Below, in pieces: positions 1 through 64,000 of a stretch of 64,000 nt of DNA (position 1 is the stretch's first letter; each line of letters opens with the position of its first letter). The translations under genes were made by a program, and so were the position numbers. The DNA lies in contig JASBSZ010000001.1 of the NCBI GenBank assembly GCA_030148665.1, positions 62,001 to 126,000 of the forward strand. Direction: 5' to 3'. The notes below the pieces were generated by a model. The model searched no databases. It saw only the letters and a list, made by a program, of their open reading frames with translations, and had not been told where the DNA came from. The stretch is from Alphaproteobacteria bacterium (lineage in GTDB: Bacteria > Pseudomonadota > Alphaproteobacteria > Rhodobacterales > Rhodobacteraceae).

Positions 1-47
1 AGAAACCGCCACAGGAAGCGCCGGGCAAGATAGAGATGCAGCGTCAC
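1..47 (-). CDS. lptG: LptG, LPS export permease (N-terminal edge only)
   Basis: Only the first 15 codons are in the window; the gene runs off the left edge. It starts with GTG inside the lptF stop (GTGA, 4-base overlap) and reads V/M-T-L-H-L-Y-L-A-R-R-F-L-W-R-F, the usual basic, aromatic N-terminus ahead of the first membrane helix of YjgP/YjgQ permeases. LptF and LptG form the inner-membrane part of the LptB2FG lipopolysaccharide extractor. The call rests mainly on position directly after lptF and on this short start. Confidence 0.75.
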   Translation of the reverse strand, partial: MTLHLYLARRFLWRF

Positions 48-1216
48 GTCGCCCCCCCTTGCGGCGGGGTTCCGCCCCTGCCGGCCGGATCATTGCCCGT
101 CGGGGGCGTGGCGCGCGCCCTGCTGCGGCGACGCATGCTCAGCCATATCAGGGCGGCCACGATCCCCAGGCCCAGAAGATCGGGCACATAAAGCAGCCAC
201 CAATAGGCGATATTGCCGATTGCCAGATTGCGCAGCGGCACCGCGACCGTGGCCAGCGCGACCACCACCCCCACCGCCGCAAAGACCTGTCTGGTTACCC
301 CGAACCGGCTGAACCCGCCCAGCATCAGCGTTGCCGCCGCGATCAGCGGGTAGATGAACGATTGCAGCGGCTGTTCGATCCGCTTGTTGGCCTCGATCCT
401 GAAGGCGCTGGCGCTCTGGCCGCTGTCGGCGATCATCCGGGCCGTGGGGAAAAGGGCCTCGAGGGTGGAATACTCGGAAATGCTGCGCCGCGGGGACGCG
501 CCGTTTCGGGCCAGCGAGCCGATGTCCAGGACGAACTCGTCGAACTGGATGGTGCTCAGCAGCAGGCGTTTCTCGTCAAGCGTCTGGATCACCCCGTCGA
601 ACATCACCAGGCGCGCATCATTGCCATGGCGGAACAGGATCGCCTTGCGCGCGGTATAGGTGATATCGCGCCCCCTGGGCCGCTGGTCGTGCAGGAATAT
701 GTCGATCAGGCTGCCGTCATTGCGCACGTCGCGCACGAAAAAGGTCACGTTTTCAGATGGATGCAGAAAGCGTCCGCCGACGATCAGCCGGGCGGCGACA
801 TCCCTGCTCATGGCGCGCCTGCGCTCGTCCAGCTGGACATAGCTGATCGGCACCAGATAGTGGCTCAGCGCGCCGGCGAGAATGGCCACCATGAGGCCGA
901 AGATCACATAGGGCAGCAGCAGGCGCATGGGCGAAATCCCGGCTGCCTGGAAAACCACCATCTCGCTGTCGACATGCAGGCGGTTGGCGACGAACAACGT
1001 CGCCGAAAACGCCACCACCGGCAGGATGATCGCCACGACCTGAGGCAGGAAAAGGATCATGAACCCGGCGAATGTGGCGATGGGCTGACCGTCTCCGATC
1101 AGCTCGTCGAACAGGCCCACAGCGCGGCCTATCCAGTAGATGCCGATCAGGATCAGGGCAAACAGCGCGAACGGCCCCGTCAGCTGCGACAGGATATATC
1201 TGTCAAGCTTTGCCAA
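44..1216 (-). CDS. lptF: LptF, LPS export ABC transporter permease
   Basis: 390-residue YjgP/YjgQ-family permease. Hydrophobic segments lie near residues 12-33, 48-75 and 98-120, followed by a periplasmic beta-jellyroll region of about 170 residues and C-terminal helices near 285-365, which is the LptF layout. With LptG and the ATPase LptB it pulls lipopolysaccharide out of the inner membrane toward the LptA bridge. The start is TTG (MAKLDRYILSQL), preceded at a good distance by GGGGGA; no in-frame ATG lies nearby. The C-terminus is a basic, Gly/Pro-rich tail. It overlaps lptG by 4 bases, so the two should be co-transcribed. It is divergent from pepA, as in many Rhodobacteraceae. Confidence 0.93.
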   Translation of the reverse strand: MAKLDRYILSQLTGPFALFALILIGIYWIGRAVGLFDELIGDGQPIATFAGFMILFLPQVVAIILPVVAFSATLFVANRLHVDSEMVVFQAAGISPMRLLLPYVIFGLMVAILAGALSHYLVPISYVQLDERRRAMSRDVAARLIVGGRFLHPSENVTFFVRDVRNDGSLIDIFLHDQRPRGRDITYTARKAILFRHGNDARLVMFDGVIQTLDEKRLLLSTIQFDEFVLDIGSLARNGASPRRSISEYSTLEALFPTARMIADSGQSASAFRIEANKRIEQPLQSFIYPLIAAATLMLGGFSRFGVTRQVFAAVGVVVALATVAVPLRNLAIGNIAYWWLLYVPDLLGLGIVAALIWLSMRRRSRARATPPTGNDPAGRGGTPPQGGAT

Positions 1217-1362
1217 GAATGTCCCCCGCTGTGGTCGCTCTGCCCGAATTCGCTGCGCAAACTAGCCCAAAACGGATTTTGACAACAGAGCTATCTGGAT
1301 ATTTTGCCGCCTTGGCGTTACCTGTCGGGCAGTAAGAATTCCAGCACAGGAAGATGCGCCCC

Positions 1363-2832
1363 ATGACGACACCCGCGAAAATCGAGTTTCACCCCGCCGA
1401 TCCCGCCGCCCTTGCCGCGGTCCGGGGAAAGATCGCCATTCTGGTTGCGCCCGACGGGCGGATGGACAAACTGGCGCGCAAGGTCAACAGCCTGTGCCGT
1501 GGCGCGGTTGCGCGGCTGGCCGAAAGCAGGGTCTTTGCCGACCTCAAGCCGGCCGAGGGCCATGCGCTGTGGTTTCCCGCCGGCCTTGCCGCCGAGGCCG
1601 TCCTGGTGGTCAAGCTGGCCCGCAACTGCGATGCCCTGACGGCCCGCAAGGCAGGCGCGGCGATGGCCGGGTTCGCCGCCGGGTCCGCCCTGACCGTTCT
1701 GGCGCCCACCCATCCGCGCGCGGCCGACATCTCGCTCGGGGTGGCCCTGCGGGGCTATGATTTCAACAGTTGCAAATCCGACGCCGGCAAGGGGCCGGGC
1801 AAGGTTGCCTTCATGGTCAACAATCCCGAAAAGGTGGCCGCCGAGGCCGCCCCGCTGGCGGCGCTGGCCGAGGGCGTGTTCTTTACCCGCGATCTGGTGA
1901 ACGAGCCCTCGAACATCCTGACAACAACCGATTTCGCCGCTCGCCTTGCCGCCATGCAGGAACTCGGCGTCGATGTCACCATCCTTGAAGAGGACCAGCT
2001 GGACAAGCTGGGCATGCGGGCATTGCTCGCCGTGGGCCAGGGATCCGAAAGCCCGTCAAAGGTGGTGGTCATGCGCTGGAATCGCGGCCGCCCCGGCGAG
2101 GCCCCGCTGGCGCTGGTCGGCAAGGGGGTGGTGTTCGATTCGGGCGGCATTTCGCTCAAGCCCGGCGCGGGGATGGAGGACATGACCATGGACATGGGCG
2201 GCGCTGCCGTGGTGTCGGGTGTGCTGCGCACCCTGGCCCTGCGCAATGCGCGCGCCAATGTCGTGGGCGTGGTCGGGCTGGTCGAAAACATGCCCGACGG
2301 TCGTGCCCAGCGCCCCGGCGACGTGGTGAAATCCATGAAGGGCGACATGATCGAGGTCATCAATACCGACGCCGAGGGGCGCCTCGTGCTGGCCGATATC
2401 CTGTGGTATGCGCAGCAGGAATTCAAACCCGCGGGCGTGATCGATCTGGCCACGCTGACCGGCGCCATCATCATCGGGCTGGGCCATGAAAATGCGGGCG
2501 TCTTTTCCAATGACGATGCCTTTTGCAACGCTTTCCTGCGCGCCGCCCGCAGCGAGGGCGAGGGCGCCTGGCACATGCCGCTGGGGGATGCCTATGACAA
2601 GCTGATCAAGTCGCGCATCGCCGACATCAAGAACACCGGCGGTCGGCCGGCGGGCTCGATCACCGCGGCGCAGTTCCTCAAGCGCTTCATCAAGGACGAA
2701 ATGCCCTGGATCCATCTCGATATCGCCGGCGTCGCCCTGCGCAAGGAGGCCACCGACCTCGCCCCCAAGGGCGCCACCGGCTGGGGCGTGCTGGCGCTCG
2801 ACCGTCTGATCCGCGACCGGTTCGAGGGCTGA
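1363..2832 (+). CDS. pepA: Leucyl aminopeptidase (M17 family)
   Basis: Cytosolic di-zinc/manganese M17 aminopeptidase, 489 residues, cleaving N-terminal residues from peptides. The family signature NTDAEGRLVLADIL is intact, as are the upstream metal/substrate loop VGKGVVFDSGGISLKPG and GGAAVVSGV. An ATG at 1354 is in frame, but the Shine-Dalgarno AGGAAG (1348-1353) abuts it directly, whereas the ATG at 1363 has a 9-base spacing, so I start there (MTTPAKIEF). The stop overlaps the holC start (TGATG). The 146-bp gap to the divergent lptF must hold both promoters; TTGACA at 1279-1284 is a possible -35 but lacks a convincing -10. Length and motifs are typical. Confidence 0.95.
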   Translation: MTTPAKIEFHPADPAALAAVRGKIAILVAPDGRMDKLARKVNSLCRGAVARLAESRVFADLKPAEGHALWFPAGLAAEAVLVVKLARNCDALTARKAGAAMAGFAAGSALTVLAPTHPRAADISLGVALRGYDFNSCKSDAGKGPGKVAFMVNNPEKVAAEAAPLAALAEGVFFTRDLVNEPSNILTTTDFAARLAAMQELGVDVTILEEDQLDKLGMRALLAVGQGSESPSKVVVMRWNRGRPGEAPLALVGKGVVFDSGGISLKPGAGMEDMTMDMGGAAVVSGVLRTLALRNARANVVGVVGLVENMPDGRAQRPGDVVKSMKGDMIEVINTDAEGRLVLADILWYAQQEFKPAGVIDLATLTGAIIIGLGHENAGVFSNDDAFCNAFLRAARSEGEGAWHMPLGDAYDKLIKSRIADIKNTGGRPAGSITAAQFLKRFIKDEMPWIHLDIAGVALRKEATDLAPKGATGWGVLALDRLIRDRFEG

Positions 2833-3293
2833 TGGCCGAGGTCCTGTTCTATCACCTGACGCGCAGCCCGCTCGAGGCCACCTTGCCCGAGCTGCTGGAA
2901 AAGACACTGGCGCGCGGCTGGCGGGCGCTGGTGCGCGGCAGGCGGCAGGACCACCTCGAATGGCTGGATGAGCGTCTGTGGGTCGCCTCTGACGACGGCT
3001 TTCTGCCGCATGGCCTGGCGGGCGGGGCGCATGATGCGGCCCAGCCCGTGCTGCTGACCACGGCCGCCGACAACCCCAACAATGCCGACCTCCTGTTTCT
3101 TGTGGACGGGGCCGAGGCCACCCCCGACGAGCTGGGCCGCTTCATGCGTGCCTGCATCCTGTTCGACGGCAATGACGAGGCCGCGCTGAACGATGCCCGC
3201 GCCCTGTGGAAACAGGTGGTGGCGGCGGGGTTGCCCGCAAAATACTGGTCACAGGAAAGCGGCCGCTGGCAGCAAAAGGCCAGCTCGGGCTAA
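2832..3293 (+). CDS. holC: DNA polymerase III subunit chi
   Basis: 153-residue HolC-family protein: N-terminal AEVLFYHLTRSPLEATLPELLEKTL, then the conserved DERLWVASDDGFLPHG segment and the C-terminal ALWKQ helix. Chi links the clamp-loader complex to SSB at the replication fork. The ATG overlaps the pepA stop codon (TGATG), so the pair is translationally coupled; pepA-holC adjacency is widespread in proteobacteria. Nothing unusual is seen. Downstream lies a repeat-rich convergent gap before dnaB. Confidence 0.93.
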   Translation: MAEVLFYHLTRSPLEATLPELLEKTLARGWRALVRGRRQDHLEWLDERLWVASDDGFLPHGLAGGAHDAAQPVLLTTAADNPNNADLLFLVDGAEATPDELGRFMRACILFDGNDEAALNDARALWKQVVAAGLPAKYWSQESGRWQQKASSG

Positions 3294-3301
3294 GGCCTGG
3301 C

Positions 3302-3323
3302 CTTCTTCTTTGCTGAAATACTC
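3302..3323 (+). repeat. Family-2 intergenic repeat core, diverged solitary copy
   Basis: CTTCTTCTTTG then CTGAAATACTC, 8 bases after the holC stop. It matches the core seen at 13374-13433 (inverted), 24004-24098 (both ends), 42508-42529 and 62586-62646. The GC-rich hairpins that follow the core in the longer copies are absent here. Confidence 0.7.
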
Positions 3324-3401
3324 ACTTGTCCCGTATCGTAACCGGAAAACCGTCACATGCGAGCGGCCCTGCCGGGATGAAATACATCCCGCATCATTGG
3401 A

Positions 3402-3565
3402 AATTTCGCGCAAGGCGAGGTTCGCGCCCGGCCCCGAGGGGGGCGCGCCAAGATCTGCGCAACGGATTTCACGAGTACAACGTTACAATCTGTTGAAACG
3501 ATATCACCAATTCGCGCCCGCCTGGGGGGCGGGGTCGGGCGCGAACCGGATCGCAAGCGATCCGG
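3402..3565 (-). repeat. Family-1 structured intergenic repeat, copy A
   Basis: About 165 bp, matching in reverse complement the copies at 58307-58466 and 60283-60450. Read on the minus strand it begins with the palindrome CCGGATCGCTTGCGATCCGG (3546-3565). Next comes a hairpin with 10-base arms TTCGCGCCCG/CGGGCGCGAA, the conserved stretch GAATTGGTG-N-TATCGTTTCAACAG, and finally a hairpin around GCGCGCCCCCC-TCGGGGCC-GGGCGCGAACC. No open reading frame is conserved among copies, so it is a DNA or RNA structure rather than a gene. Confidence 0.85.
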
Positions 3566-3614
3566 TGACTGAAACCTGGATGCGATGAGTCCCGGCATTG
3601 GGTAAGTTTCTCAA

Positions 3615-5153
3615 CTACCCGAAATCATTGCCGATATCCTGCTGATAGGCCTTTACCAGATTGCCGAAACGGGTGAACTTGCCCTCAAAGCTCAGCTCGA
3701 TGGTGCCGATCGGGCCGTGGCGCTGCTTGCCGATGATGACCTCGGCCTTGCCGTGCAGGCGCTCCATTTCCTCCTGCCATTTCATCATCGCCTCGACATC
3801 GTGATCGCCGGGCTTTTCGCGCTCCTTGTAATATTCCTCGCGGAACACGAACATCACCACATCGGCGTCCTGCTCGATCGACCCCGATTCCCGCAGGTCG
3901 GACAGTTGCGGCCGCTTGTCGTCGCGGCTTTCCACCTGGCGCGACAGCTGCGACAGCGCGACCACGGGAATGTCCAGCTCCTTGGCGATGGCCTTGAGGC
4001 CCTGGGTGATCTCGCTGACCTCGTTAACCCGGCTGTCCTTGGCGCTGGCCGGGCGTACCAGCTGCAGATAGTCCACGATCAGCACGTCCAGCCCGTGGGT
4101 GCGCTTCAGGCGACGCGCACGGGCGGCCAGCTGGCTGATGGGCAGGGCGGGGGTGTCGTCGATATACAGCGGGCAGGATTCCAGCGCCTTGGCGGCCTCG
4201 ACAAAGCGGCGGAATTCGTCCTCGGTCATGTCGCCGCGGCGGATCTGTTCACTGGGCACCTCGGCGGCCTCGGACAGGATGCGCGCGGCCAGCTGCTCGG
4301 CGCTCATTTCCAGGCTGAAGAAACCGACGACCCCGCCCTCGACCGCGCCTTCGCTGCCGTCGGGCAGTTTGCCCCTCTTGTAGCTGCGCGCGATGTTGTA
4401 GGCGATATTGGTGGCCAGCGAGGTCTTGCCCATCGACGGGCGTCCCGCGATGATCAGCAGGTCCGATTTGTGCAGGCCGCCCAGCTTGCGGTCCATGTCG
4501 ATCAGGCCGGTGGAAATGCCCGCCAGCCCGCCGTCGCGCATATAGGCCGCGTTGGCCACCTGAACAGCGTCGGTCACCGCCTTGAGAAAGCTCTGAAACC
4601 CGGTATCGGAATGGCCCTGCTCGCCCAGCTGGTAAAGGCGCTGCTCGGCCTCGACGATCTGTTCCTCGGGTTCGGAATCGACCTCCATCCGCGCAGCCTT
4701 GCCGGCGATTTCATGCCCGATTTCAATGAGTTCCCTGCGAATGGCAAGGTCGTGGATCAACTGCGCATAATCGCGCGCGGCAAAGACGGAAATCGCCGCC
4801 CCGGCAAGGCGTGCCAGATAGGCCGGCCCGCCCAGCTCGGCAAGCCCTGCGTCATCTTCCAGAAATGCCTTCAGCGTGACGGGCGAGGCCAGCGCGTTCT
4901 TCTGGATGCGCTGCTCGGCGACTGAAAAGATGCGCGCATGCACCGGGTCAAAGAAGTGATGCGCCTGGATGATGTTGGCAACGCGGTCATAGACGTCGTT
5001 GTTGACCAGCAGCGCGCCCAGCAGGGCCTGTTCGGCCTCGATATTGTGGGGCAGCACGCCCTCTTGCGCGTCTGGTGTTTGCGCGTCCGGTGTGTCTGGG
5101 CCGGCCGCCGCCGGCGCAAGTTGATCGTCATTGATGGCGGTGATGCCGCTCAT
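3615..5153 (-). CDS. dnaB: Replicative DNA helicase DnaB
   Basis: 512-residue hexameric 5'-3' replicative helicase. The N-terminal primase-interaction domain opens LPHNIEAEQALLGALL. The RecA-like domain has Walker A AGRPSMGKTSLA, Walker B-type LDVLIVDYLQLV, the VALSQLSRQVESR loop and the DLRESGSIEQDADVVMF motif, followed by the C-terminal GTIELSFEGKFTRF. I start at ATG 5153 (MSGITAIND) because GAGGG sits about 9 bases upstream; a TTG 24 bases earlier is in frame but lacks a ribosome site. There is no intein and no truncation. The gene stands alone, convergent with holC and divergent from lon. Confidence 0.95.
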   Translation of the reverse strand: MSGITAINDDQLAPAAAGPDTPDAQTPDAQEGVLPHNIEAEQALLGALLVNNDVYDRVANIIQAHHFFDPVHARIFSVAEQRIQKNALASPVTLKAFLEDDAGLAELGGPAYLARLAGAAISVFAARDYAQLIHDLAIRRELIEIGHEIAGKAARMEVDSEPEEQIVEAEQRLYQLGEQGHSDTGFQSFLKAVTDAVQVANAAYMRDGGLAGISTGLIDMDRKLGGLHKSDLLIIAGRPSMGKTSLATNIAYNIARSYKRGKLPDGSEGAVEGGVVGFFSLEMSAEQLAARILSEAAEVPSEQIRRGDMTEDEFRRFVEAAKALESCPLYIDDTPALPISQLAARARRLKRTHGLDVLIVDYLQLVRPASAKDSRVNEVSEITQGLKAIAKELDIPVVALSQLSRQVESRDDKRPQLSDLRESGSIEQDADVVMFVFREEYYKEREKPGDHDVEAMMKWQEEMERLHGKAEVIIGKQRHGPIGTIELSFEGKFTRFGNLVKAYQQDIGNDFG

Positions 5154-5208
5154 GTCCGTTTCCCTCTGGCCTGCCAATGGCGATTTCCGCCGCCAAAATC
5201 ACACTTTC

Positions 5209-5272
5209 CCACATGCCGGCCCCAGTCCACATGCCGGCCCCAGTGCCGGATCCCCAGTGCCGGATCCCCGGG
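5209..5272. repeat. Short tandem repeats upstream of dnaB
   Basis: Two exact copies of the 18-mer CCACATGCCGGCCCCAGT (5209-5226, 5227-5244) are followed by two copies of GCCGGATCCCC (5245-5255, 5259-5269), with AGT after the first. The second runs into GGGCCGGGGAT and forms a palindrome. All units share GCCGG...CCCC. The array lies about 55 bases upstream of the dnaB start, on its leader side. Confidence 0.75.
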
Positions 5273-5620
5273 CCGGGGATATTCCTGTGGAAAAGCTGTG
5301 GGCGAATCCCCGCATATGTCGAGGCAGCGTTTTTTTGCCCCTCAGTTTAACAATTGTCGGCCTTCGGGAACACCGAAACTTGGGCGTTTGCGAAAAATCG
5401 CCGTATTCGAAAGGGCAGGCCACGCGCGACGGGCGGTGGTCCGTCTTGCGTCAATCGGCATGATATTGAGGCATTTTCACCCGGATCGCAACGATTTGGC
5501 GGCGGGGGAGGCGAAAACAGCGGCGAAACCCGTGTCGCCGGGGGCGGATCAACCTTGCTCCCAGGGCGTGGGGCGGTCAAAATGCAGCGGACGAGTCGCA
5601 TGACGACATATCGGCGAAAC

Positions 5621-5650
5621 CTTGAAAAAACGGGCGCAAATTCCCACTTC
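5621..5650 (+). promoter_or_regulatory. Candidate RpoH (heat-shock) promoter of lon
   Basis: CTTGAAA at 5621-5627, a 15-base spacer, then CCCACTT at 5643-5649, close to the sigma-32 pattern CTTGAAA-N(13-17)-CCCCATNT. It lies about 75 bases upstream of the lon start, and lon is a classic heat-shock gene. The element also contains a 7-base inverted repeat CCTTGAA (5620-5626)/TTCAAGG (5648-5654). Not verified by any start-site data. Confidence 0.5.
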
Positions 5651-5725
5651 AAGGTCCGAAAGAACGCATCAGGCCGACCGCCGGGTGAACCGGGGCAGGG
5701 CCTGTTGCCAGACAGAGGAATGCAC

Positions 5726-8134
5726 ATGACCGAATCGAGCGGCAACATCTATCCTGTCCTTCCACTGCGCGAGATCGTGGTTTTCCCCCACATGATCGTG
5801 CCCCTTTTCGTCGGGCGCGAAAAATCCGTTCGCGCACTGGAAGAGGTCATGGGCGAGGACAAGGAAATCCTGCTGTCCTCGCAGATCGACCCCAGCGTTG
5901 ATGACCCCACCCCCGAGGGCATTTACAAGACCGGCGTGATCGCCTCGGTCCTGCAGCTGCTCAAACTGCCCGACGGCACCGTCAAGGTGCTGGTCGAGGG
6001 ACGCAAGCGCGTGCGCATCCTGGAATTCCTGGACAACGACGCCTTTTTCGAGGCCCGCGCCGAGGTTCTGGCCGAAACCCTGGGCGATGCGGTCGCGGTC
6101 AAGGCCCTCAGCCGGTCGGTTACCCGCGAATTCGAGCGCTACGCCAAGCTGAACAAGAATGTCCCCGAAGAGGCCCTTGCCGCGGTTGCCGAGATCGACG
6201 ACCCGGCCAAGCTGGCCGACACGGTTGCCGGCCATCTGGGCGTCAATGTCGAGGAAAAGCAGAACCTGCTGGAAACCCTGGATGTGGGCGAGCGCCTGGA
6301 ACGCGTCTTTGGCCTGATGGAGGGCGAAATGTCCGTCCTGCAGGTCGAGAAAAAGATCAAGTCGCGCGTCAAGACCCAGATGGAGCGCACCCAGCGCGAA
6401 TATTATCTGAACGAGCAGATGAAGGCCATTCAGAAGGAACTGGGCGACGGCGATGCGGGCCAGGACGAGGCCGCCGAATACGAAGAAAAGATCCAGAATA
6501 CCAAGCTGTCGAAAGAGGCCCGCGAAAAGGCCGAGGCCGAGCTGAAGAAACTGAAATCCATGTCGCCCATGTCGGCCGAGGCGACTGTCGTGCGCAACTA
6601 TCTCGACTGGCTGCTGTCGATTCCGTGGGGCAGGAAGACCCGCGTGAAAAAGGATCTCAAGCGCGCGCAGGAAATCCTGGACAGGGATCACTACGGCCTT
6701 GAGAAGGTCAAGGAACGGATCATCGAATATCTCGCCGTGCAACAGCGTTCGAGCAAGCTGCGCGGCCCGATCCTGTGCCTTGTCGGCCCGCCGGGCGTGG
6801 GCAAGACCAGCCTGGGCAAGTCGGTGGCGCGCGCCACGGGGCGCGAGTTCATCCGCATTTCGCTGGGCGGCGTGCGCGACGAAAGCGAAATCCGCGGCCA
6901 CCGGCGCACCTAGATCGGGTCGATGCCGGGCAAGATCATCCAGTCGATGAAAAAGGCGAAAACGATCAACCCGCTCATCATGTTCGACGAGATCGACAAG
7001 ATGGGCCAGGATTTCCGCGGCGACCCGGCCAGCGCCATGCTCGAGGTGCTCGACCCCGAGCAGAATTCGACCTTTACCGACCATTACCTCGAGGTCGAAT
7101 ACGACCTGTCCAACGTGATGTTCATCACCACGGCCAACAGCTACAACATGCCGGGGCCGCTCTTGGACCGGATGGAGATCATCTCGCTTGCCGGCTATAC
7201 CGAGGACGAAAAGCGCGAGATCGCCAAGCAATATCTGCTGCCCAAGCAGTTGAAGGGCCACGGCCTCAAGGCGGGCGAATTCGAGCTGACCGACGAGGCG
7301 CTGACCGACATCATCCGCTATTACACCCGCGAGGCGGGCGTGCGGAACCTGGAACGCGAGATCGCCAAGCTGTGCCGCAAGGCGGTGACCCGCATCGTTC
7401 GGGGCGAGGCCGAAAAGGTGGTCATCACGCCCGAGCAGCTTGAGGAATTCCTCGGCGTGCGCCGCTTCAAATACGGCCTGGCCGAAGACCAGGATCAGGT
7501 CGGCGTCGTCACGGGCCTTGCCTGGACCAGCGTCGGCGGCGATCTGCTGCATATCGAGGCGCTGAAACTGCCCGGCAAGGGCCGGATGAAGACCACCGGC
7601 AAGCTGGGCGACGTGATGAAGGAATCGATCGACGCGGCCAGCTCTTATGTGCGCTCGATCGCAACCGAGATCGGCGTCAAGCCGACCGTGTTCGAAAAGA
7701 TCGACATCCATGTGCATGTGCCCGAGGGCGCAACGCCCAAGGACGGCCCCAGCGCCGGCGTCGGTATGGTGACCTCGATCGTCTCGGTGCTGACCGGCAT
7801 CAAGGTGCGCAAGGATATTGCCATGACCGGCGAGGTCACGTTGCGCGGCCATGTGTTGCCCATCGGCGGGCTCAAGGAAAAGCTGCTGGCAGCGCTGCGC
7901 GGCGGCATCAAGACCGTCTTGATTCCGGCCGAAAACGAAAAGGATCTGGCCGAGATCCCCGACAATGTGAAAGAGGGGCTGAAGATCATCCCCGTGTCGG
8001 ATGTGCGCGAGGTGCTGAAATACGCGCTGGTCGAACAGCCCGAGCCCATCGAATGGGACGAGGCCGCCGAAGAGGCCGCTGCCGCCGCCATGGCGCGCGG
8101 CGTTTCCGAGGGGCCTTCCAAGGTCGCTCACTGA
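5726..8134 (+). pseudogene. lon: Lon protease, interrupted by an in-frame amber codon
   Basis: An otherwise full-length (803 codons) ATP-dependent AAA+ serine protease of the LonA type. The substrate-binding N-domain starts YPVLPLREIVVFPHMIVPLFVGRE. Walker A GPPGVGKTS has its Lys at codon 360, and the Walker B segment is [10 protein letters not shown]. The Ser-Lys catalytic dyad is intact (KDGPSAG, Ser 676; GGLKEK, Lys 719). Codon 396 (bases 6911-6913) is TAG between ...RGHRRT and [10 protein letters not shown], where Lon proteins have a conserved tyrosine (TAC/TAT), the aromatic pore-loop residue. Reading frame, codon use and conservation continue undisturbed on both sides, so this is one substitution, not decay. 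It could be a sequencing error, a fresh null allele or a suppressed codon. I start at ATG 5726 with GAGGAA 5 bases upstream. A heat-shock-like promoter precedes it. Confidence 0.9.
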
Positions 8135-8164
8135 GCCTGTCCGGCATCACGCATGGCAACGGCC

Positions 8165-8196
8165 GGGGGTGGGTGCGAATTTCGCATCCCGCCCCC
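8165..8196 (+). terminator. Hairpin downstream of lon
   Basis: A long, slightly imperfect stem, GGGGGTGGGTGCGAA paired with TTCGCATCCCGCCCCC, begins 30 bases after the lon stop and ends about 50 bases before the tRNA gene. There is no clear T tract. Confidence 0.55.
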
Positions 8197-8247
8197 GATA
8201 CCCCCTTGCAGAGGCTGGAATCCGGCGCTAAATAGCAGGCCGGTTCA

Positions 8248-8322
8248 GGGTGATTAGCTCAGTGGTAGAGCGCTTCGTTCACATCGAAGATGTCGGGAGT
8301 TCAAATCTCTCATCACCCACCA
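8248..8322 (+). tRNA. tRNA-Val (anticodon CAC)
   Basis: A complete cloverleaf. The acceptor arms are GGGTGAT/ATCACCC with A73 and an encoded CCA. The D stem is GCTC/GAGC with loop AGTGGTA. The anticodon stem is CTTCG/CGAAG with loop TTCACAT, giving anticodon CAC, which reads GUG valine codons. The T stem is GGGAG/CTCTC with loop TTCAAAT. Its length is 75 nt. It stands alone between lon and a convergent gene, and I see no duplicated 3' end to suggest use as an integration site. Confidence 0.95.
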
Positions 8323-8433
8323 CCCCACACCGATATCGCAGCAGGCCGAACGTCGGGCGGAAAACCCCCGGGCAGGAAACCGACGTCCGTGAAACCGTCA
8401 CGCGTGAAACCGTCGGGCATGAATGTCGGGCCG

Positions 8434-10506
8434 CTATCTGAGGGCGGCCTCGATATTGCCGCCGTCCACGGTCATGACATGGGCGGTGGTGCGTTCGCTC
8501 AGCGCCAGCGTGACAAAGGCCTGTGCGACATGGTGCGCCTCGACCTCGCGGCCCAGCAGGTTGCCGGCCATGTAGGTTGCCGCATCGACGCCGCGGGCGC
8601 GGGCGCGCTCGTTGATGAAATCGTCGTCCAGCAGACCTGAACGGATGCGGTCGGCATTGACCCCGTTGACCCGCACCCCCATCGGCCCCAGTTCCAGCGC
8701 GAGCTGCCTGAGCAGAAAGAACGTCGCCGCCTTGGGCAGGCCATAGGCGCCAAAGCCGCGCCCCGGATTGACCGCCTGTTTCGAGATGTTGAACAGGATC
8801 TGCCCGCCGCGCCCCTGGGCCTCGAATACATGGGTGGCGGCGCGGGAAAAACGTTGATGGGCAAAGAAATTCAGCTCGAAACTGCGGCGCAGCAGGGCGT
8901 CGTCCATGTCCTTCATTTCGCCCGACCATGCGGCTCCGGCATTGGATACCAGGATGTCGAGGCCGCCAAAGCGGGCCACGCAGGCATCGGTCGCCCGCCG
9001 CGCTGCCCCCTTTTCGGTGATGTCCAGCGCCATTCCGTCATGGTCGGGCCCGAGGGTTTTCAGCGCATCGGCAAGCCCGTCCTCGGAAAGGTCAACCACG
9101 AAAACATTGGCGCCCTGCGCGGCAAAGGCCTGCGCCGTGGCCAGCCCGATCGCCCCGGCCCCGCCGGTAACAAGCACGACACGCCCCCCCAGCGCCGCCC
9201 GCCCGGCCTTGCCCAGCTTGGCCTGTTCCAGCGACCAGTATTCCATGTCGAATATCTCGGCTTCGCCCACCGGCTGAAAGCCCCCGCAATCCTGCCCCCA
9301 GGCCATGGCCACGATCCCCTGTTCGGCCAGATCGGCGGCAATTTTCGCCGCCCGCCCATCGCGCCCCATGCCGACAATGCCCAGCCCCTCGATCCAGGCC
9401 AGCGTCGGCGCCGGGTTCAGCATGGTCTTGCCGCGGGGATGACGGGCGACGTTGCGGGTGAAATAGGCCACGTAATCGTCGATATAGGCGGCCACCGCCC
9501 GGTCGATCGCATCACGCCCCGCCTCGACGGTCTGGCGGCGCAAGAGCAGCGGGCGGTTCTTGGTGCGGATCACATGGTCGGGGGTTGCGACACCGCGCGC
9601 GGCCAGCGTTTCGAGATCGTCGCGCATCAGAAACTCGGCCACGTTGGGCCCCGCGCGCAGATCCATCACCGGCATGGCCGCATCGCGATCCTCGGCAAAG
9701 GCGGCGTTGGCCTCGCCCAGGATGCCGCGCAGCAGGGGCAGGATGCGCGCCGCCTCGGCCGTGGGGCGCGGCGCGGGGCCGGCCGTCGCGGGGGTCGTCA
9801 TCGGCTTGCCGCGCCTGGCGCGCAGCCAGTCCTCGACCAGATTGGTCTGCTCGATCAGCCGCTCATAGGCCGTTTGCGCGTCGTCGGCAAAGGCAAAATG
9901 GCCGTGTTTCAGCAGCAGCAGCCCCTCGACCCGGGGGTTGGCCTCATAGACCTCGGCCGCCGCCCGGGCCAGGGCGAAACCGGGCATGAAAAAGGGCACG
10001 CAGGCAACCCGGCCGCCGAATATTTCCTGCACCACGCTTTCGGCATCGGGCAGGTCGGCCAGCGCCAGCATGGCCGTGGCGTGGGTGTGGTTGATGAAGG
10101 CGTGCGGCAGATAGGCATGCAGCAGAACCTCGACCGAGGGGTTGGGCGCGGTCGCACCCAGCAATGCGCTGCGGGCGGCGTTTACCATGTCCTCGTCCGA
10201 AAGGCGGTCGAGTGCACGCAGCCTCAGCAGGGGTTCGAGGCGCAGACCCGGCATGCCCTCGGGCCGCATGTGGCCCAGGTCCCAGCCGCTGCCCTTGACG
10301 TGCAGCACGTCGATCTCGTCGCCCAGCAGATCGCGCCGCCTGACCTTGCAGGATGTGTTGCCCCCGCCATGCTGAACCATCGCCGGGTCCGAGCCGATCA
10401 GCCGCGAGGCATATGCCTCGAGCGCCAGCGCCCGGTCGGCGGGGTCGTTGCCGGCGCGGGCTGCAATGTCGTCGGCGTCGTGTTGGTTCCAGAGATTGGC
10501 CACCAT
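8434..10506 (-). CDS. Bifunctional class II aldolase / short-chain dehydrogenase (rhamnulose-1-P aldolase-alcohol dehydrogenase family)
   Basis: A 690-residue fusion. Residues about 20-230 form a class II aldolase/adducin domain (MVQHGGGNTSCKV phosphate loop; metal-ligand motif FINHTHATAML). Residues about 440-690 form a Rossmann short-chain dehydrogenase (VLVTGGAGAIG, LVSNAG, catalytic YGLPK). This architecture is the RhaD/RhaE-type fusion that cleaves a sugar 1-phosphate such as L-rhamnulose-1-P and oxidises the lactaldehyde formed. No rhamnose kinase, isomerase or transporter lies nearby, so the substrate is uncertain. ATG 10506 has GAGG about 10 bases upstream. The following 111 bp toward tRNA-Val contain three imperfect GTGAAACCGTC-like units (about 8377-8426). 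Confidence 0.85.
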   Translation of the reverse strand: MVANLWNQHDADDIAARAGNDPADRALALEAYASRLIGSDPAMVQHGGGNTSCKVRRRDLLGDEIDVLHVKGSGWDLGHMRPEGMPGLRLEPLLRLRALDRLSDEDMVNAARSALLGATAPNPSVEVLLHAYLPHAFINHTHATAMLALADLPDAESVVQEIFGGRVACVPFFMPGFALARAAAEVYEANPRVEGLLLLKHGHFAFADDAQTAYERLIEQTNLVEDWLRARRGKPMTTPATAGPAPRPTAEAARILPLLRGILGEANAAFAEDRDAAMPVMDLRAGPNVAEFLMRDDLETLAARGVATPDHVIRTKNRPLLLRRQTVEAGRDAIDRAVAAYIDDYVAYFTRNVARHPRGKTMLNPAPTLAWIEGLGIVGMGRDGRAAKIAADLAEQGIVAMAWGQDCGGFQPVGEAEIFDMEYWSLEQAKLGKAGRAALGGRVVLVTGGAGAIGLATAQAFAAQGANVFVVDLSEDGLADALKTLGPDHDGMALDITEKGAARRATDACVARFGGLDILVSNAGAAWSGEMKDMDDALLRRSFELNFFAHQRFSRAATHVFEAQGRGGQILFNISKQAVNPGRGFGAYGLPKAATFFLLRQLALELGPMGVRVNGVNADRIRSGLLDDDFINERARARGVDAATYMAGNLLGREVEAHHVAQAFVTLALSERTTAHVMTVDGGNIEAALR

Positions 10507-10590
10507 GTTCGTTCATCCTCGGGTCTTGGGTGATGCCTGGAAATGCACCCCGTGGCGGGGCGGCAGGGGGCGAGCGGCCCTGCGGGGCAT

Positions 10591-11466
10591 TCAGGGTGAA
10601 ATGAAGCGCACGCCCTGGATCCGCTCGATCTCGAAAAGATCCTCTTCGTAGATGTCGGTCAGGGCGTTCAGATATTCCGCATCCCATCCGGGGGCCTCGA
10701 CATCGAGGGTTTCATCCTCGATCTCGAACTTGTCCAGAAAGGCATCCAGCACGCGCCGGCGCTGGGCCTCGTTGGCGGGGGGATGGGTTTCAAGATAGGC
10801 CTGCATCCGTTCCAGCCCCTCGGGCATCATGATGCTGGCCAGGAAATCGTCCAGCGCGCTCAGCCGGGTTTCGGGGGCGTGGCCGGAAATCTCGCGCATC
10901 AGCTCGGGCCAGATGAAGGGCGTGTCCTCGTTGCTCCAGACCTTGATGACGACATCTTCGGGCAGCGCCAGACGGATACGGCCGATGACCTCGGACCAGC
11001 GCAGGTCAAGCGGGTCGAACCGGCTGATGAAGGCCGCGAAATCATCCTCGGGCTGTCTGGCAAAGCAGGCCGGCAGAAAGGTGGCCGGATTGCGGATGCC
11101 GATGCATATGGTCGTCGGGCTGTCGGGAAACAGATAGCGCAGGCGCAGGCATTTCTCGCCCGCCTCGGGATAGAGCCGACCGTGGTCGAGAATGCGCGGC
11201 CAGCCCGCAAGAAAGGCGTCGTTGGAAAACACGATTCGGGTCGGGTCGTCCTCGGTCAGGACGGCGTCGAGGATCCCTTCCTGTATTTCCGGCCCCGCGG
11301 GTGCGCCCTTGAGGAAATTGAGCGTTTCGCGGATCAGGGTTCTGAACTTTCCCGGATGCGCGATGACGATGCCTTCCTGCGCCAGCAGCCGCCGGTTGCG
11401 GTTCAGACACTGGAATATCTGCCCCTCATCGGTGCAATGGACGCCAACGTGATATACGATTTCCAT
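10591..11466 (-). CDS. Uncharacterised protein, possibly a degenerate sulfotransferase-fold protein
   Basis: 291 residues, acidic C-terminus, no signal peptide or membrane helix. The N-terminus IVYHVGVHCTDEGQIFQCL followed by NRNRRLLAQEGI has the spacing of the sulfotransferase opening (HIGAHKTGTT...L..NR..L...GI), but the Lys/Thr residues that bind the PAPS 5'-phosphate are replaced by Cys-Thr-Asp-Glu. Mid-protein CIGIRNPATFLPACF resembles the 3'-phosphate segment (RNP). I infer a sulfotransferase-like fold without confident activity. ATG 11466 has only a weak ribosome site. It precedes the aldolase-dehydrogenase gene by 84 bp on the same strand and is divergent from the ABC permease. Confidence 0.65.
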   Translation of the reverse strand: MEIVYHVGVHCTDEGQIFQCLNRNRRLLAQEGIVIAHPGKFRTLIRETLNFLKGAPAGPEIQEGILDAVLTEDDPTRIVFSNDAFLAGWPRILDHGRLYPEAGEKCLRLRYLFPDSPTTICIGIRNPATFLPACFARQPEDDFAAFISRFDPLDLRWSEVIGRIRLALPEDVVIKVWSNEDTPFIWPELMREISGHAPETRLSALDDFLASIMMPEGLERMQAYLETHPPANEAQRRRVLDAFLDKFEIEDETLDVEAPGWDAEYLNALTDIYEEDLFEIERIQGVRFISP

Positions 11467-11558
11467 GATTTTCTGCCAAACTGCCAACCTGCCGTGAGCC
11501 GGGCCGAGTATATCGCCTTTTCTGGACAGGGAAACCGCTTTCGGATAAGTCGGTTCAA

Positions 11559-13214
11559 ATGGTTGAGCAAACAAGTCAGATAAAGGCACGCTGGCGCGGC
11601 ATGCGCCCCGATCCGTGGTCGGCGGGGGCCGTGCTGATCGCTGCGCTCGTGCTGCTGCCGATCCTGTCGGTGGTGTGGATCGCGCTGTCACCGGGCGAGA
11701 ACATCTGGCCCCATCTGCTGGCCACGTCGCTGCCGCGCTATCTGGTCAACACGCTGATCCTGATGTTGTCGGTCGGCCTGCTCAGCGCCATGGTGGGCAC
11801 GGGGGCCGCATGGCTGGTGGTGATGTACCGCTTTCCGGGCCACGGCGTGCTGCAATGGGCGCTGCTGCTGCCTCTGGCGATCCCGGCCTATATCGGGGCC
11901 TATGCGCTGGTGGATTTTCTGGAATATGCGGGCCCGGTACAGGGTGCGCTGAGGGCCATTTTCGGCTGGACGTCGGCGCGCGACTACTGGTTCCCCGAGA
12001 TCCGCTCGCGCACGAGCGCGGTGATCGTTCTTTCCGCATCCCTCTACCCCTATGTCTATATCCTTGCGCGCACCGCCTTTCGCGAACAGTCCGTCGGCGT
12101 TCTGGATGTTGCCCGCGCCCTGGGATGCGGGCCGTGGTCCAGCTTCTGGCGGGTAGGGCTGCCGCTGGCCCGCCCGGCGATCGCGGCTGCCGTTGCCATC
12201 GTGATGATGGAAACCGCCAATGATTTCGGCACCGTCGATTATTTCGCCGTGCAGACGCTGACGACCGGGATATTCACGACCTGGCTCGAGGCATCGAATG
12301 TGTCTGGCGCGGCGCAGATCGCGGTGGTGATGATGGGGGTCATCTTTCTGCTGGTGGCGCTGGAAAAGCTGGGGCGCAGGCGCATCCGTTTTCACCGCAC
12401 GACCAGCCGGCAGATGCCCATCGAGGCGCATCATCTGCGCGGCATGGCGGCGCTGGCGGCCACGCTGTTGTGCCTGTTGCCCTTTCTGGCGGGGTTCGTT
12501 CTGCCGGCGCTGGTCATCGGCTGGCGGGCGCTGGACAGCGTCGATATCTGGGCCGATCCCGAACTGTACCGCGCGCTTGTCAACACGCTGTGGGTCGGCG
12601 GGTCGGCCGCGGTCCTGACGGTGCTGGGCGGGGTGTTCATGGTCTATGGCGTGCGTCTGAGCGGGCGGCGCCTGCCGGCCATGCTGTTGCCGGCAACAAC
12701 CATCGGCTATGCCGCACCCGGCGCGGTGCTGGGGATCGGGCTGATGATTCCGCTCGCCGGGCTGGACCAGAGGGTCGCCGACGCCGTACAGTCGTTGACC
12801 GGCCGGGATCCGGGGCTGATCCTGACGGGCTCGGCCGCAGCCATCATCCTGGCTTATTTCGTGCGTTTCTTTGCCATCGCGCAGGGGGCGGCGGATGCCG
12901 CGATGGGGCGCATATCGCCGTCGCTGCCAATGGCCGCGCGATCGCTGGGGCAGACGGCTGCAGGCGTATTGATGCGCGTGCATCTGCCCATGATCCGGGG
13001 GTCGGTGGCGACCGCCCTGCTGCTGGTCTTTGTGGACAGCGTCAAGGAACTGCCGGCGACGCTGCTGCTGCGACCGTTCAATTTCAACACGCTGGCCACG
13101 CGGGTCTATGATCAGGCATCGCTTGAGAACCTGACGGATGCGGCCCCGGCGGCGGTGATCGTGATGGCCGTGGGTTTTGTCGCCGTTCTGCTGCTGGCGC
13201 GTTCCAGTCGCTGA
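11559..13214 (+). CDS. Fe3+-type ABC transporter permease (duplicated permease domain)
   Basis: 551 residues with two BPD-type permease halves and about 12 membrane helices. The EAA-like loops are VARALGCGPWSSFWRVGLPLARPAI in the first half and AARSLGQTAAGVLMRVHLPMIRGSV in the second. This is the FbpB/AfuB/SfuB arrangement for ferric iron (sometimes thiamine or 2-aminoethylphosphonate) import. The matching binding protein and ATPase are not adjacent, so it must work with distant partners. ATG 11559 has a poor ribosome site; ATG 11601 (MRPDPWSAG) is a real alternative. Transcribed away from the sulfotransferase-like gene across 92 bp. Confidence 0.85.
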   Translation: MVEQTSQIKARWRGMRPDPWSAGAVLIAALVLLPILSVVWIALSPGENIWPHLLATSLPRYLVNTLILMLSVGLLSAMVGTGAAWLVVMYRFPGHGVLQWALLLPLAIPAYIGAYALVDFLEYAGPVQGALRAIFGWTSARDYWFPEIRSRTSAVIVLSASLYPYVYILARTAFREQSVGVLDVARALGCGPWSSFWRVGLPLARPAIAAAVAIVMMETANDFGTVDYFAVQTLTTGIFTTWLEASNVSGAAQIAVVMMGVIFLLVALEKLGRRRIRFHRTTSRQMPIEAHHLRGMAALAATLLCLLPFLAGFVLPALVIGWRALDSVDIWADPELYRALVNTLWVGGSAAVLTVLGGVFMVYGVRLSGRRLPAMLLPATTIGYAAPGAVLGIGLMIPLAGLDQRVADAVQSLTGRDPGLILTGSAAAIILAYFVRFFAIAQGAADAAMGRISPSLPMAARSLGQTAAGVLMRVHLPMIRGSVATALLLVFVDSVKELPATLLLRPFNFNTLATRVYDQASLENLTDAAPAAVIVMAVGFVAVLLLARSSR

Positions 13215-13373
13215 GCGCGTGCGGTCTTTTGCGGGGGCGCATCATGGCAGTTGCTGGAACGCCTCGAGATTACCTGCCGGGGGGCAGGCAGGCGCTGCCC
13301 GGCGTTGCCGACGGGCGCGGGTGTGGTGCGGTTCGCGCGCCATCGCCGCCGTCTTGCGTGTTGCGCGGGGCTT

Positions 13374-13433
13374 GCGGGGGCGCTGCCCCCGTCGCTGGCG
13401 CGACTCCCTCGGAGTATTTGGGCAAAGAAGAAG
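13374..13433 (-). repeat. Family-2 intergenic repeat, about 60 bp copy
   Basis: On the minus strand it reads CTTCTTCTTTGCCCAAATAC, then TCCGAGGGAGTCGCG, CCAGCGAC and GGGGGCAGCGCCCCC. The copy at 62586-62646 matches nearly base for base across the whole length. It contains two perfect hairpins: GTCGC/GCGAC with a 4-base loop, and GGGGGC/GCCCCC with a 3-base loop. It sits between two convergent genes. Confidence 0.85.
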
Positions 13434-13539
13434 AAAAGGCGGGAAAGAGGTGGCTGGTGCTGACGGCGCGCGCGACCTGTTCGGTGGTTTTGCGCTTGCC
13501 GCGGGGGGTCGGGCGATCGCCGTGACGGGCACATGATAA

Positions 13540-13566
13540 GGCCGCGCCCCATGTCGGGGCACGGCC
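13540..13566 (-). terminator. Terminator of the rpsF-rpsR-rplI operon
   Basis: GGCCGCGCCCC (13540-13550) pairs with GGGGCACGGCC (13556-13566) around the loop ATGTC, with one internal mismatch. It is about 95 bases downstream of the rplI stop. On the minus strand it is followed by TTATCAT, a weak T tract. Confidence 0.5.
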
Positions 13567-13662
13567 TGATCACGTCATGACACGAAAGACGTCACAAGGC
13601 CGGTCGCGGGGCGGGGCAGGGTGCCTGCCGAACGCGCGGCCGGGCGCCGTGACGGCCGGGGC

Positions 13663-14298
13663 TCAGCTGTTTTCGCTGTCGTCCGCGGCTTCTTTCGTTT
13701 CGGTCTCGGCTTCGGGCTGCTGGCCGTCGAAATCCTCGGCCGCCGCGGCGCCGATGTCGTCGAACAGCTCGGCGATCTCGAATTCCGCTTCGGCCTCGGC
13801 CTCGGCAGCCAGATCCTGGATCGACTTGCCGGAGGCCTGCAGCTCGGCCTCTTCGGGTGAGCGGGCGACGTTGATCTCGATGCGGACCTCGACCTCGGGG
13901 TGCAACACGACGGTCACGCCGTGAACGCCCAGCTCCTTGATCGGGCGGTCAAGGCGGATCTGCTTGCGATCGACGGTGAACCCGCCTTCGGTTGCGGCGG
14001 TCGCGATGTCGCGGTTCGAAACCGACCCGTAAAGCGAGCCGGTTTCCGAGGCCGAGCGAATCACGATGAACTGCTGACCGTCCAGCTTTTCGGCAACGGC
14101 TTGCGCCTCGGATTTCAGTTCAAGGTTCTTGGCCTCGAGCTGCGCCTTCTGGGTTTCGAAATGCTTGATGTTGGCGGGGGTGGCGCGCAGCGCCTTGCCC
14201 TGGGGCAGCAGATAGTTGCGGGCATAGCCCTGCTTGACGTTGACCACGTCGCCCATCTGGCCCAGCTTGGCCACGCGTTCGAGAAGGATGACTTCCAT
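13663..14298 (-). CDS. rplI: Ribosomal protein bL9
   Basis: 211 residues. The N-domain [30 protein letters not shown] and the long connecting helix are standard. The family is about 150 residues in most bacteria. Here an acidic Ala/Glu-rich tail of about 60 residues (from roughly residue 148) extends the C-terminus, as in other Rhodobacterales. bL9 binds 23S rRNA domain V near the L1 stalk and helps keep the reading frame. Last gene of rpsF-rpsR-rplI, 12 bases after rpsR. Confidence 0.96.
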
Positions 14299-14310
14299 TG
14301 TATCGTCTCC

Positions 14311-14538
14311 TTATTTCACGACATAGGGCAAGAGGGCGAGGAAACGGGCGCGCTTGATGGCGCGGGCCAGTTCACGCTGCTTCTTGGCGGAAACGGCGGT
14401 GATGCGCGAAGGCACGATCTTGCCGCGTTCGGAAATGTAGCGCTGCAGCAGCTTGGTGTCCTTGTAGTCGATCCTGGGCGCGTTGTCGCCCGAGAAGGGA
14501 CAGGTCTTGCGGCGGCGGAAAAACGGTTTGTTGGCCAT
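14311..14538 (-). CDS. rpsR: Ribosomal protein bS18
   Basis: 75 residues, basic. It has the family pattern [10 protein letters not shown]...[51 protein letters not shown]. It binds the central domain of 16S rRNA as a heterodimer with S6. One zinc-type Cys remains (TCPF). Middle gene of the S6-S18-L9 operon, 18 bases after rpsF. Confidence 0.97.
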
Positions 14539-14556
14539 GGTTTGAAATCCTCTCGA

Positions 14557-14922
14557 TCAGTTGCGGCGCGGGCCGCGGGAACCACGCTCGTCACGGGCGG
14601 ATTTCGCCTGCATGACAACGGACGGGCCTTCTTCGTGCTTGTCCACCTTGATGGTCAGCACACGCATGACATCGTCATGCAGGCGCATCAGGCGTTCCAT
14701 TTCCTGCACGGCCGTGGCGGGCGCGTCGGTCTTCATGAAGGCATAATGGCCCTTGCGGTTCTTGTTGATCTTGTAGGCCATGGTCTTGAGGCCCCAGTAT
14801 TCGGAATCGACCAGCTTGCCACCATTGTCGGCAAGGATCGCCCCGAAATGTTCGATAAGGCCTTCGGCCTGCGCGTTGGACAGGTCCTGACGCGCGATGA
14901 ATACATGCTCGTAGAGCGGCAT
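14557..14922 (-). CDS. rpsF: Ribosomal protein bS6
   Basis: 121 residues. MPLYEHVFIARQDLSNAQAEGLIEHF opens the ferredoxin-like fold, with the conserved WGLKTMAYKINKNRKGHYAFM segment. The C-terminus is a basic Arg/Gly tail rather than a poly-Glu tail. It pairs with S18 on 16S rRNA. First gene of the operon; AAAGGAAACG precedes ATG 14922. The leader of about 100 nt from the promoter at 15027-15054 contains hairpins, one with the arms GCCCG/CGGGC, that could be the autoregulatory S6:S18 site known in other bacteria. Confidence 0.96.
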   Translation of the reverse strand: MPLYEHVFIARQDLSNAQAEGLIEHFGAILADNGGKLVDSEYWGLKTMAYKINKNRKGHYAFMKTDAPATAVQEMERLMRLHDDVMRVLTIKVDKHEEGPSVVMQAKSARDERGSRGPRRN

Positions 14923-15026
14923 ATTCGTTTCCTTTTCTCATGCGTGCTTCAAAATGCGGCCCGTTGACCCTTCCGCCGGGCGCATACGAGAGGCGAACGC
15001 GGCAAACATCTTGCGGAAGATGGCGC

Positions 15027-15054
15027 GTTATACCCGTTCTGGCGCGCAAGGCAA
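15027..15054 (-). promoter_or_regulatory. Candidate sigma-70 promoter of rpsF-rpsR-rplI
   Basis: On the minus strand: TTGCCT (15054-15049), a 16-base spacer, TATAAC (15032-15027). The predicted start near 15020 gives a leader of about 100 nt. Just downstream of it is the hairpin CATCTT-CCGC-AAGATG (15022-15007). Confidence 0.5.
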
Positions 15055-15060
15055 GCCCCA

Positions 15061-15338
15061 GTGATGGGGGCAGGGCAATTGCCTGAAACTCTCTTGTCGC
15101 GGTCAACGGCTGAAATGCGCCCCGATTGCCAACCGCCGGGGCGCTTGCGGCCCGGCATGCGCCCGCCCGCCCCCTCGGCGGGCGCATCCGCGCCCACCCG
15201 GGCGGCCACATGCCTCGCTTGCATTCGGCTGCACCCCATCAAGCGATTGCCCGTGATGGGGGCGCGGCAATTGCGTGAAACCCTCTTGTCGCTGTCCGGC
15301 GCCATGCGGCGGCCCCGACTGGCAACCGCCGGGGCGCT
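15061..15338 (+). repeat. Pair of diverged 85-bp direct repeats
   Basis: Copy 1 (15061-15145) and copy 2 (15253-15338) start 192 bp apart. Shared blocks in order: GTGATGGGGGC, GGCAATTGC, TGAAAC-CTCTTGTCGC, and ACCGCCGGGGCGCT. The centre is more diverged, with a 1-base indel. The unit is upstream of the pilin-like repeat gene and could carry duplicated promoter or leader elements. Confidence 0.7.
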
Positions 15339-15498
15339 CGTGGCCTGCCCCCGGCGCCGGCACATGGAATTTCCCCGAAATGGCCATAGTCCTGCCTCTT
15401 TTGCGCGCTCGAATGGATCAGGTTTCGCTCGGGTGCACGGCCTGTGTGCGCGACGGCATCCCACGGTGCCGGAATTGGCGAGAGAGGTAATGTCAGTG

Positions 15499-16926
15499 AT
15501 GAAACATCGTATAGGCAAGACGACCAACCCTTCGGTTCAACTGCCGGCCCCCGCCGAGGCGGGCTGGCCGCTGCTGTCGCAATCGGTATCGTCCGAACAT
15601 CGTGGGCCACGGTCCCGGCTGGAACGCGAATTGCGGGTGTTCGCACGCGACCAGAAAGGGGCGATCTCGACCGACAACGTGGTCCTGATGGCCGGGGTCA
15701 TCGCCATTGCCCTGCTGGCGATCGGCAACTACACGACCGGCGCCAAGGATCTGGCCCAGAACCGCAAGGAGGTCCTGTCGGGCTATCGCGGGATCAAGTC
15801 ATCGGCAACCAACAGGAAATACGCATCCACCTCGCCAACCACCGGAACCACACCGACCACCTGGACCGGAGGCACCACGGGTGGCACCACGGGCGGCACT
15901 ACGGGTGGCACGACTGGCGGCACTACGGGCGGTACGACTGGCGGCACCACGGGTGGCACGACCGGAGGCACCACGGGCGGTACGACCGGCGGCACCACGG
16001 GTGGTACGACTGGCGGCACCACGGGCGGTACGACCGGTGGCACCACGGGTGGCACGACCGGTGGCACGACCGGCGGCACCTCTTCCACATCGACATCTAC
16101 TTCCTCGTCCTCGGGGACGGCAGGCACCTCGACGGGTGGTGGCGGCGCGACCGCAGGCTCGGGCACTGGCGGGGGTAACTCGGGCCAGGGCGGACAGGCT
16201 GCGGCGACCGACGGCGTTACGGGCAATGGCGGCAAGTCTTCGGACACGAAAACATCGTCCGGCGACAGCAGCCATATGAGTGACGGCAAGAAGTCCGAGG
16301 GCGACAGCAGCCACAAGAGCGACGGCAAGAAGGCCGAGGGTGACAGCAGCCACAAGAGCGACGGCAAATCCTCTGATGGCAAGGGCAGTTCCAGCGGCTG
16401 GTCCGGCCTGTCGGACTCGAGCAGCGATTCCAGCAGGAACAGCACCGAAAAATCGAGCGACGGCGAAACCAGAACCGCCAGCAAGGGCAGCTCCAGCGGC
16501 TGGTCCGGCCTGTCCGACTCGGGCTGCGCCTGCGACAGCAAGTCAAGCCATGACAAGAAGGACAAGAAATCCGCCTCGGATCAGGAAAAATCCGCCAGCA
16601 AGGGCAGTTCCAGCGGAAAATCCAAATCCGCCGAGAACGAAAAGAAGCCCGGCGAGGACAAGGGCAAGTCATCGGGCAAGGGCAGCTCCAGCGGCAAGTC
16701 CGACAAGTCGAAATCGGCCGAGGGCAATCCCGGCAATGACAAGAAGGTCGGCAAGGCCGGCGAGAACCCCGACGGCAAGGGCGACTGGGGCGACGGAACC
16801 AGGGGGCGCGGCGACAGCAGCCACAAGGACGGCCACAAGAAGCACGAGAAAAAGAGCAGCATGCTGTTCCTCCATGACCACGACTATCTGACCGGCGGCC
16901 ACGGCGACGATCTGCTGTTCGGCTGA
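15499..16926 (+). CDS. Pilin-like N-terminus, Thr-Gly repeat stalk, RTX-like C-terminal motif; function unknown
   Basis: 475 residues. Residues about 44-90 (LRVFARDQKGAISTDNVVLM then AGVIAIALLAIGNY) resemble the short leader plus single hydrophobic helix of Flp/TadE-type pilins in this family (DEEGAVTVDWVVL...). Residues 123-194 are 18 perfect Thr-Gly-Gly-Thr units. Then come a Ser/Thr/Gly stretch, a Ser/Lys/Asp-rich part with repeated GDSSHKSDGKK (three) and KGSSSGWSGLSDS (two), and SKGSSSGKS-type units. The protein ends HDYLTGGHGDDLLFG, a single GGxGxDxLxG calcium-binding RTX motif. One CxC (GCACDS) is present. I infer a surface or secreted fibrous protein. ATG 15499 is 11 bases after GAGAGG; ATG 15490 is possible. 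No tad or type I secretion genes are nearby. Confidence 0.7.
   Translation: MKHRIGKTTNPSVQLPAPAEAGWPLLSQSVSSEHRGPRSRLERELRVFARDQKGAISTDNVVLMAGVIAIALLAIGNYTTGAKDLAQNRKEVLSGYRGIKSSATNRKYASTSPTTGTTPTTWTGGTTGGTTGGTTGGTTGGTTGGTTGGTTGGTTGGTTGGTTGGTTGGTTGGTTGGTTGGTTGGTTGGTTGGTSSTSTSTSSSSGTAGTSTGGGGATAGSGTGGGNSGQGGQAAATDGVTGNGGKSSDTKTSSGDSSHMSDGKKSEGDSSHKSDGKKAEGDSSHKSDGKSSDGKGSSSGWSGLSDSSSDSSRNSTEKSSDGETRTASKGSSSGWSGLSDSGCACDSKSSHDKKDKKSASDQEKSASKGSSSGKSKSAENEKKPGEDKGKSSGKGSSSGKSDKSKSAEGNPGNDKKVGKAGENPDGKGDWGDGTRGRGDSSHKDGHKKHEKKSSMLFLHDHDYLTGGHGDDLLFG
15865..16080 (+). repeat. 18 copies of a 12-bp coding tandem repeat
   Basis: 216 bp of the degenerate unit ACS-ACS-GGN-GGY, encoding Thr-Gly-Gly-Thr 18 times. 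Third-position variation shows higher-order units of 24 bp. Copy-number change keeps the frame, so length variation between strains is expected. Confidence 0.95.
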
Positions 16927-17036
16927 CGGTCGCGCCCGGCGACGGTGCCGGGCACGGGCAGGGCGACAACAAAACATGTTTCCATCGGGCCGGGTTCTGC
17001 GCTAGACCTCGGCCCGAAATCATTCTTGGGGGCATC

Positions 17037-18005
17037 ATGGCAGTTGCATTCGTATTTCCCGGGCAGGGCGCACAGACAATCGGCATGGGCAAGGCTCTGG
17101 CCGAGGCATATCCGGCGGCCCGCGCCGTTTTCGACGAGGTTGACGAGGTTCTGGGTCAGAGCCTTTCAGGGCTGATCTGGGAGGGGGACATCAAGGAACT
17201 GACGCTGACTGAAAACGCGCAGCCGGCGCTGATGGCGACCTCGATCGCCGCTCTGCGTGCATTGCAGGCCGAGGGTATCGAGGTCACCGCCGCCGATTAC
17301 GTCGCCGGCCATTCTCTGGGTGAATATTCGGCCCTTTGCGCGGCGGGCGCAATCAGCCTGGCCGACACCGCACGCCTGTTGCGCATCCGTGGCCGCGCCA
17401 TGCAAGAGGCGGTGCCCGTGGGTGTCGGCGCGATGGCCGCCATCCTTGGGCTGGATTTCGACGCGGTCAGCGAAATCGCCGACGCGGCCGCCGAGGGGCA
17501 GGTCTGTCAGGCGGCCAATGACAACGATCCCGGGCAGGTGGTGGTTTCGGGCCACCGCGAGGCGGTCGAACGCGCGGTGGCGCTGGCCAGGGAAAAGGGC
17601 GCGCGGCGCGCCATGCTGTTGCCGGTATCCGCGCCCTTCCACTGTGCCCTGATGGAGCCGGCGGCCTCGGTGATGGCCGGCGCGCTGGACGAGGTCACGA
17701 TCACCCGGCCCCTGGTGCCGCTGGTCGCCAATGTCGTGGCCAGCGCGGTCGAGGATCCCGCGCTGATCCGCTCGTTGCTGGTCGATCAGGTCACGGGCCG
17801 CGTGCGCTGGCGCGAATCGGTTCTGTGGATGGGCGAGCAGGGCGTTGACAGCTATTACGAGATCGGCGCGGGCAAGGCGCTGAGCGGCATGATCCGCCGC
17901 ATCGACCGGGCGGCATCCACCCGCGCGGTGGGCAGCCCCGATGACGTGGTGGCCGCCGCTGCCGAACTGGCCGCAGCAGATGGAAATGGAGAGGGAGATG
18001 TTTGA
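17037..18005 (+). CDS. fabD: Malonyl-CoA:ACP transacylase
   Basis: 322 residues. It transfers malonyl from CoA to acyl-carrier protein for fatty-acid synthesis. Visible features: FVFPGQGAQTIGMGK at the start, nucleophile loop GHSLGEYSAL (Ser), the catalytic-His region VSAPFHCALM, and the C-terminal YYEIGAGKALSGMIRRID. GGGGG lies about 7 bases before ATG 17037. The stop overlaps the fabG start by 8 bases, so the two are coupled. Confidence 0.97.
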   Translation: MAVAFVFPGQGAQTIGMGKALAEAYPAARAVFDEVDEVLGQSLSGLIWEGDIKELTLTENAQPALMATSIAALRALQAEGIEVTAADYVAGHSLGEYSALCAAGAISLADTARLLRIRGRAMQEAVPVGVGAMAAILGLDFDAVSEIADAAAEGQVCQAANDNDPGQVVVSGHREAVERAVALAREKGARRAMLLPVSAPFHCALMEPAASVMAGALDEVTITRPLVPLVANVVASAVEDPALIRSLLVDQVTGRVRWRESVLWMGEQGVDSYYEIGAGKALSGMIRRIDRAASTRAVGSPDDVVAAAAELAAADGNGEGDV

Positions 18006-18735
18006 TCTGACGGGAAAGAATGCGCTGGTAACGGGGGCCTCGGGCGGCATCGGCGGCGCGATTGCGCGCGCGCTGCACGGCGCTGGCGCGACGGTGGCGC
18101 TGTCGGGCACGCGGGTTGCCCCGCTTGAGGAACTGGCCGCCGAGCTGGGCGCGCGCGCCCATGTGCTGCCCTGCAACCTTGGCGACGCCGAGGCCGTGGC
18201 CGCGCTGCCCAAACAGGCGGTCGAGGCCATGGGCTCGCTCGATATCCTGGTCAACAATGCCGGTGTGACGCGCGACAACATCTTCATGCGCATGTCCGAT
18301 GACGACTGGCAGTTGGTGCTGGATATCAACCTGACCAGTACCATGCGCCTGTGCCGCGGCGCGATCCGCGGCATGATGAAATCGCGCTGGGGGCGGATCA
18401 TCAATATCAGCTCGATCGTGGGGGCGACCGGCAATCCGGGGCAGGCCAATTATGCGGCATCCAAGGCCGGTATGGTGGGGATGACCAAATCCATCGCCTA
18501 TGAGGTGGCCAGCCGTGGCATCACCGCCAACTGCGTAGCGCCGGGTTTCATCGCCACGCCCATGACCGACAAGCTGACCGACGATCAGAAGGACAAGATC
18601 AACGCCCAGATCCCGGCAGGCCGCATGGGCAGCCCCGACGAGATTGCCGCCGCGGTGCTGTATCTGGCCAGCAACGAGGCCGCCTATGTCACCGGCGCCA
18701 CGCTGCATGTGAATGGCGGCATGGCGATGATCTGA
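17998..18735 (+). CDS. fabG: 3-oxoacyl-ACP reductase FabG
   Basis: 245-residue NADPH-dependent short-chain dehydrogenase of the fatty-acid elongation cycle. It has the cofactor motif TGASGGIGGAIA, NNAGVTRD, catalytic Ser (INISSIVG), YAASK and the C-terminal YVTGATLHVNGGMAMI. The start is ATG 17998 inside the end of fabD, preceded by GAGAGGGAG. acpP, which follows fabG in many genomes, is not in the 301 bp downstream, so it must be elsewhere. Confidence 0.97.
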   Translation: MFDLTGKNALVTGASGGIGGAIARALHGAGATVALSGTRVAPLEELAAELGARAHVLPCNLGDAEAVAALPKQAVEAMGSLDILVNNAGVTRDNIFMRMSDDDWQLVLDINLTSTMRLCRGAIRGMMKSRWGRIINISSIVGATGNPGQANYAASKAGMVGMTKSIAYEVASRGITANCVAPGFIATPMTDKLTDDQKDKINAQIPAGRMGSPDEIAAAVLYLASNEAAYVTGATLHVNGGMAMI

Positions 18736-19036
18736 GGCGTGCGGCCGGGCAGATACCCTCACCGCCGCCGCCCGGCCCATGCCCGTTTTGGCGCATTGAC
18801 GCGGGCACGACAGAATCGGCTCTGGACAACGGGCGCCGGTGGCGATACATCCCGGGGCCATGGTCACGCTCTGCACCCATAACCCGGCCCGACGCCGACG
18901 TTGATGCCGCCTTGCGCGCGCGGTCGCCGACCTGCGCGCTCTTCGGTCGTGACCGATGCTTTCCCACAATTGACTCGCCCGTGACTTTGCGTCACATCAC
19001 AGACTTTACACGGGCCTTCCACGAAAGGTTATTGCC
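18736..19036. other. fabG-argD intergenic region
   Basis: 301 bp, no credible gene. The right end must contain the argD promoter: TTGACT at 18970-18975 is a possible -35, without a clear -10. It is followed by the inverted repeat GTGAC-TTTGC-GTCAC (18981-18995), about 40 bases before the argD start and a candidate operator. Confidence 0.4.
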
Positions 19037-20215
19037 ATGATACCCGCCGTTCTGCCGACCTATGCGCGCGCGCCGCTTTCCTTTGTCTCGGGCAAGGGCA
19101 GCTGGCTGACCGAGGCCGACGGCAGCCGATATCTCGATCTTGGCGCGGGCATCGCCGTCAACGTGCTGGGGCACGCGCATCCCGATCTGGTTGATGCGCT
19201 CAAGGCGCAGGCCGAAACCCTGTGGCATACATCGAACCTGTATCGCATTCCCAATCAGGAAAAGCTGGCCGAGGCGCTGGTTGACGCGACTTTCGCCGAC
19301 ACCGTGTTCTTTGCCAATTCCGGGGCCGAGGCGGTGGAATGCGCAATCAAGATGGCGCGCAAGCATTTCAGCGCCGCGGGCCATGAGCAGCGCAAGACCA
19401 TCATCACCTTTGCCGATGCCTTTCACGGCCGCACGCTGGCCACCATCGCGGCGGCGGGTGCCGAAAAGCTGGTCAAGGGTTTCGGCCCCGACATGCCGGG
19501 TTTCAAACATGTGCCTTTCGGAGACATCGACGCAACCCGCGCCGCCATCGATGAAAGCACCGCCGCGATCATGGTCGAGCCGGTGCAGGGCGAGGGCGGC
19601 ATCAAACCCGCCGATGACGCCTTTCTGCGCGCCCTGCGCGAGATCTGCGACGAACATGGCCTGTTGCTGATCATGGATGAAATCCAGTGCGGCATGGGGC
19701 GCACGGGGCGTCTGTTTGCCCATGAATGGGCGGGTGTCGCCCCCGACATCATGGCGGTCGCCAAGGGCATCGGCGGGGGCTTTCCGCTGGGCGCCTGCCT
19801 TGCGACCGAGCGCGCAGCCTCGGGCATGGTGGCGGGCACGCATGGTTCCACCTATGGGGGCAACCCGCTGGCCTGTGCCGTGGGGCTGAAGGTGATGGAA
19901 AAGGTCGCCGATGACGATTTCCTGGCCGAGGTGCGGCGCAAGTCGTCGCTCTTGCGGCAAAAGCTGGAGGGGCTGGTCGCCACGCACCCGGATGTGTTCG
20001 AATCCGTGCGCGGCCTTGGCATGATGCTGGGGATCCGCTGCAAGGTTGCCAACATGGACGTGGTGAATGCCGGCTACAAGGCCCATGTCCTGGTAGTGCC
20101 GGGCGGCGACAACGTGATCCGCCTGCTGCCGCCGTTGAACATTGCAGACGAAGAAATAGACCAAGGAATTGCGCGCCTGCACAAGGCGGCAGAAACGATC
20201 GAGGCAGCCCAATGA
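19037..20215 (+). CDS. argD: Acetylornithine aminotransferase (may also act on succinyldiaminopimelate)
   Basis: 392-residue class III PLP aminotransferase converting N-acetylglutamate semialdehyde to N-acetylornithine. Visible: [40 protein letters not shown] (PLP Asp), the Schiff-base lysine in [17 protein letters not shown], and [13 protein letters not shown]. ArgD enzymes often also serve lysine biosynthesis. GAAAGG precedes ATG 19037. It overlaps argF by 4 bases (ATGA). This argDF pair is separate from argC at 39.8 kb. Confidence 0.95.
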
Positions 20216-21138
20216 CCCATTTTCTGGATATCAACAAGACCGACGCCGCCGATCTGCGGGCGATCATCGACCAGGCCGCCGCCATGAAACAGGCCCGTGC
20301 GGGCCGCCCCCGCGGCGCGCCCGATGACGAACAGCCGCTGGCCGGGCGCATGGTGGCGCTGATTTTCGAAAAGCCCAGCACCCGCACACGCGTCAGCTTT
20401 GACGCGGGCGCGCGCCAGATGGGGGCTCAGACGATGGTGCTGTCGGGGGCCGACATGCAGCTGGGCCATGGCGAGACCATCGCCGACACCGCCCGCGTGC
20501 TGTCGCGCTATGTCGATCTGATCATGATGCGCACCTTTGAAGAGGACACCATCCTTGAAATGGCCGAACATGCCAGCGTGCCCGTCATCAACGGGCTGAC
20601 CAACCGCACGCATCCCTGCCAGATCATGGCCGACATCCTGACCTACGAGGAACATCGCGGCCCCATCCGGGGCAGGCGCGTGGTCTGGTGCGGCGACGGC
20701 AACAATGTCTGCGCGTCCTTCATCCATGCCGCCGGGCAGTTCGGCTTCGACCTCACCTTTACCGGCCCCGCGCAGCTGGACCCCGAGCAGGTCTTTGTGG
20801 ACGAGGCCCGCGCCAAGGGCGCCGATATCCGTATCGAACGCGACGCAGCCCGCGCCGTCGAGGGCGCCGATCTGGTGGTCACCGATACCTGGGTTTCGAT
20901 GCATGACAGCCAGTCCTCGCGCGAGCGCCGCCACAACCTGCTGCGGCCCTATCAGGTGAATGACGATCTGATGTCGCACGCCGCGCCGGACGCGCTGTTC
21001 ATGCACTGCCTGCCGGCGCACCGCGACGAGGAAGTCACCTCGTCGGTCATGGACGGCCCGCAATCGGTGATCTTTGACGAGGCCGAAAACCGCCTGCATG
21101 CGCAAAAGGCGATCATGCGGTATTGCCTGGTGGTGTAA
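20212..21138 (+). CDS. argF: Ornithine carbamoyltransferase
   Basis: 308 residues. It condenses ornithine and carbamoyl phosphate to citrulline. Visible: carbamoyl-phosphate motif [27 protein letters not shown], the ornithine loop DTWVSM, and catalytic [13 protein letters not shown]. Translationally coupled to argD. A hairpin terminator (21141-21166) follows before the convergent ccmG. Confidence 0.97.
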
Positions 21139-21140
21139 GG

Positions 21141-21166
21141 GGGCAAGGGACGGGAGGCCCTTGCCC
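21141..21166. terminator. Bidirectional hairpin between argF and ccmG
   Basis: A perfect 9-bp stem GGGCAAGGG/CCCTTGCCC with an 8-base loop sits 2 bases after the argF stop and 8 bases beyond the end of the convergent ccmG. No T tract on either strand. Confidence 0.55.
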
Positions 21167-21174
21167 ATCGGGCC

Positions 21175-21732
21175 TCAGTTTTCAGGCAACTCGGGCGCCT
21201 GTCCGCCCGCTTTCAGAATCGCCGGGCGTACGGTTTCGTTCCAGCTGCGCGCGGTGATCGGGCCGGGAAAACGCAGGATGATCTTGCCGCGCGCATCGAT
21301 GACGAATGTTTCGGGCACACCATAGACCCCGAAATCGATCGCCTGCCGCCCGGAATCGGCACCCAGCGCCCGATACGGGTTGCCCTTGCGCCGCAGATAG
21401 CCCAGCCCGTCCTTGGGCTTGTCCTTGTAGTCGATGCCGTAAAAGATCAGCCCCATCTTTGACAGCTTCATCAGGTTGGGGTGTTCGACGCGGCAGGAAA
21501 CACACCACGAAGCCCAGAAATTCACCAGCTTGACCTCGGGCCTGCGGATCATCTCGTCGGTCAGCAACGGCATGTCGCCCAGCTTTTCCAGCTGGATCTT
21601 CGGCGCTTCCTTGCCCTGCAGCACGGAAGGGAGCTCATTGGGGTTTTCGCGCCCGAGGCCCCACATGAACATGCCGGCAATGGCCAGAAAAATGACCGGC
21701 GGCACCACCAGCAGCGGAGAAACCCTAGCCAT
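21175..21732 (-). CDS. ccmG: CcmG/DsbE, periplasmic thioredoxin for cytochrome c maturation
   Basis: 185 residues. An N-terminal membrane anchor (VSPLLVVPPVIFLAIAGMFMW) is followed by a thioredoxin fold with active site WASWCVSCRVEHP and the cis-Pro loop GVPETFVID. It reduces apocytochrome or CcmH disulfides before haem attachment. GGAGG precedes ATG 21732; the first bases overlap the end of ccmD. Last gene of ccmABCDG. Confidence 0.95.
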   Translation of the reverse strand: MARVSPLLVVPPVIFLAIAGMFMWGLGRENPNELPSVLQGKEAPKIQLEKLGDMPLLTDEMIRRPEVKLVNFWASWCVSCRVEHPNLMKLSKMGLIFYGIDYKDKPKDGLGYLRRKGNPYRALGADSGRQAIDFGVYGVPETFVIDARGKIILRFPGPITARSWNETVRPAILKAGGQAPELPEN

Positions 21733-21883
21733 TCTTCTTTCGCCTCCTTTCCAGTTCGGACAATTCCTTGCGCAGCCTTGACGAACGCCGCAGCGACAGC
21801 CAGGTCAGTGCCAGGATCAGGACGATCGCGACACCGTAAGCCCCCAGAACGGGCAGGGCGTATTTTCCGAGATCGGGCATCAT
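21725..21883 (-). CDS. ccmD: CcmD, haem exporter small subunit
   Basis: 52 residues: a short N-terminus with a Tyr (DLGKYALPVLGAYG), one membrane helix (about residues 13-31), then a strongly basic tail RRSSRLRKELSELERRRKKNG, the CcmD pattern. It helps release haem-loaded CcmE from CcmABC. The start ATG 21883 overlaps the ccmC stop (ATGA); ATG 21880 is an equally short alternative. Confidence 0.88.
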   Translation of the reverse strand: MMPDLGKYALPVLGAYGVAIVLILALTWLSLRRSSRLRKELSELERRRKKNG

Positions 21884-22608
21884 CCCTGCCTTTCGCGGGC
21901 CAGCAATGCGCTGATGCGTCGCGCGTGGATTTCGCTGCGGGTGCGCAGCAATACCAGCGTGATGAAGAACAATATGAACCCCGCAATCGAGATGACCAGC
22001 GGGATGTAGAACACGTTGGCCACATGATCGGCCTTGTCCAGCGACAGAGACGCGCCCTGATGCAGGCCCTGGTTCCAGAACATCACCGCATAGCGCGACA
22101 GAAAGGCAAAGACCGAGCCGACGATACACAGGATCGAGGTCAGATCCGCCGCGGTGTCAGGGTCTTCGATGGCGGCCCATAACGCGATATAGCCCAGGTA
22201 GAACACGAACAGGATCATGAACGAGGTCAGGCGCGGATCCCAGGCCCAGTAGGTGCCCCACATGGGTTCGCCCCAGATGGCGCCGGTAAACAGCGCGATC
22301 AGCGTCATCGTCACACCTATGGGCGCCGCCGCCTTGGCCGCCAGCGCGCTGACATGGTGTCGGCGCACCAGCCAGACCAGCGAGGTGACCAGCATCATGA
22401 ACCAGATGTTGATCGCCAGCATGGCGCTGGGGACATGCAGAAAGATGATCTTGACGGTCGATCCCTGCGCGTAATCGTCAGGGGTAAAGAAGAACCCCCA
22501 TACCAGCCCCACCCCCATCAGCAGGACCGTCCCCGCCGTCGTCCACGGCAGGAGCGTATCGGTCAGGTGCACGAAGCGGCGTGGATTTGCAAATTCCCAT
22601 ATCGACAT
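21880..22608 (-). CDS. ccmC: CcmC, haem handling protein of the CcmABCD complex
   Basis: 242 residues with six membrane helices and the tryptophan-rich WWD segment GEPMWGTYWAWDPRLTS, plus two conserved histidines in periplasmic loops (HVPSAM; NQGLHQGASL). It presents haem to CcmE. ATG 22608 (MSIWEFANPRRF) is the family start; sequence farther upstream in frame is not conserved. It lies 59 bases after ccmB. Confidence 0.95.
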   Translation of the reverse strand: MSIWEFANPRRFVHLTDTLLPWTTAGTVLLMGVGLVWGFFFTPDDYAQGSTVKIIFLHVPSAMLAINIWFMMLVTSLVWLVRRHHVSALAAKAAAPIGVTMTLIALFTGAIWGEPMWGTYWAWDPRLTSFMILFVFYLGYIALWAAIEDPDTAADLTSILCIVGSVFAFLSRYAVMFWNQGLHQGASLSLDKADHVANVFYIPLVISIAGFILFFITLVLLRTRSEIHARRISALLARERQG

Positions 22609-22667
22609 GTTGCGCACCCTATCCAAGGCTGGCCCGGCCTGCAACGGGCCAAGCGGCCGCAGGCAGT

Positions 22668-23324
22668 TCACCTTATATTGACCCTCAGCGCGCGTGCCGC
22701 GGCAAAGGGGATGAGGGCGAATGTGAACAGGCTGATCGCCGCCAGAATCGCGAATGCGGTGCTGTTCGACTGGCCCTCGACAACCCGGGTGACGCTCTGG
22801 GCGCCAAAGATCAGTGTCGGGATGTACAGCGGAAGCACCAGCAGCGACAACAACAGCCCCCCGCGCTTCAGCCCGACGGTGATGGCGGCCCCGAACGTGC
22901 CCAGAAAGCTGAGCGCGGGGGTGCCGGCGGCAAGGCTGAGAAAGACCCACAGATAGCCCTCGACCGGCAGGTTCAGAAGAAACCCCAGAACCGGTGCCGC
23001 AACGGTCAGCGGAAGGCCGGTTGTCAGCCAGTGGGCAACCGCCTTCATCGCGACGATCCCCTCCAGCGGCAGCGGCGCCGTGGCCAGAAGGTCAAGCGAG
23101 CCATCCTCGTAATCCAGCTGAAAGATGCGGTCCAGCGACAGCAGGCAGGACAGCAGCGCGCCAATCCACAATATCCCCGGGGCGATACGCGCAAGGACCG
23201 CGCTTTCGGGGCCGACGCCAAAGGGCACGAACATCACCACGATCAGAAAGAAGGCCAGGCTGAGCCCGAACCCCCCGCCCGAGCGCAGGGCCAGCTGCAG
23301 GTCGCGTTTCATCAGGGCGATCAT
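22668..23324 (-). CDS. ccmB: CcmB, haem exporter permease
   Basis: 218 residues with six hydrophobic segments. [20 protein letters not shown] and the [21 protein letters not shown] loop are typical of CcmB. With CcmA it forms the ABC module that drives release of holo-CcmE. ATG 23324 overlaps the ccmA stop by 4 bases (ATGA) and has GGGG upstream; an in-frame start 12 bases earlier is less likely. Confidence 0.94.
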
Positions 23325-23959
23325 GGGTTCCCCCAATCGGCAAAGCCGTCGTCGAGGAACGGGTTGGCGTGATCCTCGCCGGATGCCCGAAACTGCGCAA
23401 TGTCCAGGGTCTCGGCGGTTTCCAGCCCCAGGTCGATATGCGTGGCGACGATGGCCATCCCGCCATCGGCCAGATGGCCCGCGATCATGCGGCCGAAAAT
23501 CGCCACCGATTCGGTGTCCAGCGAAACCGTCGGTTCGTCCAGCAGCCAGATCGGTCGGCCGGTAACCAGCAGACGGCTCAGCCCCAGACGACGTTTCTGA
23601 CCCGCTGACAGGTGCTGCGCCTGCCTGTGGGCCAGCGGGCGCAGGTCGAACATGTCCAGCGCCGCGTCGATGCCCGCATGGCCGAACACGTCAGCCCAGA
23701 AACGCAGATTCTCCGCGACACTCAGCTGTGCCTTGATACCGTCGGCATGTCCCGCATAGGCAAGCGCCTCGCGCGGCATGCTGATCGTGCCGCCATCGGC
23801 CGGCGCAAGCCCCGCAAGCGTGCGCAACAGCGTCGTCTTGCCCGAGCCATTCGGCCCGCGCAGGATCAGGGCCGTGCCGCCTCGCACCGAAAAGCTGACC
23901 CCGGAAAGGACGCGCAGTTCGCCGCGGCGACAACCCAGATTCGTGACCGTCAGTTCCAT
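23321..23959 (-). CDS. ccmA: CcmA, haem exporter ATP-binding protein
   Basis: 212-residue ABC ATPase. Walker [15 protein letters not shown], signature [16 protein letters not shown], Walker [14 protein letters not shown] and the H-loop IVATHIDLG. First gene of ccmABCDG. ATG 23959 has GGGGGG just upstream; an in-frame TTG 9 bases earlier lies inside that ribosome site and is rejected. Upstream, across a family-2 repeat, is divergent prfB. Confidence 0.95.
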
Positions 23960-24003
23960 GCCCCCCAACTATCGTCTTTTGCCAGCATGGGAAAGCGCGC
24001 AGT

Positions 24004-24098
24004 CCTTCTTCTTTGTCGAAATACGCCGGAGGGTGCGGGAGGGGACCTCCCGCGCCGCGCCCCGGGCGCGGCCATGCGTATTTGTGCAAAGAAGAAGG
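24004..24098. repeat. Family-2 intergenic repeat with inverted ends (95 bp)
   Basis: The only copy with both ends. The 22-base CCTTCTTCTTTG...AAATACG (24004-24025) is repeated inverted at 24077-24098 with three mismatches. Between them are two perfect hairpins: GCGGGAGG-GGA-CCTCCCGC (24035-24053) and GCCGCGCCC-C-GGGCGCGGC (24054-24072). It lies in the divergent ccmA/prfB gap and resembles a miniature inverted-repeat element or a paired REP unit. Confidence 0.85.
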
Positions 24099-24184
24099 CC
24101 TGCGCGAAAGCGGTTTCAACGTCTTGCAAACTGCTTTAGAAAGCGCGTGACACATGATCCCACAGAGCCGAGGTTTGATGCGCC

Positions 24185-25309
24185 ATGCGTGCGGAAATCG
24201 AAAATATCGTCAGCGAGATACGCAAGTCCCTGGACCTTTTGCGCCTGCGGATGGATTGGGATACCGCCCAGCACCGGCTTGAGGAATTCAACGCGCTGAG
24301 CGAGGATCCCGATCTGTGGAACGACCCCGAAAAGGCGCAAAAGCTGATGCGCGAGCGCCAGGCGCTGGTAGATGCGATCGACACCTACAAGAGCCTCTCG
24401 CAGGAACTCGACGACAATATCGAGCTGATCGAGCTGGGCGAGATGGAAGGCGATGACGAGGTCATTGCCGAGGCCGAGGCAGCATTGAAAAAGCTGCACA
24501 AGACAGCCGCGCAAAAGGAACTCGAGGCGCTGCTGAACGGCGAGATGGACGCCAATGACACATTCCTCGAAATCAATGCGGGCGCGGGCGGCACCGAAAG
24601 CTGCGACTGGGCCGCAATGCTGGCGCGCATGTATGTGCGCTGGGCCGAAAAGCATGGCTACAAGGTGGAGCTGATCTCGCAGACGCCGGGCGAAGAGGCG
24701 GGGATCAAGTCGGTGACCTACAAGATCATCGGCCACAATGCCTATGGCTGGCTCAAGGGCGAAAGCGGTGTGCATCGCCTGGTGCGCATCTCGCCCTATG
24801 ACAGCAACGCGCGCAGGCATACCTCGTTTTCCAGCGTCTGGGTCTATCCGGTGGTGGACGACAATATCGAGATCGAGATCAACCCCTCGGACATCAGGGT
24901 CGATACTTTCCGTTCCTCGGGCGCCGGCGGCCAGCATGTCAACAAGACGGATTCGGCGGTGCGGATGACCCATATCCCGACCGGAATCGTCGTGACCAGC
25001 TCGGAAAAATCCCAGCACCAGAACCGGGCCAACTGCATGGCCGCGCTGAAATCGCGCCTGTACGAGATGGAAATGCGCAAGCGCAACGAGGCCATTCACG
25101 AGGCGCACGAGGCCAAGGGCGATGCGGGCTGGGGCAACCAGATCCGGTCATATGTGTTGCAGCCCTATCAGATGGTCAAGGATCTGCGCACCAATGTCGA
25201 GACCTCCGACACCCAGGGCGTGCTGGATGGCGACCTCGACGATTTCATGGCGGCCGTTCTGGCCAAGGATGTCGCCGGCAAGAGCAGGGCCGAAGCGCAG
25301 GCCGAATAG
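24185..25309 (+). CDS. prfB: Peptide chain release factor 2
   Basis: 374 residues. It releases peptides at UGA and UAA. The GGQ loop ([16 protein letters not shown]) is intact. The stop-recognition tripeptide is SPY ([15 protein letters not shown]) instead of the E. coli SPF, a variant I recall as usual in alphaproteobacteria. The frame is continuous from ATG 24185, so the programmed +1 frameshift that regulates prfB in many bacteria is absent. GAGG lies about 12 bases upstream. Confidence 0.96.
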
Positions 25310-25354
25310 CGGCCGAATAGCGATCGTCCTGCAGGCATGAGACGGGCATGAAAA

Positions 25355-25377
25355 AGCCCCGCAACCGGGCGGGGCCT
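25355..25377 (-). terminator. Rho-independent terminator of the M23-bactofilin operon
   Basis: On the minus strand GGCCCCGC/GCGGGGCT forms a stem with a short loop, followed directly by TTTTTC. It is about 30 bases after the bactofilin stop. It may also stop prfB transcripts from the other side. Confidence 0.75.
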
Positions 25378-25404
25378 TGTCGTTTCGCCGTGTCGCTGCT
25401 GCGG

Positions 25405-25929
25405 TTACTTGCCCGCGGATGTTGCCGGTTTCGCGGCGGGCTTGGCGGCGGGTTTCGCAGCCTTGGCCGGGTTCAGCGGGTCGTCCTGACGCTGGACCGA
25501 GCCCTCGAAATGGGCGCCGCTTTCGATGGCGATGGTCTTGTGGATGATGTCGCCCTCGACCCGTGCGGTCGATGTCAGGCGTACCTTCAGGCCCCGCAGA
25601 CGGCCGACCACGCGGCCGTTGACCACCACGTCGTCGGCGACGATTTCGCCCTTGACGGTGGCGCCTTCGCCGACGGTCAGCAGATGCGCGCGGATATCGC
25701 CGTCGACCATGCCCTCGATCTGGATGTCGCCGGTTGTCTTGAGGTTGCCCTTGATCATCAGGTCCGATGACAGGACCGAAGGGGCCGGCTTGGGCTTGGG
25801 CGATGATGCGGGCGCCTCGGCCGCGGGTTTGGGAGCAGGTGCGCCGCTGGTGCCGGGGGTTGATGCCGGTGTTTCACTGCCCGTCTTGGTTTTCGGGGCC
25901 GGGTCATGGATCTTGCTCTTAGAAAACAT
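25405..25929 (-). CDS. Bactofilin (cytoskeletal polymer-forming protein)
   Basis: 174 residues. A Pro/Ala/Lys-rich disordered N-terminus (about 1-50) is followed by the DUF583 beta-helix (residues about 55-150: DLMIKGNLKTTGDIQIEGMVDGDI...TVGEGATVKGEI...GRVVGRLRGLKVRL) and an Ala/Lys-rich tail. Bactofilins form membrane-associated filaments that place wall enzymes. It starts at ATG 25929, overlapping by 11 bases the end of the M23 peptidase gene, a partnership also known from Caulobacter and Helicobacter. Confidence 0.9.
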   Translation of the reverse strand: MFSKSKIHDPAPKTKTGSETPASTPGTSGAPAPKPAAEAPASSPKPKPAPSVLSSDLMIKGNLKTTGDIQIEGMVDGDIRAHLLTVGEGATVKGEIVADDVVVNGRVVGRLRGLKVRLTSTARVEGDIIHKTIAIESGAHFEGSVQRQDDPLNPAKAAKPAAKPAAKPATSAGK

Positions 25930-27259
25930 TTCTGGCTGCCTTGATGTATTTGATGGGGTTGACCGCTTTGCCGCCGATCCGGACCTCATAGTGAACATGC
26001 GAGCCCGTTGAGCGACCAGAGCTTCCCATATCACCAATCCGGTCCCCGCGCGAGACCCTTTGCCCCTTTTTCACGCGAATTTTCGAAAGATGGGCAAAGC
26101 GGGTTTCGAATCCCTCGGCGGTTCGGATCTTGATGACGCGCCCGTAGCCGCCGGCCCAGCCGGCAAAGGATACCACCCCGTCCGCGGTGGCATAGACGGG
26201 CGTCCCAAGGGGGGCCGCCATGTCATAGCCTTCGTGCATCTTGTATTTGCCGGTAATCGGGTGCTTGCGCATGCCGAACTTGCTGGTGACGCGGTATGAG
26301 CGCCGAACGGGCAGCGCAAATGGTATGCGCCGGGCGGCGATGCGCAACATGTTGAGGTTGTCCAGCTTGACGAGCAGGTCGTTGGCCCGCAGGGTCATGG
26401 CATCGGGCGGCGTGCCCTTGGTGGAAACAGCCGCCGGCAGCAGCGGGCCGCCCATGCCGGTATAGCCGCGCCGGACGTCCTTGATCAGCTTGTCGGTGGA
26501 CAGGCCGACATTTTCGAACATCTTTCTGAGGGGCTTGATCGACACGTTCACGGCCGTTTCGAGACGAGCGAAAATCCGCTGATTGCGCTCGCGCATCAGG
26601 CGGGCCTTGCGCTTGAGCTCGGCAACCCTTGCCTCCAGCTTGCGCGCCGCGATTCTGGCCTGGTCGCGTTGTCTGACGGTTTCGGCAAGGGCCTGGTTGA
26701 GATAGTCCAGCGTGGTGCCGATTTCCTCGGTCTCGCCATAGCGGGTGCTCAGCTTGCCGGTGGCCGACTGGAGTTCGGCCAGCAGCTCGTCCGACTGCTT
26801 TTCGGCCCGGTCGCGCTCGCGGATGGTCTTGCGCAGGGTGCGCTGGATCACCTCGATGCCGGTTTCCAGTTCCTTGCGGCGATCCTCGGATGCCAGCAAT
26901 GCGCTCTGCTGGGCCGAAATCTGGTCGAGCGCGACATAGAACCGCTCCTGCGCCTGCTGGGCCTCGAGCGCGCGCTGGTCGCGTTCGGCGGAAAGGGCGG
27001 TCAGCCGCGTTTCATAGTCGAGCTGCTGCAATCGCACCTGGGCGCGGTCGCTTTCGGCGCTGAGCATGCCGATCATGAAGGCCGAAGTGGCAAAGATCAG
27101 CCAGCCGAACAGGGCGACGCCGGCGATGCTCAGCCCCAGCTGGGTCAGTGGCGTGAGGCGGAAATAGCGGGTCGTGTTGTCGCTGCGCAGATAGAGGCGC
27201 TGTTCCGCGAAATGTCTTGCTGCAAGTGCGTTCAACCTGCCCTTGATCCGCGTTTTCAA
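25919..27259 (-). CDS. M23 (LytM) peptidoglycan endopeptidase with coiled coil
   Basis: 446 residues. One membrane helix (about 42-65) is followed by a long coiled coil (about 70-230) and a C-terminal LytM domain. That domain has HPITGKYKMHEGYDMAAPLGTPVYA (His and Asp zinc ligands) and GSHVHYEVR (HxH), so it should be an active cross-link hydrolase. The only plausible start with a ribosome site (AGGGG, 8-base spacing) is TTG 27259 (MKTRIKGRLNALAARHF); a further N-terminal extension in frame is not family-like. Cotranscribed with bactofilin, whose filament may recruit it. Confidence 0.85.
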   Translation of the reverse strand: MKTRIKGRLNALAARHFAEQRLYLRSDNTTRYFRLTPLTQLGLSIAGVALFGWLIFATSAFMIGMLSAESDRAQVRLQQLDYETRLTALSAERDQRALEAQQAQERFYVALDQISAQQSALLASEDRRKELETGIEVIQRTLRKTIRERDRAEKQSDELLAELQSATGKLSTRYGETEEIGTTLDYLNQALAETVRQRDQARIAARKLEARVAELKRKARLMRERNQRIFARLETAVNVSIKPLRKMFENVGLSTDKLIKDVRRGYTGMGGPLLPAAVSTKGTPPDAMTLRANDLLVKLDNLNMLRIAARRIPFALPVRRSYRVTSKFGMRKHPITGKYKMHEGYDMAAPLGTPVYATADGVVSFAGWAGGYGRVIKIRTAEGFETRFAHLSKIRVKKGQRVSRGDRIGDMGSSGRSTGSHVHYEVRIGGKAVNPIKYIKAARNVF

Positions 27260-27792
27260 TGAACCAACCCCTGTCTGTTCCTGCGCCCACCCCCATACGG
27301 GCGCATCGGTCACGCCACCGGCAACCCATCGACGCACATCATTGCCGTGCCGCCTTGATGTGGCCCATCCTGGCGCCTGTCGGGCATGTCATGCCGGGCA
27401 GAGCGACGAGACCACGCGATTTCTAATAAAATGTCATCTGTTCTTCAACTCTTTTCCCCGGGACTGCGTTGAATGTTCGCGGTATGGAAACAATAAGCCG
27501 CCAAATACCTGAATTCATGCACAAACAGGGCCTGGCCATGCCGGTTTTCCCGGCCTCCGGTCCTGTCGGGCGTGTTGCCATTGGCGGGATCGCGCTCATG
27601 GGGGCGGGCGCGTCCCTTTGACTGTTTTTCCAGCTGCCATTGTTGCTATTGTGCGGAAAATCGAAGATGCGGATGCCCCGGTCTGCCCCCGATCTGTCGT
27701 TCTTGCCATCTTGCGTCGGGTTCTGCAAAGGGGCAGTGAGGGGCCGATCAGCGCGACAGGTCCCTTTAGGTCCGGGTGCGGCCAGTCACGGA
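27260..27792. other. Divergent region between M23 peptidase and AsmA-like gene
   Basis: 533 bp. It includes an A/T-rich island at about 27415-27530 (unusual for this GC-rich DNA) that probably holds the promoters for both genes; I cannot assign hexamers with confidence. A 101-codon minus-strand open frame (27423-27728) has no recognisable family or ribosome site and is not called. Confidence 0.4.
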
Positions 27793-30700
27793 ATGACGAT
27801 CTTGGAAAAACGAAGGAAATCGCGAATCGTCGGGCTGCTGTGGCGGTTCCTCGCCGCACTGGTGCTGACGGGTTTTGCGCTGGGCGTGGCGGTCGGGTTG
27901 GTCATCACCTCGGGGGTGACGGCGCCCGAGTGGCTGCGCAGTCGGATCGAAGAGCGGATAAACCAGAACCTGTCGGGCATGCGGGTCGTCATTGCGGGCA
28001 TCCGACTGGCGCCGTTCGGTCCCGATCTCAACCCGTCGCTCAGCATCACCGGGGCCGAACTGCGCGACGCCGACGGGCGGCTGCGGGTGGCGCTCCCCAG
28101 CCTGACCGGCACCTTTTCGGCCCGCGCGCTGGTCGATTGCCGGCTCAGGCCGATCGCGATCCGCATGAGCGGTGCGCGCCTTTTGCTCAGGCGGGCGCCC
28201 GGCGGTCGTTTCGACATCAGCATCGGCCGGCGCGGTGAAACCGGGGCGGGCCTGCCAGAGGGCGCCCGCCCTGCAAGCGCGCCTGCGGGCAGTATGGCCC
28301 CCGAGGATGCGGGAGCTGGGGATGCGGGAGCTGGGGATGCGGGCGGGCGCGATCGCGTGACCTCGCCGGCGGCGACATTCGCGCCCGGCCCCCCTTCGGA
28401 CATTCCGGCCAGCGTGTCGGGCAGCCTGCGCGACATCATCGAGCGGCTGGACCAGATCCTGGCGTGGCCTGTCCTTTCGCGGCTGGACCAGATCCAGAGC
28501 ACCGATACCGTCCTGTTTCTGGACGACCGGGTTTCCGGGCGGCGCTGGACCTTTCGCGACGGGGCCATGGAAATCAGGCGGCGCGAGGGGGGGCTTGAGG
28601 CCTCGGTCAATTTCGTTCTCGACAACAAGCGTGGCGCGATGGCCCATGCCGCCTTTACCTGGCGGCGGCTGAAAGGGCAGGGCAATTCGGAATTCTCGAC
28701 CCGCTTCAGTGGTGTGCGCACGCTGGATCTGGCCGATCAGGTGGTGGCGTTCGACTGGCTGCGGGTGCTGGATGCCCCGCTGTCCGGCGCGATGACGATG
28801 GATATCGGCGCCGATGGCAGCCTCGGGCGCATGCACGGCGTGCTGGATATCGGCGCGGGGCGGGTGCGTCAGGCCGCCTCGGCCCCGGCGGTGCGCTTTC
28901 GCGGTGCCAAGGCCTATCTGTCATACGATCCCGAGGACCAGAAATTCACCTTTGACCAGGTCGTGCTGGACACCGATGCCGCCCATATCGAGGCCGAGGG
29001 GCAGGCCTATCTGTCGGACCGCGTTGATCGTACGGTAGGCGGGCTGATCGGCCAGTTCCGTTTCCGCAAGCTGCGGCTCGACCCCGAGGGGGTGTTTGAA
29101 AAGCCCCTGGAATTCGGCAGCGGTGCGCTGGACATGCGGCTCCGGGTCAGGCCGCTTTCGGTCGATATCGGGCAGCTGGTGCTGGTGGACGGCGATTCGC
29201 GCTATGTGATGCGCGGGCGTCTGTCGGCGGGCGCGCGCGGCTGGACCACCGCCCTGGACCTGTCGATTGCCGATGTGCCCGTCGCCCGGCTCAAGGAATT
29301 CTGGCCGCTGATATACAAGCCCAAGACACGCGCATGGATGGCCGACAACATTCTGGGCGGGCATCTGAACCGGGTCAACGCGGCCCTGCGCGCCCGCCCC
29401 GGCGAGGCGCCCGAGATTTCGGTCGGCTTCGATTTTCACGATCTCGCGCTGCGCTATCTGAAAAGGCAGCCACCCATCGAACAGGGCAAGGGTTTTGGCA
29501 GCTGGAACCGAAACCGCCTGCAACTGACCCTGCAGGAGGGCGTCGTGAACGCTCCCGAAGGGGGGCAGGTCAACCTGGCCGGCAGCCGGTTCACCATTCC
29601 CGACACCCGCATCAAGGGCGCGCCCGCCGAACTGGAACTGCGCAGCCGCGCCACCATCCGGGCGATGCTGTCGGTGCTGGATCTGGAACCCTTCCGCTAT
29701 CTGTCCAAGGCGGGTCTGGGCACCGATCTCGCCGAGGGCCTGGCATCGGTTGAGGGGCGCCTGGGCTTTCCGCTGGTCGAAAAGCTGGATCCCCGCGCGG
29801 TGCGCCTGTCGATCGACGGAGTCCTGACCAGGCTGCGCTCGGACAAGCTGGTCAAGGGGAAGGTGTTGACATCGGATCGGCTCGATCTGACGGTGGACAA
29901 CAGCGGGATGACGATTGCCGGGCGGGCGCGCCTTGGGCGCCTGCCCGTATCGGGCGCGTGGCGCCAGGATTTAGGCCCCCAGGGCAAGGGCCACAGCAAG
30001 GTCACGGGACGAATCGAACTGTCGCGCGCCTTTCTGCGCGAATTCGGCATCAGGCTGCCCGCCGATACGGTTTCGGGCAAGGGCAGCGGTGATTTCGTCA
30101 TCCATCTGGACAAGGGCAAGGCGCCGCAATTCACCCTGACCAGCGATCTGCGCGGTCTTGCGCTGCGGCTGGATGCGGTTGGCTGGCGCAAGGCGGCGGA
30201 TGTCGCCGGCAAGCTGGATGTCCGGGGGAGTTTCGGCACGCCGCCCCGGATTCCGTTTCTGCATCTGACGGCACCGGGCCTCGTCGCCGAAGGCGAGGTT
30301 AGGCTGGGACGCAAGGGGCAGCTGGAGGTTGCCCGTTTCGGCCGCGTCGATGTGGGCGGCTGGCTGAAGGCGCCAGTCGAGATCCGCCCCGGCCCCGGCG
30401 GGACGATGACCTTCAACCTGGATGGCGGCATGCTGGATCTGCGTCACAACCGCTTTGGCGACATTGCCGCGCGCCCCGGCATGGGCAATGCAATCAACGT
30501 CAATCTCGACCGTCTGGTTGTCAGCCGGGGTATCTCGCTGACCGGGCTGAGCGGCCAGTTCAATACCAGCGGGGGGCTGACCGGCTCGTTCACCGGGGCG
30601 ATCAACGGCAAGGCCCGGATCATCGGCACCGTGGCGCCCCTCAAGGGGGGCACGGCCGTGCGCTTTGCCTCGACCGATGCGGGGGCGGCATTGCGCGCGG

Positions 30701-31311
30701 CCGGGGTGTTTTCCAACGCCTATGGCGGGCGGCTCGAGATGCTGCTGAAACCGGCCGATGCGCCGGGGCAGTATCGCGGCAGCATGTCGATCCGCAAGAC
30801 GAGGGTGCGCGAGGCATCGGGTCTGGCGCAGATCCTGTCGGCCATCAGCGTGGTCGGCCTGCTGGAACAGCTGGACGGCGAGGGGATATTGTTCAACGAC
30901 ATCGAGGCGGAATTCCTGTTGGGCCAGACCGGGGTCAAGCTGTATCGCTCCAGCGCGGTCGGCGCCTCGCTGGGCCTGACCATGCGGGGGGTCTACGATT
31001 TCGCCAGCCAGAGCCTGGACATGCGCGGCGTCATCACGCCGATCTACATGCTCAACGGCCTGCTCGAACAGAGCAAGCTGTTCGGCAAGCTGTTCGGCGG
31101 GCAGAAGGGCGAGGGTCTGTTCGGCTTCAACTATACCATGCGGGGGCCGGTCGATTCGCCCAAGGTCGGCGTGAACCCCCTGTCGATCCTGACGCCGGGG
31201 CTGTTTCGCGATATTTTCCGCCAGCCGATTCCGGGCATGAAGGCCCCGCGTCAGGGCGACCGGAACAGCGGCGCCCCCCCGGGAGCCGGTGGTACCGGCC
31301 CCAGCCGATGA
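27793..31311 (+). CDS. Large AsmA/YhdP-type membrane-anchored protein (DUF3971-like)
   Basis: 1172 residues. One N-terminal helix (LLWRFLAALVLTGFALGVAVGLVI, residues about 14-38) anchors a very long beta-rich periplasmic region built from AsmA-like repeats. The C-terminus (ISVVGLLEQLDGEGILFNDIEAEF ... MRGVITPIYMLNGL ... GLFGFNYTMRGPVDSPKVGVNPLSIL) is the conserved AsmA-like end of YhdP homologues. Such proteins form lipid-conducting bridges between inner and outer membranes. A 15-bp tandem repeat (about 28312-28347) encodes DAGAG units in a linker near residues 174-184. ATG 27793 is the best start, though its ribosome site is weak. The stop codon lies within the minisatellite that follows. 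Confidence 0.82.
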   Translation: MTILEKRRKSRIVGLLWRFLAALVLTGFALGVAVGLVITSGVTAPEWLRSRIEERINQNLSGMRVVIAGIRLAPFGPDLNPSLSITGAELRDADGRLRVALPSLTGTFSARALVDCRLRPIAIRMSGARLLLRRAPGGRFDISIGRRGETGAGLPEGARPASAPAGSMAPEDAGAGDAGAGDAGGRDRVTSPAATFAPGPPSDIPASVSGSLRDIIERLDQILAWPVLSRLDQIQSTDTVLFLDDRVSGRRWTFRDGAMEIRRREGGLEASVNFVLDNKRGAMAHAAFTWRRLKGQGNSEFSTRFSGVRTLDLADQVVAFDWLRVLDAPLSGAMTMDIGADGSLGRMHGVLDIGAGRVRQAASAPAVRFRGAKAYLSYDPEDQKFTFDQVVLDTDAAHIEAEGQAYLSDRVDRTVGGLIGQFRFRKLRLDPEGVFEKPLEFGSGALDMRLRVRPLSVDIGQLVLVDGDSRYVMRGRLSAGARGWTTALDLSIADVPVARLKEFWPLIYKPKTRAWMADNILGGHLNRVNAALRARPGEAPEISVGFDFHDLALRYLKRQPPIEQGKGFGSWNRNRLQLTLQEGVVNAPEGGQVNLAGSRFTIPDTRIKGAPAELELRSRATIRAMLSVLDLEPFRYLSKAGLGTDLAEGLASVEGRLGFPLVEKLDPRAVRLSIDGVLTRLRSDKLVKGKVLTSDRLDLTVDNSGMTIAGRARLGRLPVSGAWRQDLGPQGKGHSKVTGRIELSRAFLREFGIRLPADTVSGKGSGDFVIHLDKGKAPQFTLTSDLRGLALRLDAVGWRKAADVAGKLDVRGSFGTPPRIPFLHLTAPGLVAEGEVRLGRKGQLEVARFGRVDVGGWLKAPVEIRPGPGGTMTFNLDGGMLDLRHNRFGDIAARPGMGNAINVNLDRLVVSRGISLTGLSGQFNTSGGLTGSFTGAINGKARIIGTVAPLKGGTAVRFASTDAGAALRAAGVFSNAYGGRLEMLLKPADAPGQYRGSMSIRKTRVREASGLAQILSAISVVGLLEQLDGEGILFNDIEAEFLLGQTGVKLYRSSAVGASLGLTMRGVYDFASQSLDMRGVITPIYMLNGLLEQSKLFGKLFGGQKGEGLFGFNYTMRGPVDSPKVGVNPLSILTPGLFRDIFRQPIPGMKAPRQGDRNSGAPPGAGGTGPSR

Positions 31312-31395
31312 AACCCAGCCGATGACAGCGATGAAACCCAGCCGATGAAACCCAGCCGATGCAACCCAGCCGATGAAACCCAACCGATGACAGCG
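31300..31395. repeat. 14-bp minisatellite across the end of the AsmA-like gene
   Basis: About seven units of CCCAGCCGATGAAA. Two units carry GACAGCGATGAAA or GACAGCGGAG instead of GATGAAA, giving a 23-bp variant. The first unit contains the TGA stop of the AsmA-like gene (31309-31311), and the array ends about 24 bases before queA, just upstream of its ribosome site. Confidence 0.9.
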
Positions 31396-31418
31396 GAGCA
31401 TGCGAAGGTGGCCCAGGA

Positions 31419-32474
31419 ATGAAACTGTCGGATTTCGATTTCGACCTGCCGGAAGATCTGATCGCCACGCGGCCCGCCCGCCCGCGCACGGCGGCACGCC
31501 TGCTGCATGCGCGCGGCGACAGGATCGAGGATCTGCATGTCGCAGATCTGCCCCGCCTGCTGCGCCCCGGCGACCGGCTGGTGCTGAACGATACCCGCGT
31601 GATCCCGGCACGCCTTGCCGGGCAGCGGATTCGCCATTCCGATCAGGGCGAAACCCGTGCTTCGGTCGAGGTGACCTTGCTGAGCCCGCTCGATGGCGGC
31701 GCCTGGCGGGCGCTGGCCAGGCCCGCGCGGCGCCTGCGGGTGGGCGAAGAGATCGTGTTTTCCGCCGGGCTGCGCGCGCGTGTCGCCGACAAGCCGGCGG
31801 GCGAGGTCACGCTTGCCTTCAACCTGACCGGCAAGGATTTCGACACAGCGCTGGAACGGGCCGGCATGATGCCCCTGCCGCCCTATATCGCCGCCCTGCG
31901 CCCGGTGGATGCGCGCGACCGCGAAGATTACCAGACGGTCTTTGCCCGCCGCCGCGGCGCGGTCGCGGCGCCCACGGCGTCGCTCCATTTCGACGACGCA
32001 TTGCTGGCGGCATTGGCCGCGCGCGGCGTGGATTTCAGCCATGTGACGCTGCATGTGGGGGCGGGCACCTTTCTGCCGGTCAAGGTGGACGACGTCTCGC
32101 AACACCGGATGCACAGCGAATGGGGCGAGGTTTCGCCGCAGGCGGCGGATCAGATCAACGCGACCCGCGCGGCGGGCGGGCGCATCATTCCCGTTGGCAC
32201 AACGGCGTTGCGGCTGATCGAGTCGGCCGCCGACGAGGGCGGGCAGATGCACCCGTTCAGGGGTGAAACCGACATTTTCATCAAGCCGGGCTATCGTTTT
32301 AGGGTGACGGATGGGCTGATGACCAATTTCCACCTGCCGAAATCGACGCTGTTGATGCTGGTCTCAGCCCTGATGGGGCGCGAACGCATCCGGCGCATCT
32401 ATGACCACGCTATCGCCAACCGCTATCGCTTTTTCAGCTATGGCGACAGTTCGCTGTTGCTGCCCGGCGAATAA
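31419..32474 (+). CDS. queA: S-adenosylmethionine:tRNA ribosyltransferase-isomerase
   Basis: 351 residues. It adds the epoxycyclopentane ring in queuosine synthesis on tRNAs with GUN anticodons. Visible: [52 protein letters not shown] and [28 protein letters not shown]. Family-typical length. CAGGAATG sits at the start. It runs up against the convergent hydrolase-OsmC gene with 6 bases between stops. Confidence 0.96.
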
Positions 32475-32480
32475 GCCCGA

Positions 32481-33698
32481 TCACTCAAGCCGGGTTTCGA
32501 CCCTGATTTCGGAATGCAGCGTGCGGTGAACCGGGCAGCGGTCGGCGATTTCCAGCAGGCGCTGGCGCTGGGCGTCGTCCAGCGGCCCGCGCAGGCGGAT
32601 CACCCGGCGGAACAGGTCGATCTTGTTGCGGCTGCCATCGCAGGTCTCGCAATCCTGGGCGTGGACCTTGTCGTGGGTCACATCCACCTCGACATGTTCC
32701 AGCGGCCATTTCTTGCGCCGGGCATACATGCGGATGGTCATCGAGGTGCACGATCCCAGCCCCGCCGACAGGAACTGATAGGGCGACAGGCCCTGATCGG
32801 TGCCGCCATAGGCAACCGGCTCGTCTGCCAGAACATGGTGGCGCGGGCCGACATTGACATCCTGCAGGAAACCCTCGGGATCGGCCTCGCGCACGCGGAC
32901 CACGCCTTCGGGCGCGCCGGGCGGCGGCACGGGGTTGCGCAACTCAAGATAGCGCTGCGCCCAGGTCGAGATGACATCGGCCACATATTCGGCATCTTCG
33001 GGGCGGGATATCAGGTGATCGGCGCCATCGAGGGTGACGAAACTCTTGGGATGATGCGCGGCCTTGAATATCTCGGCGGCGTTTTCGATGCCGACCACCA
33101 TGTCCCGCGGGGCATGCATCACCAGAAGCGCCGCCTTCATCCGGCCCAGCGCCGGGCCAAGGCGGGCCTTGTCAACGTCGTCGAGAAATCCGCGCGTGAT
33201 GGTAAAGCTGCGCCCGCCCAGCGTGACCTGGGCCTGGCCCCTTTCGCGGATTTCCTCGATCGCGGGGCCGAAATTGTGAATCACATGGGCCGGATCAAAA
33301 GGCGCGCCGATGGTTGCCACCGCCCTGACCGAGTCGATATCGGGCGCCGCCCGCAGCACCGCCGCGCCGCCCAGGGAATGGCCGATCAGCAGCGCCGGCG
33401 CCTGTCCGCGCCCCTTCAGCCAGGCCGCCGCAGCCAGCAGATCGGCGACATTGCCCGAAAAGCCCGCATTGGCGAATTCGCCCTCGGAATGGCCCAGCCC
33501 GGTGAAATCGAACCGAAATACCGCGATCCCCATGCGCGCAAGCCGTTGCGAGATGCGCCGTGCCGCGGCGATGTCCTTGGAGCAGGTAAAGCAGTGGGCG
33601 AACATCGCCGTGGCCAATGTCGGCCCCTCGGGCTGGTCGAGCCGCGCGGCCAGCATGTGTCCGCCGTGACCCGGAAAGGTGATCCTCTTTTCGTCCAT
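32481..33698 (-). CDS. Alpha/beta hydrolase-OsmC fusion protein
   Basis: 405 residues. Residues about 1-255 are an alpha/beta hydrolase with oxyanion region [10 protein letters not shown], nucleophile elbow GHSLGGAAV and C-terminal DGADHLIS. Residues about 265-405 are an OsmC/Ohr-like domain ([27 protein letters not shown]; second Cys in [13 protein letters not shown]), a thiol peroxidase fold. Fusions of this kind occur in proteobacteria; the substrate is not known to me. The two redox cysteines of the OsmC part are present, and an extra pair (DCETCDG) lies between them. ATG 33698 follows AGGGGAAC; in-frame sequence upstream is not family-like. Confidence 0.88.
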
Positions 33699-33901
33699 GG
33701 TGCCGTTCCCCTGCCAGGCAGATTTTCGGGGATGTCTCGTGCGGTCCTCCCCTTGATACAGACAATGGGGCCGGCCGGCGCGATGCGCAAGGGGCCGGGC
33801 GATCACCTGACGGCCTGGTGAGATGCCGTGAAATGCCCCTTGCCGAGTTGGCGGGTCAGCCGGTGGACAGGCGGCGCGGCCGGTGCCGGGGACAGCCGGT
33901 T

Positions 33902-36900
33902 TCAGGCCGCGCGCGGCGGGGCGTGTCGGGCAAGGCGTTCCTCGACCCTTGCGCGCACCTCTTGCGCGGCAGACGCGCGCACCGGTCCAAAGCCGCGGAT
34001 ATCCAGCGGAGCGGCCAGCAGTTCGGCCCACAGGGCGGTGTCCATGCCGTCACCCGCCTGCGCGACGCAGCGTGCGACAAGATCGTCATACCAGCCCAGC
34101 AGGGCCCGGTCCTCGCGGCGGTCCTTCTGGAAACGGAACGGATCGAACGGCGTTTCCCGCAGCCACCGCATGCGCGCCATCAGCCCCAGCACCGGGCGCA
34201 GCCAGGGGCCAAAGCGCCGTTTCCGTGGCCGCCCCCTGGCATCCCGCCCCTGCATGGGCAGGAATTCGGGCGCGAGGTGGTAGTTCACCCTGAAACCGGG
34301 TTCGAATTCGCGCGCAAGGCGGGCCTCGAAGCCGGGCTCGCTCAGCAGCCGCGCGACCTCGTACTCGTCCTTTGTGGCCATCAGATGGAACAGGGCGCGG
34401 GCGTGGATGCGGGCCAGCATGTCACTGCCGCCTTTCGCGCGGAAATCGGCCACCTTGCGCCTGAAACGCGCTGCCGCATGGGTGCCGTGGCCGGCCTCGA
34501 GATGGTCGGACAGGCGGGCCAGCAGATGGTCGAAGTCATCATTGTCGCCGGCATTTCCGTCGCTGTCCCGCCCGTTCGCGGTGGCGTTCAGGCGCTCGGG
34601 CGCTGCGGCCAGGATGCGGCCCAGCGACAGGGCCGCCTGATTGCGCTCGACAGCGACGCCGTTCAGTTCGATCGCCCGGCGCAGCGCGGCCTCGGAAACC
34701 GGCACCAACCCCTTTTGCCAGGCTAAGCCCAGCATGATGACATTGGAAAATACCGCGTCTCCCAGCCAGGTCTCGGCATGGCGGTTGGCATTGATCGCCG
34801 ACAGGTTGCCGTCCCCGACCAGACGCATGATCGCGCGCCTGCGGGCGTCCACATGCAGGCTGGCATCGCGGTTCAGCACGATCTCGCCGGTCGGCATTTC
34901 GGCGGTGTTCAACACGCTTCGGGTGCCGGCATGCAGCAGCGGTGTTGCCTTGGGCGAGGCCGAGACCACGGCATCGCAACCGATCAGCGCATCGGCCGAA
35001 GTTTGGTCGATCCGCGGCTGGTTCAGCAGCTCGGGCCGGTCGGCCAGGCGCACATAGCTGAGGACCGGGCCGAATTTCTGGGCAAATCCGGTGAAATCCA
35101 GCACCGAGCTGCCCTTGCCTTCCAGATGGGCGGCCATGGTGATCAGCGCGCCCACGGTGACGACGCCGGTGCCGCCCACGCCGGTCACCAGCAGGTCGAA
35201 CGGGTGGTCAAGTGCCGGCAGTTCGGGCGCCTTGATGCCCTTGAGCAGGGTGGCGAGGTCAGGCAGTTCGGCGCTGGCCTTGCGGCGCTCGCCCTCGACC
35301 GTGACCATGGCTGGGCAGAACCCGTCGAGACAGGTGAAATCCTTGTTGCAGCTTGACTGGTTGATGCGCCGCTTGCGCCCCAGCGGGGTATCGACGGGTT
35401 CCACACTCAGACAGTTCGAGGCGACCGAGCAATCGCCGCAGCCGTCGCAGACCGCCTCGTTGATGATGACATGGCGCTTGATGTCGGCCATCAGGCCGCA
35501 CTTGCGACGACGGCGTTTCTCGGCAGCGCAGGTCTGCACATAGATCAGGACCGACACCCCCTTTACCTGCCGCAATTCCCGTTGGAGGGGGTCGAGATCG
35601 CGGCGGTGGTGAAAGGTGGTGTCGGCGGGGAAATCGCGCGGATGAAAGGTTTCCGGCATGTCCGAGACGACGGCGATGCGCCGCACCCCTTCGGCGCGCG
35701 AGGCATGCGCGATCGCCTGCACGCTGACGGGGCCGTCAACCGGCTGGCCGCCGGTCATGGCGACGGCGTCGTTGTAGAGGATCTTGAAGGTGATGTTGGC
35801 ACCGGCCGCAACCGCCTGCCGCACCGCCATCGAGCCCGAGTGATACCAGGTGCCTTCGCCGAGGTTCTGAAAGACGTGTTCCTCGTCGGTGAACTTGCAG
35901 GCGCCCACCCAGTTGACGCCCTCGCCGCCCATCTGCGTCAGCGTGCCGGTGTTGCGGTTCATCCAGCTGGCCATGACGTGGCAGCCGATGCCCGCCTGCG
36001 CGCGCGAGCCTTCGGGTACGCGGGTCGAGGTGTTGTGCGGGCAGCCCGAGCAGAAATAGGGCGTGCGCTGGGCGCCGGGCAGGTTCAGCGGTGGCAGCGG
36101 CGCCGGGCTGAGCGCACGGGCGCGCGCGGCAAAGCCCTCGCCGGGGAACAGCAGGTCAAGGCGGGCGGCCACGATGGGGGCCAGCAGGCGGGGGGAAAGT
36201 TCGCCCGTCCAGGGCACCAGGCGCTGGCCGTTTTCATCGCGCTTGCCGACCATGCGGGCGGGCTTGTCGCCGGGCCAGTCATAGAAATATTCCTTGAGCT
36301 GGCTTTCGATGATGCCGCGCTTTTCCTCGATCACCAGCACCTCTTGCTTGCCGCGCACGAAATCCAGTGCCGCGCGGCGGGCCAGCGGCCAGACCATGCC
36401 GACCTTGTAGATGTCGATGCCCAGACGCCGGCAGGTGGCCTCGTCCACGCCCAGGAGGCGCAGCGCCTCCATCAGGTCGAGATGGGCCTTGCCGGTGGTG
36501 ATGATGCCGAAACGGGCGTCGGCGATCTCGTGAATGTGGCGGTCGATGGGGTTGGCCTCGGCAAAGGCGAATATCGCGTGTTTCTTGGCCTCGAGCCGTT
36601 CTTCGATCTGCGGCCCCGGCAGGTCGGGCCAGCGGTAGTGCAGGCCGTCAGCGGGCGGGGTGAAATCGGGGCGCGCAAAATTGCGGTCGGCCCGCAGGGT
36701 GACCGAGGCGGCGGATTCGACGATCTCGGAAATCGCCTTGAAACCCACCCAGGCGCCCGAAAAGCGTGACAACGCATAGCCATATTCGCCGAATTCCAGA
36801 TATTCGGCCACATTGGCCGGGTGCAGCACCGGCATGAACCAGCTGAGCAGCGCCGCATCCGACTGGTGCGACATCGACGACGAGACACAGCCGTGGTCGT

Positions 36901-37351
36901 CGCCCACCACCACCAGCACCCCGCCATGGGGCGAGGATCCATAGGCGTTGCCATGCTTCAGCGCATCACCCGAACGGTCAACCCCCGGCCCCTTGCCATA
37001 CCACATGGCAAAGACGCCATCGACACGGCGCTGTTGCATGCTTTCGACCGACTGCGTGCCCAGAACGGCGGTGGCGGCAAGATCCTCGTTCACCGCGGGC
37101 AGAAATTCGACGCGCGCCTGTTTCAGGGCCTCCTGTGCCTTCCACAATGCGCCATCCAGCCCGCCAAGGGGCGAGCCGCGATAGCCCGACACGAACCCGG
37201 CCGTGTTCAGCCCCGCCTTGCGGTCGCGCCGCGCCTGATCCAGCAGGATGCGCACCAATGCCTGCGTGCCTGTCAGAAAGATGCGCCCCTGTTGGCGGCG
37301 ATAGCGGTCGTCCAGCGCGTATTGATCCAGAAACGATGGGTGGATGGTCAT
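33902..37351 (-). CDS. Indolepyruvate ferredoxin oxidoreductase, fused alpha-beta subunits
   Basis: 1149 residues. It oxidatively decarboxylates aryl (and possibly other) 2-oxoacids to acyl-CoA with ferredoxin reduction. The N-terminal pyrimidine-binding region (SGYRGSPLGGLDGALW) is followed by the TPP domain (FCSGCPHNTSTRVPEG, GEGTWYHSGS, KILYNDAVAMTGGQ). Next are Cys clusters for iron-sulfur binding (AVCDGCGDCSVASNCLS, SSCNKDFTCLDGFCP), then the gamma-type domain (VTGVGGTGVVTVGALITMAAHLEG). The C-terminal DUF6537-type region ends ARLARHAPPRAA. It is divergent from an Lrp-family regulator, the usual arrangement for aromatic amino-acid catabolism. Confidence 0.93.
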   Translation of the reverse strand: MTIHPSFLDQYALDDRYRRQQGRIFLTGTQALVRILLDQARRDRKAGLNTAGFVSGYRGSPLGGLDGALWKAQEALKQARVEFLPAVNEDLAATAVLGTQSVESMQQRRVDGVFAMWYGKGPGVDRSGDALKHGNAYGSSPHGGVLVVVGDDHGCVSSSMSHQSDAALLSWFMPVLHPANVAEYLEFGEYGYALSRFSGAWVGFKAISEIVESAASVTLRADRNFARPDFTPPADGLHYRWPDLPGPQIEERLEAKKHAIFAFAEANPIDRHIHEIADARFGIITTGKAHLDLMEALRLLGVDEATCRRLGIDIYKVGMVWPLARRAALDFVRGKQEVLVIEEKRGIIESQLKEYFYDWPGDKPARMVGKRDENGQRLVPWTGELSPRLLAPIVAARLDLLFPGEGFAARARALSPAPLPPLNLPGAQRTPYFCSGCPHNTSTRVPEGSRAQAGIGCHVMASWMNRNTGTLTQMGGEGVNWVGACKFTDEEHVFQNLGEGTWYHSGSMAVRQAVAAGANITFKILYNDAVAMTGGQPVDGPVSVQAIAHASRAEGVRRIAVVSDMPETFHPRDFPADTTFHHRRDLDPLQRELRQVKGVSVLIYVQTCAAEKRRRRKCGLMADIKRHVIINEAVCDGCGDCSVASNCLSVEPVDTPLGRKRRINQSSCNKDFTCLDGFCPAMVTVEGERRKASAELPDLATLLKGIKAPELPALDHPFDLLVTGVGGTGVVTVGALITMAAHLEGKGSSVLDFTGFAQKFGPVLSYVRLADRPELLNQPRIDQTSADALIGCDAVVSASPKATPLLHAGTRSVLNTAEMPTGEIVLNRDASLHVDARRRAIMRLVGDGNLSAINANRHAETWLGDAVFSNVIMLGLAWQKGLVPVSEAALRRAIELNGVAVERNQAALSLGRILAAAPERLNATANGRDSDGNAGDNDDFDHLLARLSDHLEAGHGTHAAARFRRKVADFRAKGGSDMLARIHARALFHLMATKDEYEVARLLSEPGFEARLAREFEPGFRVNYHLAPEFLPMQGRDARGRPRKRRFGPWLRPVLGLMARMRWLRETPFDPFRFQKDRREDRALLGWYDDLVARCVAQAGDGMDTALWAELLAAPLDIRGFGPVRASAAQEVRARVEERLARHAPPRAA

Positions 37352-37432
37352 TCGGTTTTCTCCCTCTCTGGATGGTATTTTACACCAGGCATTGCGAAAA
37401 AACTGCCCGGTTTGCGGCTACAAACCATGAGA

Positions 37433-37461
37433 TTGAGAAAGATGTTTTCGTATGATACCAT
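37433..37461 (+). promoter_or_regulatory. Candidate sigma-70 promoter of the lrp-like gene
   Basis: TTGAGA (37433-37438), a 17-base spacer, TACCAT (37456-37461). It is about 38 bases before the regulator start, in an A/T-richer divergent region. On the opposite strand GTGTAAAAT (about 37373-37381) gives a plausible -10 for the oxidoreductase gene. Confidence 0.5.
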
Positions 37462-37498
37462 GATCCCGACAAGACATTTCACATGCGGAGATATCCCG

Positions 37499-37957
37499 AT
37501 GGAGTTGGGCAAGCAGGACCGGCGCCTGTTGCGCCTGTTGCAGGAGAACGGGCGAATCTCGAACCAGGAACTGGCCGAGGCGGCGGGGATGTCGCCTTCG
37601 GCCTGCTGGCGCAGGGTGCGTGCGCTGGAAGGGGCGGGCGTGATCAAGGGTTACATGGCGATGCTGGATGCGCGCCGCTGCGGGATGGGCTTTCACGCCA
37701 TCGTCAATGTCCAGCTTGCCCGCCATGACGGGCGCTATGTGGATGATTTCATTCGTGCAATCACGGTCCGGCCCGAGGTTCTGGACTGTTTTGCGACCGC
37801 CGGCGAATCCGACTATCACCTGAGGGTGCGCTGCACGGATCTGGACGCCTACAACGCCTTTCTGGACGATTTCCTATTTCGCCTGCCGGGGTTGCAGCAT
37901 GTGCGAACCAACCTGGTGATGAAAGAGATCAAGCATGCGCGTGGCGTGCCGATCTGA
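37499..37957 (+). CDS. Lrp/AsnC-family transcriptional regulator
   Basis: 152 residues. The N-terminal winged helix-turn-helix (LGKQDRRLLRLLQENGRISNQELAEAAGMSPSACWRRVRALEGAGVIKGY) is followed by a RAM ligand-binding domain (AIVNVQLARHDGRYVDDF...FATAGESDYHLRV). ATG 37499 has GCGGAG 9 bases upstream. Divergent from the indolepyruvate oxidoreductase, so I infer it controls that gene in response to an amino acid. The aminotransferase downstream is separated by 306 bp with its own operators. Confidence 0.93.
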   Translation: MELGKQDRRLLRLLQENGRISNQELAEAAGMSPSACWRRVRALEGAGVIKGYMAMLDARRCGMGFHAIVNVQLARHDGRYVDDFIRAITVRPEVLDCFATAGESDYHLRVRCTDLDAYNAFLDDFLFRLPGLQHVRTNLVMKEIKHARGVPI

Positions 37958-37961
37958 TTAC

Positions 37962-37993
37962 CTGGCACGATTGTTCACACAAACTGGACCTAA
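37962..37993 (+). promoter_or_regulatory. TauR-like operator, distal pair
   Basis: CTGGCACGAT (37962-37971) and CTGGACCTAA (37984-37993), direct repeats starting 22 bp apart, just after the lrp stop. The second exactly matches CTGGACYTAA, which I recall as the TauR (MocR-family) half-site at the Rhodobacter capsulatus tpa promoter. The whole 306-bp gap 37958-38263 has no gene; it contains this pair and the proximal pair at 38144-38175. Confidence 0.5.
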
Positions 37994-38143
37994 CGTGCCG
38001 AGGGTCGCTGGGTCACTGTCATGGCAGGCCGATGCCGCAAGTTGGCCGATCTCCTGATGGTGGCGCGCCAGCGGTGTTTTCGCAGGCGCGCCGTTTTTTC
38101 ATCGGGTCTGGCCGGAGTGATGGCGGTGTCATGGCGGCCCGAT

Positions 38144-38175
38144 CTGGCCCTAATCACGATACGGACTGGACCTAT
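38144..38175 (+). promoter_or_regulatory. TauR-like operator, proximal pair
   Basis: CTGGCCCTAA (38144-38153) and CTGGACCTAT (38166-38175), again with a 22-bp start-to-start spacing (two helical turns). It lies about 90 bases upstream of the aminotransferase start. Each half-site differs at one position from CTGGACYTAA. The repeated spacing in both pairs argues against chance. Confidence 0.65.
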
Positions 38176-38263
38176 GACCCGCCGGAACGCTGGCTCAGAG
38201 TCTGGTTGGAAAGAGGCGTCGTGATGCACCTCGTATCGTATGCAGCAACAGGGGATCAGGGAT

Positions 38264-39649
38264 ATGGAATCGGGATTTTCAGCCAATGACATGGACCACA
38301 TCATCGAGGCCGACCGCGCCCATGTCTGGCACCATCTGACACCGCACAAGAAATTCGAGACCTCGGATCCGCTGGTCATCGTCGAGGGCAAGGGCATGCA
38401 TATCTGGGATGCCCGCGGCAAACGCTATCTCGACGCGGTTTCCGGCGGGGTGTGGACGGTCAATGTCGGCTATGGGCGCGAAAGCATTGCCAATGCGGTG
38501 CGCGACCAGCTGGTCAAGCTCAACTATTTCGCGGGCTCGGGCGGGTCGATCCCCGGCTCGCTGTTCGTCGAAAAGCTGCTGGAAAAGATGCCGGGCATGA
38601 GCCGGGTCTATTTCAGCAACTCGGGTTCCGAGGCCAATGAAAAGGTCTACAAGATGGTGCGCCAGATCGCGCACAAGAAATATGGCGGCAAGAAATACAA
38701 GATCCTGTATCGGGATCGCGATTATCACGGCACCACCATCACCACGCTTTCGACCTCGGGCCAGCCGCAGCGGGCCGAACAATACGGCCCCTTCACGCCC
38801 GGTTTCGTCGAGGTGCCCCACTGTCTGAGCTATCGCAAGCAATGGGACGTGCCCGACGCGGAATATGGCCGCCGCGCCGCCGACGCAATCGAAGAGGTCA
38901 TCCTGCGCGAAGGCCCCGACACGGTGGGCGCGATCGTTCTGGAACCCGTCACCGCCGGCGGCGGCGTGATCGTGCCGCCCGAGGGCTATTGGCCGCGCGT
39001 GCAGGAGATCTGCCGCAAATACGACATCCTGCTGCATATCGACGAGGTGGTCTGCGGCTGTGGGCGCACCGGCAAGTGGTTCGGCTATCAGCAATTCGGC
39101 ATCGAACCCGATTTCGTCACCATGGCCAAGGGGGTCGCCAGCGGCTATGCGGCGATTTCCTGCACCGTGACCACCGAGCGCGTCTTTGAAATGTTCAAGG
39201 AAAACCCCGATGATCCGATGGATTATTTCCGCGACATTTCCACCTTTGGCGGCTGTACCGCCGGCCCGGCCGCGGCGCTGGAAAATTTCCGCATCATCGA
39301 GGACGAGGACCTGCTGTCCAACGTCAACGAGATGGGCGCCTATCTGATGGAGCGCCTGCACGGGTTGATGGACCGTCACGAGGTCATTGGCGATGTGCGC
39401 GGCCTCGGCCTGTTCTGCGGCGCCGAGCTGGTCGCAGACCGCGAAAGCAAACAGCCCGTGGATGAAAAACAGGCCCAGGCGGTGGTGGCCGAATGTCTGG
39501 CCCAGGGGGTGCTGATCGGGGTGACGAACCGCTCGCTGAACGGGTTGAACACAACGCTGTGCCTCAGCCCGGCTCTGATCGTCGGCAAGTCCGAGATCGA
39601 CGAGATCATCACCGCGATGGACAATGCCCTGACCAGGGTCTTTGGCTGA
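38264..39649 (+). CDS. tpa: Class III aminotransferase, probably taurine-pyruvate aminotransferase
   Basis: 461 residues, PLP-dependent. Visible: DAVSGGVWTVNVGYGRESIA, FSNSGSEANEKVYKMVRQIA, RDYHGTTITTLSTSGQ, LHIDEVVCGCGRTGKW, the Schiff-base lysine in FVTMAKGVASGYAAIS, and the C-terminal NGLNTTLCLSPALIV. The start NDMDHIIEADRAHVWHHLTPHKKFE and overall pattern fit taurine:pyruvate aminotransferase, giving sulfoacetaldehyde and alanine. Two TauR-type operators upstream support this. xsc, tauR and tauABC are not in the window, so a related omega-aminotransferase remains possible. ATG 38264 has GGGGA 8 bases upstream. Confidence 0.75.
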   Translation: MESGFSANDMDHIIEADRAHVWHHLTPHKKFETSDPLVIVEGKGMHIWDARGKRYLDAVSGGVWTVNVGYGRESIANAVRDQLVKLNYFAGSGGSIPGSLFVEKLLEKMPGMSRVYFSNSGSEANEKVYKMVRQIAHKKYGGKKYKILYRDRDYHGTTITTLSTSGQPQRAEQYGPFTPGFVEVPHCLSYRKQWDVPDAEYGRRAADAIEEVILREGPDTVGAIVLEPVTAGGGVIVPPEGYWPRVQEICRKYDILLHIDEVVCGCGRTGKWFGYQQFGIEPDFVTMAKGVASGYAAISCTVTTERVFEMFKENPDDPMDYFRDISTFGGCTAGPAAALENFRIIEDEDLLSNVNEMGAYLMERLHGLMDRHEVIGDVRGLGLFCGAELVADRESKQPVDEKQAQAVVAECLAQGVLIGVTNRSLNGLNTTLCLSPALIVGKSEIDEIITAMDNALTRVFG

Positions 39650-39800
39650 GGGCCGGGGTGCGCAAGGGCAGCGCGGGGTCGGGCAGCGCCTGATGCAGCT
39701 GCCTGCATTGCGACTGCGACATCGCGGCGAGGGAGTGCGCGATTGAAAGCGTGGGAAAAATGGCCTATGTGCCCCTGAACGGAACAGGGAAAACCGCGCC

Positions 39801-40832
39801 ATGAGCACCACCCACAAGATCGCCATTCTCGGGGCCAGCGGCTATACGGGCGCCGAGCTCGTGCGCCTGATCGCCTCGCATCCGCACATGCAGATCACCG
39901 CCCTGACCGCCGACCGCAAGGCGGGCCAGGAAATGGGCGCGGTATTTCCGCATCTGGCGCATCTCGACCTGCCGGTACTGAGGCGGATCGAGGATGTCGA
40001 TTTCGCGCAGGTCGACCTCGCCTTCTGCGCGCTGCCGCACGGGGTCACGCATGGGCTGGTGCGCAATCTGCCCGATCATGTGAAACTGGTCGATCTTTCG
40101 GCCGATTTCCGGCTGCGCGATGGCGAGGCCTATCGCAAGTGGTACGGGATCGAGCACAGCGCGCTGGACATCCAGCCCTCGGTCGCCTTCGGCCTGCCCG
40201 AACATTACCGCGACCAGATCAGGAACGCGCGCATCACCGCCAATACGGGCTGCTATGTGGCGACCTCGCTGCTGGCCCTGATCCCGCCGGTGCGTGATGG
40301 CGTGGTTGCGCCCGACAGCATCATCATCGACGCGAAATCCGGTGTCTCGGGCGCGGGGCGCGGCCTGAAAGAGGCGATGCTGTTTGCCGAGGTCAACGAG
40401 GGGTTCAACGCCTATGGCGTAGCCCATCACCGCCATATGGGCGAGCTCGACCAGGAGCTGAGCAAATTTGCCGGCCGTTCCGTAACGCCGACCTTCACGC
40501 CCCATCTGGTGCCCATGAACCGGGGCATGATGGCCACCATCTATGTGCAGGGCGCGGCCGAGGAAATCCACGCCTCTCTGGCCGGTCAATATGAAAGCGA
40601 GCCCTTCGTGCATGTGCAGCCCCTGGGCGAGGTGCCGGCAACCCGCCATGTGCGCGGCTCCAACCAGTGCCGCATCGGCGTGGTGGCCGACAGGCGGCCG
40701 GGACACGCGATCGTGATCTCGGTTCTCGACAATCTGATGAAGGGGGCCTCGGGGCAGGCGCTGCAATGTGCCAATATCATGCTCGGGCTCGATGAAGTCA
40801 CGGGGCTGGACATGGCCCCGACATTTCCGTGA
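39801..40832 (+). CDS. argC: N-acetyl-gamma-glutamyl-phosphate reductase
   Basis: 343 residues. NADPH-dependent third step of arginine synthesis. Visible: AILGASGYTGAELVRLIASHP, the active-site cysteine in ANTGCYVATSLLAL, DAKSGVSGAGRG, and the catalytic His in TPHLVPMNRGM. ATG 39801 follows CAGGGAAAA. ccmE begins 10 bases after its stop, so argC and the ccmE locus are probably co-transcribed. Confidence 0.96.
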   Translation: MSTTHKIAILGASGYTGAELVRLIASHPHMQITALTADRKAGQEMGAVFPHLAHLDLPVLRRIEDVDFAQVDLAFCALPHGVTHGLVRNLPDHVKLVDLSADFRLRDGEAYRKWYGIEHSALDIQPSVAFGLPEHYRDQIRNARITANTGCYVATSLLALIPPVRDGVVAPDSIIIDAKSGVSGAGRGLKEAMLFAEVNEGFNAYGVAHHRHMGELDQELSKFAGRSVTPTFTPHLVPMNRGMMATIYVQGAAEEIHASLAGQYESEPFVHVQPLGEVPATRHVRGSNQCRIGVVADRRPGHAIVISVLDNLMKGASGQALQCANIMLGLDEVTGLDMAPTFP

Positions 40833-40842
40833 GGACAGAACA

Positions 40843-41295
40843 ATGATAGTCGGTGGACTGAAAAAGAAACGGCGGATCCAGCTGATCATCGCGGCATTTG
40901 CCTTTCTTGCGGTGGCAACCGGGCTGATCGGCTATGCGTTGCGTGACGGCATTTCCTATTTCCGCAGCCCGACCCAGGTGGTGGAAACGCCCCCCGGCCC
41001 GAACGAGACCTTCCGCATAGGCGGTCTGGTCGAGGAAGGCAGCCTGAAGCGGGGCGAAGGGCGGACGATTCGCTTTTCGGTGACCGATGGCAATGATTCC
41101 GTTCCGGTCACATATACCGGAATCCTTCCCGACCTGTTCAAGGAGGGCAAGGGCGTGGTCGCCACCGGCAAGCTGGTCGGAGGCACCTTCCAGGCATCTG
41201 AAATCCTTGCCAAACATGACGAGAACTACATGCCGCGCGAGGTTGTCGATGCGCTCAAGAAACAGGGCACATACGTGCCGCCGAACGGTAGCTAG
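40843..41295 (+). CDS. ccmE: CcmE, periplasmic haem chaperone
   Basis: 150 residues. A basic start and one membrane anchor (RIQLIIAAFAFLAVATGLIGYAL) are followed by an OB-fold domain, with the covalent haem-binding histidine in ILAKHDENYMPREV. It carries haem from CcmABCD to CcmF/H. GAGGACAG precedes ATG 40843. In this genome it lies 17 kb from ccmABCDG and is separated from ccmF by an endolysin-holin pair. Confidence 0.96.
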   Translation: MIVGGLKKKRRIQLIIAAFAFLAVATGLIGYALRDGISYFRSPTQVVETPPGPNETFRIGGLVEEGSLKRGEGRTIRFSVTDGNDSVPVTYTGILPDLFKEGKGVVATGKLVGGTFQASEILAKHDENYMPREVVDALKKQGTYVPPNGS

Positions 41296-41303
41296 GCGAT
41301 TTC

Positions 41304-41319
41304 TTAACCCCTTGTGAAC
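41304..41319 (+). promoter_or_regulatory. CtrA-like site upstream of the endolysin
   Basis: TTAA-CCCCTTG-TGAAC, one mismatch to the CtrA consensus TTAA-N7-TTAAC, about 43 bases before the lysis-gene start codon, a position suited to activation. CtrA control of gene-transfer-agent lysis is known in Rhodobacter capsulatus; binding here is inferred only from sequence. Confidence 0.4.
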
Positions 41320-41326
41320 AGCATTT

Positions 41327-41353
41327 CCCGCAAGGCTCGTATCGGCTTGCGGG
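41327..41353 (+). promoter_or_regulatory. Hairpin adjoining the endolysin ribosome-binding site
   Basis: CCCGCAAG (41327-41334) pairs perfectly with CTTGCGGG (41346-41353). The 3' arm ends within the run GGGGG (41351-41355) that serves the TTG start at 41362, and G-U pairs could extend the stem over it. It may terminate ccmE transcripts or hide the ribosome site of the lytic enzyme. Confidence 0.45.
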
Positions 41354-41361
41354 GGTGAGAT

Positions 41362-41958
41362 TTGGAAACTGTCGAGGATATTGCGCGCCGCATCGTCGCA
41401 CGCGAGGGCGGATTTGTCGATGACCCGAATGACCCGGGCGGCGCCACCAATCACGGGGTGACGCTGGCCACGCTCAGACGTCTGCGCGGCCCCTCGGCCG
41501 GCATCGACGAACTGCGCGCCCTGACCCGGGACGAGGCAGCGGCGATCTTTGTCAAGGCCTTTTTCCGCGCGCCGCGGCTGTATCTGCTGCCGCGCAGCCT
41601 CTGGCCCAGCGTATTCGACATGTATGTCAATGCCGGGGCCAATGCCGTGCGCATCCTGCAGGGGCTGCTGAACGATATGGGCCTCAGCGTCGATGTCGAT
41701 GGGGTGGTCGGCCCGGCAACGGCGGCCGCCGCGCGCCGGGCACAGATCATGGCACCTGACCATCTGGTCGATGCCTACGGGATTGCACGCCGCAACTATT
41801 ACTACCGGATCGCCGAAAACAACCCGCGCCTGCGCAAGTTCGTGCGCCGGCGCGATGGCGGCAAGGGCGGCTGGATCCTGCGGGCCGAGGAATTCATCGC
41901 GCCGCGCTGGCGCCTGAGCGAAGCCCAGCACAGGGCGAGGGTGGCGCAATGGGGATGA
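41362..41958 (+). CDS. GH108-family peptidoglycan hydrolase (GTA-type endolysin)
   Basis: 198 residues, no signal peptide. Residues about 1-90 are a GH108 muramidase-like domain with catalytic Glu in REGGFVDDPNDPGGATNHGVTLATL. Residues about 95-175 are the peptidoglycan-binding part that pairs with it (MYVNAGANAVRILQGLL...VDGVVGPATAAAA). The Rhodobacter capsulatus GTA endolysin is of this family. It starts at TTG 41362; an in-frame stop at 41356 rules out anything upstream. It overlaps the holin by 10 bases. Older annotations often call such genes secretion-activating protein. Confidence 0.88.
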   Translation: METVEDIARRIVAREGGFVDDPNDPGGATNHGVTLATLRRLRGPSAGIDELRALTRDEAAAIFVKAFFRAPRLYLLPRSLWPSVFDMYVNAGANAVRILQGLLNDMGLSVDVDGVVGPATAAAARRAQIMAPDHLVDAYGIARRNYYYRIAENNPRLRKFVRRRDGGKGGWILRAEEFIAPRWRLSEAQHRARVAQWG

Positions 41959-42470
41959 TCGACCGGATTCCCCTGATCGGGCGGAACCTGCGCGCAGCCG
42001 GGCGCGCGGTCGGCGGGGTGTTGCGCGCCGTTCGCCCCGATGCCACCAGGCAGATGGAACTGGACCACGAGGCCCTGCGCGATGCCCGCGCCCAGTTCAC
42101 CGCCGAATTCCGCTCCGCCCCCGGCGATGCCGGCCGGCGCAGCCGTTTCGACCAGCTGGTCGATGCCCTCAATCGCCTGCCGCGCCCGATTCTGGCCTTT
42201 GGCACCATCGGGCTGTTTGTCGATGCAATGGTCGCACCCGAAGCCTTTGCCCTCAGGATGCGCGGTCTTGCACTGGTGCCCGATCCGCTGTGGTGGCTGC
42301 TGGGGGCGATCGTTTCCTTCTATTTCGGCGCGCGCGAACTGGATTACGCCCGCCGCACGCGCCAGATCACCCGCCAGAGCCCGCCCGCGGCGCCATCGCA
42401 TCGGGCGGGGGCAACCCGGGCCGACACCAACCCCGCGCTCGAGGAATGGGTCCAGTCGCAAGACCGCTGA
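41949..42470 (+). CDS. 3-TM holin for GTA-type release
   Basis: 173 residues. An amphipathic, basic N-terminus (IDRIPLIGRNLRAAGRAVGGVLRAVRP) is followed by a charged middle and two clear hydrophobic stretches (about 78-97 and 109-126), matching the GTA_holin_3TM family. Holins open the inner membrane so the cytoplasmic endolysin reaches the wall. GAGGG gives a 7-base spacing to ATG 41949. With the preceding gene it is a two-gene lysis cassette and no phage structural gene is near. Confidence 0.85.
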   Translation: MGMIDRIPLIGRNLRAAGRAVGGVLRAVRPDATRQMELDHEALRDARAQFTAEFRSAPGDAGRRSRFDQLVDALNRLPRPILAFGTIGLFVDAMVAPEAFALRMRGLALVPDPLWWLLGAIVSFYFGARELDYARRTRQITRQSPPAAPSHRAGATRADTNPALEEWVQSQDR

Positions 42471-42507
42471 TCGCCCCCCCCCGGATCACCCCCGAAACGC
42501 CCAGGGC

Positions 42508-42529
42508 CTTCTTCTTTGCCCAAATACTC
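42508..42529 (+). repeat. Family-2 intergenic repeat core
   Basis: CTTCTTCTTTGCCCAAATAC plus TC, identical over 20 bases to the core at 13374-13433 and 62586-62646 but without the GC-rich hairpins that follow there. It is 38 bases after the holin stop. Confidence 0.75.
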
Positions 42530-42638
42530 ATCATCCCGACATCGGCACCGTGCGCCGGCGTCTGCGTATCTGTCGCCGCCCCCGCCGGACCCGAGGCAAT
42601 ATGCCCACCCTTTCACGGCGAATGTTATTTGCGCACCC

Positions 42639-42669
42639 GTTTCAAAGCCGTATGATGCAGCTTTGAAAC
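42639..42669. promoter_or_regulatory. Perfect 9-bp inverted repeat upstream of ccmF
   Basis: GTTTCAAAG (42639-42647) and CTTTGAAAC (42661-42669) are separated by 13 bases, ending 31 bases before the ccmF start. It could be a regulator site or a leader hairpin; there is no T tract. It separates the lysis cassette from ccmF, where a promoter is needed if ccmF is expressed apart from the lysis genes. Confidence 0.6.
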
Positions 42670-42700
42670 AGGAAACTCCAGGCAGACGGGAACAGCCGAA

Positions 42701-44704
42701 ATGACAGCGGAACTGGGCCATTTTTCCCTTGTGCTGGCCTTCATGGTGGCCATCGTGCAGATGATCGTGCCGATGGTGGGCGCGCAAAAGGGTTGGCGCG
42801 GATGGATGGACATGGCGGTGCCGGCGGCGCTGTCGCAATTCGTGCTGACGCTGCTGTCGTTCCTGGCGCTGGTGTGGGCCTTTGTCTCGTCCGATTTCTC
42901 GGTCGCGCTGGTGGCCGAGAATTCGAACTCGCTGAAACCGATGCTGTACAAGATCACCGGCACCTGGGGCAATCACGAGGGCTCGATGCTGCTGTGGGTG
43001 TTCATCCTGGCGCTGTTCGGGGCGATGGTGGCGCTGTTCGGGCGCAATCTGCCGCATGCGCTCAGGGCGCGGGTGCTGGCGGTGCAGGCGGCCATCGGGG
43101 TGGCGTTCTATGCCTTCATCCTGTTCACCTCCAATCCCTTTCTGCGCCTGACCATGCCCCCGCTTGACGGGCGCGGCATGAACCCGCTGCTGCAGGATCC
43201 GGGCCTGGCCTTTCATCCGCCGTTTCTCTATCTCGGTTATGTGGGGCTTTCGACCTCGTTCAGCTTTGCCGTCGCGGCCCTGATCGAGGGCCGGGTCGAT
43301 GCCGCCTGGGCGCGCTGGGTGCGGCCCTGGACGCTGGCGGCCTGGCTGTTCCTGACCCTGGGCATCGCGCTGGGTTCATGGTGGGCCTATTACGAGCTGG
43401 GCTGGGGCGGCTGGTGGTTCTGGGATCCGGTCGAGAACGCCAGCTTCATGCCCTGGCTGATCGCGGCGGCCCTGTTGCATTCGGCCATCGTCGTCGAAAA
43501 ACGCGAGGGCCTCAAGGCCTGGACGATCCTGCTGGCGATCCTGGCGTTCTCGTTCTCGCTGATCGGCACCTTCATCGTGCGTTCGGGGGTGATCACCTCG
43601 GTCCACGCATTCGCGTCGGATCCCAGTCGCGGGGTCTTCATCCTCCTGATCCTGGCGATTGCCATCGGCGGGTCACTGACGCTGTTTGCGCTGCGCGCCG
43701 GTGCGACCCAGTCGAAGGGCGTGTTCGCCATGGTCAGCCGCGAATCCGGCATCGTGCTGAACAACATCCTGCTGGTGGTCGCGGCGTTCGTGGTGTTCGT
43801 CGGCACCATCTGGCCGCTGTTCTCCGAGGTCGTGCTGGGGCGCAAGCTGTCGGTCGGGGCGCCGTTCTTCGATCTGGCCTTCACACCCTTCATGGTGGTG
43901 GTGGCGATGGTGCTGCCGATCGGCGCCATGCTGCCGTGGAAAAGGGCGACCGTTTCGCGCGCGATGGGCCCTCTCTGGGGGGTCCTTGCGCTTTCGGTGG
44001 CGCTGGGCGGGCTGGTGCTGGTGCTGCAGACCGGCACACCGATGATCGGCCCCATCGGCATCGCGCTGGCGGCCTGGCTGATCCTTGGTGCGGGCGCCGA
44101 TCTGGCCCAGCGCATCCGTCTGGGCCGACAGTCGCCGGGCGACAGCCTGCGCCGGCTGGTCAACCTGCCGCGCGCCGATCTGGGCAAGATGGTGGCCCAT
44201 GCCGGGCTGGGCATCGTGATCCTGGGCATCAGCGCGATCACCGCCTGGCAGACCGAGGACATCCGCGTCGCCCGCCCCGGCCAGACATTCGACATTCCGG
44301 GGCCGCGATCGTCCTATCAGCTGCGCTTTGACGGGGTGCGTGATGTCAAGGGGCCGAACTACAATGCCATCGAGGGTGAATTCACCGTGTTTCAGGACGG
44401 CCGCGAGGTTGCCCGGCTGAGGCCGCAGAAACGCGTCTATACTGTCTCGCGCCAGCCCACCACCGAGGCGGCGATCAGGCCCGGCCTGTTTCGCGATATC
44501 TACGTGGTGATCGGAGATCCCCAGAAGGACGGCAAGGGCTGGGCCGTACGCAGCTATATCAAGCCCTTTGCCGACTGGATCTGGGCCGGCGCCATCATCA
44601 TGGCGCTGGGCGGGCTGCTCAGCCTGTCGGACCGGCGCTATCGGGTGGCCGCGGGCGCGGCCAGACGCAGGCGCGCCGCCGCCGGCGCCGTTGCTGCGGA
44701 GTGA
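42701..44704 (+). CDS. ccmF: CcmF, cytochrome c haem lyase subunit
   Basis: 667 residues with about 15 membrane helices. The WWD haem-handling segment GWGGWWFWDPVENASFMPWL and conserved histidines (GNHEGSM; AFHPPFLYLGYVG; TSVHAFASDP) are intact, with a large periplasmic domain near the C-terminus. It takes haem from CcmE and, with CcmH, attaches it to CXXCH apocytochromes. Its ATG is 31 bases after an inverted repeat. ccmH follows directly. Confidence 0.96.
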   Translation: MTAELGHFSLVLAFMVAIVQMIVPMVGAQKGWRGWMDMAVPAALSQFVLTLLSFLALVWAFVSSDFSVALVAENSNSLKPMLYKITGTWGNHEGSMLLWVFILALFGAMVALFGRNLPHALRARVLAVQAAIGVAFYAFILFTSNPFLRLTMPPLDGRGMNPLLQDPGLAFHPPFLYLGYVGLSTSFSFAVAALIEGRVDAAWARWVRPWTLAAWLFLTLGIALGSWWAYYELGWGGWWFWDPVENASFMPWLIAAALLHSAIVVEKREGLKAWTILLAILAFSFSLIGTFIVRSGVITSVHAFASDPSRGVFILLILAIAIGGSLTLFALRAGATQSKGVFAMVSRESGIVLNNILLVVAAFVVFVGTIWPLFSEVVLGRKLSVGAPFFDLAFTPFMVVVAMVLPIGAMLPWKRATVSRAMGPLWGVLALSVALGGLVLVLQTGTPMIGPIGIALAAWLILGAGADLAQRIRLGRQSPGDSLRRLVNLPRADLGKMVAHAGLGIVILGISAITAWQTEDIRVARPGQTFDIPGPRSSYQLRFDGVRDVKGPNYNAIEGEFTVFQDGREVARLRPQKRVYTVSRQPTTEAAIRPGLFRDIYVVIGDPQKDGKGWAVRSYIKPFADWIWAGAIIMALGGLLSLSDRRYRVAAGAARRRRAAAGAVAAE

Positions 44705-44709
44705 AAACC

Positions 44710-45180
44710 ATGATCAGACGCCTCGTGTTGATCGCCGCCCTGCTGTTTGCCTTTCCGCTGGCGGTTTCGCGCCCCGCGCTGGCGGTGCTGCCCAGCGAGA
44801 TGCTGAAGGATCCCGTGCTCGAGGCACGTGCGCGCGAGATTTCCAAGGGGCTGCGGTGTCTTGTCTGCCGCAATGAAAACATCGACGATTCGAATGCCAA
44901 GCTGGCCCACGACCTGCGGGTTCTGGTGCGCGACCGCCTCAAGGCGGGCGACACCGATCAGCAGGTGGTCGATTACATCGTTGCCCGCTATGGCGAATAT
45001 GTCCTGCTGCGACCGCGTGTGACGGGGGCCAACCTGCTGCTGTGGGCCGCCGGGCCGATCATGCTGCTGCTGGCCGGCTGGATCGGCTGGCGATATGTGC
45101 GCAGCCAGCGCGGCGACGGGCAGGGCGACGGGCTGAGCGACGAGGAACAGGCCCGCCTCAGGGAACTGATGAGAGATTGA
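44710..45180 (+). CDS. ccmH: CcmH, cytochrome c maturation thiol-redox protein
   Basis: 156 residues. A signal peptide (about 1-24), the catalytic GLRCLVCRNENIDDSNAKLA (LRCxxC), and a C-terminal membrane helix (ANLLLWAAGPIMLLLAGWIGW) mark the CcmH/CycL N-module. It lacks the TPR (CcmI) extension, so CcmI is separate. ATG 44710 is 9 bases after GCGGAG; an in-frame GTG at 44701 overlaps the ccmF stop and is less likely. Confidence 0.95.
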   Translation: MIRRLVLIAALLFAFPLAVSRPALAVLPSEMLKDPVLEARAREISKGLRCLVCRNENIDDSNAKLAHDLRVLVRDRLKAGDTDQQVVDYIVARYGEYVLLRPRVTGANLLLWAAGPIMLLLAGWIGWRYVRSQRGDGQGDGLSDEEQARLRELMRD

Positions 45181-45399
45181 CGCAATGTCACACCGGCAAT
45201 GCGGTCGAAACGGCTGCATGGCTGCGCTAGGATATTGCGCATCGGATCGTATTCATTCATCGGCGCAACATGCGGGCACTACACGGGGCAGGCATATGCC
45301 CGGTTTGCCGGCGCTCCGGGCGGGGGATGAGTGCGATCGAGCGCAACATGGCCTGAGACAGGCTCCGAATACGCGATACAGGCGCCAAGGGGGGAAGAC

Positions 45400-46176
45400 A
45401 TGTCCTGGAATACCATTGCTTACGGTGTCGAGGCCGGGCTGGCCCGGCTGACACTGAACCGTCCCGAGCTGCTGAACGGCATGAATGCCGAGATGCGCCG
45501 CGAGATCTGCGATGCCGTCATCCGCGCGGGCAACGAGGCGCGGGTTCTGGTCATCACCGGCGAGGGCAGGGGGTTCTGCTCGGGGCAGGATCTGGGCGGC
45601 GAGACCGATGTGACCCGCTTTGACCTGAAGGAAATACTGAGGCGCGAATACGAGCCCATGCTCAGGGCGATCCATGACTGTCCGATCCCGACCATCGCCG
45701 CGGTGAATGGTCCGGCTGCCGGGGCGGGGGCGAATGTCGCGCTGGCCTGCGATGTGGTCATCGCGGCCGAGAGCGCCTTTTTCATGCAGGCCTTTTCGCT
45801 GATCGGTCTGATCCCGGATGCGGGCGGCACATATGTCTTGCCGCGCAATATCGGTTTTGCCCGCGCCATGGGGGCGGCGCTGTTTGCCGACCGCATCCCG
45901 GCGCGTCAGGCCGCCGAATGGGGCCTGATCTGGGAGGCGGTGCCGGACGAGGAATTTGCCTCCCATGTCGATGAAAGGGCGCGTCAGCTGGCCAATGGCC
46001 CGACGCGGGCCTATCGCCTGATCAAGCAGGCGATCCGGGCCAGTTTCGACAACGATCTGGATGCGCAACTGGCGCTCGAGGCCGAATTGCAGGGCATGGC
46101 CGGGCAGACCCGCGACTTCGCCGAAGGGGTCAGGGCCTTCAACGAGAAACGCAAACCCCGCTTCGAGGGGCATTGA
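45400..46176 (+). CDS. Enoyl-CoA hydratase/isomerase, PaaG-like
   Basis: 258-residue crotonase. Visible: ARLTLNRPELLNGMNAEM, oxyanion-hole regions FCSGQDLGG and NGPAAGAGANVALACD, catalytic-region SLIGLIPDAGGTYVLPR and AAEWGLIWEAV. The pattern is closest to PaaG (2-(1,2-epoxy-1,2-dihydrophenyl)acetyl-CoA isomerase), which would fit arylacetate catabolism and the indolepyruvate oxidoreductase at 34-37 kb. No other paa genes are present, so a general enoyl-CoA role is possible. GGGGGAAG precedes ATG 45400. The 219 bp before it hold no gene. Confidence 0.85.
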   Translation: MSWNTIAYGVEAGLARLTLNRPELLNGMNAEMRREICDAVIRAGNEARVLVITGEGRGFCSGQDLGGETDVTRFDLKEILRREYEPMLRAIHDCPIPTIAAVNGPAAGAGANVALACDVVIAAESAFFMQAFSLIGLIPDAGGTYVLPRNIGFARAMGAALFADRIPARQAAEWGLIWEAVPDEEFASHVDERARQLANGPTRAYRLIKQAIRASFDNDLDAQLALEAELQGMAGQTRDFAEGVRAFNEKRKPRFEGH

Positions 46177-46351
46177 GGCGCGCATCCCACGTGCCGCGGC
46201 CCTGCATCGCGGGTGATCGGGGGCTTGCAAGCGGGGGTGGTTTCGTTCAGCGTCGGGCCTTGCGGGAAATCGATTCAGCCCTCGGGCCTGTTGACCGGCC
46301 TGTTGCGGGCGGCAAGGTTTCATTCACGGGTTGCTTGCGGGAACACGGCCG

Positions 46352-47761
46352 ATGAACGACATGTCCACCAGCCAGCCGGCGCCGGGCCCCGGAAAGGCCG
46401 CGATGGGCTGGGCCGGCCATTTCCGGGCGACCATGACGCTGGGCCTGCCGATCATCGGCGCCAACCTGGCCCAGCTGGCGGTGGGCATGACCGACACCGT
46501 CATGGTGGGCTGGTACGGCGTGACCGAGCTGGCCGCGGTGACGCTGGCAAGCTCGATCTTTTTCATCTTTTTCATCGTGGGCTCGGGTTTCGCCATGGCG
46601 GTGATGCCGATGGTGGCGACCGCCAGCGCCGAGGGCGACAGCCGACAGGTGCGCCGGGTCGTGCGCATGGGGCTGTGGATCACCCTTGCCTATGGCGCGA
46701 TCCTCATGCCGATCCTGTGGAACTATCAGGCGCTGATGCTGCTGATCGGGCAGAAACCCGAGATCGCCCGTATCGGCCAGGACTACATGCGCATCGCTCA
46801 GTGGGGCATGTTGCCCATGATGCTGGTGATGGTGCTGAAAAGCATGATGTCGGCGCTCGAGCGGCCGAACTGGGTACTGTGGGGCACGATCATCGGCGCG
46901 CTGGCCAACGCGCTGTTCGACTGGGTACTGATCTTTGGCCATTGGGGGGCGCCGGCGCTGGGCGTGCAGGGCGCGGCGCTGGCCTCGGTGGGCACCAGCA
47001 GCATCGTTTTCGTCGTCCTCGGGCTGCATGTCACGCATCAGGGCGAGCTTGCCTCCTACACCATCTTTTCGCGCCTCTGGCGGCCCGACTGGGGGGCCTT
47101 TGCCGAGGTGTTTCGCCTGGGCTGGCCGATCGGGCTGACCATGCTGGCCGAGGTGGGGCTGTTCTCGACCTCGGCCCTGATGATGGGCTGGCTGGGCACG
47201 CGCGAACTGGCGACCCACGGCATCGTCATCCAGATCGCGACCTTTTCCTTCATGATCTATCTGGGGCTGGCCAATGTCGGCACCATCCGGGTCGGGCGCG
47301 CCCTGGGGCGGCGCGACGCACAGGGGCTGTGGCGCGCGGCGATGATGGTGACGGCCCTGCAGCTGGGGCTTTCGGTGCTGTTCAGCCTGGTGTTCCTGCT
47401 GGCCCCCGAGCCATTGATCCGCCTGTTTCTGGACCCGGACAAGCCCGCAAGCGCCGAGATCGTCGCCTATGGTCGCGGATTGCTGGTCCTTGCGGCGCTG
47501 TTTCAGGTGTTCGACGGGCTGCAGGTGGTCTATCTGTGGCTTCTGCGCGGGCTCAAGGACACGCGGGTGCCGATGTTCGGGGCGGTGGTGGCCTATTGGG
47601 GGGTCGGGGTCAGCGCGTCGTGGTTTCTGGGCTTCAGGGCCGGATACGGGGGCTACGGCGTATGGGCCGGGCTGGTCATCGGACTGGCGGTGGCGGGCGC
47701 ATTCATGGTGTGGCGCTTTCTCGCCATCCTGCGGCGCCGGTCGGGGCATTTCACGGGCTGA
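46352..47761 (+). CDS. MATE-family multidrug/toxin efflux transporter
   Basis: 469 residues, 12 hydrophobic helices. It has the MATE pattern in both halves (LGLPIIGANLAQLAVGMTDTVMVGWYGVTELAAVTLASSIF; LGWPIGLTMLAEVGLFSTSALMMGWLG). NorM-like Na+/H+-coupled exporters of cationic drugs are the nearest known type; the substrate is not predictable. ATG 46352 (MNDMSTSQPAPG) has a weak GGGA site; ATG 46361 is an alternative. Confidence 0.92.
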   Translation: MNDMSTSQPAPGPGKAAMGWAGHFRATMTLGLPIIGANLAQLAVGMTDTVMVGWYGVTELAAVTLASSIFFIFFIVGSGFAMAVMPMVATASAEGDSRQVRRVVRMGLWITLAYGAILMPILWNYQALMLLIGQKPEIARIGQDYMRIAQWGMLPMMLVMVLKSMMSALERPNWVLWGTIIGALANALFDWVLIFGHWGAPALGVQGAALASVGTSSIVFVVLGLHVTHQGELASYTIFSRLWRPDWGAFAEVFRLGWPIGLTMLAEVGLFSTSALMMGWLGTRELATHGIVIQIATFSFMIYLGLANVGTIRVGRALGRRDAQGLWRAAMMVTALQLGLSVLFSLVFLLAPEPLIRLFLDPDKPASAEIVAYGRGLLVLAALFQVFDGLQVVYLWLLRGLKDTRVPMFGAVVAYWGVGVSASWFLGFRAGYGGYGVWAGLVIGLAVAGAFMVWRFLAILRRRSGHFTG

Positions 47762-47835
47762 GCCCGCCCCCTGAGACGGGATGCCACCCGCGGCCGGCCC
47801 TTGCGGCGTGGGTGGAATTTGCTACAGAGGTTGGC

Positions 47836-48633
47836 ATGAACGCATGTTTTCGATCGGCCCGCAGGGGGTGGCTGTTTGCGGCCCTGGCCCTGCTTGTGTC
47901 CCTTGCCCCTGTCGGCAGGCCCGCCCGTGCGGGGACCGTTCTGGTGGCGGTTGCCGCCAATTTTGCCGAGGCCGCCCAGCGTCTGGCGCCGGTTTTTCGC
48001 CGCGAGACCGGGGACGACATCGTGATCACGGTGGGCTCGACCGGCAAGCTCTATGCCCAGATCGTCAACGGCGCGCCCTATGACATCCTGCTGGCGGCCG
48101 ACCAGCGCCGCCCGCGCCTGCTGGAAGAGGGCGGGCAGGCGGTCGCGGGAACGCGGTTCACCTATGCGACCGGGCAGCTCAGCCTCTGGAGCCCCGATCC
48201 CAGGGCCATTGCACCGGGGCAGGGGCCGGCGCTGCTGGCAAGAGGGGGATTTCGCCACCTGGCCATCGCCAACCCGGCGCTGGCGCCCTATGGGGCGGCG
48301 GCCAGGCAGACCCTGGAAAGGCTGGGCCTGTGGCGCGGGCTGCAGGGCCGGCTGGTGATGGGGCAGAATGTCGGGCAGGTGTTTTCCATGGTCGCCACTG
48401 GCAATGCCGAACTGGGGATCATCGCGCGCTCATACGCGCTGTCGCCGCGCAACACCACCCCCGGCAGCCGGTGGGACATCCCTGCCGACATGCACGCGCC
48501 GATCCGCCAGGATGCGGTGTTGCTGAAACCTGCGGCCGACAATGCCGCCGCGCGCGCCTTTCTGGCCTTTCTGGCCGGTGATCCGGCGGCGCGCGCGGTG
48601 ATCAGGGGCCTCGGCTATGGGGTGGGCCGGTGA
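47836..48633 (+). CDS. modA: ModA, molybdate-binding periplasmic protein
   Basis: 265 residues. A signal peptide with cleavage near residue 32 (PARAGTVLVAVAANF) and the family motifs AANFAEAAQRLAPVF, SVGSTGKLYAQI-like TVGSTGKLYAQI, and GAPYDILLAAD. It captures molybdate (or tungstate) for ModBC. AGAGG precedes ATG 47836. It overlaps modB by 4 bases. No molybdenum riboswitch or clear ModE box is visible in the 74 bp upstream. Confidence 0.95.
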   Translation: MNACFRSARRGWLFAALALLVSLAPVGRPARAGTVLVAVAANFAEAAQRLAPVFRRETGDDIVITVGSTGKLYAQIVNGAPYDILLAADQRRPRLLEEGGQAVAGTRFTYATGQLSLWSPDPRAIAPGQGPALLARGGFRHLAIANPALAPYGAAARQTLERLGLWRGLQGRLVMGQNVGQVFSMVATGNAELGIIARSYALSPRNTTPGSRWDIPADMHAPIRQDAVLLKPAADNAAARAFLAFLAGDPAARAVIRGLGYGVGR

Positions 48634-49310
48634 TCGGCGCGCTCGATCTGGGTCCGCTGTGGCTGACCCTCAGGCTGGCGGCGATCAGCACCCTGATCCT
48701 GCTGATTCTGGGCACGCCGCTGGCATGGTGGCTGGCCCATACCGGAAGCCGGGCGAAATCGGTGATCGAGGCCGTCACCGCGCTGCCGCTGGTGCTGCCG
48801 CCCACGGTTCTGGGGTTTTATCTGCTGGTCTTTCTCAGCCCCGGATCGGCGATCGGCGGCATGTGGGTGCGCATGACCGGCGAAAACCTGACCTTTTCCT
48901 TTTCCGGGCTGGTCGTGGCGACCGTCATCTACGCGTTGCCCTTTACCGTGCAGCCCCTTCAGGCCAGTTTCGAATCCATCGGCCGCGCCCCGCTCGAGGC
49001 CGCCGCCACCCTCAGGGCATCGGGCTGGGATGCGTTTTTCACCGTTGCCACGCCCATGGCCCTGCGTGGATACCTGACGGCGGTGGTGCTGAGCTTTGCC
49101 CACGCCATCGGAGAATTCGGTGTCGTGCTGATGGTGGGCGGCAACATTCCCGGCCGCACCAAGGTGATCTCGATCGCGATCTACGAACATGTCGAAACCC
49201 TGGAATATGCCCAGGCGCACATGCTGTCGCTGATCCTGCTGGTATTTTCCTTTGTGGCGCTGGTTGCGGTCTATTCGATCAACCGCCGCTTTCCGCTGCG
49301 GGTGGGCTGA
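48630..49310 (+). CDS. modB: ModB, molybdate ABC transporter permease
   Basis: 226 residues, five to six membrane helices. The coupling loop EAAATLRASGWDAFFTVATPMALRGYLTA and SFAHAIGEFGVVLMVGGNIPGRTKVISIAIYE are typical ModB. The start is GTG 48630, overlapping the modA stop (GTGA). Three bases separate it from modC. Confidence 0.95.
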   Translation: MIGALDLGPLWLTLRLAAISTLILLILGTPLAWWLAHTGSRAKSVIEAVTALPLVLPPTVLGFYLLVFLSPGSAIGGMWVRMTGENLTFSFSGLVVATVIYALPFTVQPLQASFESIGRAPLEAAATLRASGWDAFFTVATPMALRGYLTAVVLSFAHAIGEFGVVLMVGGNIPGRTKVISIAIYEHVETLEYAQAHMLSLILLVFSFVALVAVYSINRRFPLRVG

Positions 49311-49313
49311 GCG

Positions 49314-50459
49314 ATGGGCGCGCTTTCGGTTGACATATCGCTGCCCCTGCCGGGATTCACGATGGCGTTTTCCCATGTGTTCCATCTGCGCGGCATCACG
49401 GCGCTTTTCGGTCCGTCGGGATGCGGCAAGTCAACCCTGTTGCGGGTGATCGCCGGGCTGGAACGACGCGCCGCCGGGCGCGTGGCCTATGGTGCCGAGG
49501 TCTGGCAGGAGGGGCGTCGCATGATGCCGACCCATCGGCGCGGCGTGGGTTTCGTGTTTCAGGACACGCGCCTTTTTCCCCATCTCGATGTCGCCGGCAA
49601 CCTGCGATACGCCCAGCGCCGGGCGCCGTCGGGGGCTGGGGGATTCAGCCGCGACGACGTGATCGACGCGCTGGATCTGGCACCGCTCCTGGGGCGGCGT
49701 CCGCATCTGCTGTCGGGGGGCGAGCGTCAGCGCGTGGCCATCGGCCGTACCTTGCTCAGCCGCCCGCGCCTGCTGCTGATGGACGAGCCGCTGGCGGCGC
49801 TCGACGCCCACCGCAAGGGCGACCTCATGCCTCATATCGCGCGCCTGCCGCAGATGTTCGGCCTGCCCGTGCTGTATGTCACGCACGCCATCGACGAGGT
49901 GACGCGCCTTGCCGACGATATCGTGGCGCTTGCGGACGGGCGCCTTCTGGCCGCGGGCGAGGTTGCCGCCACGCTCGAACGCCTCGACCTTCCGCCGGTG
50001 TCGGGCAGGTTCGAGGCCGGCAGCGTGATCGAGGCCGATGTGCTGGGCTTTGAGCGCAAATACATGCTGACACGGCTGGATGTCGCCGGGCAGACGCTGG
50101 TCATGCCGGGTACCAGCGTGCCGCCGGGGGCGCGTCTGCGCCTGCGGGTGCGCGCGCGCGATGTCTCGCTGGCGCTGAGCCGGCCGCACGACATCAGCAT
50201 CCGCAACATCCTGTCGGGCAGGCTGATCGAGATCCGGGCCGAAGCCGATACGGCCTTTGCCGAGGCGCTGGTCGATATCGGCGGTGGCCAGCATCTGCGG
50301 GCGCGCCTGACCCGGGCCTCGGTCGCCGATCTGGGCCTGGCGCCCGGCGTGGCGGTGTTTGCGCTGATCAAGTCGGTTGCCTTTGACCGGCGCGCCCTGC
50401 CGCGCCGCGAGGGCGATGATCTGCGTCCCGGGAGCCCCGGGCGCCACGGACGGGATTGA
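49314..50459 (+). CDS. modC: ModC, molybdate importer ATP-binding protein
   Basis: 381 residues. ABC domain with Walker A FGPSGCGKSTLL, signature LLSGGERQRVAIGRTLL, Walker B LLLMDEPLAALD and H-loop YVTHAIDEV. The C-terminal MOP/TOBE domain (RLRVRARDVSLAL...SIRNILSGRLIEI) binds oxyanion and can sense molybdate. Last gene of modABC. Confidence 0.96.
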   Translation: MGALSVDISLPLPGFTMAFSHVFHLRGITALFGPSGCGKSTLLRVIAGLERRAAGRVAYGAEVWQEGRRMMPTHRRGVGFVFQDTRLFPHLDVAGNLRYAQRRAPSGAGGFSRDDVIDALDLAPLLGRRPHLLSGGERQRVAIGRTLLSRPRLLLMDEPLAALDAHRKGDLMPHIARLPQMFGLPVLYVTHAIDEVTRLADDIVALADGRLLAAGEVAATLERLDLPPVSGRFEAGSVIEADVLGFERKYMLTRLDVAGQTLVMPGTSVPPGARLRLRVRARDVSLALSRPHDISIRNILSGRLIEIRAEADTAFAEALVDIGGGQHLRARLTRASVADLGLAPGVAVFALIKSVAFDRRALPRREGDDLRPGSPGRHGRD

Positions 50460-50582
50460 TCTTGGCCGTCGCAGCGGCCACAGTGCCGGGCAAGGGGCGG
50501 ATCGGAAAGAACGCATCCGAAAGAGCGGGCACGGCATTGTCCCCTTTCGCAACGACCGCCACCAGAGAAAAGGAGAGGCGCA

Positions 50583-51020
50583 ATGGAATATCTGTCGCTT
50601 GATCTGAAGATCGCGCTGGCCAGCGTGTTTGCCCAGGTATTGCTGAGTTTCTATGCCGCCCTAACCATGGGAATCGCGCGGGCGCGGGCGGTATCGGACG
50701 GGCGGGTATCGGCCGACGAGGTGGCCATCGACAGCAACGCCTACCCGGACGATGTGCGCAAGCTGGGCAACAACCTGGCGACCCAGTTCGAATTTCCGGT
50801 GCTGCTCTACAGCGCGGTTGCCTTTGCCGCGATATTCGACGCGGCTTCGATGCCCTTTGCGCTGGCCTGCGTGGGTTATGTGATCACGCGCGTCCTGCAC
50901 CGTTTCGTCCATGTCAATGCCAATGACGTGCGGGCGCGGTTTCAGGTTTACATGGCGGGGCTCGCGCTGTTGTTTCTGGCCTGGATATTCCTTGCGATGG
51001 GATTGTGGGGACAGGTCTGA
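50583..51020 (+). CDS. MAPEG-family membrane protein
   Basis: 145 residues with four hydrophobic segments. The MAPEG pattern is seen in NNLATQFEFPVLLYSAVAFAAIFDAASMPFALACVGYVITRVLHRFVHVNANDVRARF (conserved Glu/Asn and the RxxH-type VHV region). Eukaryotic relatives are membrane glutathione transferases or eicosanoid enzymes; the bacterial role is unknown. GGAGAGG precedes ATG 50583. Confidence 0.85.
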   Translation: MEYLSLDLKIALASVFAQVLLSFYAALTMGIARARAVSDGRVSADEVAIDSNAYPDDVRKLGNNLATQFEFPVLLYSAVAFAAIFDAASMPFALACVGYVITRVLHRFVHVNANDVRARFQVYMAGLALLFLAWIFLAMGLWGQV

Positions 51021-51066
51021 GCGCGTTTCCCCGAACGCGCTGTCGTGATCACGAAATGGAGCGCAG

Positions 51067-52260
51067 ATGACCCCGCAAGCCAGGATTTCGGCCGCGATCG
51101 AGATACTCGACGACGTGATCGCGGGCGCGCCCGCCGAGCGCGCGCTGACAGGCTGGGCGCGTCGCCACCGTTTCGCGGGCTCGTCCGACAGGGGCGCCAT
51201 TCGCGACCTCGTTTTCGCCGTGCTGCGGCAGCGGCGCTCCTGCGCGGCCGTGGGTGGTGCGGGGGATCGAGAGGACAGGCGCGCAGACGGCCGCGCCCTG
51301 ATCCTGGGCCTGTTGCGTCTGCGGGGCGAGGACCCGGCGGGAATGTTTACCGGCAATGGCTATGCGCCGCCCCCCCTGCGGCCCGACGAGCTGACGGGCA
51401 CCGGCGTGCACGCGCTTGCCTCGCTTGCCCGGCCGGTGCGGCTGGATTACCCCGACTGGCTGGACGCGCCGCTGTCGCGCGCGCTGTGCCGCGATCTGGA
51501 ACCCGTCATGGAACTGTTGCGCCACCGCGCGCCGGTCTTTCTGCGCGTCAACCGGCGCAAGACCGATCGCCCCCGGGCGCAGGCCGCGCTTGCCCGCGAG
51601 GGGATCGGGACGCGTCCTCATCCGCTGGCCGTGGATGCGCTGGAGGTCACGGAAAACGCCCGGAAAATCAGGAATTCCCAGGCTTATCGCACCGGCCTTG
51701 TCGAGTTGCAGGATGCGGCCTCGCAGGCGGTGGTGGATTTTCTGGACCCGCCGCGCAAGGGGCGGATACTGGATTACTGCGCCGGCGGCGGGGGCAAGGC
51801 GCTGGCCATCGCCGCCCGCAGTGACGCGCAGATATTCGCCCATGACGCGGCGCCGCAAAGGATGCGTGAAATCGACGCGCGTGCCCGCCGTGCCGGTGTC
51901 GTGATCACAAGGCTGGAAAACCCGCCGGCGGCGGCACCGCACGATCTGGTCCTGTGCGATGTGCCCTGTTCGGGCAGTGGCGCCTGGCGTCGCGCGCCGG
52001 ACGGGAAATGGGCCCTGACCCCGGCGCGGCTGTCCGAACTGACCCGTATCCAGCAGGATATCCTCGATCGCGCGGCCCGGCTGGTCGTGCCGGGCGGGTG
52101 CCTTGGCTATGTCACCTGTTCCCTGCTTGCCGAAGAAAACGAATCCGCGGTCCTGAAATTTTGTGACAGAAACAACGGCTATGACGTTGTCAGACAACGA
52201 AGAATCAGCCCCCTTGAGGGCGCAGACGGGTTCTTTGTGGCTCTACTGAAAAGAAAGTGA
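51067..52260 (+). CDS. RsmB/NOP-family RNA cytosine-5 methyltransferase
   Basis: 397 residues. An N-terminal NusB-like/helical part is followed by an SAM methyltransferase domain: SAM loop ILDYCAGGGGKALAIAA, motif IV DVPCSGSGAWRRAPDGKW (Cys), and motif VI catalytic YVTCSLLAEENE (Cys). RsmB methylates C967 of 16S rRNA in E. coli. The RNA target of this branch is not certain. GAGCGCAG precedes ATG 51067. The cckA gene follows after 91 bp. Confidence 0.92.
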   Translation: MTPQARISAAIEILDDVIAGAPAERALTGWARRHRFAGSSDRGAIRDLVFAVLRQRRSCAAVGGAGDREDRRADGRALILGLLRLRGEDPAGMFTGNGYAPPPLRPDELTGTGVHALASLARPVRLDYPDWLDAPLSRALCRDLEPVMELLRHRAPVFLRVNRRKTDRPRAQAALAREGIGTRPHPLAVDALEVTENARKIRNSQAYRTGLVELQDAASQAVVDFLDPPRKGRILDYCAGGGGKALAIAARSDAQIFAHDAAPQRMREIDARARRAGVVITRLENPPAAAPHDLVLCDVPCSGSGAWRRAPDGKWALTPARLSELTRIQQDILDRAARLVVPGGCLGYVTCSLLAEENESAVLKFCDRNNGYDVVRQRRISPLEGADGFFVALLKRK

Positions 52261-52288
52261 TTGAATATCGCGCAACCCAGGGTAACAA

Positions 52289-52304
52289 TTAACCTCATTG
52301 TAAC
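52289..52304 (+). promoter_or_regulatory. CtrA-like site upstream of cckA
   Basis: TTAA-CCTCATT-GTAAC, one mismatch to TTAA-N7-TTAAC, about 48 bases before the cckA start. It sits in a near-palindrome, GTAACAAT (52282-52289) against ATTGTAAC (52297-52304), with one mismatch between arms. It could mark feedback of CtrA on its own kinase. Confidence 0.4.
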
Positions 52305-52351
52305 GACCACTGGCGGAAAACCGGGGGGACTCAGTTGCAGGATGTGCGACC

Positions 52352-54964
52352 ATGGCAGACATGACCTTGATCCAGGCAAGGGCCATCGATACCGCAAGGC
52401 GGTTGCAGCCGCGCCTGTGGCCGCTCGTCTGGCTCGGCCTCGCCCTGCTGCTGGCCGGGATCGCGGCACCTGCAGGCGAGGTCTCGCTGGGCATGACGAC
52501 TGCCAGCACGACGATTTTCGCGCTGGCTCTGGCGATCATCCTGCTTGCCCGGCGTCACCACGCGGCCAGGCGGCGCAATGTCGCCCTGTTCGACCGCCTG
52601 GTCGGCGATGACCCGGTCGCAACCCTGCTGTCGGGGGATGACGGTGTGGTCATCTATGGAAACCGTGCGGCCCGAACCCGGTTCGGCACCTTGCGGGACG
52701 CGTCGATCCTGCGCCTTGTGGCGCGCCATGTCGCCAACCCCGTCAGCCTGATCTTTCAGTTGCAGAACCGCGCCCGGCAGCAGGGCCCGGTGCGCAAGTA
52801 TCTGGTAACCGCCGACGGGCATGTGGCGCTGGCGGTGCGGTTCATTCCCGTGCTGGGCTATGTGTGGTCCATCGAGCACCAGGAAAGGACCGCTGCACGG
52901 GGGCACGAGATCGCCCTGCCGATGATGACGGTCACGGGCGAGGGCGAGATCCTGTCGCTCAACCGGGCCATGCTGCGCCTGCTGGGACATCGTCCACGCC
53001 ACGTCGATGCGGTATTCCACGGCGCCCGGCCGGGGCAGGTCTGTCGCATTGCCGGGGCCAATGGGACGTTCCCCATGCGATTGCTGGAATACCGGCGCCA
53101 GGCGGACGCGCCGGCCGGCGATGGCCCCGCCGGTGACGAGGGTCGGCCCCGGTCGGGCCCCCGGTCGGATCCCCGGTCGGACCCGCGGCCGGACAGGGCC
53201 GGGGGCACCGCGCTGCGCGAACTGTACCTCATACCCGCCGGGCGCGACGATGCGGCCGCGGGCGCGCGTCTGTTCGACGATCTGCCGGTTGCCCTGCTCA
53301 GGCTGTCGGCGCAGGGCACCCTTCTCAGGGCGAACCGGCTGGCGCGGCCGCTGCTGGGCCGCTTTGCCGAGGGTCAGACCAACCTTGCCGATATCGTCCA
53401 GGGCCTCGGGCGCCCGGTCGGCGACTGGCTGCGCGAGGCGGCCGAGGGCAGGGTGGCAAAACGGCCCGAGGTCGTGCTGCTGCGCAATGGCGGGCACGAC
53501 ATCTATCTGCAGATCGCGCTGAGCCGCATTGTCGACGATGGCGAGGTCTTTCTGATCGCCGTCCTGCATGACGCGACCGAACTCAAGACCCTCGAGGCCC
53601 AGTTCGTCCAGAGCCAGAAGATGCAGGCCATCGGTCAGCTGGCCGGCGGCGTCGCCCATGATTTCAACAATCTGCTAACCGCGATTTCCGGCCACTGCGA
53701 CCTGCTGCTGTTGCGCCACGACGAGGCGGATCCCGATTATGGCGATTTGATCCAGATCACCCAGAACGCCAACCGCGCCGCCAGCCTGGTCAGCCAGCTG
53801 CTGGCCTTTTCCCGCAAGCAGAACCTTCAGCCCGAGGAAATCGACCTGCGCGACACGCTGTCGGACCTGTCGCATCTGCTCAACCGCCTGCTGGGCGAAA
53901 AGGTGGTGCTGCGGGTCGCACATGCCGACGGGATGGTTCGGGTCAGGGCGGACCGGCGCCATCTGGAACAGGTCTTGATGAATCTGGTGGTCAATGCCCG
54001 CGACGCCATGCCGGCCGGCGGCGAGGTCAGGATCGAGACCGCCAATCTGACGCTTGAACGGGAAATGCGGCGCGAGCGTGCCCTCATCCCCGCAGGGCGC
54101 TATGTCGTCATCAGGGTCTGTGACAACGGCTCCGGCATCGCCCCGGATCAGTTGCCCAAGATATTCGAGCCCTTTTACACCACCAAGAAAACCGGCGAGG
54201 GCACGGGGCTGGGCCTGTCGATGGTCTATGGCATCGTCAAGCAGACCGGAGGATTCATTTTCGTCGAATCGGCCCCCGGGCAGGGGAGCATTTTTGAAAT
54301 CCTCCTTCCCGCGCACGAGGGTGGCGCGCTGTCCGCACCCGTTGGCCGGGCCGGCGGGGCGGATGCGGATGCTGCGGACGACCCTCCCGCCGATCCGTCT
54401 GGCACGCGGGCGCCTGCCCCGGCAGATGCCGGCAATTTGCCGGGCGAGGTTCCGATGCGCGACGAGGGCGTCATCCTGCTGGTCGAGGACGAGGCCCCGG
54501 TACGCGCCTTTGCCGCGCGGGCGCTCAGGATGCGCGGCTATGAGGTGATCGAGGCCGAGGATGCCGAGCAGGCGCTGGAACTGCTGTCGGATGAAACCCT
54601 TGCCGTGGACCTGTTCATCACCGACGTGATCATGCCGGGCAAGGACGGGCCTACCTGGGTGCGCGAGGCGCTGGCGCTGAGGCCCCATTCCAGGGTCATC
54701 TTCGTTTCCGGTTATGCCGAGGAATCCTTTGCCGAACAACAGGCCGGGATCGCGAATTCGGTCTTTCTGCCCAAGCCGTTCTCGTTGCAGGAGCTGACTG
54801 CGCGCGTGCGTGCGCAGATGGCGCTCACGCGGCGTCCCGCGCGCCCGCGGCCCCGTCACCCGTCAGGGGAAATCGCCCGACAGGCATCCCGGGTACCGCC
54901 GGGTGTCGATCCGCACACCGATCCGCGCTCGGGCCCCGTCGGCCGCCACCCGGGCGCCGCGTGA
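52352..54964 (+). CDS. cckA: CckA, hybrid histidine kinase/phosphatase of the CtrA relay
   Basis: 870 residues. Two N-terminal membrane helices (about 25-70) are followed by PAS-like regions, a linker rich in repeated R-S-D-P (about residues 263-287), HisKA with phospho-His 436 in GQLAGGVAHDFNNLLTAI, and HATPase_c (NLVVNARDAMP, DNGSGI, GEGTGLGLSMVYGIV). The C-terminal receiver has phospho-acceptor Asp 758 (DLFITDVIMPGKDGP) and KPFSLQEL. GGVAHDFNN with an attached receiver identifies CckA. Through ChpT it phosphorylates CtrA, which in Rhodobacterales controls motility and gene-transfer agents rather than being essential for the cell cycle. A Pro/Arg/His-rich tail follows the receiver. Confidence 0.92.
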   Translation: MADMTLIQARAIDTARRLQPRLWPLVWLGLALLLAGIAAPAGEVSLGMTTASTTIFALALAIILLARRHHAARRRNVALFDRLVGDDPVATLLSGDDGVVIYGNRAARTRFGTLRDASILRLVARHVANPVSLIFQLQNRARQQGPVRKYLVTADGHVALAVRFIPVLGYVWSIEHQERTAARGHEIALPMMTVTGEGEILSLNRAMLRLLGHRPRHVDAVFHGARPGQVCRIAGANGTFPMRLLEYRRQADAPAGDGPAGDEGRPRSGPRSDPRSDPRPDRAGGTALRELYLIPAGRDDAAAGARLFDDLPVALLRLSAQGTLLRANRLARPLLGRFAEGQTNLADIVQGLGRPVGDWLREAAEGRVAKRPEVVLLRNGGHDIYLQIALSRIVDDGEVFLIAVLHDATELKTLEAQFVQSQKMQAIGQLAGGVAHDFNNLLTAISGHCDLLLLRHDEADPDYGDLIQITQNANRAASLVSQLLAFSRKQNLQPEEIDLRDTLSDLSHLLNRLLGEKVVLRVAHADGMVRVRADRRHLEQVLMNLVVNARDAMPAGGEVRIETANLTLEREMRRERALIPAGRYVVIRVCDNGSGIAPDQLPKIFEPFYTTKKTGEGTGLGLSMVYGIVKQTGGFIFVESAPGQGSIFEILLPAHEGGALSAPVGRAGGADADAADDPPADPSGTRAPAPADAGNLPGEVPMRDEGVILLVEDEAPVRAFAARALRMRGYEVIEAEDAEQALELLSDETLAVDLFITDVIMPGKDGPTWVREALALRPHSRVIFVSGYAEESFAEQQAGIANSVFLPKPFSLQELTARVRAQMALTRRPARPRPRHPSGEIARQASRVPPGVDPHTDPRSGPVGRHPGAA

Positions 54965-55217
54965 CGGGTCGCGGCGACATTTCCGGGAACGCCCGATTTC
55001 CCGTACATCGAGATGCGCGCTGGGGTGGCAATAGGTCGCCTCGGCAGGACGGCAAGCGTGCAATATCCATGCCCCATCCACGCATCGGGACGGTTGAATC
55101 AGGGTTTTTGCACGATTTGGGCTTTGATCTTCCGGGCAAAAGCCATAAATGTCCTGCTGGACGGTGCGAAGATTGATACCCCGCGCGGGGTGTCTCCAGA
55201 TCAAGGGAGATCACAAG

Positions 55218-55433
55218 ATGCTTAACAATATCGGACTGCCGGGCCTTCTGCTGATTGCCATCGTGGTTCTGGTGCTTTTCGGCCGCGGCAAGATTTCGTC
55301 GCTGATGGGTGAGGTCGGCAAGGGAATCACCTCGTTCAAGAAGGGAATCGCCGAAGGCAAGGAAGAGATCGAACAGGCCGCCAGCGAAAAGGCGCTCGAT
55401 GTCACGCCGGAGAGCGAAAAGGAGAAATCCTGA
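55218..55433 (+). CDS. tatA: TatA, twin-arginine translocase pore subunit
   Basis: 71 residues. One N-terminal helix ([22 protein letters not shown]), the FGRGKI hinge and an amphipathic helix with a charged tail. It forms the size-variable channel for folded proteins carrying RR signals. AGGGAGA precedes ATG 55218. The 253 bp upstream (54965-55217) hold no gene and should contain the tat promoter. Confidence 0.95.
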
Positions 55434-55460
55434 CCCTCATGATCGCGGAGCCTGGCGCCC

Positions 55461-56138
55461 ATGTTTGATATCGGATGGAGCGAGCTCTTGGTGATCGGCG
55501 TGGTCGCGCTGATCGTCATCGGGCCCAAGGACCTGCCCGAGATGTTTCGCACGCTCGGCCGCTTTACCGCGCGCGCGCGCGCGATGGCGCGGGAATTCCA
55601 GGCAACGCTCGAGGCCGCAGCCGAGGAGAGCGGCGTCAAGGACGTGACCGACGATCTGAAAAAGATGACCTCGGTCAAGAATCTGGGCCTCGATTCGGTA
55701 ACCGATGCGGCAAAGACCCTGACCGATACCAGCTTTGACCCCGATGAATTCCTCGGCAAGACAGACAAGGCCGACAAGGGCGACGGCAAGAAAACCGGGG
55801 CCGGGACCGGCAAGAAGGCCAAGACCGGAAAGGGCACGTCCAGCAAGGGCGCAGGCAGCAAGGGCGCGGGCACCGGGAAAAAGGCCTCGACCGGAAAGAC
55901 GACGACCAAGGCCAAGGCGAAAGCAACGGCGAAAAAGACCGACGCCAGGCCGGGGGCAAAATCAGGCGCCAAATCGGGTGCGAGCGGGCGGAAATCCACC
56001 AAGTCCACCTCTGCCAGGGCCGCGTCGGGTTCCGCAGGAAAGCCGGCCACCGCCAGCAAGGCGACAGGCCGCGCCAGCAAAACAGGGAAAAAGGGCAGCG
56101 CCGCCACCGCCGGCGCGACGGGCAAGGCTGATTCATGA
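55461..56138 (+). CDS. tatB: TatB, twin-arginine translocase receptor subunit
   Basis: 225 residues. [35 protein letters not shown] is the diagnostic helix-hinge, followed by an amphipathic helix. From about residue 95 a low-complexity Lys/Ala/Gly/Thr tail of 130 residues extends it well beyond the E. coli protein (171). The tail has basic, histone-like composition and is likely disordered in the cytoplasm. It overlaps tatC by 4 bases. Confidence 0.94.
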
Positions 56139-56989
56139 GCACCGACGACGAGATCGAGGATTCCAGCGCACCGCTTATGGAGCATCTGACCGAGCTGCGC
56201 ACCCGCCTGATTCATTCGGCGGTTGCGTTCATCATCGGCATGGTGATCGCCTTTTATTTCTGGAATCCGGTTTTCAATTTCCTGACCCACCCTCTGTGCG
56301 ATGCCATGGCCTCGCGCGGGCAGCCGGATTGCGGGCTGATCATGATCAAGCTGCAAGAGGGTTTCTTCGTGGCGGTGTCGATCTCGCTCCTGGGCGGGCT
56401 GGTGCTGGCATTCCCCTATATCAGCTATCAGATGTGGCGTTTCGTGGCGCCGGGGCTGTACAAGTCGGAAAAGAACGCCTTTCTGCCGTTTCTGCTGGCC
56501 TCACCCTTCATGTTCTTTCTGGGTGCGGCATTCGCCTATTACGTCGTCACGCCGATGGCGTTCAATTTCTTCCTCAGTTTCCAGCAGGTCGGTTCGGTCC
56601 TGAACGAGGGCGGCAGTAACGGAAACGCCATTGCCGGCATCGCGTTTCAGGGCTCGGCCCAGGAATATCTCAAGCTGACCATCAAGTTCATCGTCGCCTT
56701 CGGCCTGTGTTTCCAGCTGCCGGTGCTGCTGACCCTGATGGGCAAGGCCGGTCTGGTCAGCTCCAAGGGGCTGAAATCGGTGCGCAAATATGCGATCGTC
56801 GGCATCCTGGTGCTGGCCGCCATCGTCACCCCGCCCGATGTGATGACCCAGACGATCCTGTTCGTGGTCGTTTACGGGCTGTACGAGATTTCGATTTTCC
56901 TGGTCGCGCGCGTCGAGAAAAAGCGCAAGGAACGCCTGATGGCCGAGGGGCTGTGGGACGAGGATATCGATGGTGACGACGACGAATGA
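56135..56989 (+). CDS. tatC: TatC, twin-arginine translocase core subunit
   Basis: 284 residues, six membrane helices. The signal-peptide site [17 protein letters not shown] with its conserved Glu is intact, as are [21 protein letters not shown] and [11 protein letters not shown]. It binds RR signal peptides together with TatB. The acidic C-terminus (EDIDGDDDE) overlaps the start of the ATPase gene by 4 bases, completing a tightly coupled operon. Confidence 0.96.
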
Positions 56990-57825
56990 ATGACGGGATT
57001 CTGACACGGATCGCCCAGGCGCTGGAACGCCTCGCCCCGGCGCCGCAGGATATACCCGACTTCGATTCCGCCGACGGTTTTGTCTGGCATGTCGAGCCCG
57101 ACCGGCTGGAACCGGTGGTACGGATCAACCGGGTCGATCTGTCCCTTCTGGTCGGGGTCGATCGCGCACGCGACATCCTGCTGGAAAACACCCGCCAGTT
57201 TGCCCGCGGCCTGCCCGCCAACAACGTGTTGCTGTGGGGCGCGCGCGGGATGGGGAAATCCTCGCTGGTCAAGGCGGTGCATGGGGCGGTCAACGAACAG
57301 GTCGGCACGCTCAAGCTGGTCGAGATCCAGCGCGAGGATCTGCCCTCGATCGGGCGTCTGCTGAATCTGCTGCGGGGCGCCGAGGGACGGTTCATCCTGT
57401 TTTGCGACGACCTGTCCTTTGATCAGGATGACAGCCATTACAAATCGCTCAAGGCGGTGCTGGATGGCGGTATCGAGGGGCGGCCTGACAATGTGGTTTT
57501 CTACGCCACCTCGAACCGGCGCCATCTGATGCCGCGCGACATGATCGAGAACGAGCGTTCCAGCGCCATCAACCCGTCAGAGGCGGTCGAGGAAAAGGTC
57601 TCGCTGTCCGATCGTTTCGGGCTGTGGCTGGGTTTCCACCCCTGCTCGCAGGATGACTATCTGGCGATGATCCGCGGCTATTGCGATGCCTATGGGGTGG
57701 CGATCGACGACGAAACCCTGCGCGCCGAGGCGATCGAGTGGCAACAGACCCGCGGCGCACGCTCGGGCCGGGTGGCGTGGCAGTATTTCACCGATCTTGC
57801 GGGAAGGCGGGGCGTGCGGCTGTAG
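56986..57825 (+). CDS. DUF815-family AAA+ ATPase
   Basis: 279 residues. Walker [19 protein letters not shown], Walker [12 protein letters not shown], and sensor-like [12 protein letters not shown], followed by NEVEE-type [19 protein letters not shown]. The family resembles the DnaA/DnaC-like ATPases and has no settled function. It is coupled to tatC by a 4-base overlap, an arrangement I recall as common in alphaproteobacteria, suggesting but not proving a link with export. Confidence 0.88.
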
Positions 57826-57878
57826 CAGGGCCAGGGTGATTGCTGTCGGGGCTCTTCTTGGTGGCCCTGGTCAAGAGC

Positions 57879-57898
57879 GCCCGGCGTCAACGCCGGGC
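57879..57898 (+). terminator. Hairpin after the tat operon
   Basis: A perfect stem GCCCGGCG-TCAA-CGCCGGGC, about 53 bases after the ATPase stop, without a T tract. The next 65 bases (57899-57963) contain GC-rich palindromes resembling the two outer hairpins of the family-1 repeat without its middle. Confidence 0.5.
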
Positions 57899-58089
57899 AG
57901 CGCCCGCCCCGCCCCCCAGGCGGGCGCTCTGGCGCCCCCCTCGGATCGGGCGCTGCCCTCAACTCGCGATGGGATCCGGCAGGAAGGGGAACGGAAATGG
58001 CCTGGCAAGAACATGAATGGCCAGGCATGCCCCCGCTGTAGCGGCATCTGCCCATTCCCCTTTGGGCCGGTCTGGCCTATCATCGGGGC

Positions 58090-58275
58090 ATGTTCTATCT
58101 GCGCTGGCTCATGCGCGCGTCCCGCTGGGCGCGCAATCCCCCCTCGATGGGGCGGGTGAAACTGGTTCTTCTGGTGTTTGCGATCATTGCCGTTCTGTAC
58201 GGGATCGAACAGATATGGGGCTGGCCCGACTGGCTGACCGTCAATCGCGCGCCGCGCCGGTTGCCGCGGTTCTGA
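58090..58275 (+). CDS. Small single-pass membrane protein, function unknown
   Basis: 61 residues: basic start (MFYLRWLMRASRWARNPPSMGRVK), one membrane helix (LVLLVFAIIAVLYGIEQIW), and the tail GWPDWLTVNRAPRRLPRF. The start-helix-WPDWL layout looks like a conserved small protein of this family of bacteria rather than random sequence. The codon use fits neighbours. ATG 58090 has GGGG close upstream. It lies 264 bp after the tat/ATPase operon and ends just before a family-1 repeat. Confidence 0.65.
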   Translation: MFYLRWLMRASRWARNPPSMGRVKLVLLVFAIIAVLYGIEQIWGWPDWLTVNRAPRRLPRF

Positions 58276-58306
58276 GCTGGATGTGCTGGTTCAACTCAAC
58301 TCGATA

Positions 58307-58466
58307 CCGGATTGCTTGCAATCCGGTTCGCGCCCGACCCCGCCCCCCAGGGCGGGCGCGAATTGGTGGTGTCGTTTCAACGGGTTGCAGCGGTTCACTC
58401 GCGAAAACCCGCACGCAGATATCAGTGCGCCCACCCTCGGGATCGGTCGCGAACCTGCCGTTTCAG
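58307..58466 (+). repeat. Family-1 structured intergenic repeat, copy B
   Basis: Same orientation as copy C. It begins with CCGGATTGCTTGCAATCCGG (58307-58326). Relative to copies A and C, one C:G pair of the stem is T:A, changed on both arms, so pairing is preserved. Then TTCGCGCCCG...CGGGCGCGAA, GAATTGGTGGTGTCGTTTCA, ACTCGCGAAA, and a diverged final hairpin ending GGTCGCGAACCTGCC. It is in the convergent gap between the small membrane gene and lipA. Confidence 0.85.
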
Positions 58467-58492
58467 CCAGCACTCAATGAGGTGCACGCAGA

Positions 58493-59440
58493 TCACCGCC
58501 CCAGCGCCGCCTGCCGTGCCGCGCGCAGGCGGGCGAAATCGTCGCCGGCGTGATAGCTCGACCGCGTCAGCGGCGTTGCCGAGACCATCAGGAACCCCTT
58601 GCCATAGGCGGCCTTTTCATAGGCCTTGAATTCGTCGGGCGTGACGAAACGGTCAATTGCGTGGTGCTTGGGCGTGGGCTGCAGATATTGCCCGATGGTG
58701 ATGAAATCCACATCCGCCGCGCGCAGGTCGTCCATCACTTGCAGCACCTGCGGCCGATCCTCGCCCAGCCCGACCATGATGCCGGATTTGGTGAATATCG
58801 ACGCGTCGATTTCCTTGACCCGCTGCAGCAGCCGCAGCGAATGGAAATAACGCGCGCCGGGGCGCACCGACGGGTAGAGGCCCGGCACCGTTTCAAGGTT
58901 GTGGTTGAACACGTCGGGCCGCGCCGCAACCACGGTTTCCAGCGCGTCGGCCCCGCATTTCAGGAAATCGGGTGTCAGGATCTCGATCGTCGTGTCGGGG
59001 GCCTTGCGGCGGATGGCGCGGATGGTCTGGGCGAAATGCTCGGCCCCGCCATCGGCCAGATCGTCGCGATCGACCGAGGTGATGACCACATGTTTCAGCC
59101 CCAGCTTTGCCACCGCATCGGCCACGCGGGCGGGTTCGAACGGGTCCAGCGCGTCGGGCCGCCCGGTTGCGATGTTGCAGAAGGTGCAGCCGCGGGTGCA
59201 GATCTCGCCCATGATCATCATGGTGGCGTGGCGCTGGCTCCAGCATTCGCCGACATTGGGGCAACCGGCCTCTTCGCACACGGTGTTCAGCCTGCCGTCG
59301 CGCAGGATGTCGCGGGTCTGCCGATAGGCGGGCGAGTTGGGCGCCTTGACCCGTATCCAGCCGGGCTTGCGCGGCTGCGCATTGTCGGGCCGGTGGGCCT
59401 TTTCCGGGTGGCGTTCGGCGGGGTTGTTCAGATCGCGCAT
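58493..59440 (-). CDS. lipA: Lipoyl synthase (radical SAM)
   Basis: 315 residues. It inserts two sulfurs into octanoyl-lipoyl domains. Both [4Fe-4S] clusters are visible: the auxiliary cluster [12 protein letters not shown] and the radical-SAM [13 protein letters not shown]. Also seen are [12 protein letters not shown] and the C-terminal [10 protein letters not shown] (RSSYHA, the family end that helps hold the auxiliary cluster). ATG 59440 follows GAGGTACCCCC; an upstream in-frame start would add unlike sequence. Confidence 0.96.
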
Positions 59441-59566
59441 GGGGGTACCTCGATTCGCGGGCAATATATAGGCGCGGCCAGCGGGATTGTCTTGCAAAAT
59501 GCGCAGGTTTGGCAGATGCCGGGTGCATGGCGACGGGATACGGCATTGCCGCTAGTTTAGAATCGT

Positions 59567-59572
59567 TATAAA
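59567..59572 (+). promoter_or_regulatory. Candidate -10 of the peroxiredoxin promoter
   Basis: TATAAA at 59567-59572, with TTGCCG at 59546-59551 or ATTGCC one base earlier as a -35 (15-16 base spacer), about 55 bases upstream of the peroxiredoxin start. The -35 overlaps the small palindrome CGGCATTGCCG. Confidence 0.4.
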
Positions 59573-59627
59573 AAAGCGCGCAGCCCGGTGCCGCGCCGGC
59601 ACCCAGTTCAAAGGAAGGAAGATCAAG

Positions 59628-60161
59628 ATGCATGTAGGCGTTCGTGTTCCCAACATCGTGTTCAAGACCCGTGTTCGTGACGAATCGATCGGGGGCGACA
59701 ACCCCTATCGCTGGCAGGACATGACCACCGACGATTATTTCAAGGGCAAGCGCGTCGTGCTGTTTTCGCTGCCCGGGGCATTTACCCCGACGTGCTCGAC
59801 CTACCAGCTGCCGGGTTACGAGAACAACGCCGACAAGTTCAAGGCGCTTGGCATCGACGAAATCTATTGCATGAGCGTGAATGACAGCTTTGTCATGAAT
59901 GCCTGGGCCCGCAGCCAAAAGCTGGAAAACGTCAAGGTCATCCCCGACGGCAGCGGTGAATTCACCCGCCAGATGGGCATGCTGGTCGAAAAGGCCAATC
60001 TGGGCTTTGGCTATCGCTCCTGGCGCTATGCGGCGGTCGTCAATGACGGCGTGGTCGAGGCGTGGTTCGAAGAGCCCGGCCGCGAGGACAACCACGGTGC
60101 CGATCCTTACGGCGAATCCTCGCCCGAAACCGTGCTGGCCTGGCTGGAAGAGAACAAGTAG
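59628..60161 (+). CDS. Peroxiredoxin (Prx5/Ahp1-like)
   Basis: 177 residues. It reduces peroxides using the cysteine in PGAFTPTCSTYQLPGY, the Prx5 signature. The second clear cysteine (IYCMSVND) is where type-5 peroxiredoxins sometimes have a non-resolving Cys, so it may be a glutathione- or glutaredoxin-dependent 1-Cys form. C-terminal EPGREDNHGADPYGESSPETVLAWL is family-typical. AAGGAAGG precedes ATG 59628. A family-1 repeat follows. Confidence 0.93.
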   Translation: MHVGVRVPNIVFKTRVRDESIGGDNPYRWQDMTTDDYFKGKRVVLFSLPGAFTPTCSTYQLPGYENNADKFKALGIDEIYCMSVNDSFVMNAWARSQKLENVKVIPDGSGEFTRQMGMLVEKANLGFGYRSWRYAAVVNDGVVEAWFEEPGREDNHGADPYGESSPETVLAWLEENK

Positions 60162-60282
60162 GCCACCCGAGTGGCCGAATTCCGGGGCGTCTGGCGCAGC
60201 GCGTCGGGCGCCCCTGGTGTATCTGTGCGCGCGTTTTGGCAGAGCCGTGACAAGGTGCCGGGGCATTTCTGGTAATACGTTT

Positions 60283-60450
60283 CCGGATCGCTTGCGATCC
60301 GGCTCAAACCCGGCCCCGCCACCCAGGCGGGCGCGAATTGGTGGCATCGTTTCAACAGGTTGTGCCGCCGCACTCGCGAAAACCGCTCCGCAGATCTCCG
60401 CGCGCCCCCCTCGGGGCCGGGCGCGAACCTGGCCTTGCGTTAGAATTTCC
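60283..60450 (+). repeat. Family-1 structured intergenic repeat, copy C
   Basis: It starts CCGGATCGCTTGCGATCCGG (60283-60302), identical to copy A. The left arm of the second hairpin has decayed (CTCAAACCCG instead of TTCGCGCCCG), while GGCGGGCGCGAATTGGTG, ATCGTTTCAACAGGTTG, ACTCGCGAAAACCG and the final GCGCGCCCCCC-TCGGGGCC-GGGCGCGAACC hairpin are intact. Confidence 0.85.
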
Positions 60451-60506
60451 GTGATGTGGATTTTGATTTCTCCACGCCATCAAGGCCCGCAACCTGCGAA
60501 TTCTTT

Positions 60507-60516
60507 GTGTATACAC
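60507..60516. promoter_or_regulatory. Palindromic operator candidate upstream of icd
   Basis: A perfect 10-bp palindrome GTGTATACAC, with a related CGCATACAG 8 bases on. The TGTATACA core resembles sites of FadR-subfamily GntR regulators. It lies just upstream of the likely -35, about 80 bases before icd. Confidence 0.35.
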
Positions 60517-60597
60517 TCGCATACAGTATTCCCAAGCCCACATATTCACGTTATAGAGCCCCCAGCCTGATTCTCCCGTTCACCAAGAGGATGCCCC

Positions 60598-61812
60598 ATG
60601 ACCAAGATCAAAGTCGAAAACCCCGTTGTCGAGCTCGACGGCGACGAGATGACCCGGATCATCTGGGACTTCATCAAGAAAAAGCTGATCCTGCCCTATC
60701 TGGATATCGACCTGAAATATTACGATCTGGGCATCATGGAGCGCGACCGCACCGACGACCAGATCACCGTGGACGCGGCGTATGCGATCAAGAAATACGG
60801 CGTTGGCGTGAAATGCGCGACCATCACCCCCGATGAGGCCCGGGTCGAGGAATTCGGCCTCAAGCGCATGTATCCCAGCCCCAACGGCACCATCCGCAAC
60901 ATCCTGGGCGGGGTGATCTTCCGCGCCCCTATCGTGTGCCAGAACGTGCCGCGCCTGGTGCCCGGCTGGACCAAGCCCGTCGTGATCGGGCGCCACGCAT
61001 TCGGCGACCAGTACAAGGCGACCGATTTCCGTTTCCCGGGCAAGGGCAAGGTCACGCTGAAATTCGTGGGCGAGGATGGCACCGTCATCGAACGCGAGGT
61101 CTTTGACGCCCCGGGATCGGGCGTGACCATGGGCATGTACAACCTCGACAGCAGCATCCGCGATTTTGCCCGCGCCAGCATGAATTACGCGCTCGACCGC
61201 GGCTGGCCGCTGTATCTGAGCACCAAGAACACCATCCTCAAGGCCTATGACGGGCGTTTCAAGGATCTGTTCCAGGAGGTGTTCGATACCGAATTTGCCG
61301 ACAGGTTTGCCGAAAAGGGCATCACCTATGAACACCGCCTGATCGACGACATGGTGGCCTCGGCACTGAAATGGTCGGGCGGCTATGTCTGGGCCTGCAA
61401 GAACTACGACGGTGACGTTCAGTCGGACACCGTCGCCCAGGGCTATGGTTCGCTGGGTCTGATGACATCGGTGCTGATGACGCCCGATGGCAAGGTGGTT
61501 GAATCCGAGGCCGCCCACGGCACCGTCACCCGCCACTATCGCCAGCACCAGCAGGGCAAGGCGACCTCGACCAACTCGACCGCGTCGATCTATGCTTGGA
61601 CCGGCGGGCTCAAGCATCGGGCCAAGCTGGACGACAACGCGGCGCTGTTGAATTTTGCCGAGACGCTGGAACGCGTCGTCGTCGAAACCATCGAGTCCGG
61701 CCATATGACCAAGGATCTGGCCCTGCTGATCGGCCCCGATCAGAAATGGCTGACGACCGAGGGCTATCTGGAAAAGATCGCCGAGAACCTGGAAAAGGCT
61801 CTGGCGGGATAG
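60598..61812 (+). CDS. icd: NADP-dependent isocitrate dehydrogenase
   Basis: 404 residues, the eukaryote-like homodimeric type. It converts isocitrate to 2-oxoglutarate. Visible: [13 protein letters not shown], the substrate loop [16 protein letters not shown], metal-site [28 protein letters not shown] and cofactor region [37 protein letters not shown] precedes ATG 60598. A good terminator follows, so it is probably monocistronic. Confidence 0.97.
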
Positions 61813-61835
61813 GTCACGGCGCGATAAATCTTCGG

Positions 61836-61867
61836 GGCAGGGGCCATCGGCCTCTGCCTTTCGTTTT
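61836..61867 (+). terminator. Rho-independent terminator of icd
   Basis: GGCAGGGGCC (61836-61845) pairs with GGCCTCTGCC (61849-61858) around the loop ATC, with one G-U pair, followed by TTTCGTTTT. It ends 13 bases before the next gene's start, which therefore starts almost within the terminator tail. Confidence 0.75.
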
Positions 61868-61880
61868 GAGGGATCGCACC

Positions 61881-62552
61881 ATGTTCGTGCCACGCAACCG
61901 GATCGAGCGCCTCTGGCCCTGGGCAGGTGAAAGGATGATCTTCATTCACACGCCCAAATGTGGTGGCAGTTTCGTCGCCGATGCCTTTGGCCTGCGCTTC
62001 AGTCTGTGTCCGACGCTGCGCTGGCGCGAGGCCGCGGGGCATCGCACCTATCGCGAATACAGGGACATTTTCTCGGCGCGCGGCCATGACATTCACGATT
62101 GGCGCCTGTTTACCGTCATCCGCAACCCCTGGGACTGGCACGTGTCCTGGTACAATTACGTCGGCAAGGACGAGGGCGGGCGTCACTCGGGCCTGCCGCT
62201 GGAACATGAACAGATCCGCAACCTCAGCTTTTCCGACTATCTGAAATGGCTGGATGACGAGGAACTGCCGCGTTCACCGGAAAATTACCTGCGCATGCAG
62301 ATCAGTGACTGGATCGTGGACGAGCAGGGGCGGACCAGGGCCGACCATGTGCTGCGTCAGGAGACACTGGAATCCGATCTGCGCGACATGGCCGCGAAAT
62401 ACGGCCTGCTGCTGAAGGTCAGACAGGGTGCGCGCATCAACGCATCGCGTGCGGATCGGGACTATCGAAAATACTACAGCGATGCCGACGCCGAACGTAT
62501 CGCCCGGCGCCACGCACGGGATATCCGAATGTTCGGCTATTCTTTCGCGTGA
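61881..62552 (+). CDS. Sulfotransferase-family protein
   Basis: 223 residues. The PAPS 5'-phosphate loop is present (MIFIHTPKCGGSFVADAFG), as is the 3'-phosphate segment (FTVIRNPWDWHVSWYNYV). The layout fits the small carbohydrate-sulfotransferase-like family seen next to polysaccharide genes, but here it is alone. The acceptor is unknown. GAGGGA precedes ATG 61881. Unlike the protein at 10591-11466, the phosphate loop is intact. Confidence 0.85.
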   Translation: MFVPRNRIERLWPWAGERMIFIHTPKCGGSFVADAFGLRFSLCPTLRWREAAGHRTYREYRDIFSARGHDIHDWRLFTVIRNPWDWHVSWYNYVGKDEGGRHSGLPLEHEQIRNLSFSDYLKWLDDEELPRSPENYLRMQISDWIVDEQGRTRADHVLRQETLESDLRDMAAKYGLLLKVRQGARINASRADRDYRKYYSDADAERIARRHARDIRMFGYSFA

Positions 62553-62585
62553 TCCTCCGCGCACCGCGGCGCGGCCATCCCCCTG

Positions 62586-62646
62586 CTTCTTCTTTGCCCA
62601 AATACGTCCGGGGGAGTCGCGTCAGCGACGGGGGCAGCGCCCCCTT
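62586..62646 (+). repeat. Family-2 intergenic repeat, about 60 bp copy
   Basis: CTTCTTCTTTGCCCAAATAC, then GTCCGGGGGAGTCGCG, TCAGCGAC and GGGGGCAGCGCCCCC. Nearly identical to the inverted copy at 13374-13433; one of the few differences lies in a hairpin loop (C to T). It sits in the convergent gap before guaA. Confidence 0.85.
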
Positions 62647-62665
62647 GGCCGGCTGATCCACGCCC

Positions 62666-64000
62666 TCATTCCCATTCGATCGTGCCCGGCGGCTTGCTGG
62701 TGATGTCATAGGTCACGCGGTTGATGCCCCGGACCTCGCCGATGATGCGGTTGGCGGTTTCCGACAGAAATTCGTGGCTGAACGGGTAATAATCCGCCGT
62801 CATGCCATCGACGCTGGTCACCGCGCGCAGGGCGCAGGCGAAATCATAGCTGCGCCCGTCGCCCATCACGCCCACGGTGCGCACCGGCAGGATGGCAACA
62901 AAGGCCTGCCAGATTTCATCATACAGCCCGTGCTTGCGGATCTGGTCGATGAACACCGCATCGGCCTGGCGCAGGATTTCCAGCTTTTCGCGGGTGATCT
63001 CGCCGGGGCAGCGAATGGCAAGGCCCGGCCCCGGAAAGGGGTGGCGGCCGACGAAACTGGCGGGCAGGCCCAGCTCGCGGCCCAGCGCGCGGACCTCGTC
63101 CTTGAACAGCTCGCGCAGGGGCTCGACCAGTTTCAGGCCCATCTTTTCGGGCAGGCCGCCCACATTGTGGTGGCTCTTGATGGTGACCGAGGGGCCGCCT
63201 GAAAAGCTGACCGATTCGATCACGTCGGGGTAAAGCGTGCCTTGCGCCAGAAACTGTGCGCCGCCGACCGATTTGGCGTGTTTCTCGAACACCTCGATGA
63301 ACAGGCGCCCGATGATCTTGCGCTTGGTCTCCGGGTCGGACTGGCCGTCCAGCGCGCCCAGAAACAGATCGCTTTCATCGGCGTGGATCAGCGGGATGTT
63401 GTAGTTGTCGCGGAACATGCCCACCACCTCGTCGGCCTCGCCCGCGCGCATGAGGCCGGTATCGACAAAGACGCAGGTCAGCTGATCGCCGATGGCCTCG
63501 TGGATCAGCACCGCGGTGACCGAGCTGTCCACCCCGCCCGACAGCCCGCAGATCACCTTGCCGTCGCCCACGGTTTCGCGGATCTGGCGGATGGCCTCGT
63601 CCTTGTAGGCGGCCATGGTCCAGTCGCCGGTGAAACCCGCCAGATCGGTAAAGTTTTTCAGCAGCCGCGCGCCGTTGGGGGTGTGATGCACCTCGGGATG
63701 GAACTGCACCGCGTAAAAGCGCCGCGCAGGGTCGCCGACAATGGCAAAGGGCGCGTTTTCGGATGTGCCGTAGACCTCGAACCCGGGGGCGAGTTCGGTG
63801 ACGCGGTCGCCGTGGCTCATCCACACCTCTTCGCGCCCGTCCTCGAACCAGCCGGCAAAGATCGGGTCACTGGCATGGTTGCCCGCGGGTTGCACGAAGG
63901 CGCGGCCGAATTCGGCGTGATGGCCGCCTTCGACCTTGCCGCCCAGCTGGGTCATCATCACCTGCTGGCCATAGCAGATGCCCAGGATCGGCAGGCCCAT
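62666..64000 (-). CDS. guaA: GMP synthase (glutamine-hydrolysing), N-terminus outside the window
   Basis: 444 residues visible, ending PPGTIEWE; the 5' end runs off the right edge. The glutaminase part shows nucleophile [10 protein letters not shown] and the His/Glu pair FHPEVHHTP. The ATP-pyrophosphatase part shows the PP-loop [16 protein letters not shown] and [15 protein letters not shown]. The dimerisation domain has [11 protein letters not shown] and [15 protein letters not shown]. It converts XMP to GMP. About 80 N-terminal residues should lie beyond base 64000. Confidence 0.96.

Follow-up and report, generated by a model that had tools for sequence, protein, structure and literature searches.

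The repeat at positions 58307-58466 of the window, by which we mean the whole 64,000-nucleotide stretch of DNA analysed here, from a marine bacterium of the Rhodobacteraceae, is a MITE-like mobile element of about 235 bp between CTAG-type sites, and its inner part is a structured module. A sequence-only reading had taken a 165-bp unit for the repeat; with full copies of about 235 bp between their sites, that unit turns out to be part of the element, and its core to be a separate module common to other repeat families. Pairing within the module has been kept with compensatory changes, so the folded shape seems to matter, and in other genera the copies mostly follow stop codons, between tandem or convergent gene pairs and in either orientation. 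With somewhat less than even confidence, we favour a family-1 MITE whose family-wide module would act as an orientation-independent hairpin at transcript boundaries, in the manner of REP sequences or the Rhodobacter puf hairpin and not of a RAYT-type REPIN.

The window holds three copies of this family 1 at the positions and on the strands first described: copy A at 3402-3565 on the minus strand (P1 hairpin 3546-3565, long hairpin 3418-3547), copy B at 58307-58466 on the plus strand (P1 58307-58326, long hairpin 58325-58456) and copy C at 60283-60450, also on the plus strand (P1 60283-60302, long hairpin 60301-60430). The terminal palindrome of A and C indeed reads CCGGATCGCTTGCGATCCGG, and that of B CCGGATTGCTTGCAATCCGG. 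All gene calls come from a simple codon-usage script, some calls of which miss genes; by these calls the genes on either side are convergent for A and B and tandem for C, in agreement with the earlier description of intergenic copies, two of them between convergent genes. The long hairpin of copy B consists of P2, a loop of about 65 nt (GAATTGGTG..TCGTTTCAAC) and P3, and copy C has a mutated outer 5' arm (CTCAAACCCG). The conserved linker said to join the hairpin modules lies within this loop of about 65 nt, and other long-loop copies carry unrelated loops. Alignment of the flanks with those of full copies found no recognisable left arm in A, B or C (no alignment) and an eroded right arm; the three window copies are decayed members of a dispersed repeat.

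That the repeat is dispersed far beyond chance, as had been claimed, is evident from a BLAST search with copy B, in which 40 of 76 candidates were scored: its own assembly (2,772,929 bases, or 2.77 Mb, in 48 contigs) contains at least 40 matches, about 15 of them near full length, the best non-self match having an E value of 1.7e-46. The earlier proposal was to be abandoned if the genome held no further copies; it holds many more. Full copies run in the order CTAG, left arm TCACCYGGAATCGAAGTTCGC..., P1, P2, loop of about 65 nt, P3, right arm ...TTTCGTTTCCACCATA and CTAG, with P1 reading CCGGATYGC..GCRATCCGG and with imperfect terminal inverted repeats (left GTCACC.GGAATCGAAGTTCGC, right, as reverse complement, TATGGTGGAAACGAAATGCGC). 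An exact pattern taken from P2 and the linker matched five stretches of named genomes; these belong to three MAGs whose titles read Rhodobacteraceae, Paracoccaceae or Alphaproteobacteria. Within the genus, matches number 43 in the genome of the window (G000), 19 in G004, 15 in G009 and 0-3 in seven others.

The mobility of family 1 is best seen at one locus, L007, on which the clean empty site with CTAG duplication rests. There the element of G000 lies between CTGG and CTAG, and two related species, G004 and G009, have a single CTAG between closely similar flanks (those of G000 are 95% and 94% identical to G004, and 96% and 88%, the latter over 48 bp, to G009). The insertion amounts to 239 bp net, made up of 235 bp between the two sites and a 4-bp target duplication; the comparison shows that the element entered a CTAG and duplicated it. 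Copy B is absent from the equivalent locus of G009 and copy C from that of G004, but at these two sites and at L008, where one or two relatives are without the element, the spacer sequence differs too, and none of them is a clean empty site. At one further locus, L055/L053, the copy of G004 has the long loop and that of G009 has lost it; the deletion begins and ends in GCCCCCC repeats, which is what slippage at a palindrome would produce.

The same inner module is present in two other MITE-like families of this genome, whose terminal repeats read CAGGGCAATCGC..GCGATTGCCCTG and whose target duplications, partly delimited by eye, measure about 8-11 bp. A family-2 insertion carrying the module adjoins copy B (57827-58034, plus strand, long hairpin 57895-57959) and has the direct repeat GCTGTAGC, of 8 bp, on either side (57819-57826 and 58035-58042); the site at 57819-58042 is unoccupied in G009, with the 8 bp present singly. 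A family-3 element at 15071-15252 (plus strand, ends GGGCAATTGCCTGA..TCAAGCGATTGCCC, long hairpin 15154-15215) has a flanking direct repeat of about 10-11 bp (GTGATGGGGG), its length set partly by eye, and is adjoined by a second, partial copy at 15264-15350 on the plus strand, both together occupying 15071-15350. Family 3 has more than 20 matches in the genome, several of them close to contig ends, and it therefore probably breaks the assembly. The window also contains tandem arrays of 12-bp and 14-bp repeats at 15814-16113 and 31300-31395, the first inside a called reading frame.

Bacterial MITEs are short elements with terminal inverted repeats and a target duplication. Families 1, 2 and 3 are likewise short and all have terminal inverted repeats; their target duplications are CTAG, 8 bp in the tested family-2 copy and about 9-11 bp, by eye, in family 3, and comparison with an empty site confirmed the duplication for family 1 at L007 and for family 2 at 57819-58042. 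They depart from ordinary MITEs in that all three, although their ends and target duplications are of two or more kinds, have one inner module in common, which also occurs elsewhere without those ends being recognised, apparently so in other genera.

The covariance model and the search of related genera that the sequence-only reading had proposed extend the module well beyond this genome. At E<=1e-6, a model built from 18 short copies (R1) had matches in 43 of the 149 genera sampled from the family, and a second from 37 rows (R2) in at least 69 of the 149 at E<=1e-5, both counts being lower bounds because scoring covered 27 to 35 candidates in each genome. Run at E<=1e-6 on 190 genomes sampled across the class, R1 gave two matches, in the genome of the window and one other of the same family, and none in one further same-family genome. 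Named carriers are plasmids of Phaeobacter, Leisingera, Tritonibacter, Paroceanicella and Ruegeria (66 records). One module sequence had no match among 50,697 phage records, and a phage origin was set aside. With Rfam 15, tRNA alone reaches the gathering cut-off in the window, and the module of five loci has no match even at E<=1, so that membership of an Rfam family is rejected. The CcsR1 sRNA has a sub-threshold match at L004 1311-1391, adjoining a family-1 copy (40 bits, gathering cut-off 65.3, E 6.7e-07). No described family had been recognised from the sequence, and none was found in Rfam or in the searched literature on repeats, MITEs, REP sequences or hairpins of Rhodobacter, Rhodobacteraceae, Rhodobacterales, Paracoccus, Roseobacter and Ruegeria (including PMC6238624), a body of text that leaves most subscription papers outside and does not imply absence from print.

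When folded, the module has P1 first and then a long hairpin, formed by pairing of the P2 5' arm with the P3 3' arm. The loop of this hairpin ranges from about 5 to about 80 nt, and its P2 side has a C-rich bulge of 6 nt. The long hairpin is made of two inverted REP-like arms, P2 aligning lengthwise with the reverse complement of P3 except for a 6-nt insert in P2 and small differences. Selection for pairing had been proposed from the change of both arms between window copies; these copies are variants of a dispersed repeat, and compensation among the three of them is therefore weak evidence, whereas wider alignments show the stems to covary, the very result whose absence had been named as a refutation. 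In an alignment of 32 long-loop copies, 98.8% of the 256 cells of P1 are paired, a level that 2,000 shuffles did not exceed (highest 95.7%), and four of its eight pairs show both-side changes. In the long hairpin, 94 matches give such changes at 13 of 24 pairs, a count that includes eight wrong-strand or doubtful rows of the alignment (A4), which were excluded from the counts of P1 loops, G-U against A-C cells and T-runs (86 rows for loops and T-runs). A further alignment, A5, of 37 rows (29 from 29 other genera, five from the genus itself and three from named plasmids) has 96.8% of 887 cells paired and both-side changes at 12 of 24 pairs; cells with both sides changed number 83, where shuffles give 19.8, and sliding the partners destroys the signal. 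These rows were chosen by a model that rewards pairing and are biased towards structure.

The 5' arm of P2 has two conserved partners. Position 17 of the alignment pairs with position 125 in 37 of 37 rows and with position 30 in 34 of 37, 13 rows being changed on both sides, so that two exclusive folds are both kept. Local P2 hairpins were 99-100% paired, local P3 hairpins about 79-82% and the long fold 93.2% (18 rows), rates on which replacement of the long hairpin by local P2 and P3 hairpins was rejected; in later rows the long fold and local P2 both find support. On the transcribed strand, G-U and A-C cells are about equally frequent: the copies between cysS and cimA described below have 11 and 12, and the tandem rows of A4 have 12 and 11. 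Overall, G-U pairs are rare, with 4 among 887 cells. The P1 loops of 86 folded rows comprise 39 CNNG-like (C..G) tetraloops and 30 G..A triloops or tetraloops, and none of the T..C kind.

The mapping of copies against gene orientation, also suggested at the outset, showed long-loop copies to be mostly convergent. By script label, 20 long-loop copies comprise 13 convergent, six tandem and one divergent; five further long copies had been labelled short (L042, L047, L049, L050 and L055), and with these the figures become 16, seven and two of 25, compared with four convergent among 32 window gaps of at least 40 bp. The script missed other long copies, including window copy C, and its 20 include one with another loop (L018) and one locus counted in two species (L002 and L032). 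Of the short copies, 6 of 31 were called divergent and 5 of 31 were flagged inside a called reading frame. In other genera, 69 loci divide into 43 tandem, 18 convergent, three divergent and five without resolved context. The 38 loci with both called gaps between -20 and 300 bp, a filter applied by eye, are 30 tandem (14 in one orientation, 16 in the other), seven convergent and one divergent. In a Leisingera plasmid the module separates a TRAP solute-binding gene from its permease gene, and in a Phaeobacter inhibens plasmid it sits within the rfb operon.

One gene boundary recurs. At 6 of the 30 tandem loci it is cysS that ends at the module, and in all six the next gene is citramalate-synthase-like, which its HMGL-like and HCS_D2 domains lead us to infer is cimA; the genome of the window has the same cysS-cimA order. 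A cimA match exists in 139 of 149 genera, and the upstream region was read in 80, a non-random set consisting of the 40 most similar to the cimA of this genome and about every second of the rest. Upstream lies cysS in 74 of 80 (lax tblastn, E<=1) or 70 of 80 (E<=1e-3). The 74 pairs comprise 21 abutting, three with spacers of 13-59 bp, 49 with spacers of at least 60 bp and one unclear, and 27 of the 49 longer spacers hold the module at E<=1e-3 (25 at E<=1e-5), with P1 first in 11 and last in 16; two further hits of this search fall where cysS was not seen. Slot copies are paired in 646 of 680 cells and changed on both sides at 14 of 24 pairs (29 hits), 15 of the 44 rows of their alignment, A6, having been left out of this count and of that of G-U against A-C. 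Five slot copies (L290, L314, L348, L281 and L307) have long loops of about 65-80 nt, seemingly unrelated in sequence to the family-1 loop.

The motif CAGAGG precedes 9 of the 16 P1-last slot copies, which suggests that those bearing it may descend from one old insertion, with stems since changed with compensation. Presence in the slot clusters on a weak tree drawn from short cysS ends (17 changes against a shuffled mean of 22.3, 1 of 200 shuffles being as low), and on the same weak tree orientation barely clusters (7 changes against 9.0, a value reached by 22 of 200 shuffles). In view of that weakness, the idea that gains and flips in the slot could be traced cleanly was rejected. The module is no general rule of operon spacers, being present at 1 of 19 sucD-sucA loci. 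Ten module-free cysS-cimA spacers (L301, L318, L324, L328, L330, L333, L334, L336, L339 and L340), inspected by eye, often contain other palindromes, of GGGGGCT..CCCCC or AAATTTTC types. It looks as if this slot wanted some hairpin.

As to what moves family 1, an IS5-type element (DUF4096 and DDE_Tnp_1) abuts the CTAG of copy L011, and its own CTAG-flanked ends start with GTCACC, the remainder differing. A DDE transposase should recognise the terminal repeats of a MITE and not an inner module. The ends at L011 make an IS5-type transposase the likeliest mover. No autonomous partner with the full ends of family 1 was found among eight DDE_Tnp_1 places across three genomes: none has such ends of its own, and the sole matches, beside one place, are those of copy L011. 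Y1 transposases (PF01797) were found neither in G000, G004 and G009 nor in eight of ten module-rich genomes, with matches in three of the other seven genomes of the genus; a RAYT-driven REPIN was rejected, since these enzymes are missing where copies abound.

Sites that follow stop codons, often between tandem genes and seldom in divergent gaps, agree with a hairpin that acts at transcript boundaries, like those of malE-malF and puf. Once transcribed, the module would form very stable hairpins that stop 3'-5' exonucleases and perhaps slow RNA polymerase, and the upstream message would outlast the downstream one, as with the malE-malF structure or the puf hairpin. MITEs bearing the module may be better tolerated at gene ends and hence spread it, and family 1 was probably moved in trans by a CTAG-targeting DDE transposase of IS5 type. 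The want of a G-U excess over A-C on the transcript counts against selection of an RNA fold, and a role at the level of DNA stays a serious, if rather unlikely, rival. The structure would then be a cruciform or single-stranded hairpin bound by a protein such as gyrase, a nucleoid protein or a transposase acting on single-stranded DNA, and its placement after stop codons would mark where it is tolerated or useful for supercoiling. The rarity of G-U, the two orientations at one slot and the preponderance of CNNG-like and G..A loops in P1, kinds that are stable in DNA too, agree with this, but the recurrent placement after stop codons is not directly explained, the protein partner is hypothetical and Y1 transposases are absent from G000, G004, G009 and most module-rich genomes.

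A purely selfish repeat, whose paired ends are kept for transposition alone and whose copies persist where they do least harm, would account for the recent insertions, the species-specific copy numbers and the three MITE-like families carrying the module. We hold it to be improbable, as the module in 27 of 49 cysS-cimA spacers, with compensatory stem changes, is hard to reconcile with it short of a host role or a strong target preference, and on general grounds the DDE transposase should see terminal repeats. Very improbable is a classic intrinsic or bidirectional terminator spread by transposition, for all that the hairpins are GC-rich and follow stop codons and that long-loop copies are convergent in 13 of 20 (16 of 25 relabelled): runs of five or more T within 15 nt of the hairpin occur in 2 of 86 rows on one strand and 0 of 86 on the other, and many copies lie between tandem genes. 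With T-runs nearly absent after the hairpins, this explanation is disfavoured.

The transcript-boundary hairpin that we prefer has relatives among known systems. REPINs are REP doublets in inverted order, extragenic and able to form a hairpin in single-stranded DNA or mRNA (PMC3116915), and the module, with its two inverted REP-like imperfect palindromes, long hairpin and extragenic position, has such an inverted doublet. It differs in the absence of the Y1 transposase (RAYT) from genomes where family 1 is commonest, in its extra P1 hairpin, in occurring in tens and not hundreds of copies carried inside DDE-type MITEs, and in a foot of GGTTCG, GGGCAG or similar, read by eye from the alignments, in place of the GTAG or GTGG type of tabulated REPs (PMC2817692). 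Intercistronic stabilising hairpins, such as malE-malF of Escherichia coli and puf of Rhodobacter capsulatus, lie between tandem genes after a stop codon (PMC5927463), as does the module in the Leisingera TRAP copy; unlike them, the module is one dispersed and covarying sequence family, in both orientations and without G-U preference on the transcript. A bolder formulation, to which we give appreciable but clearly minority credence, is a Rhodobacteraceae-wide, RAYT-free palindromic boundary element. Its structure would work in either orientation, probably as DNA or on both strands, would have been long held between cysS and cimA and be able to switch between two exclusive covarying folds (17-125 and 17-30), and in some species would have been spread by MITEs that carry it as cargo and whose ends are of two or more kinds.

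An anonymous intergenic repeat thereby becomes a testable system: many genera have natural copies of one module at the same orthologous slot, facing either way, and others have no element there. With such a set, what intergenic palindromes do can be compared directly. The finding also suggests a way in which MITEs can carry a host-neutral or useful module for gene ends.
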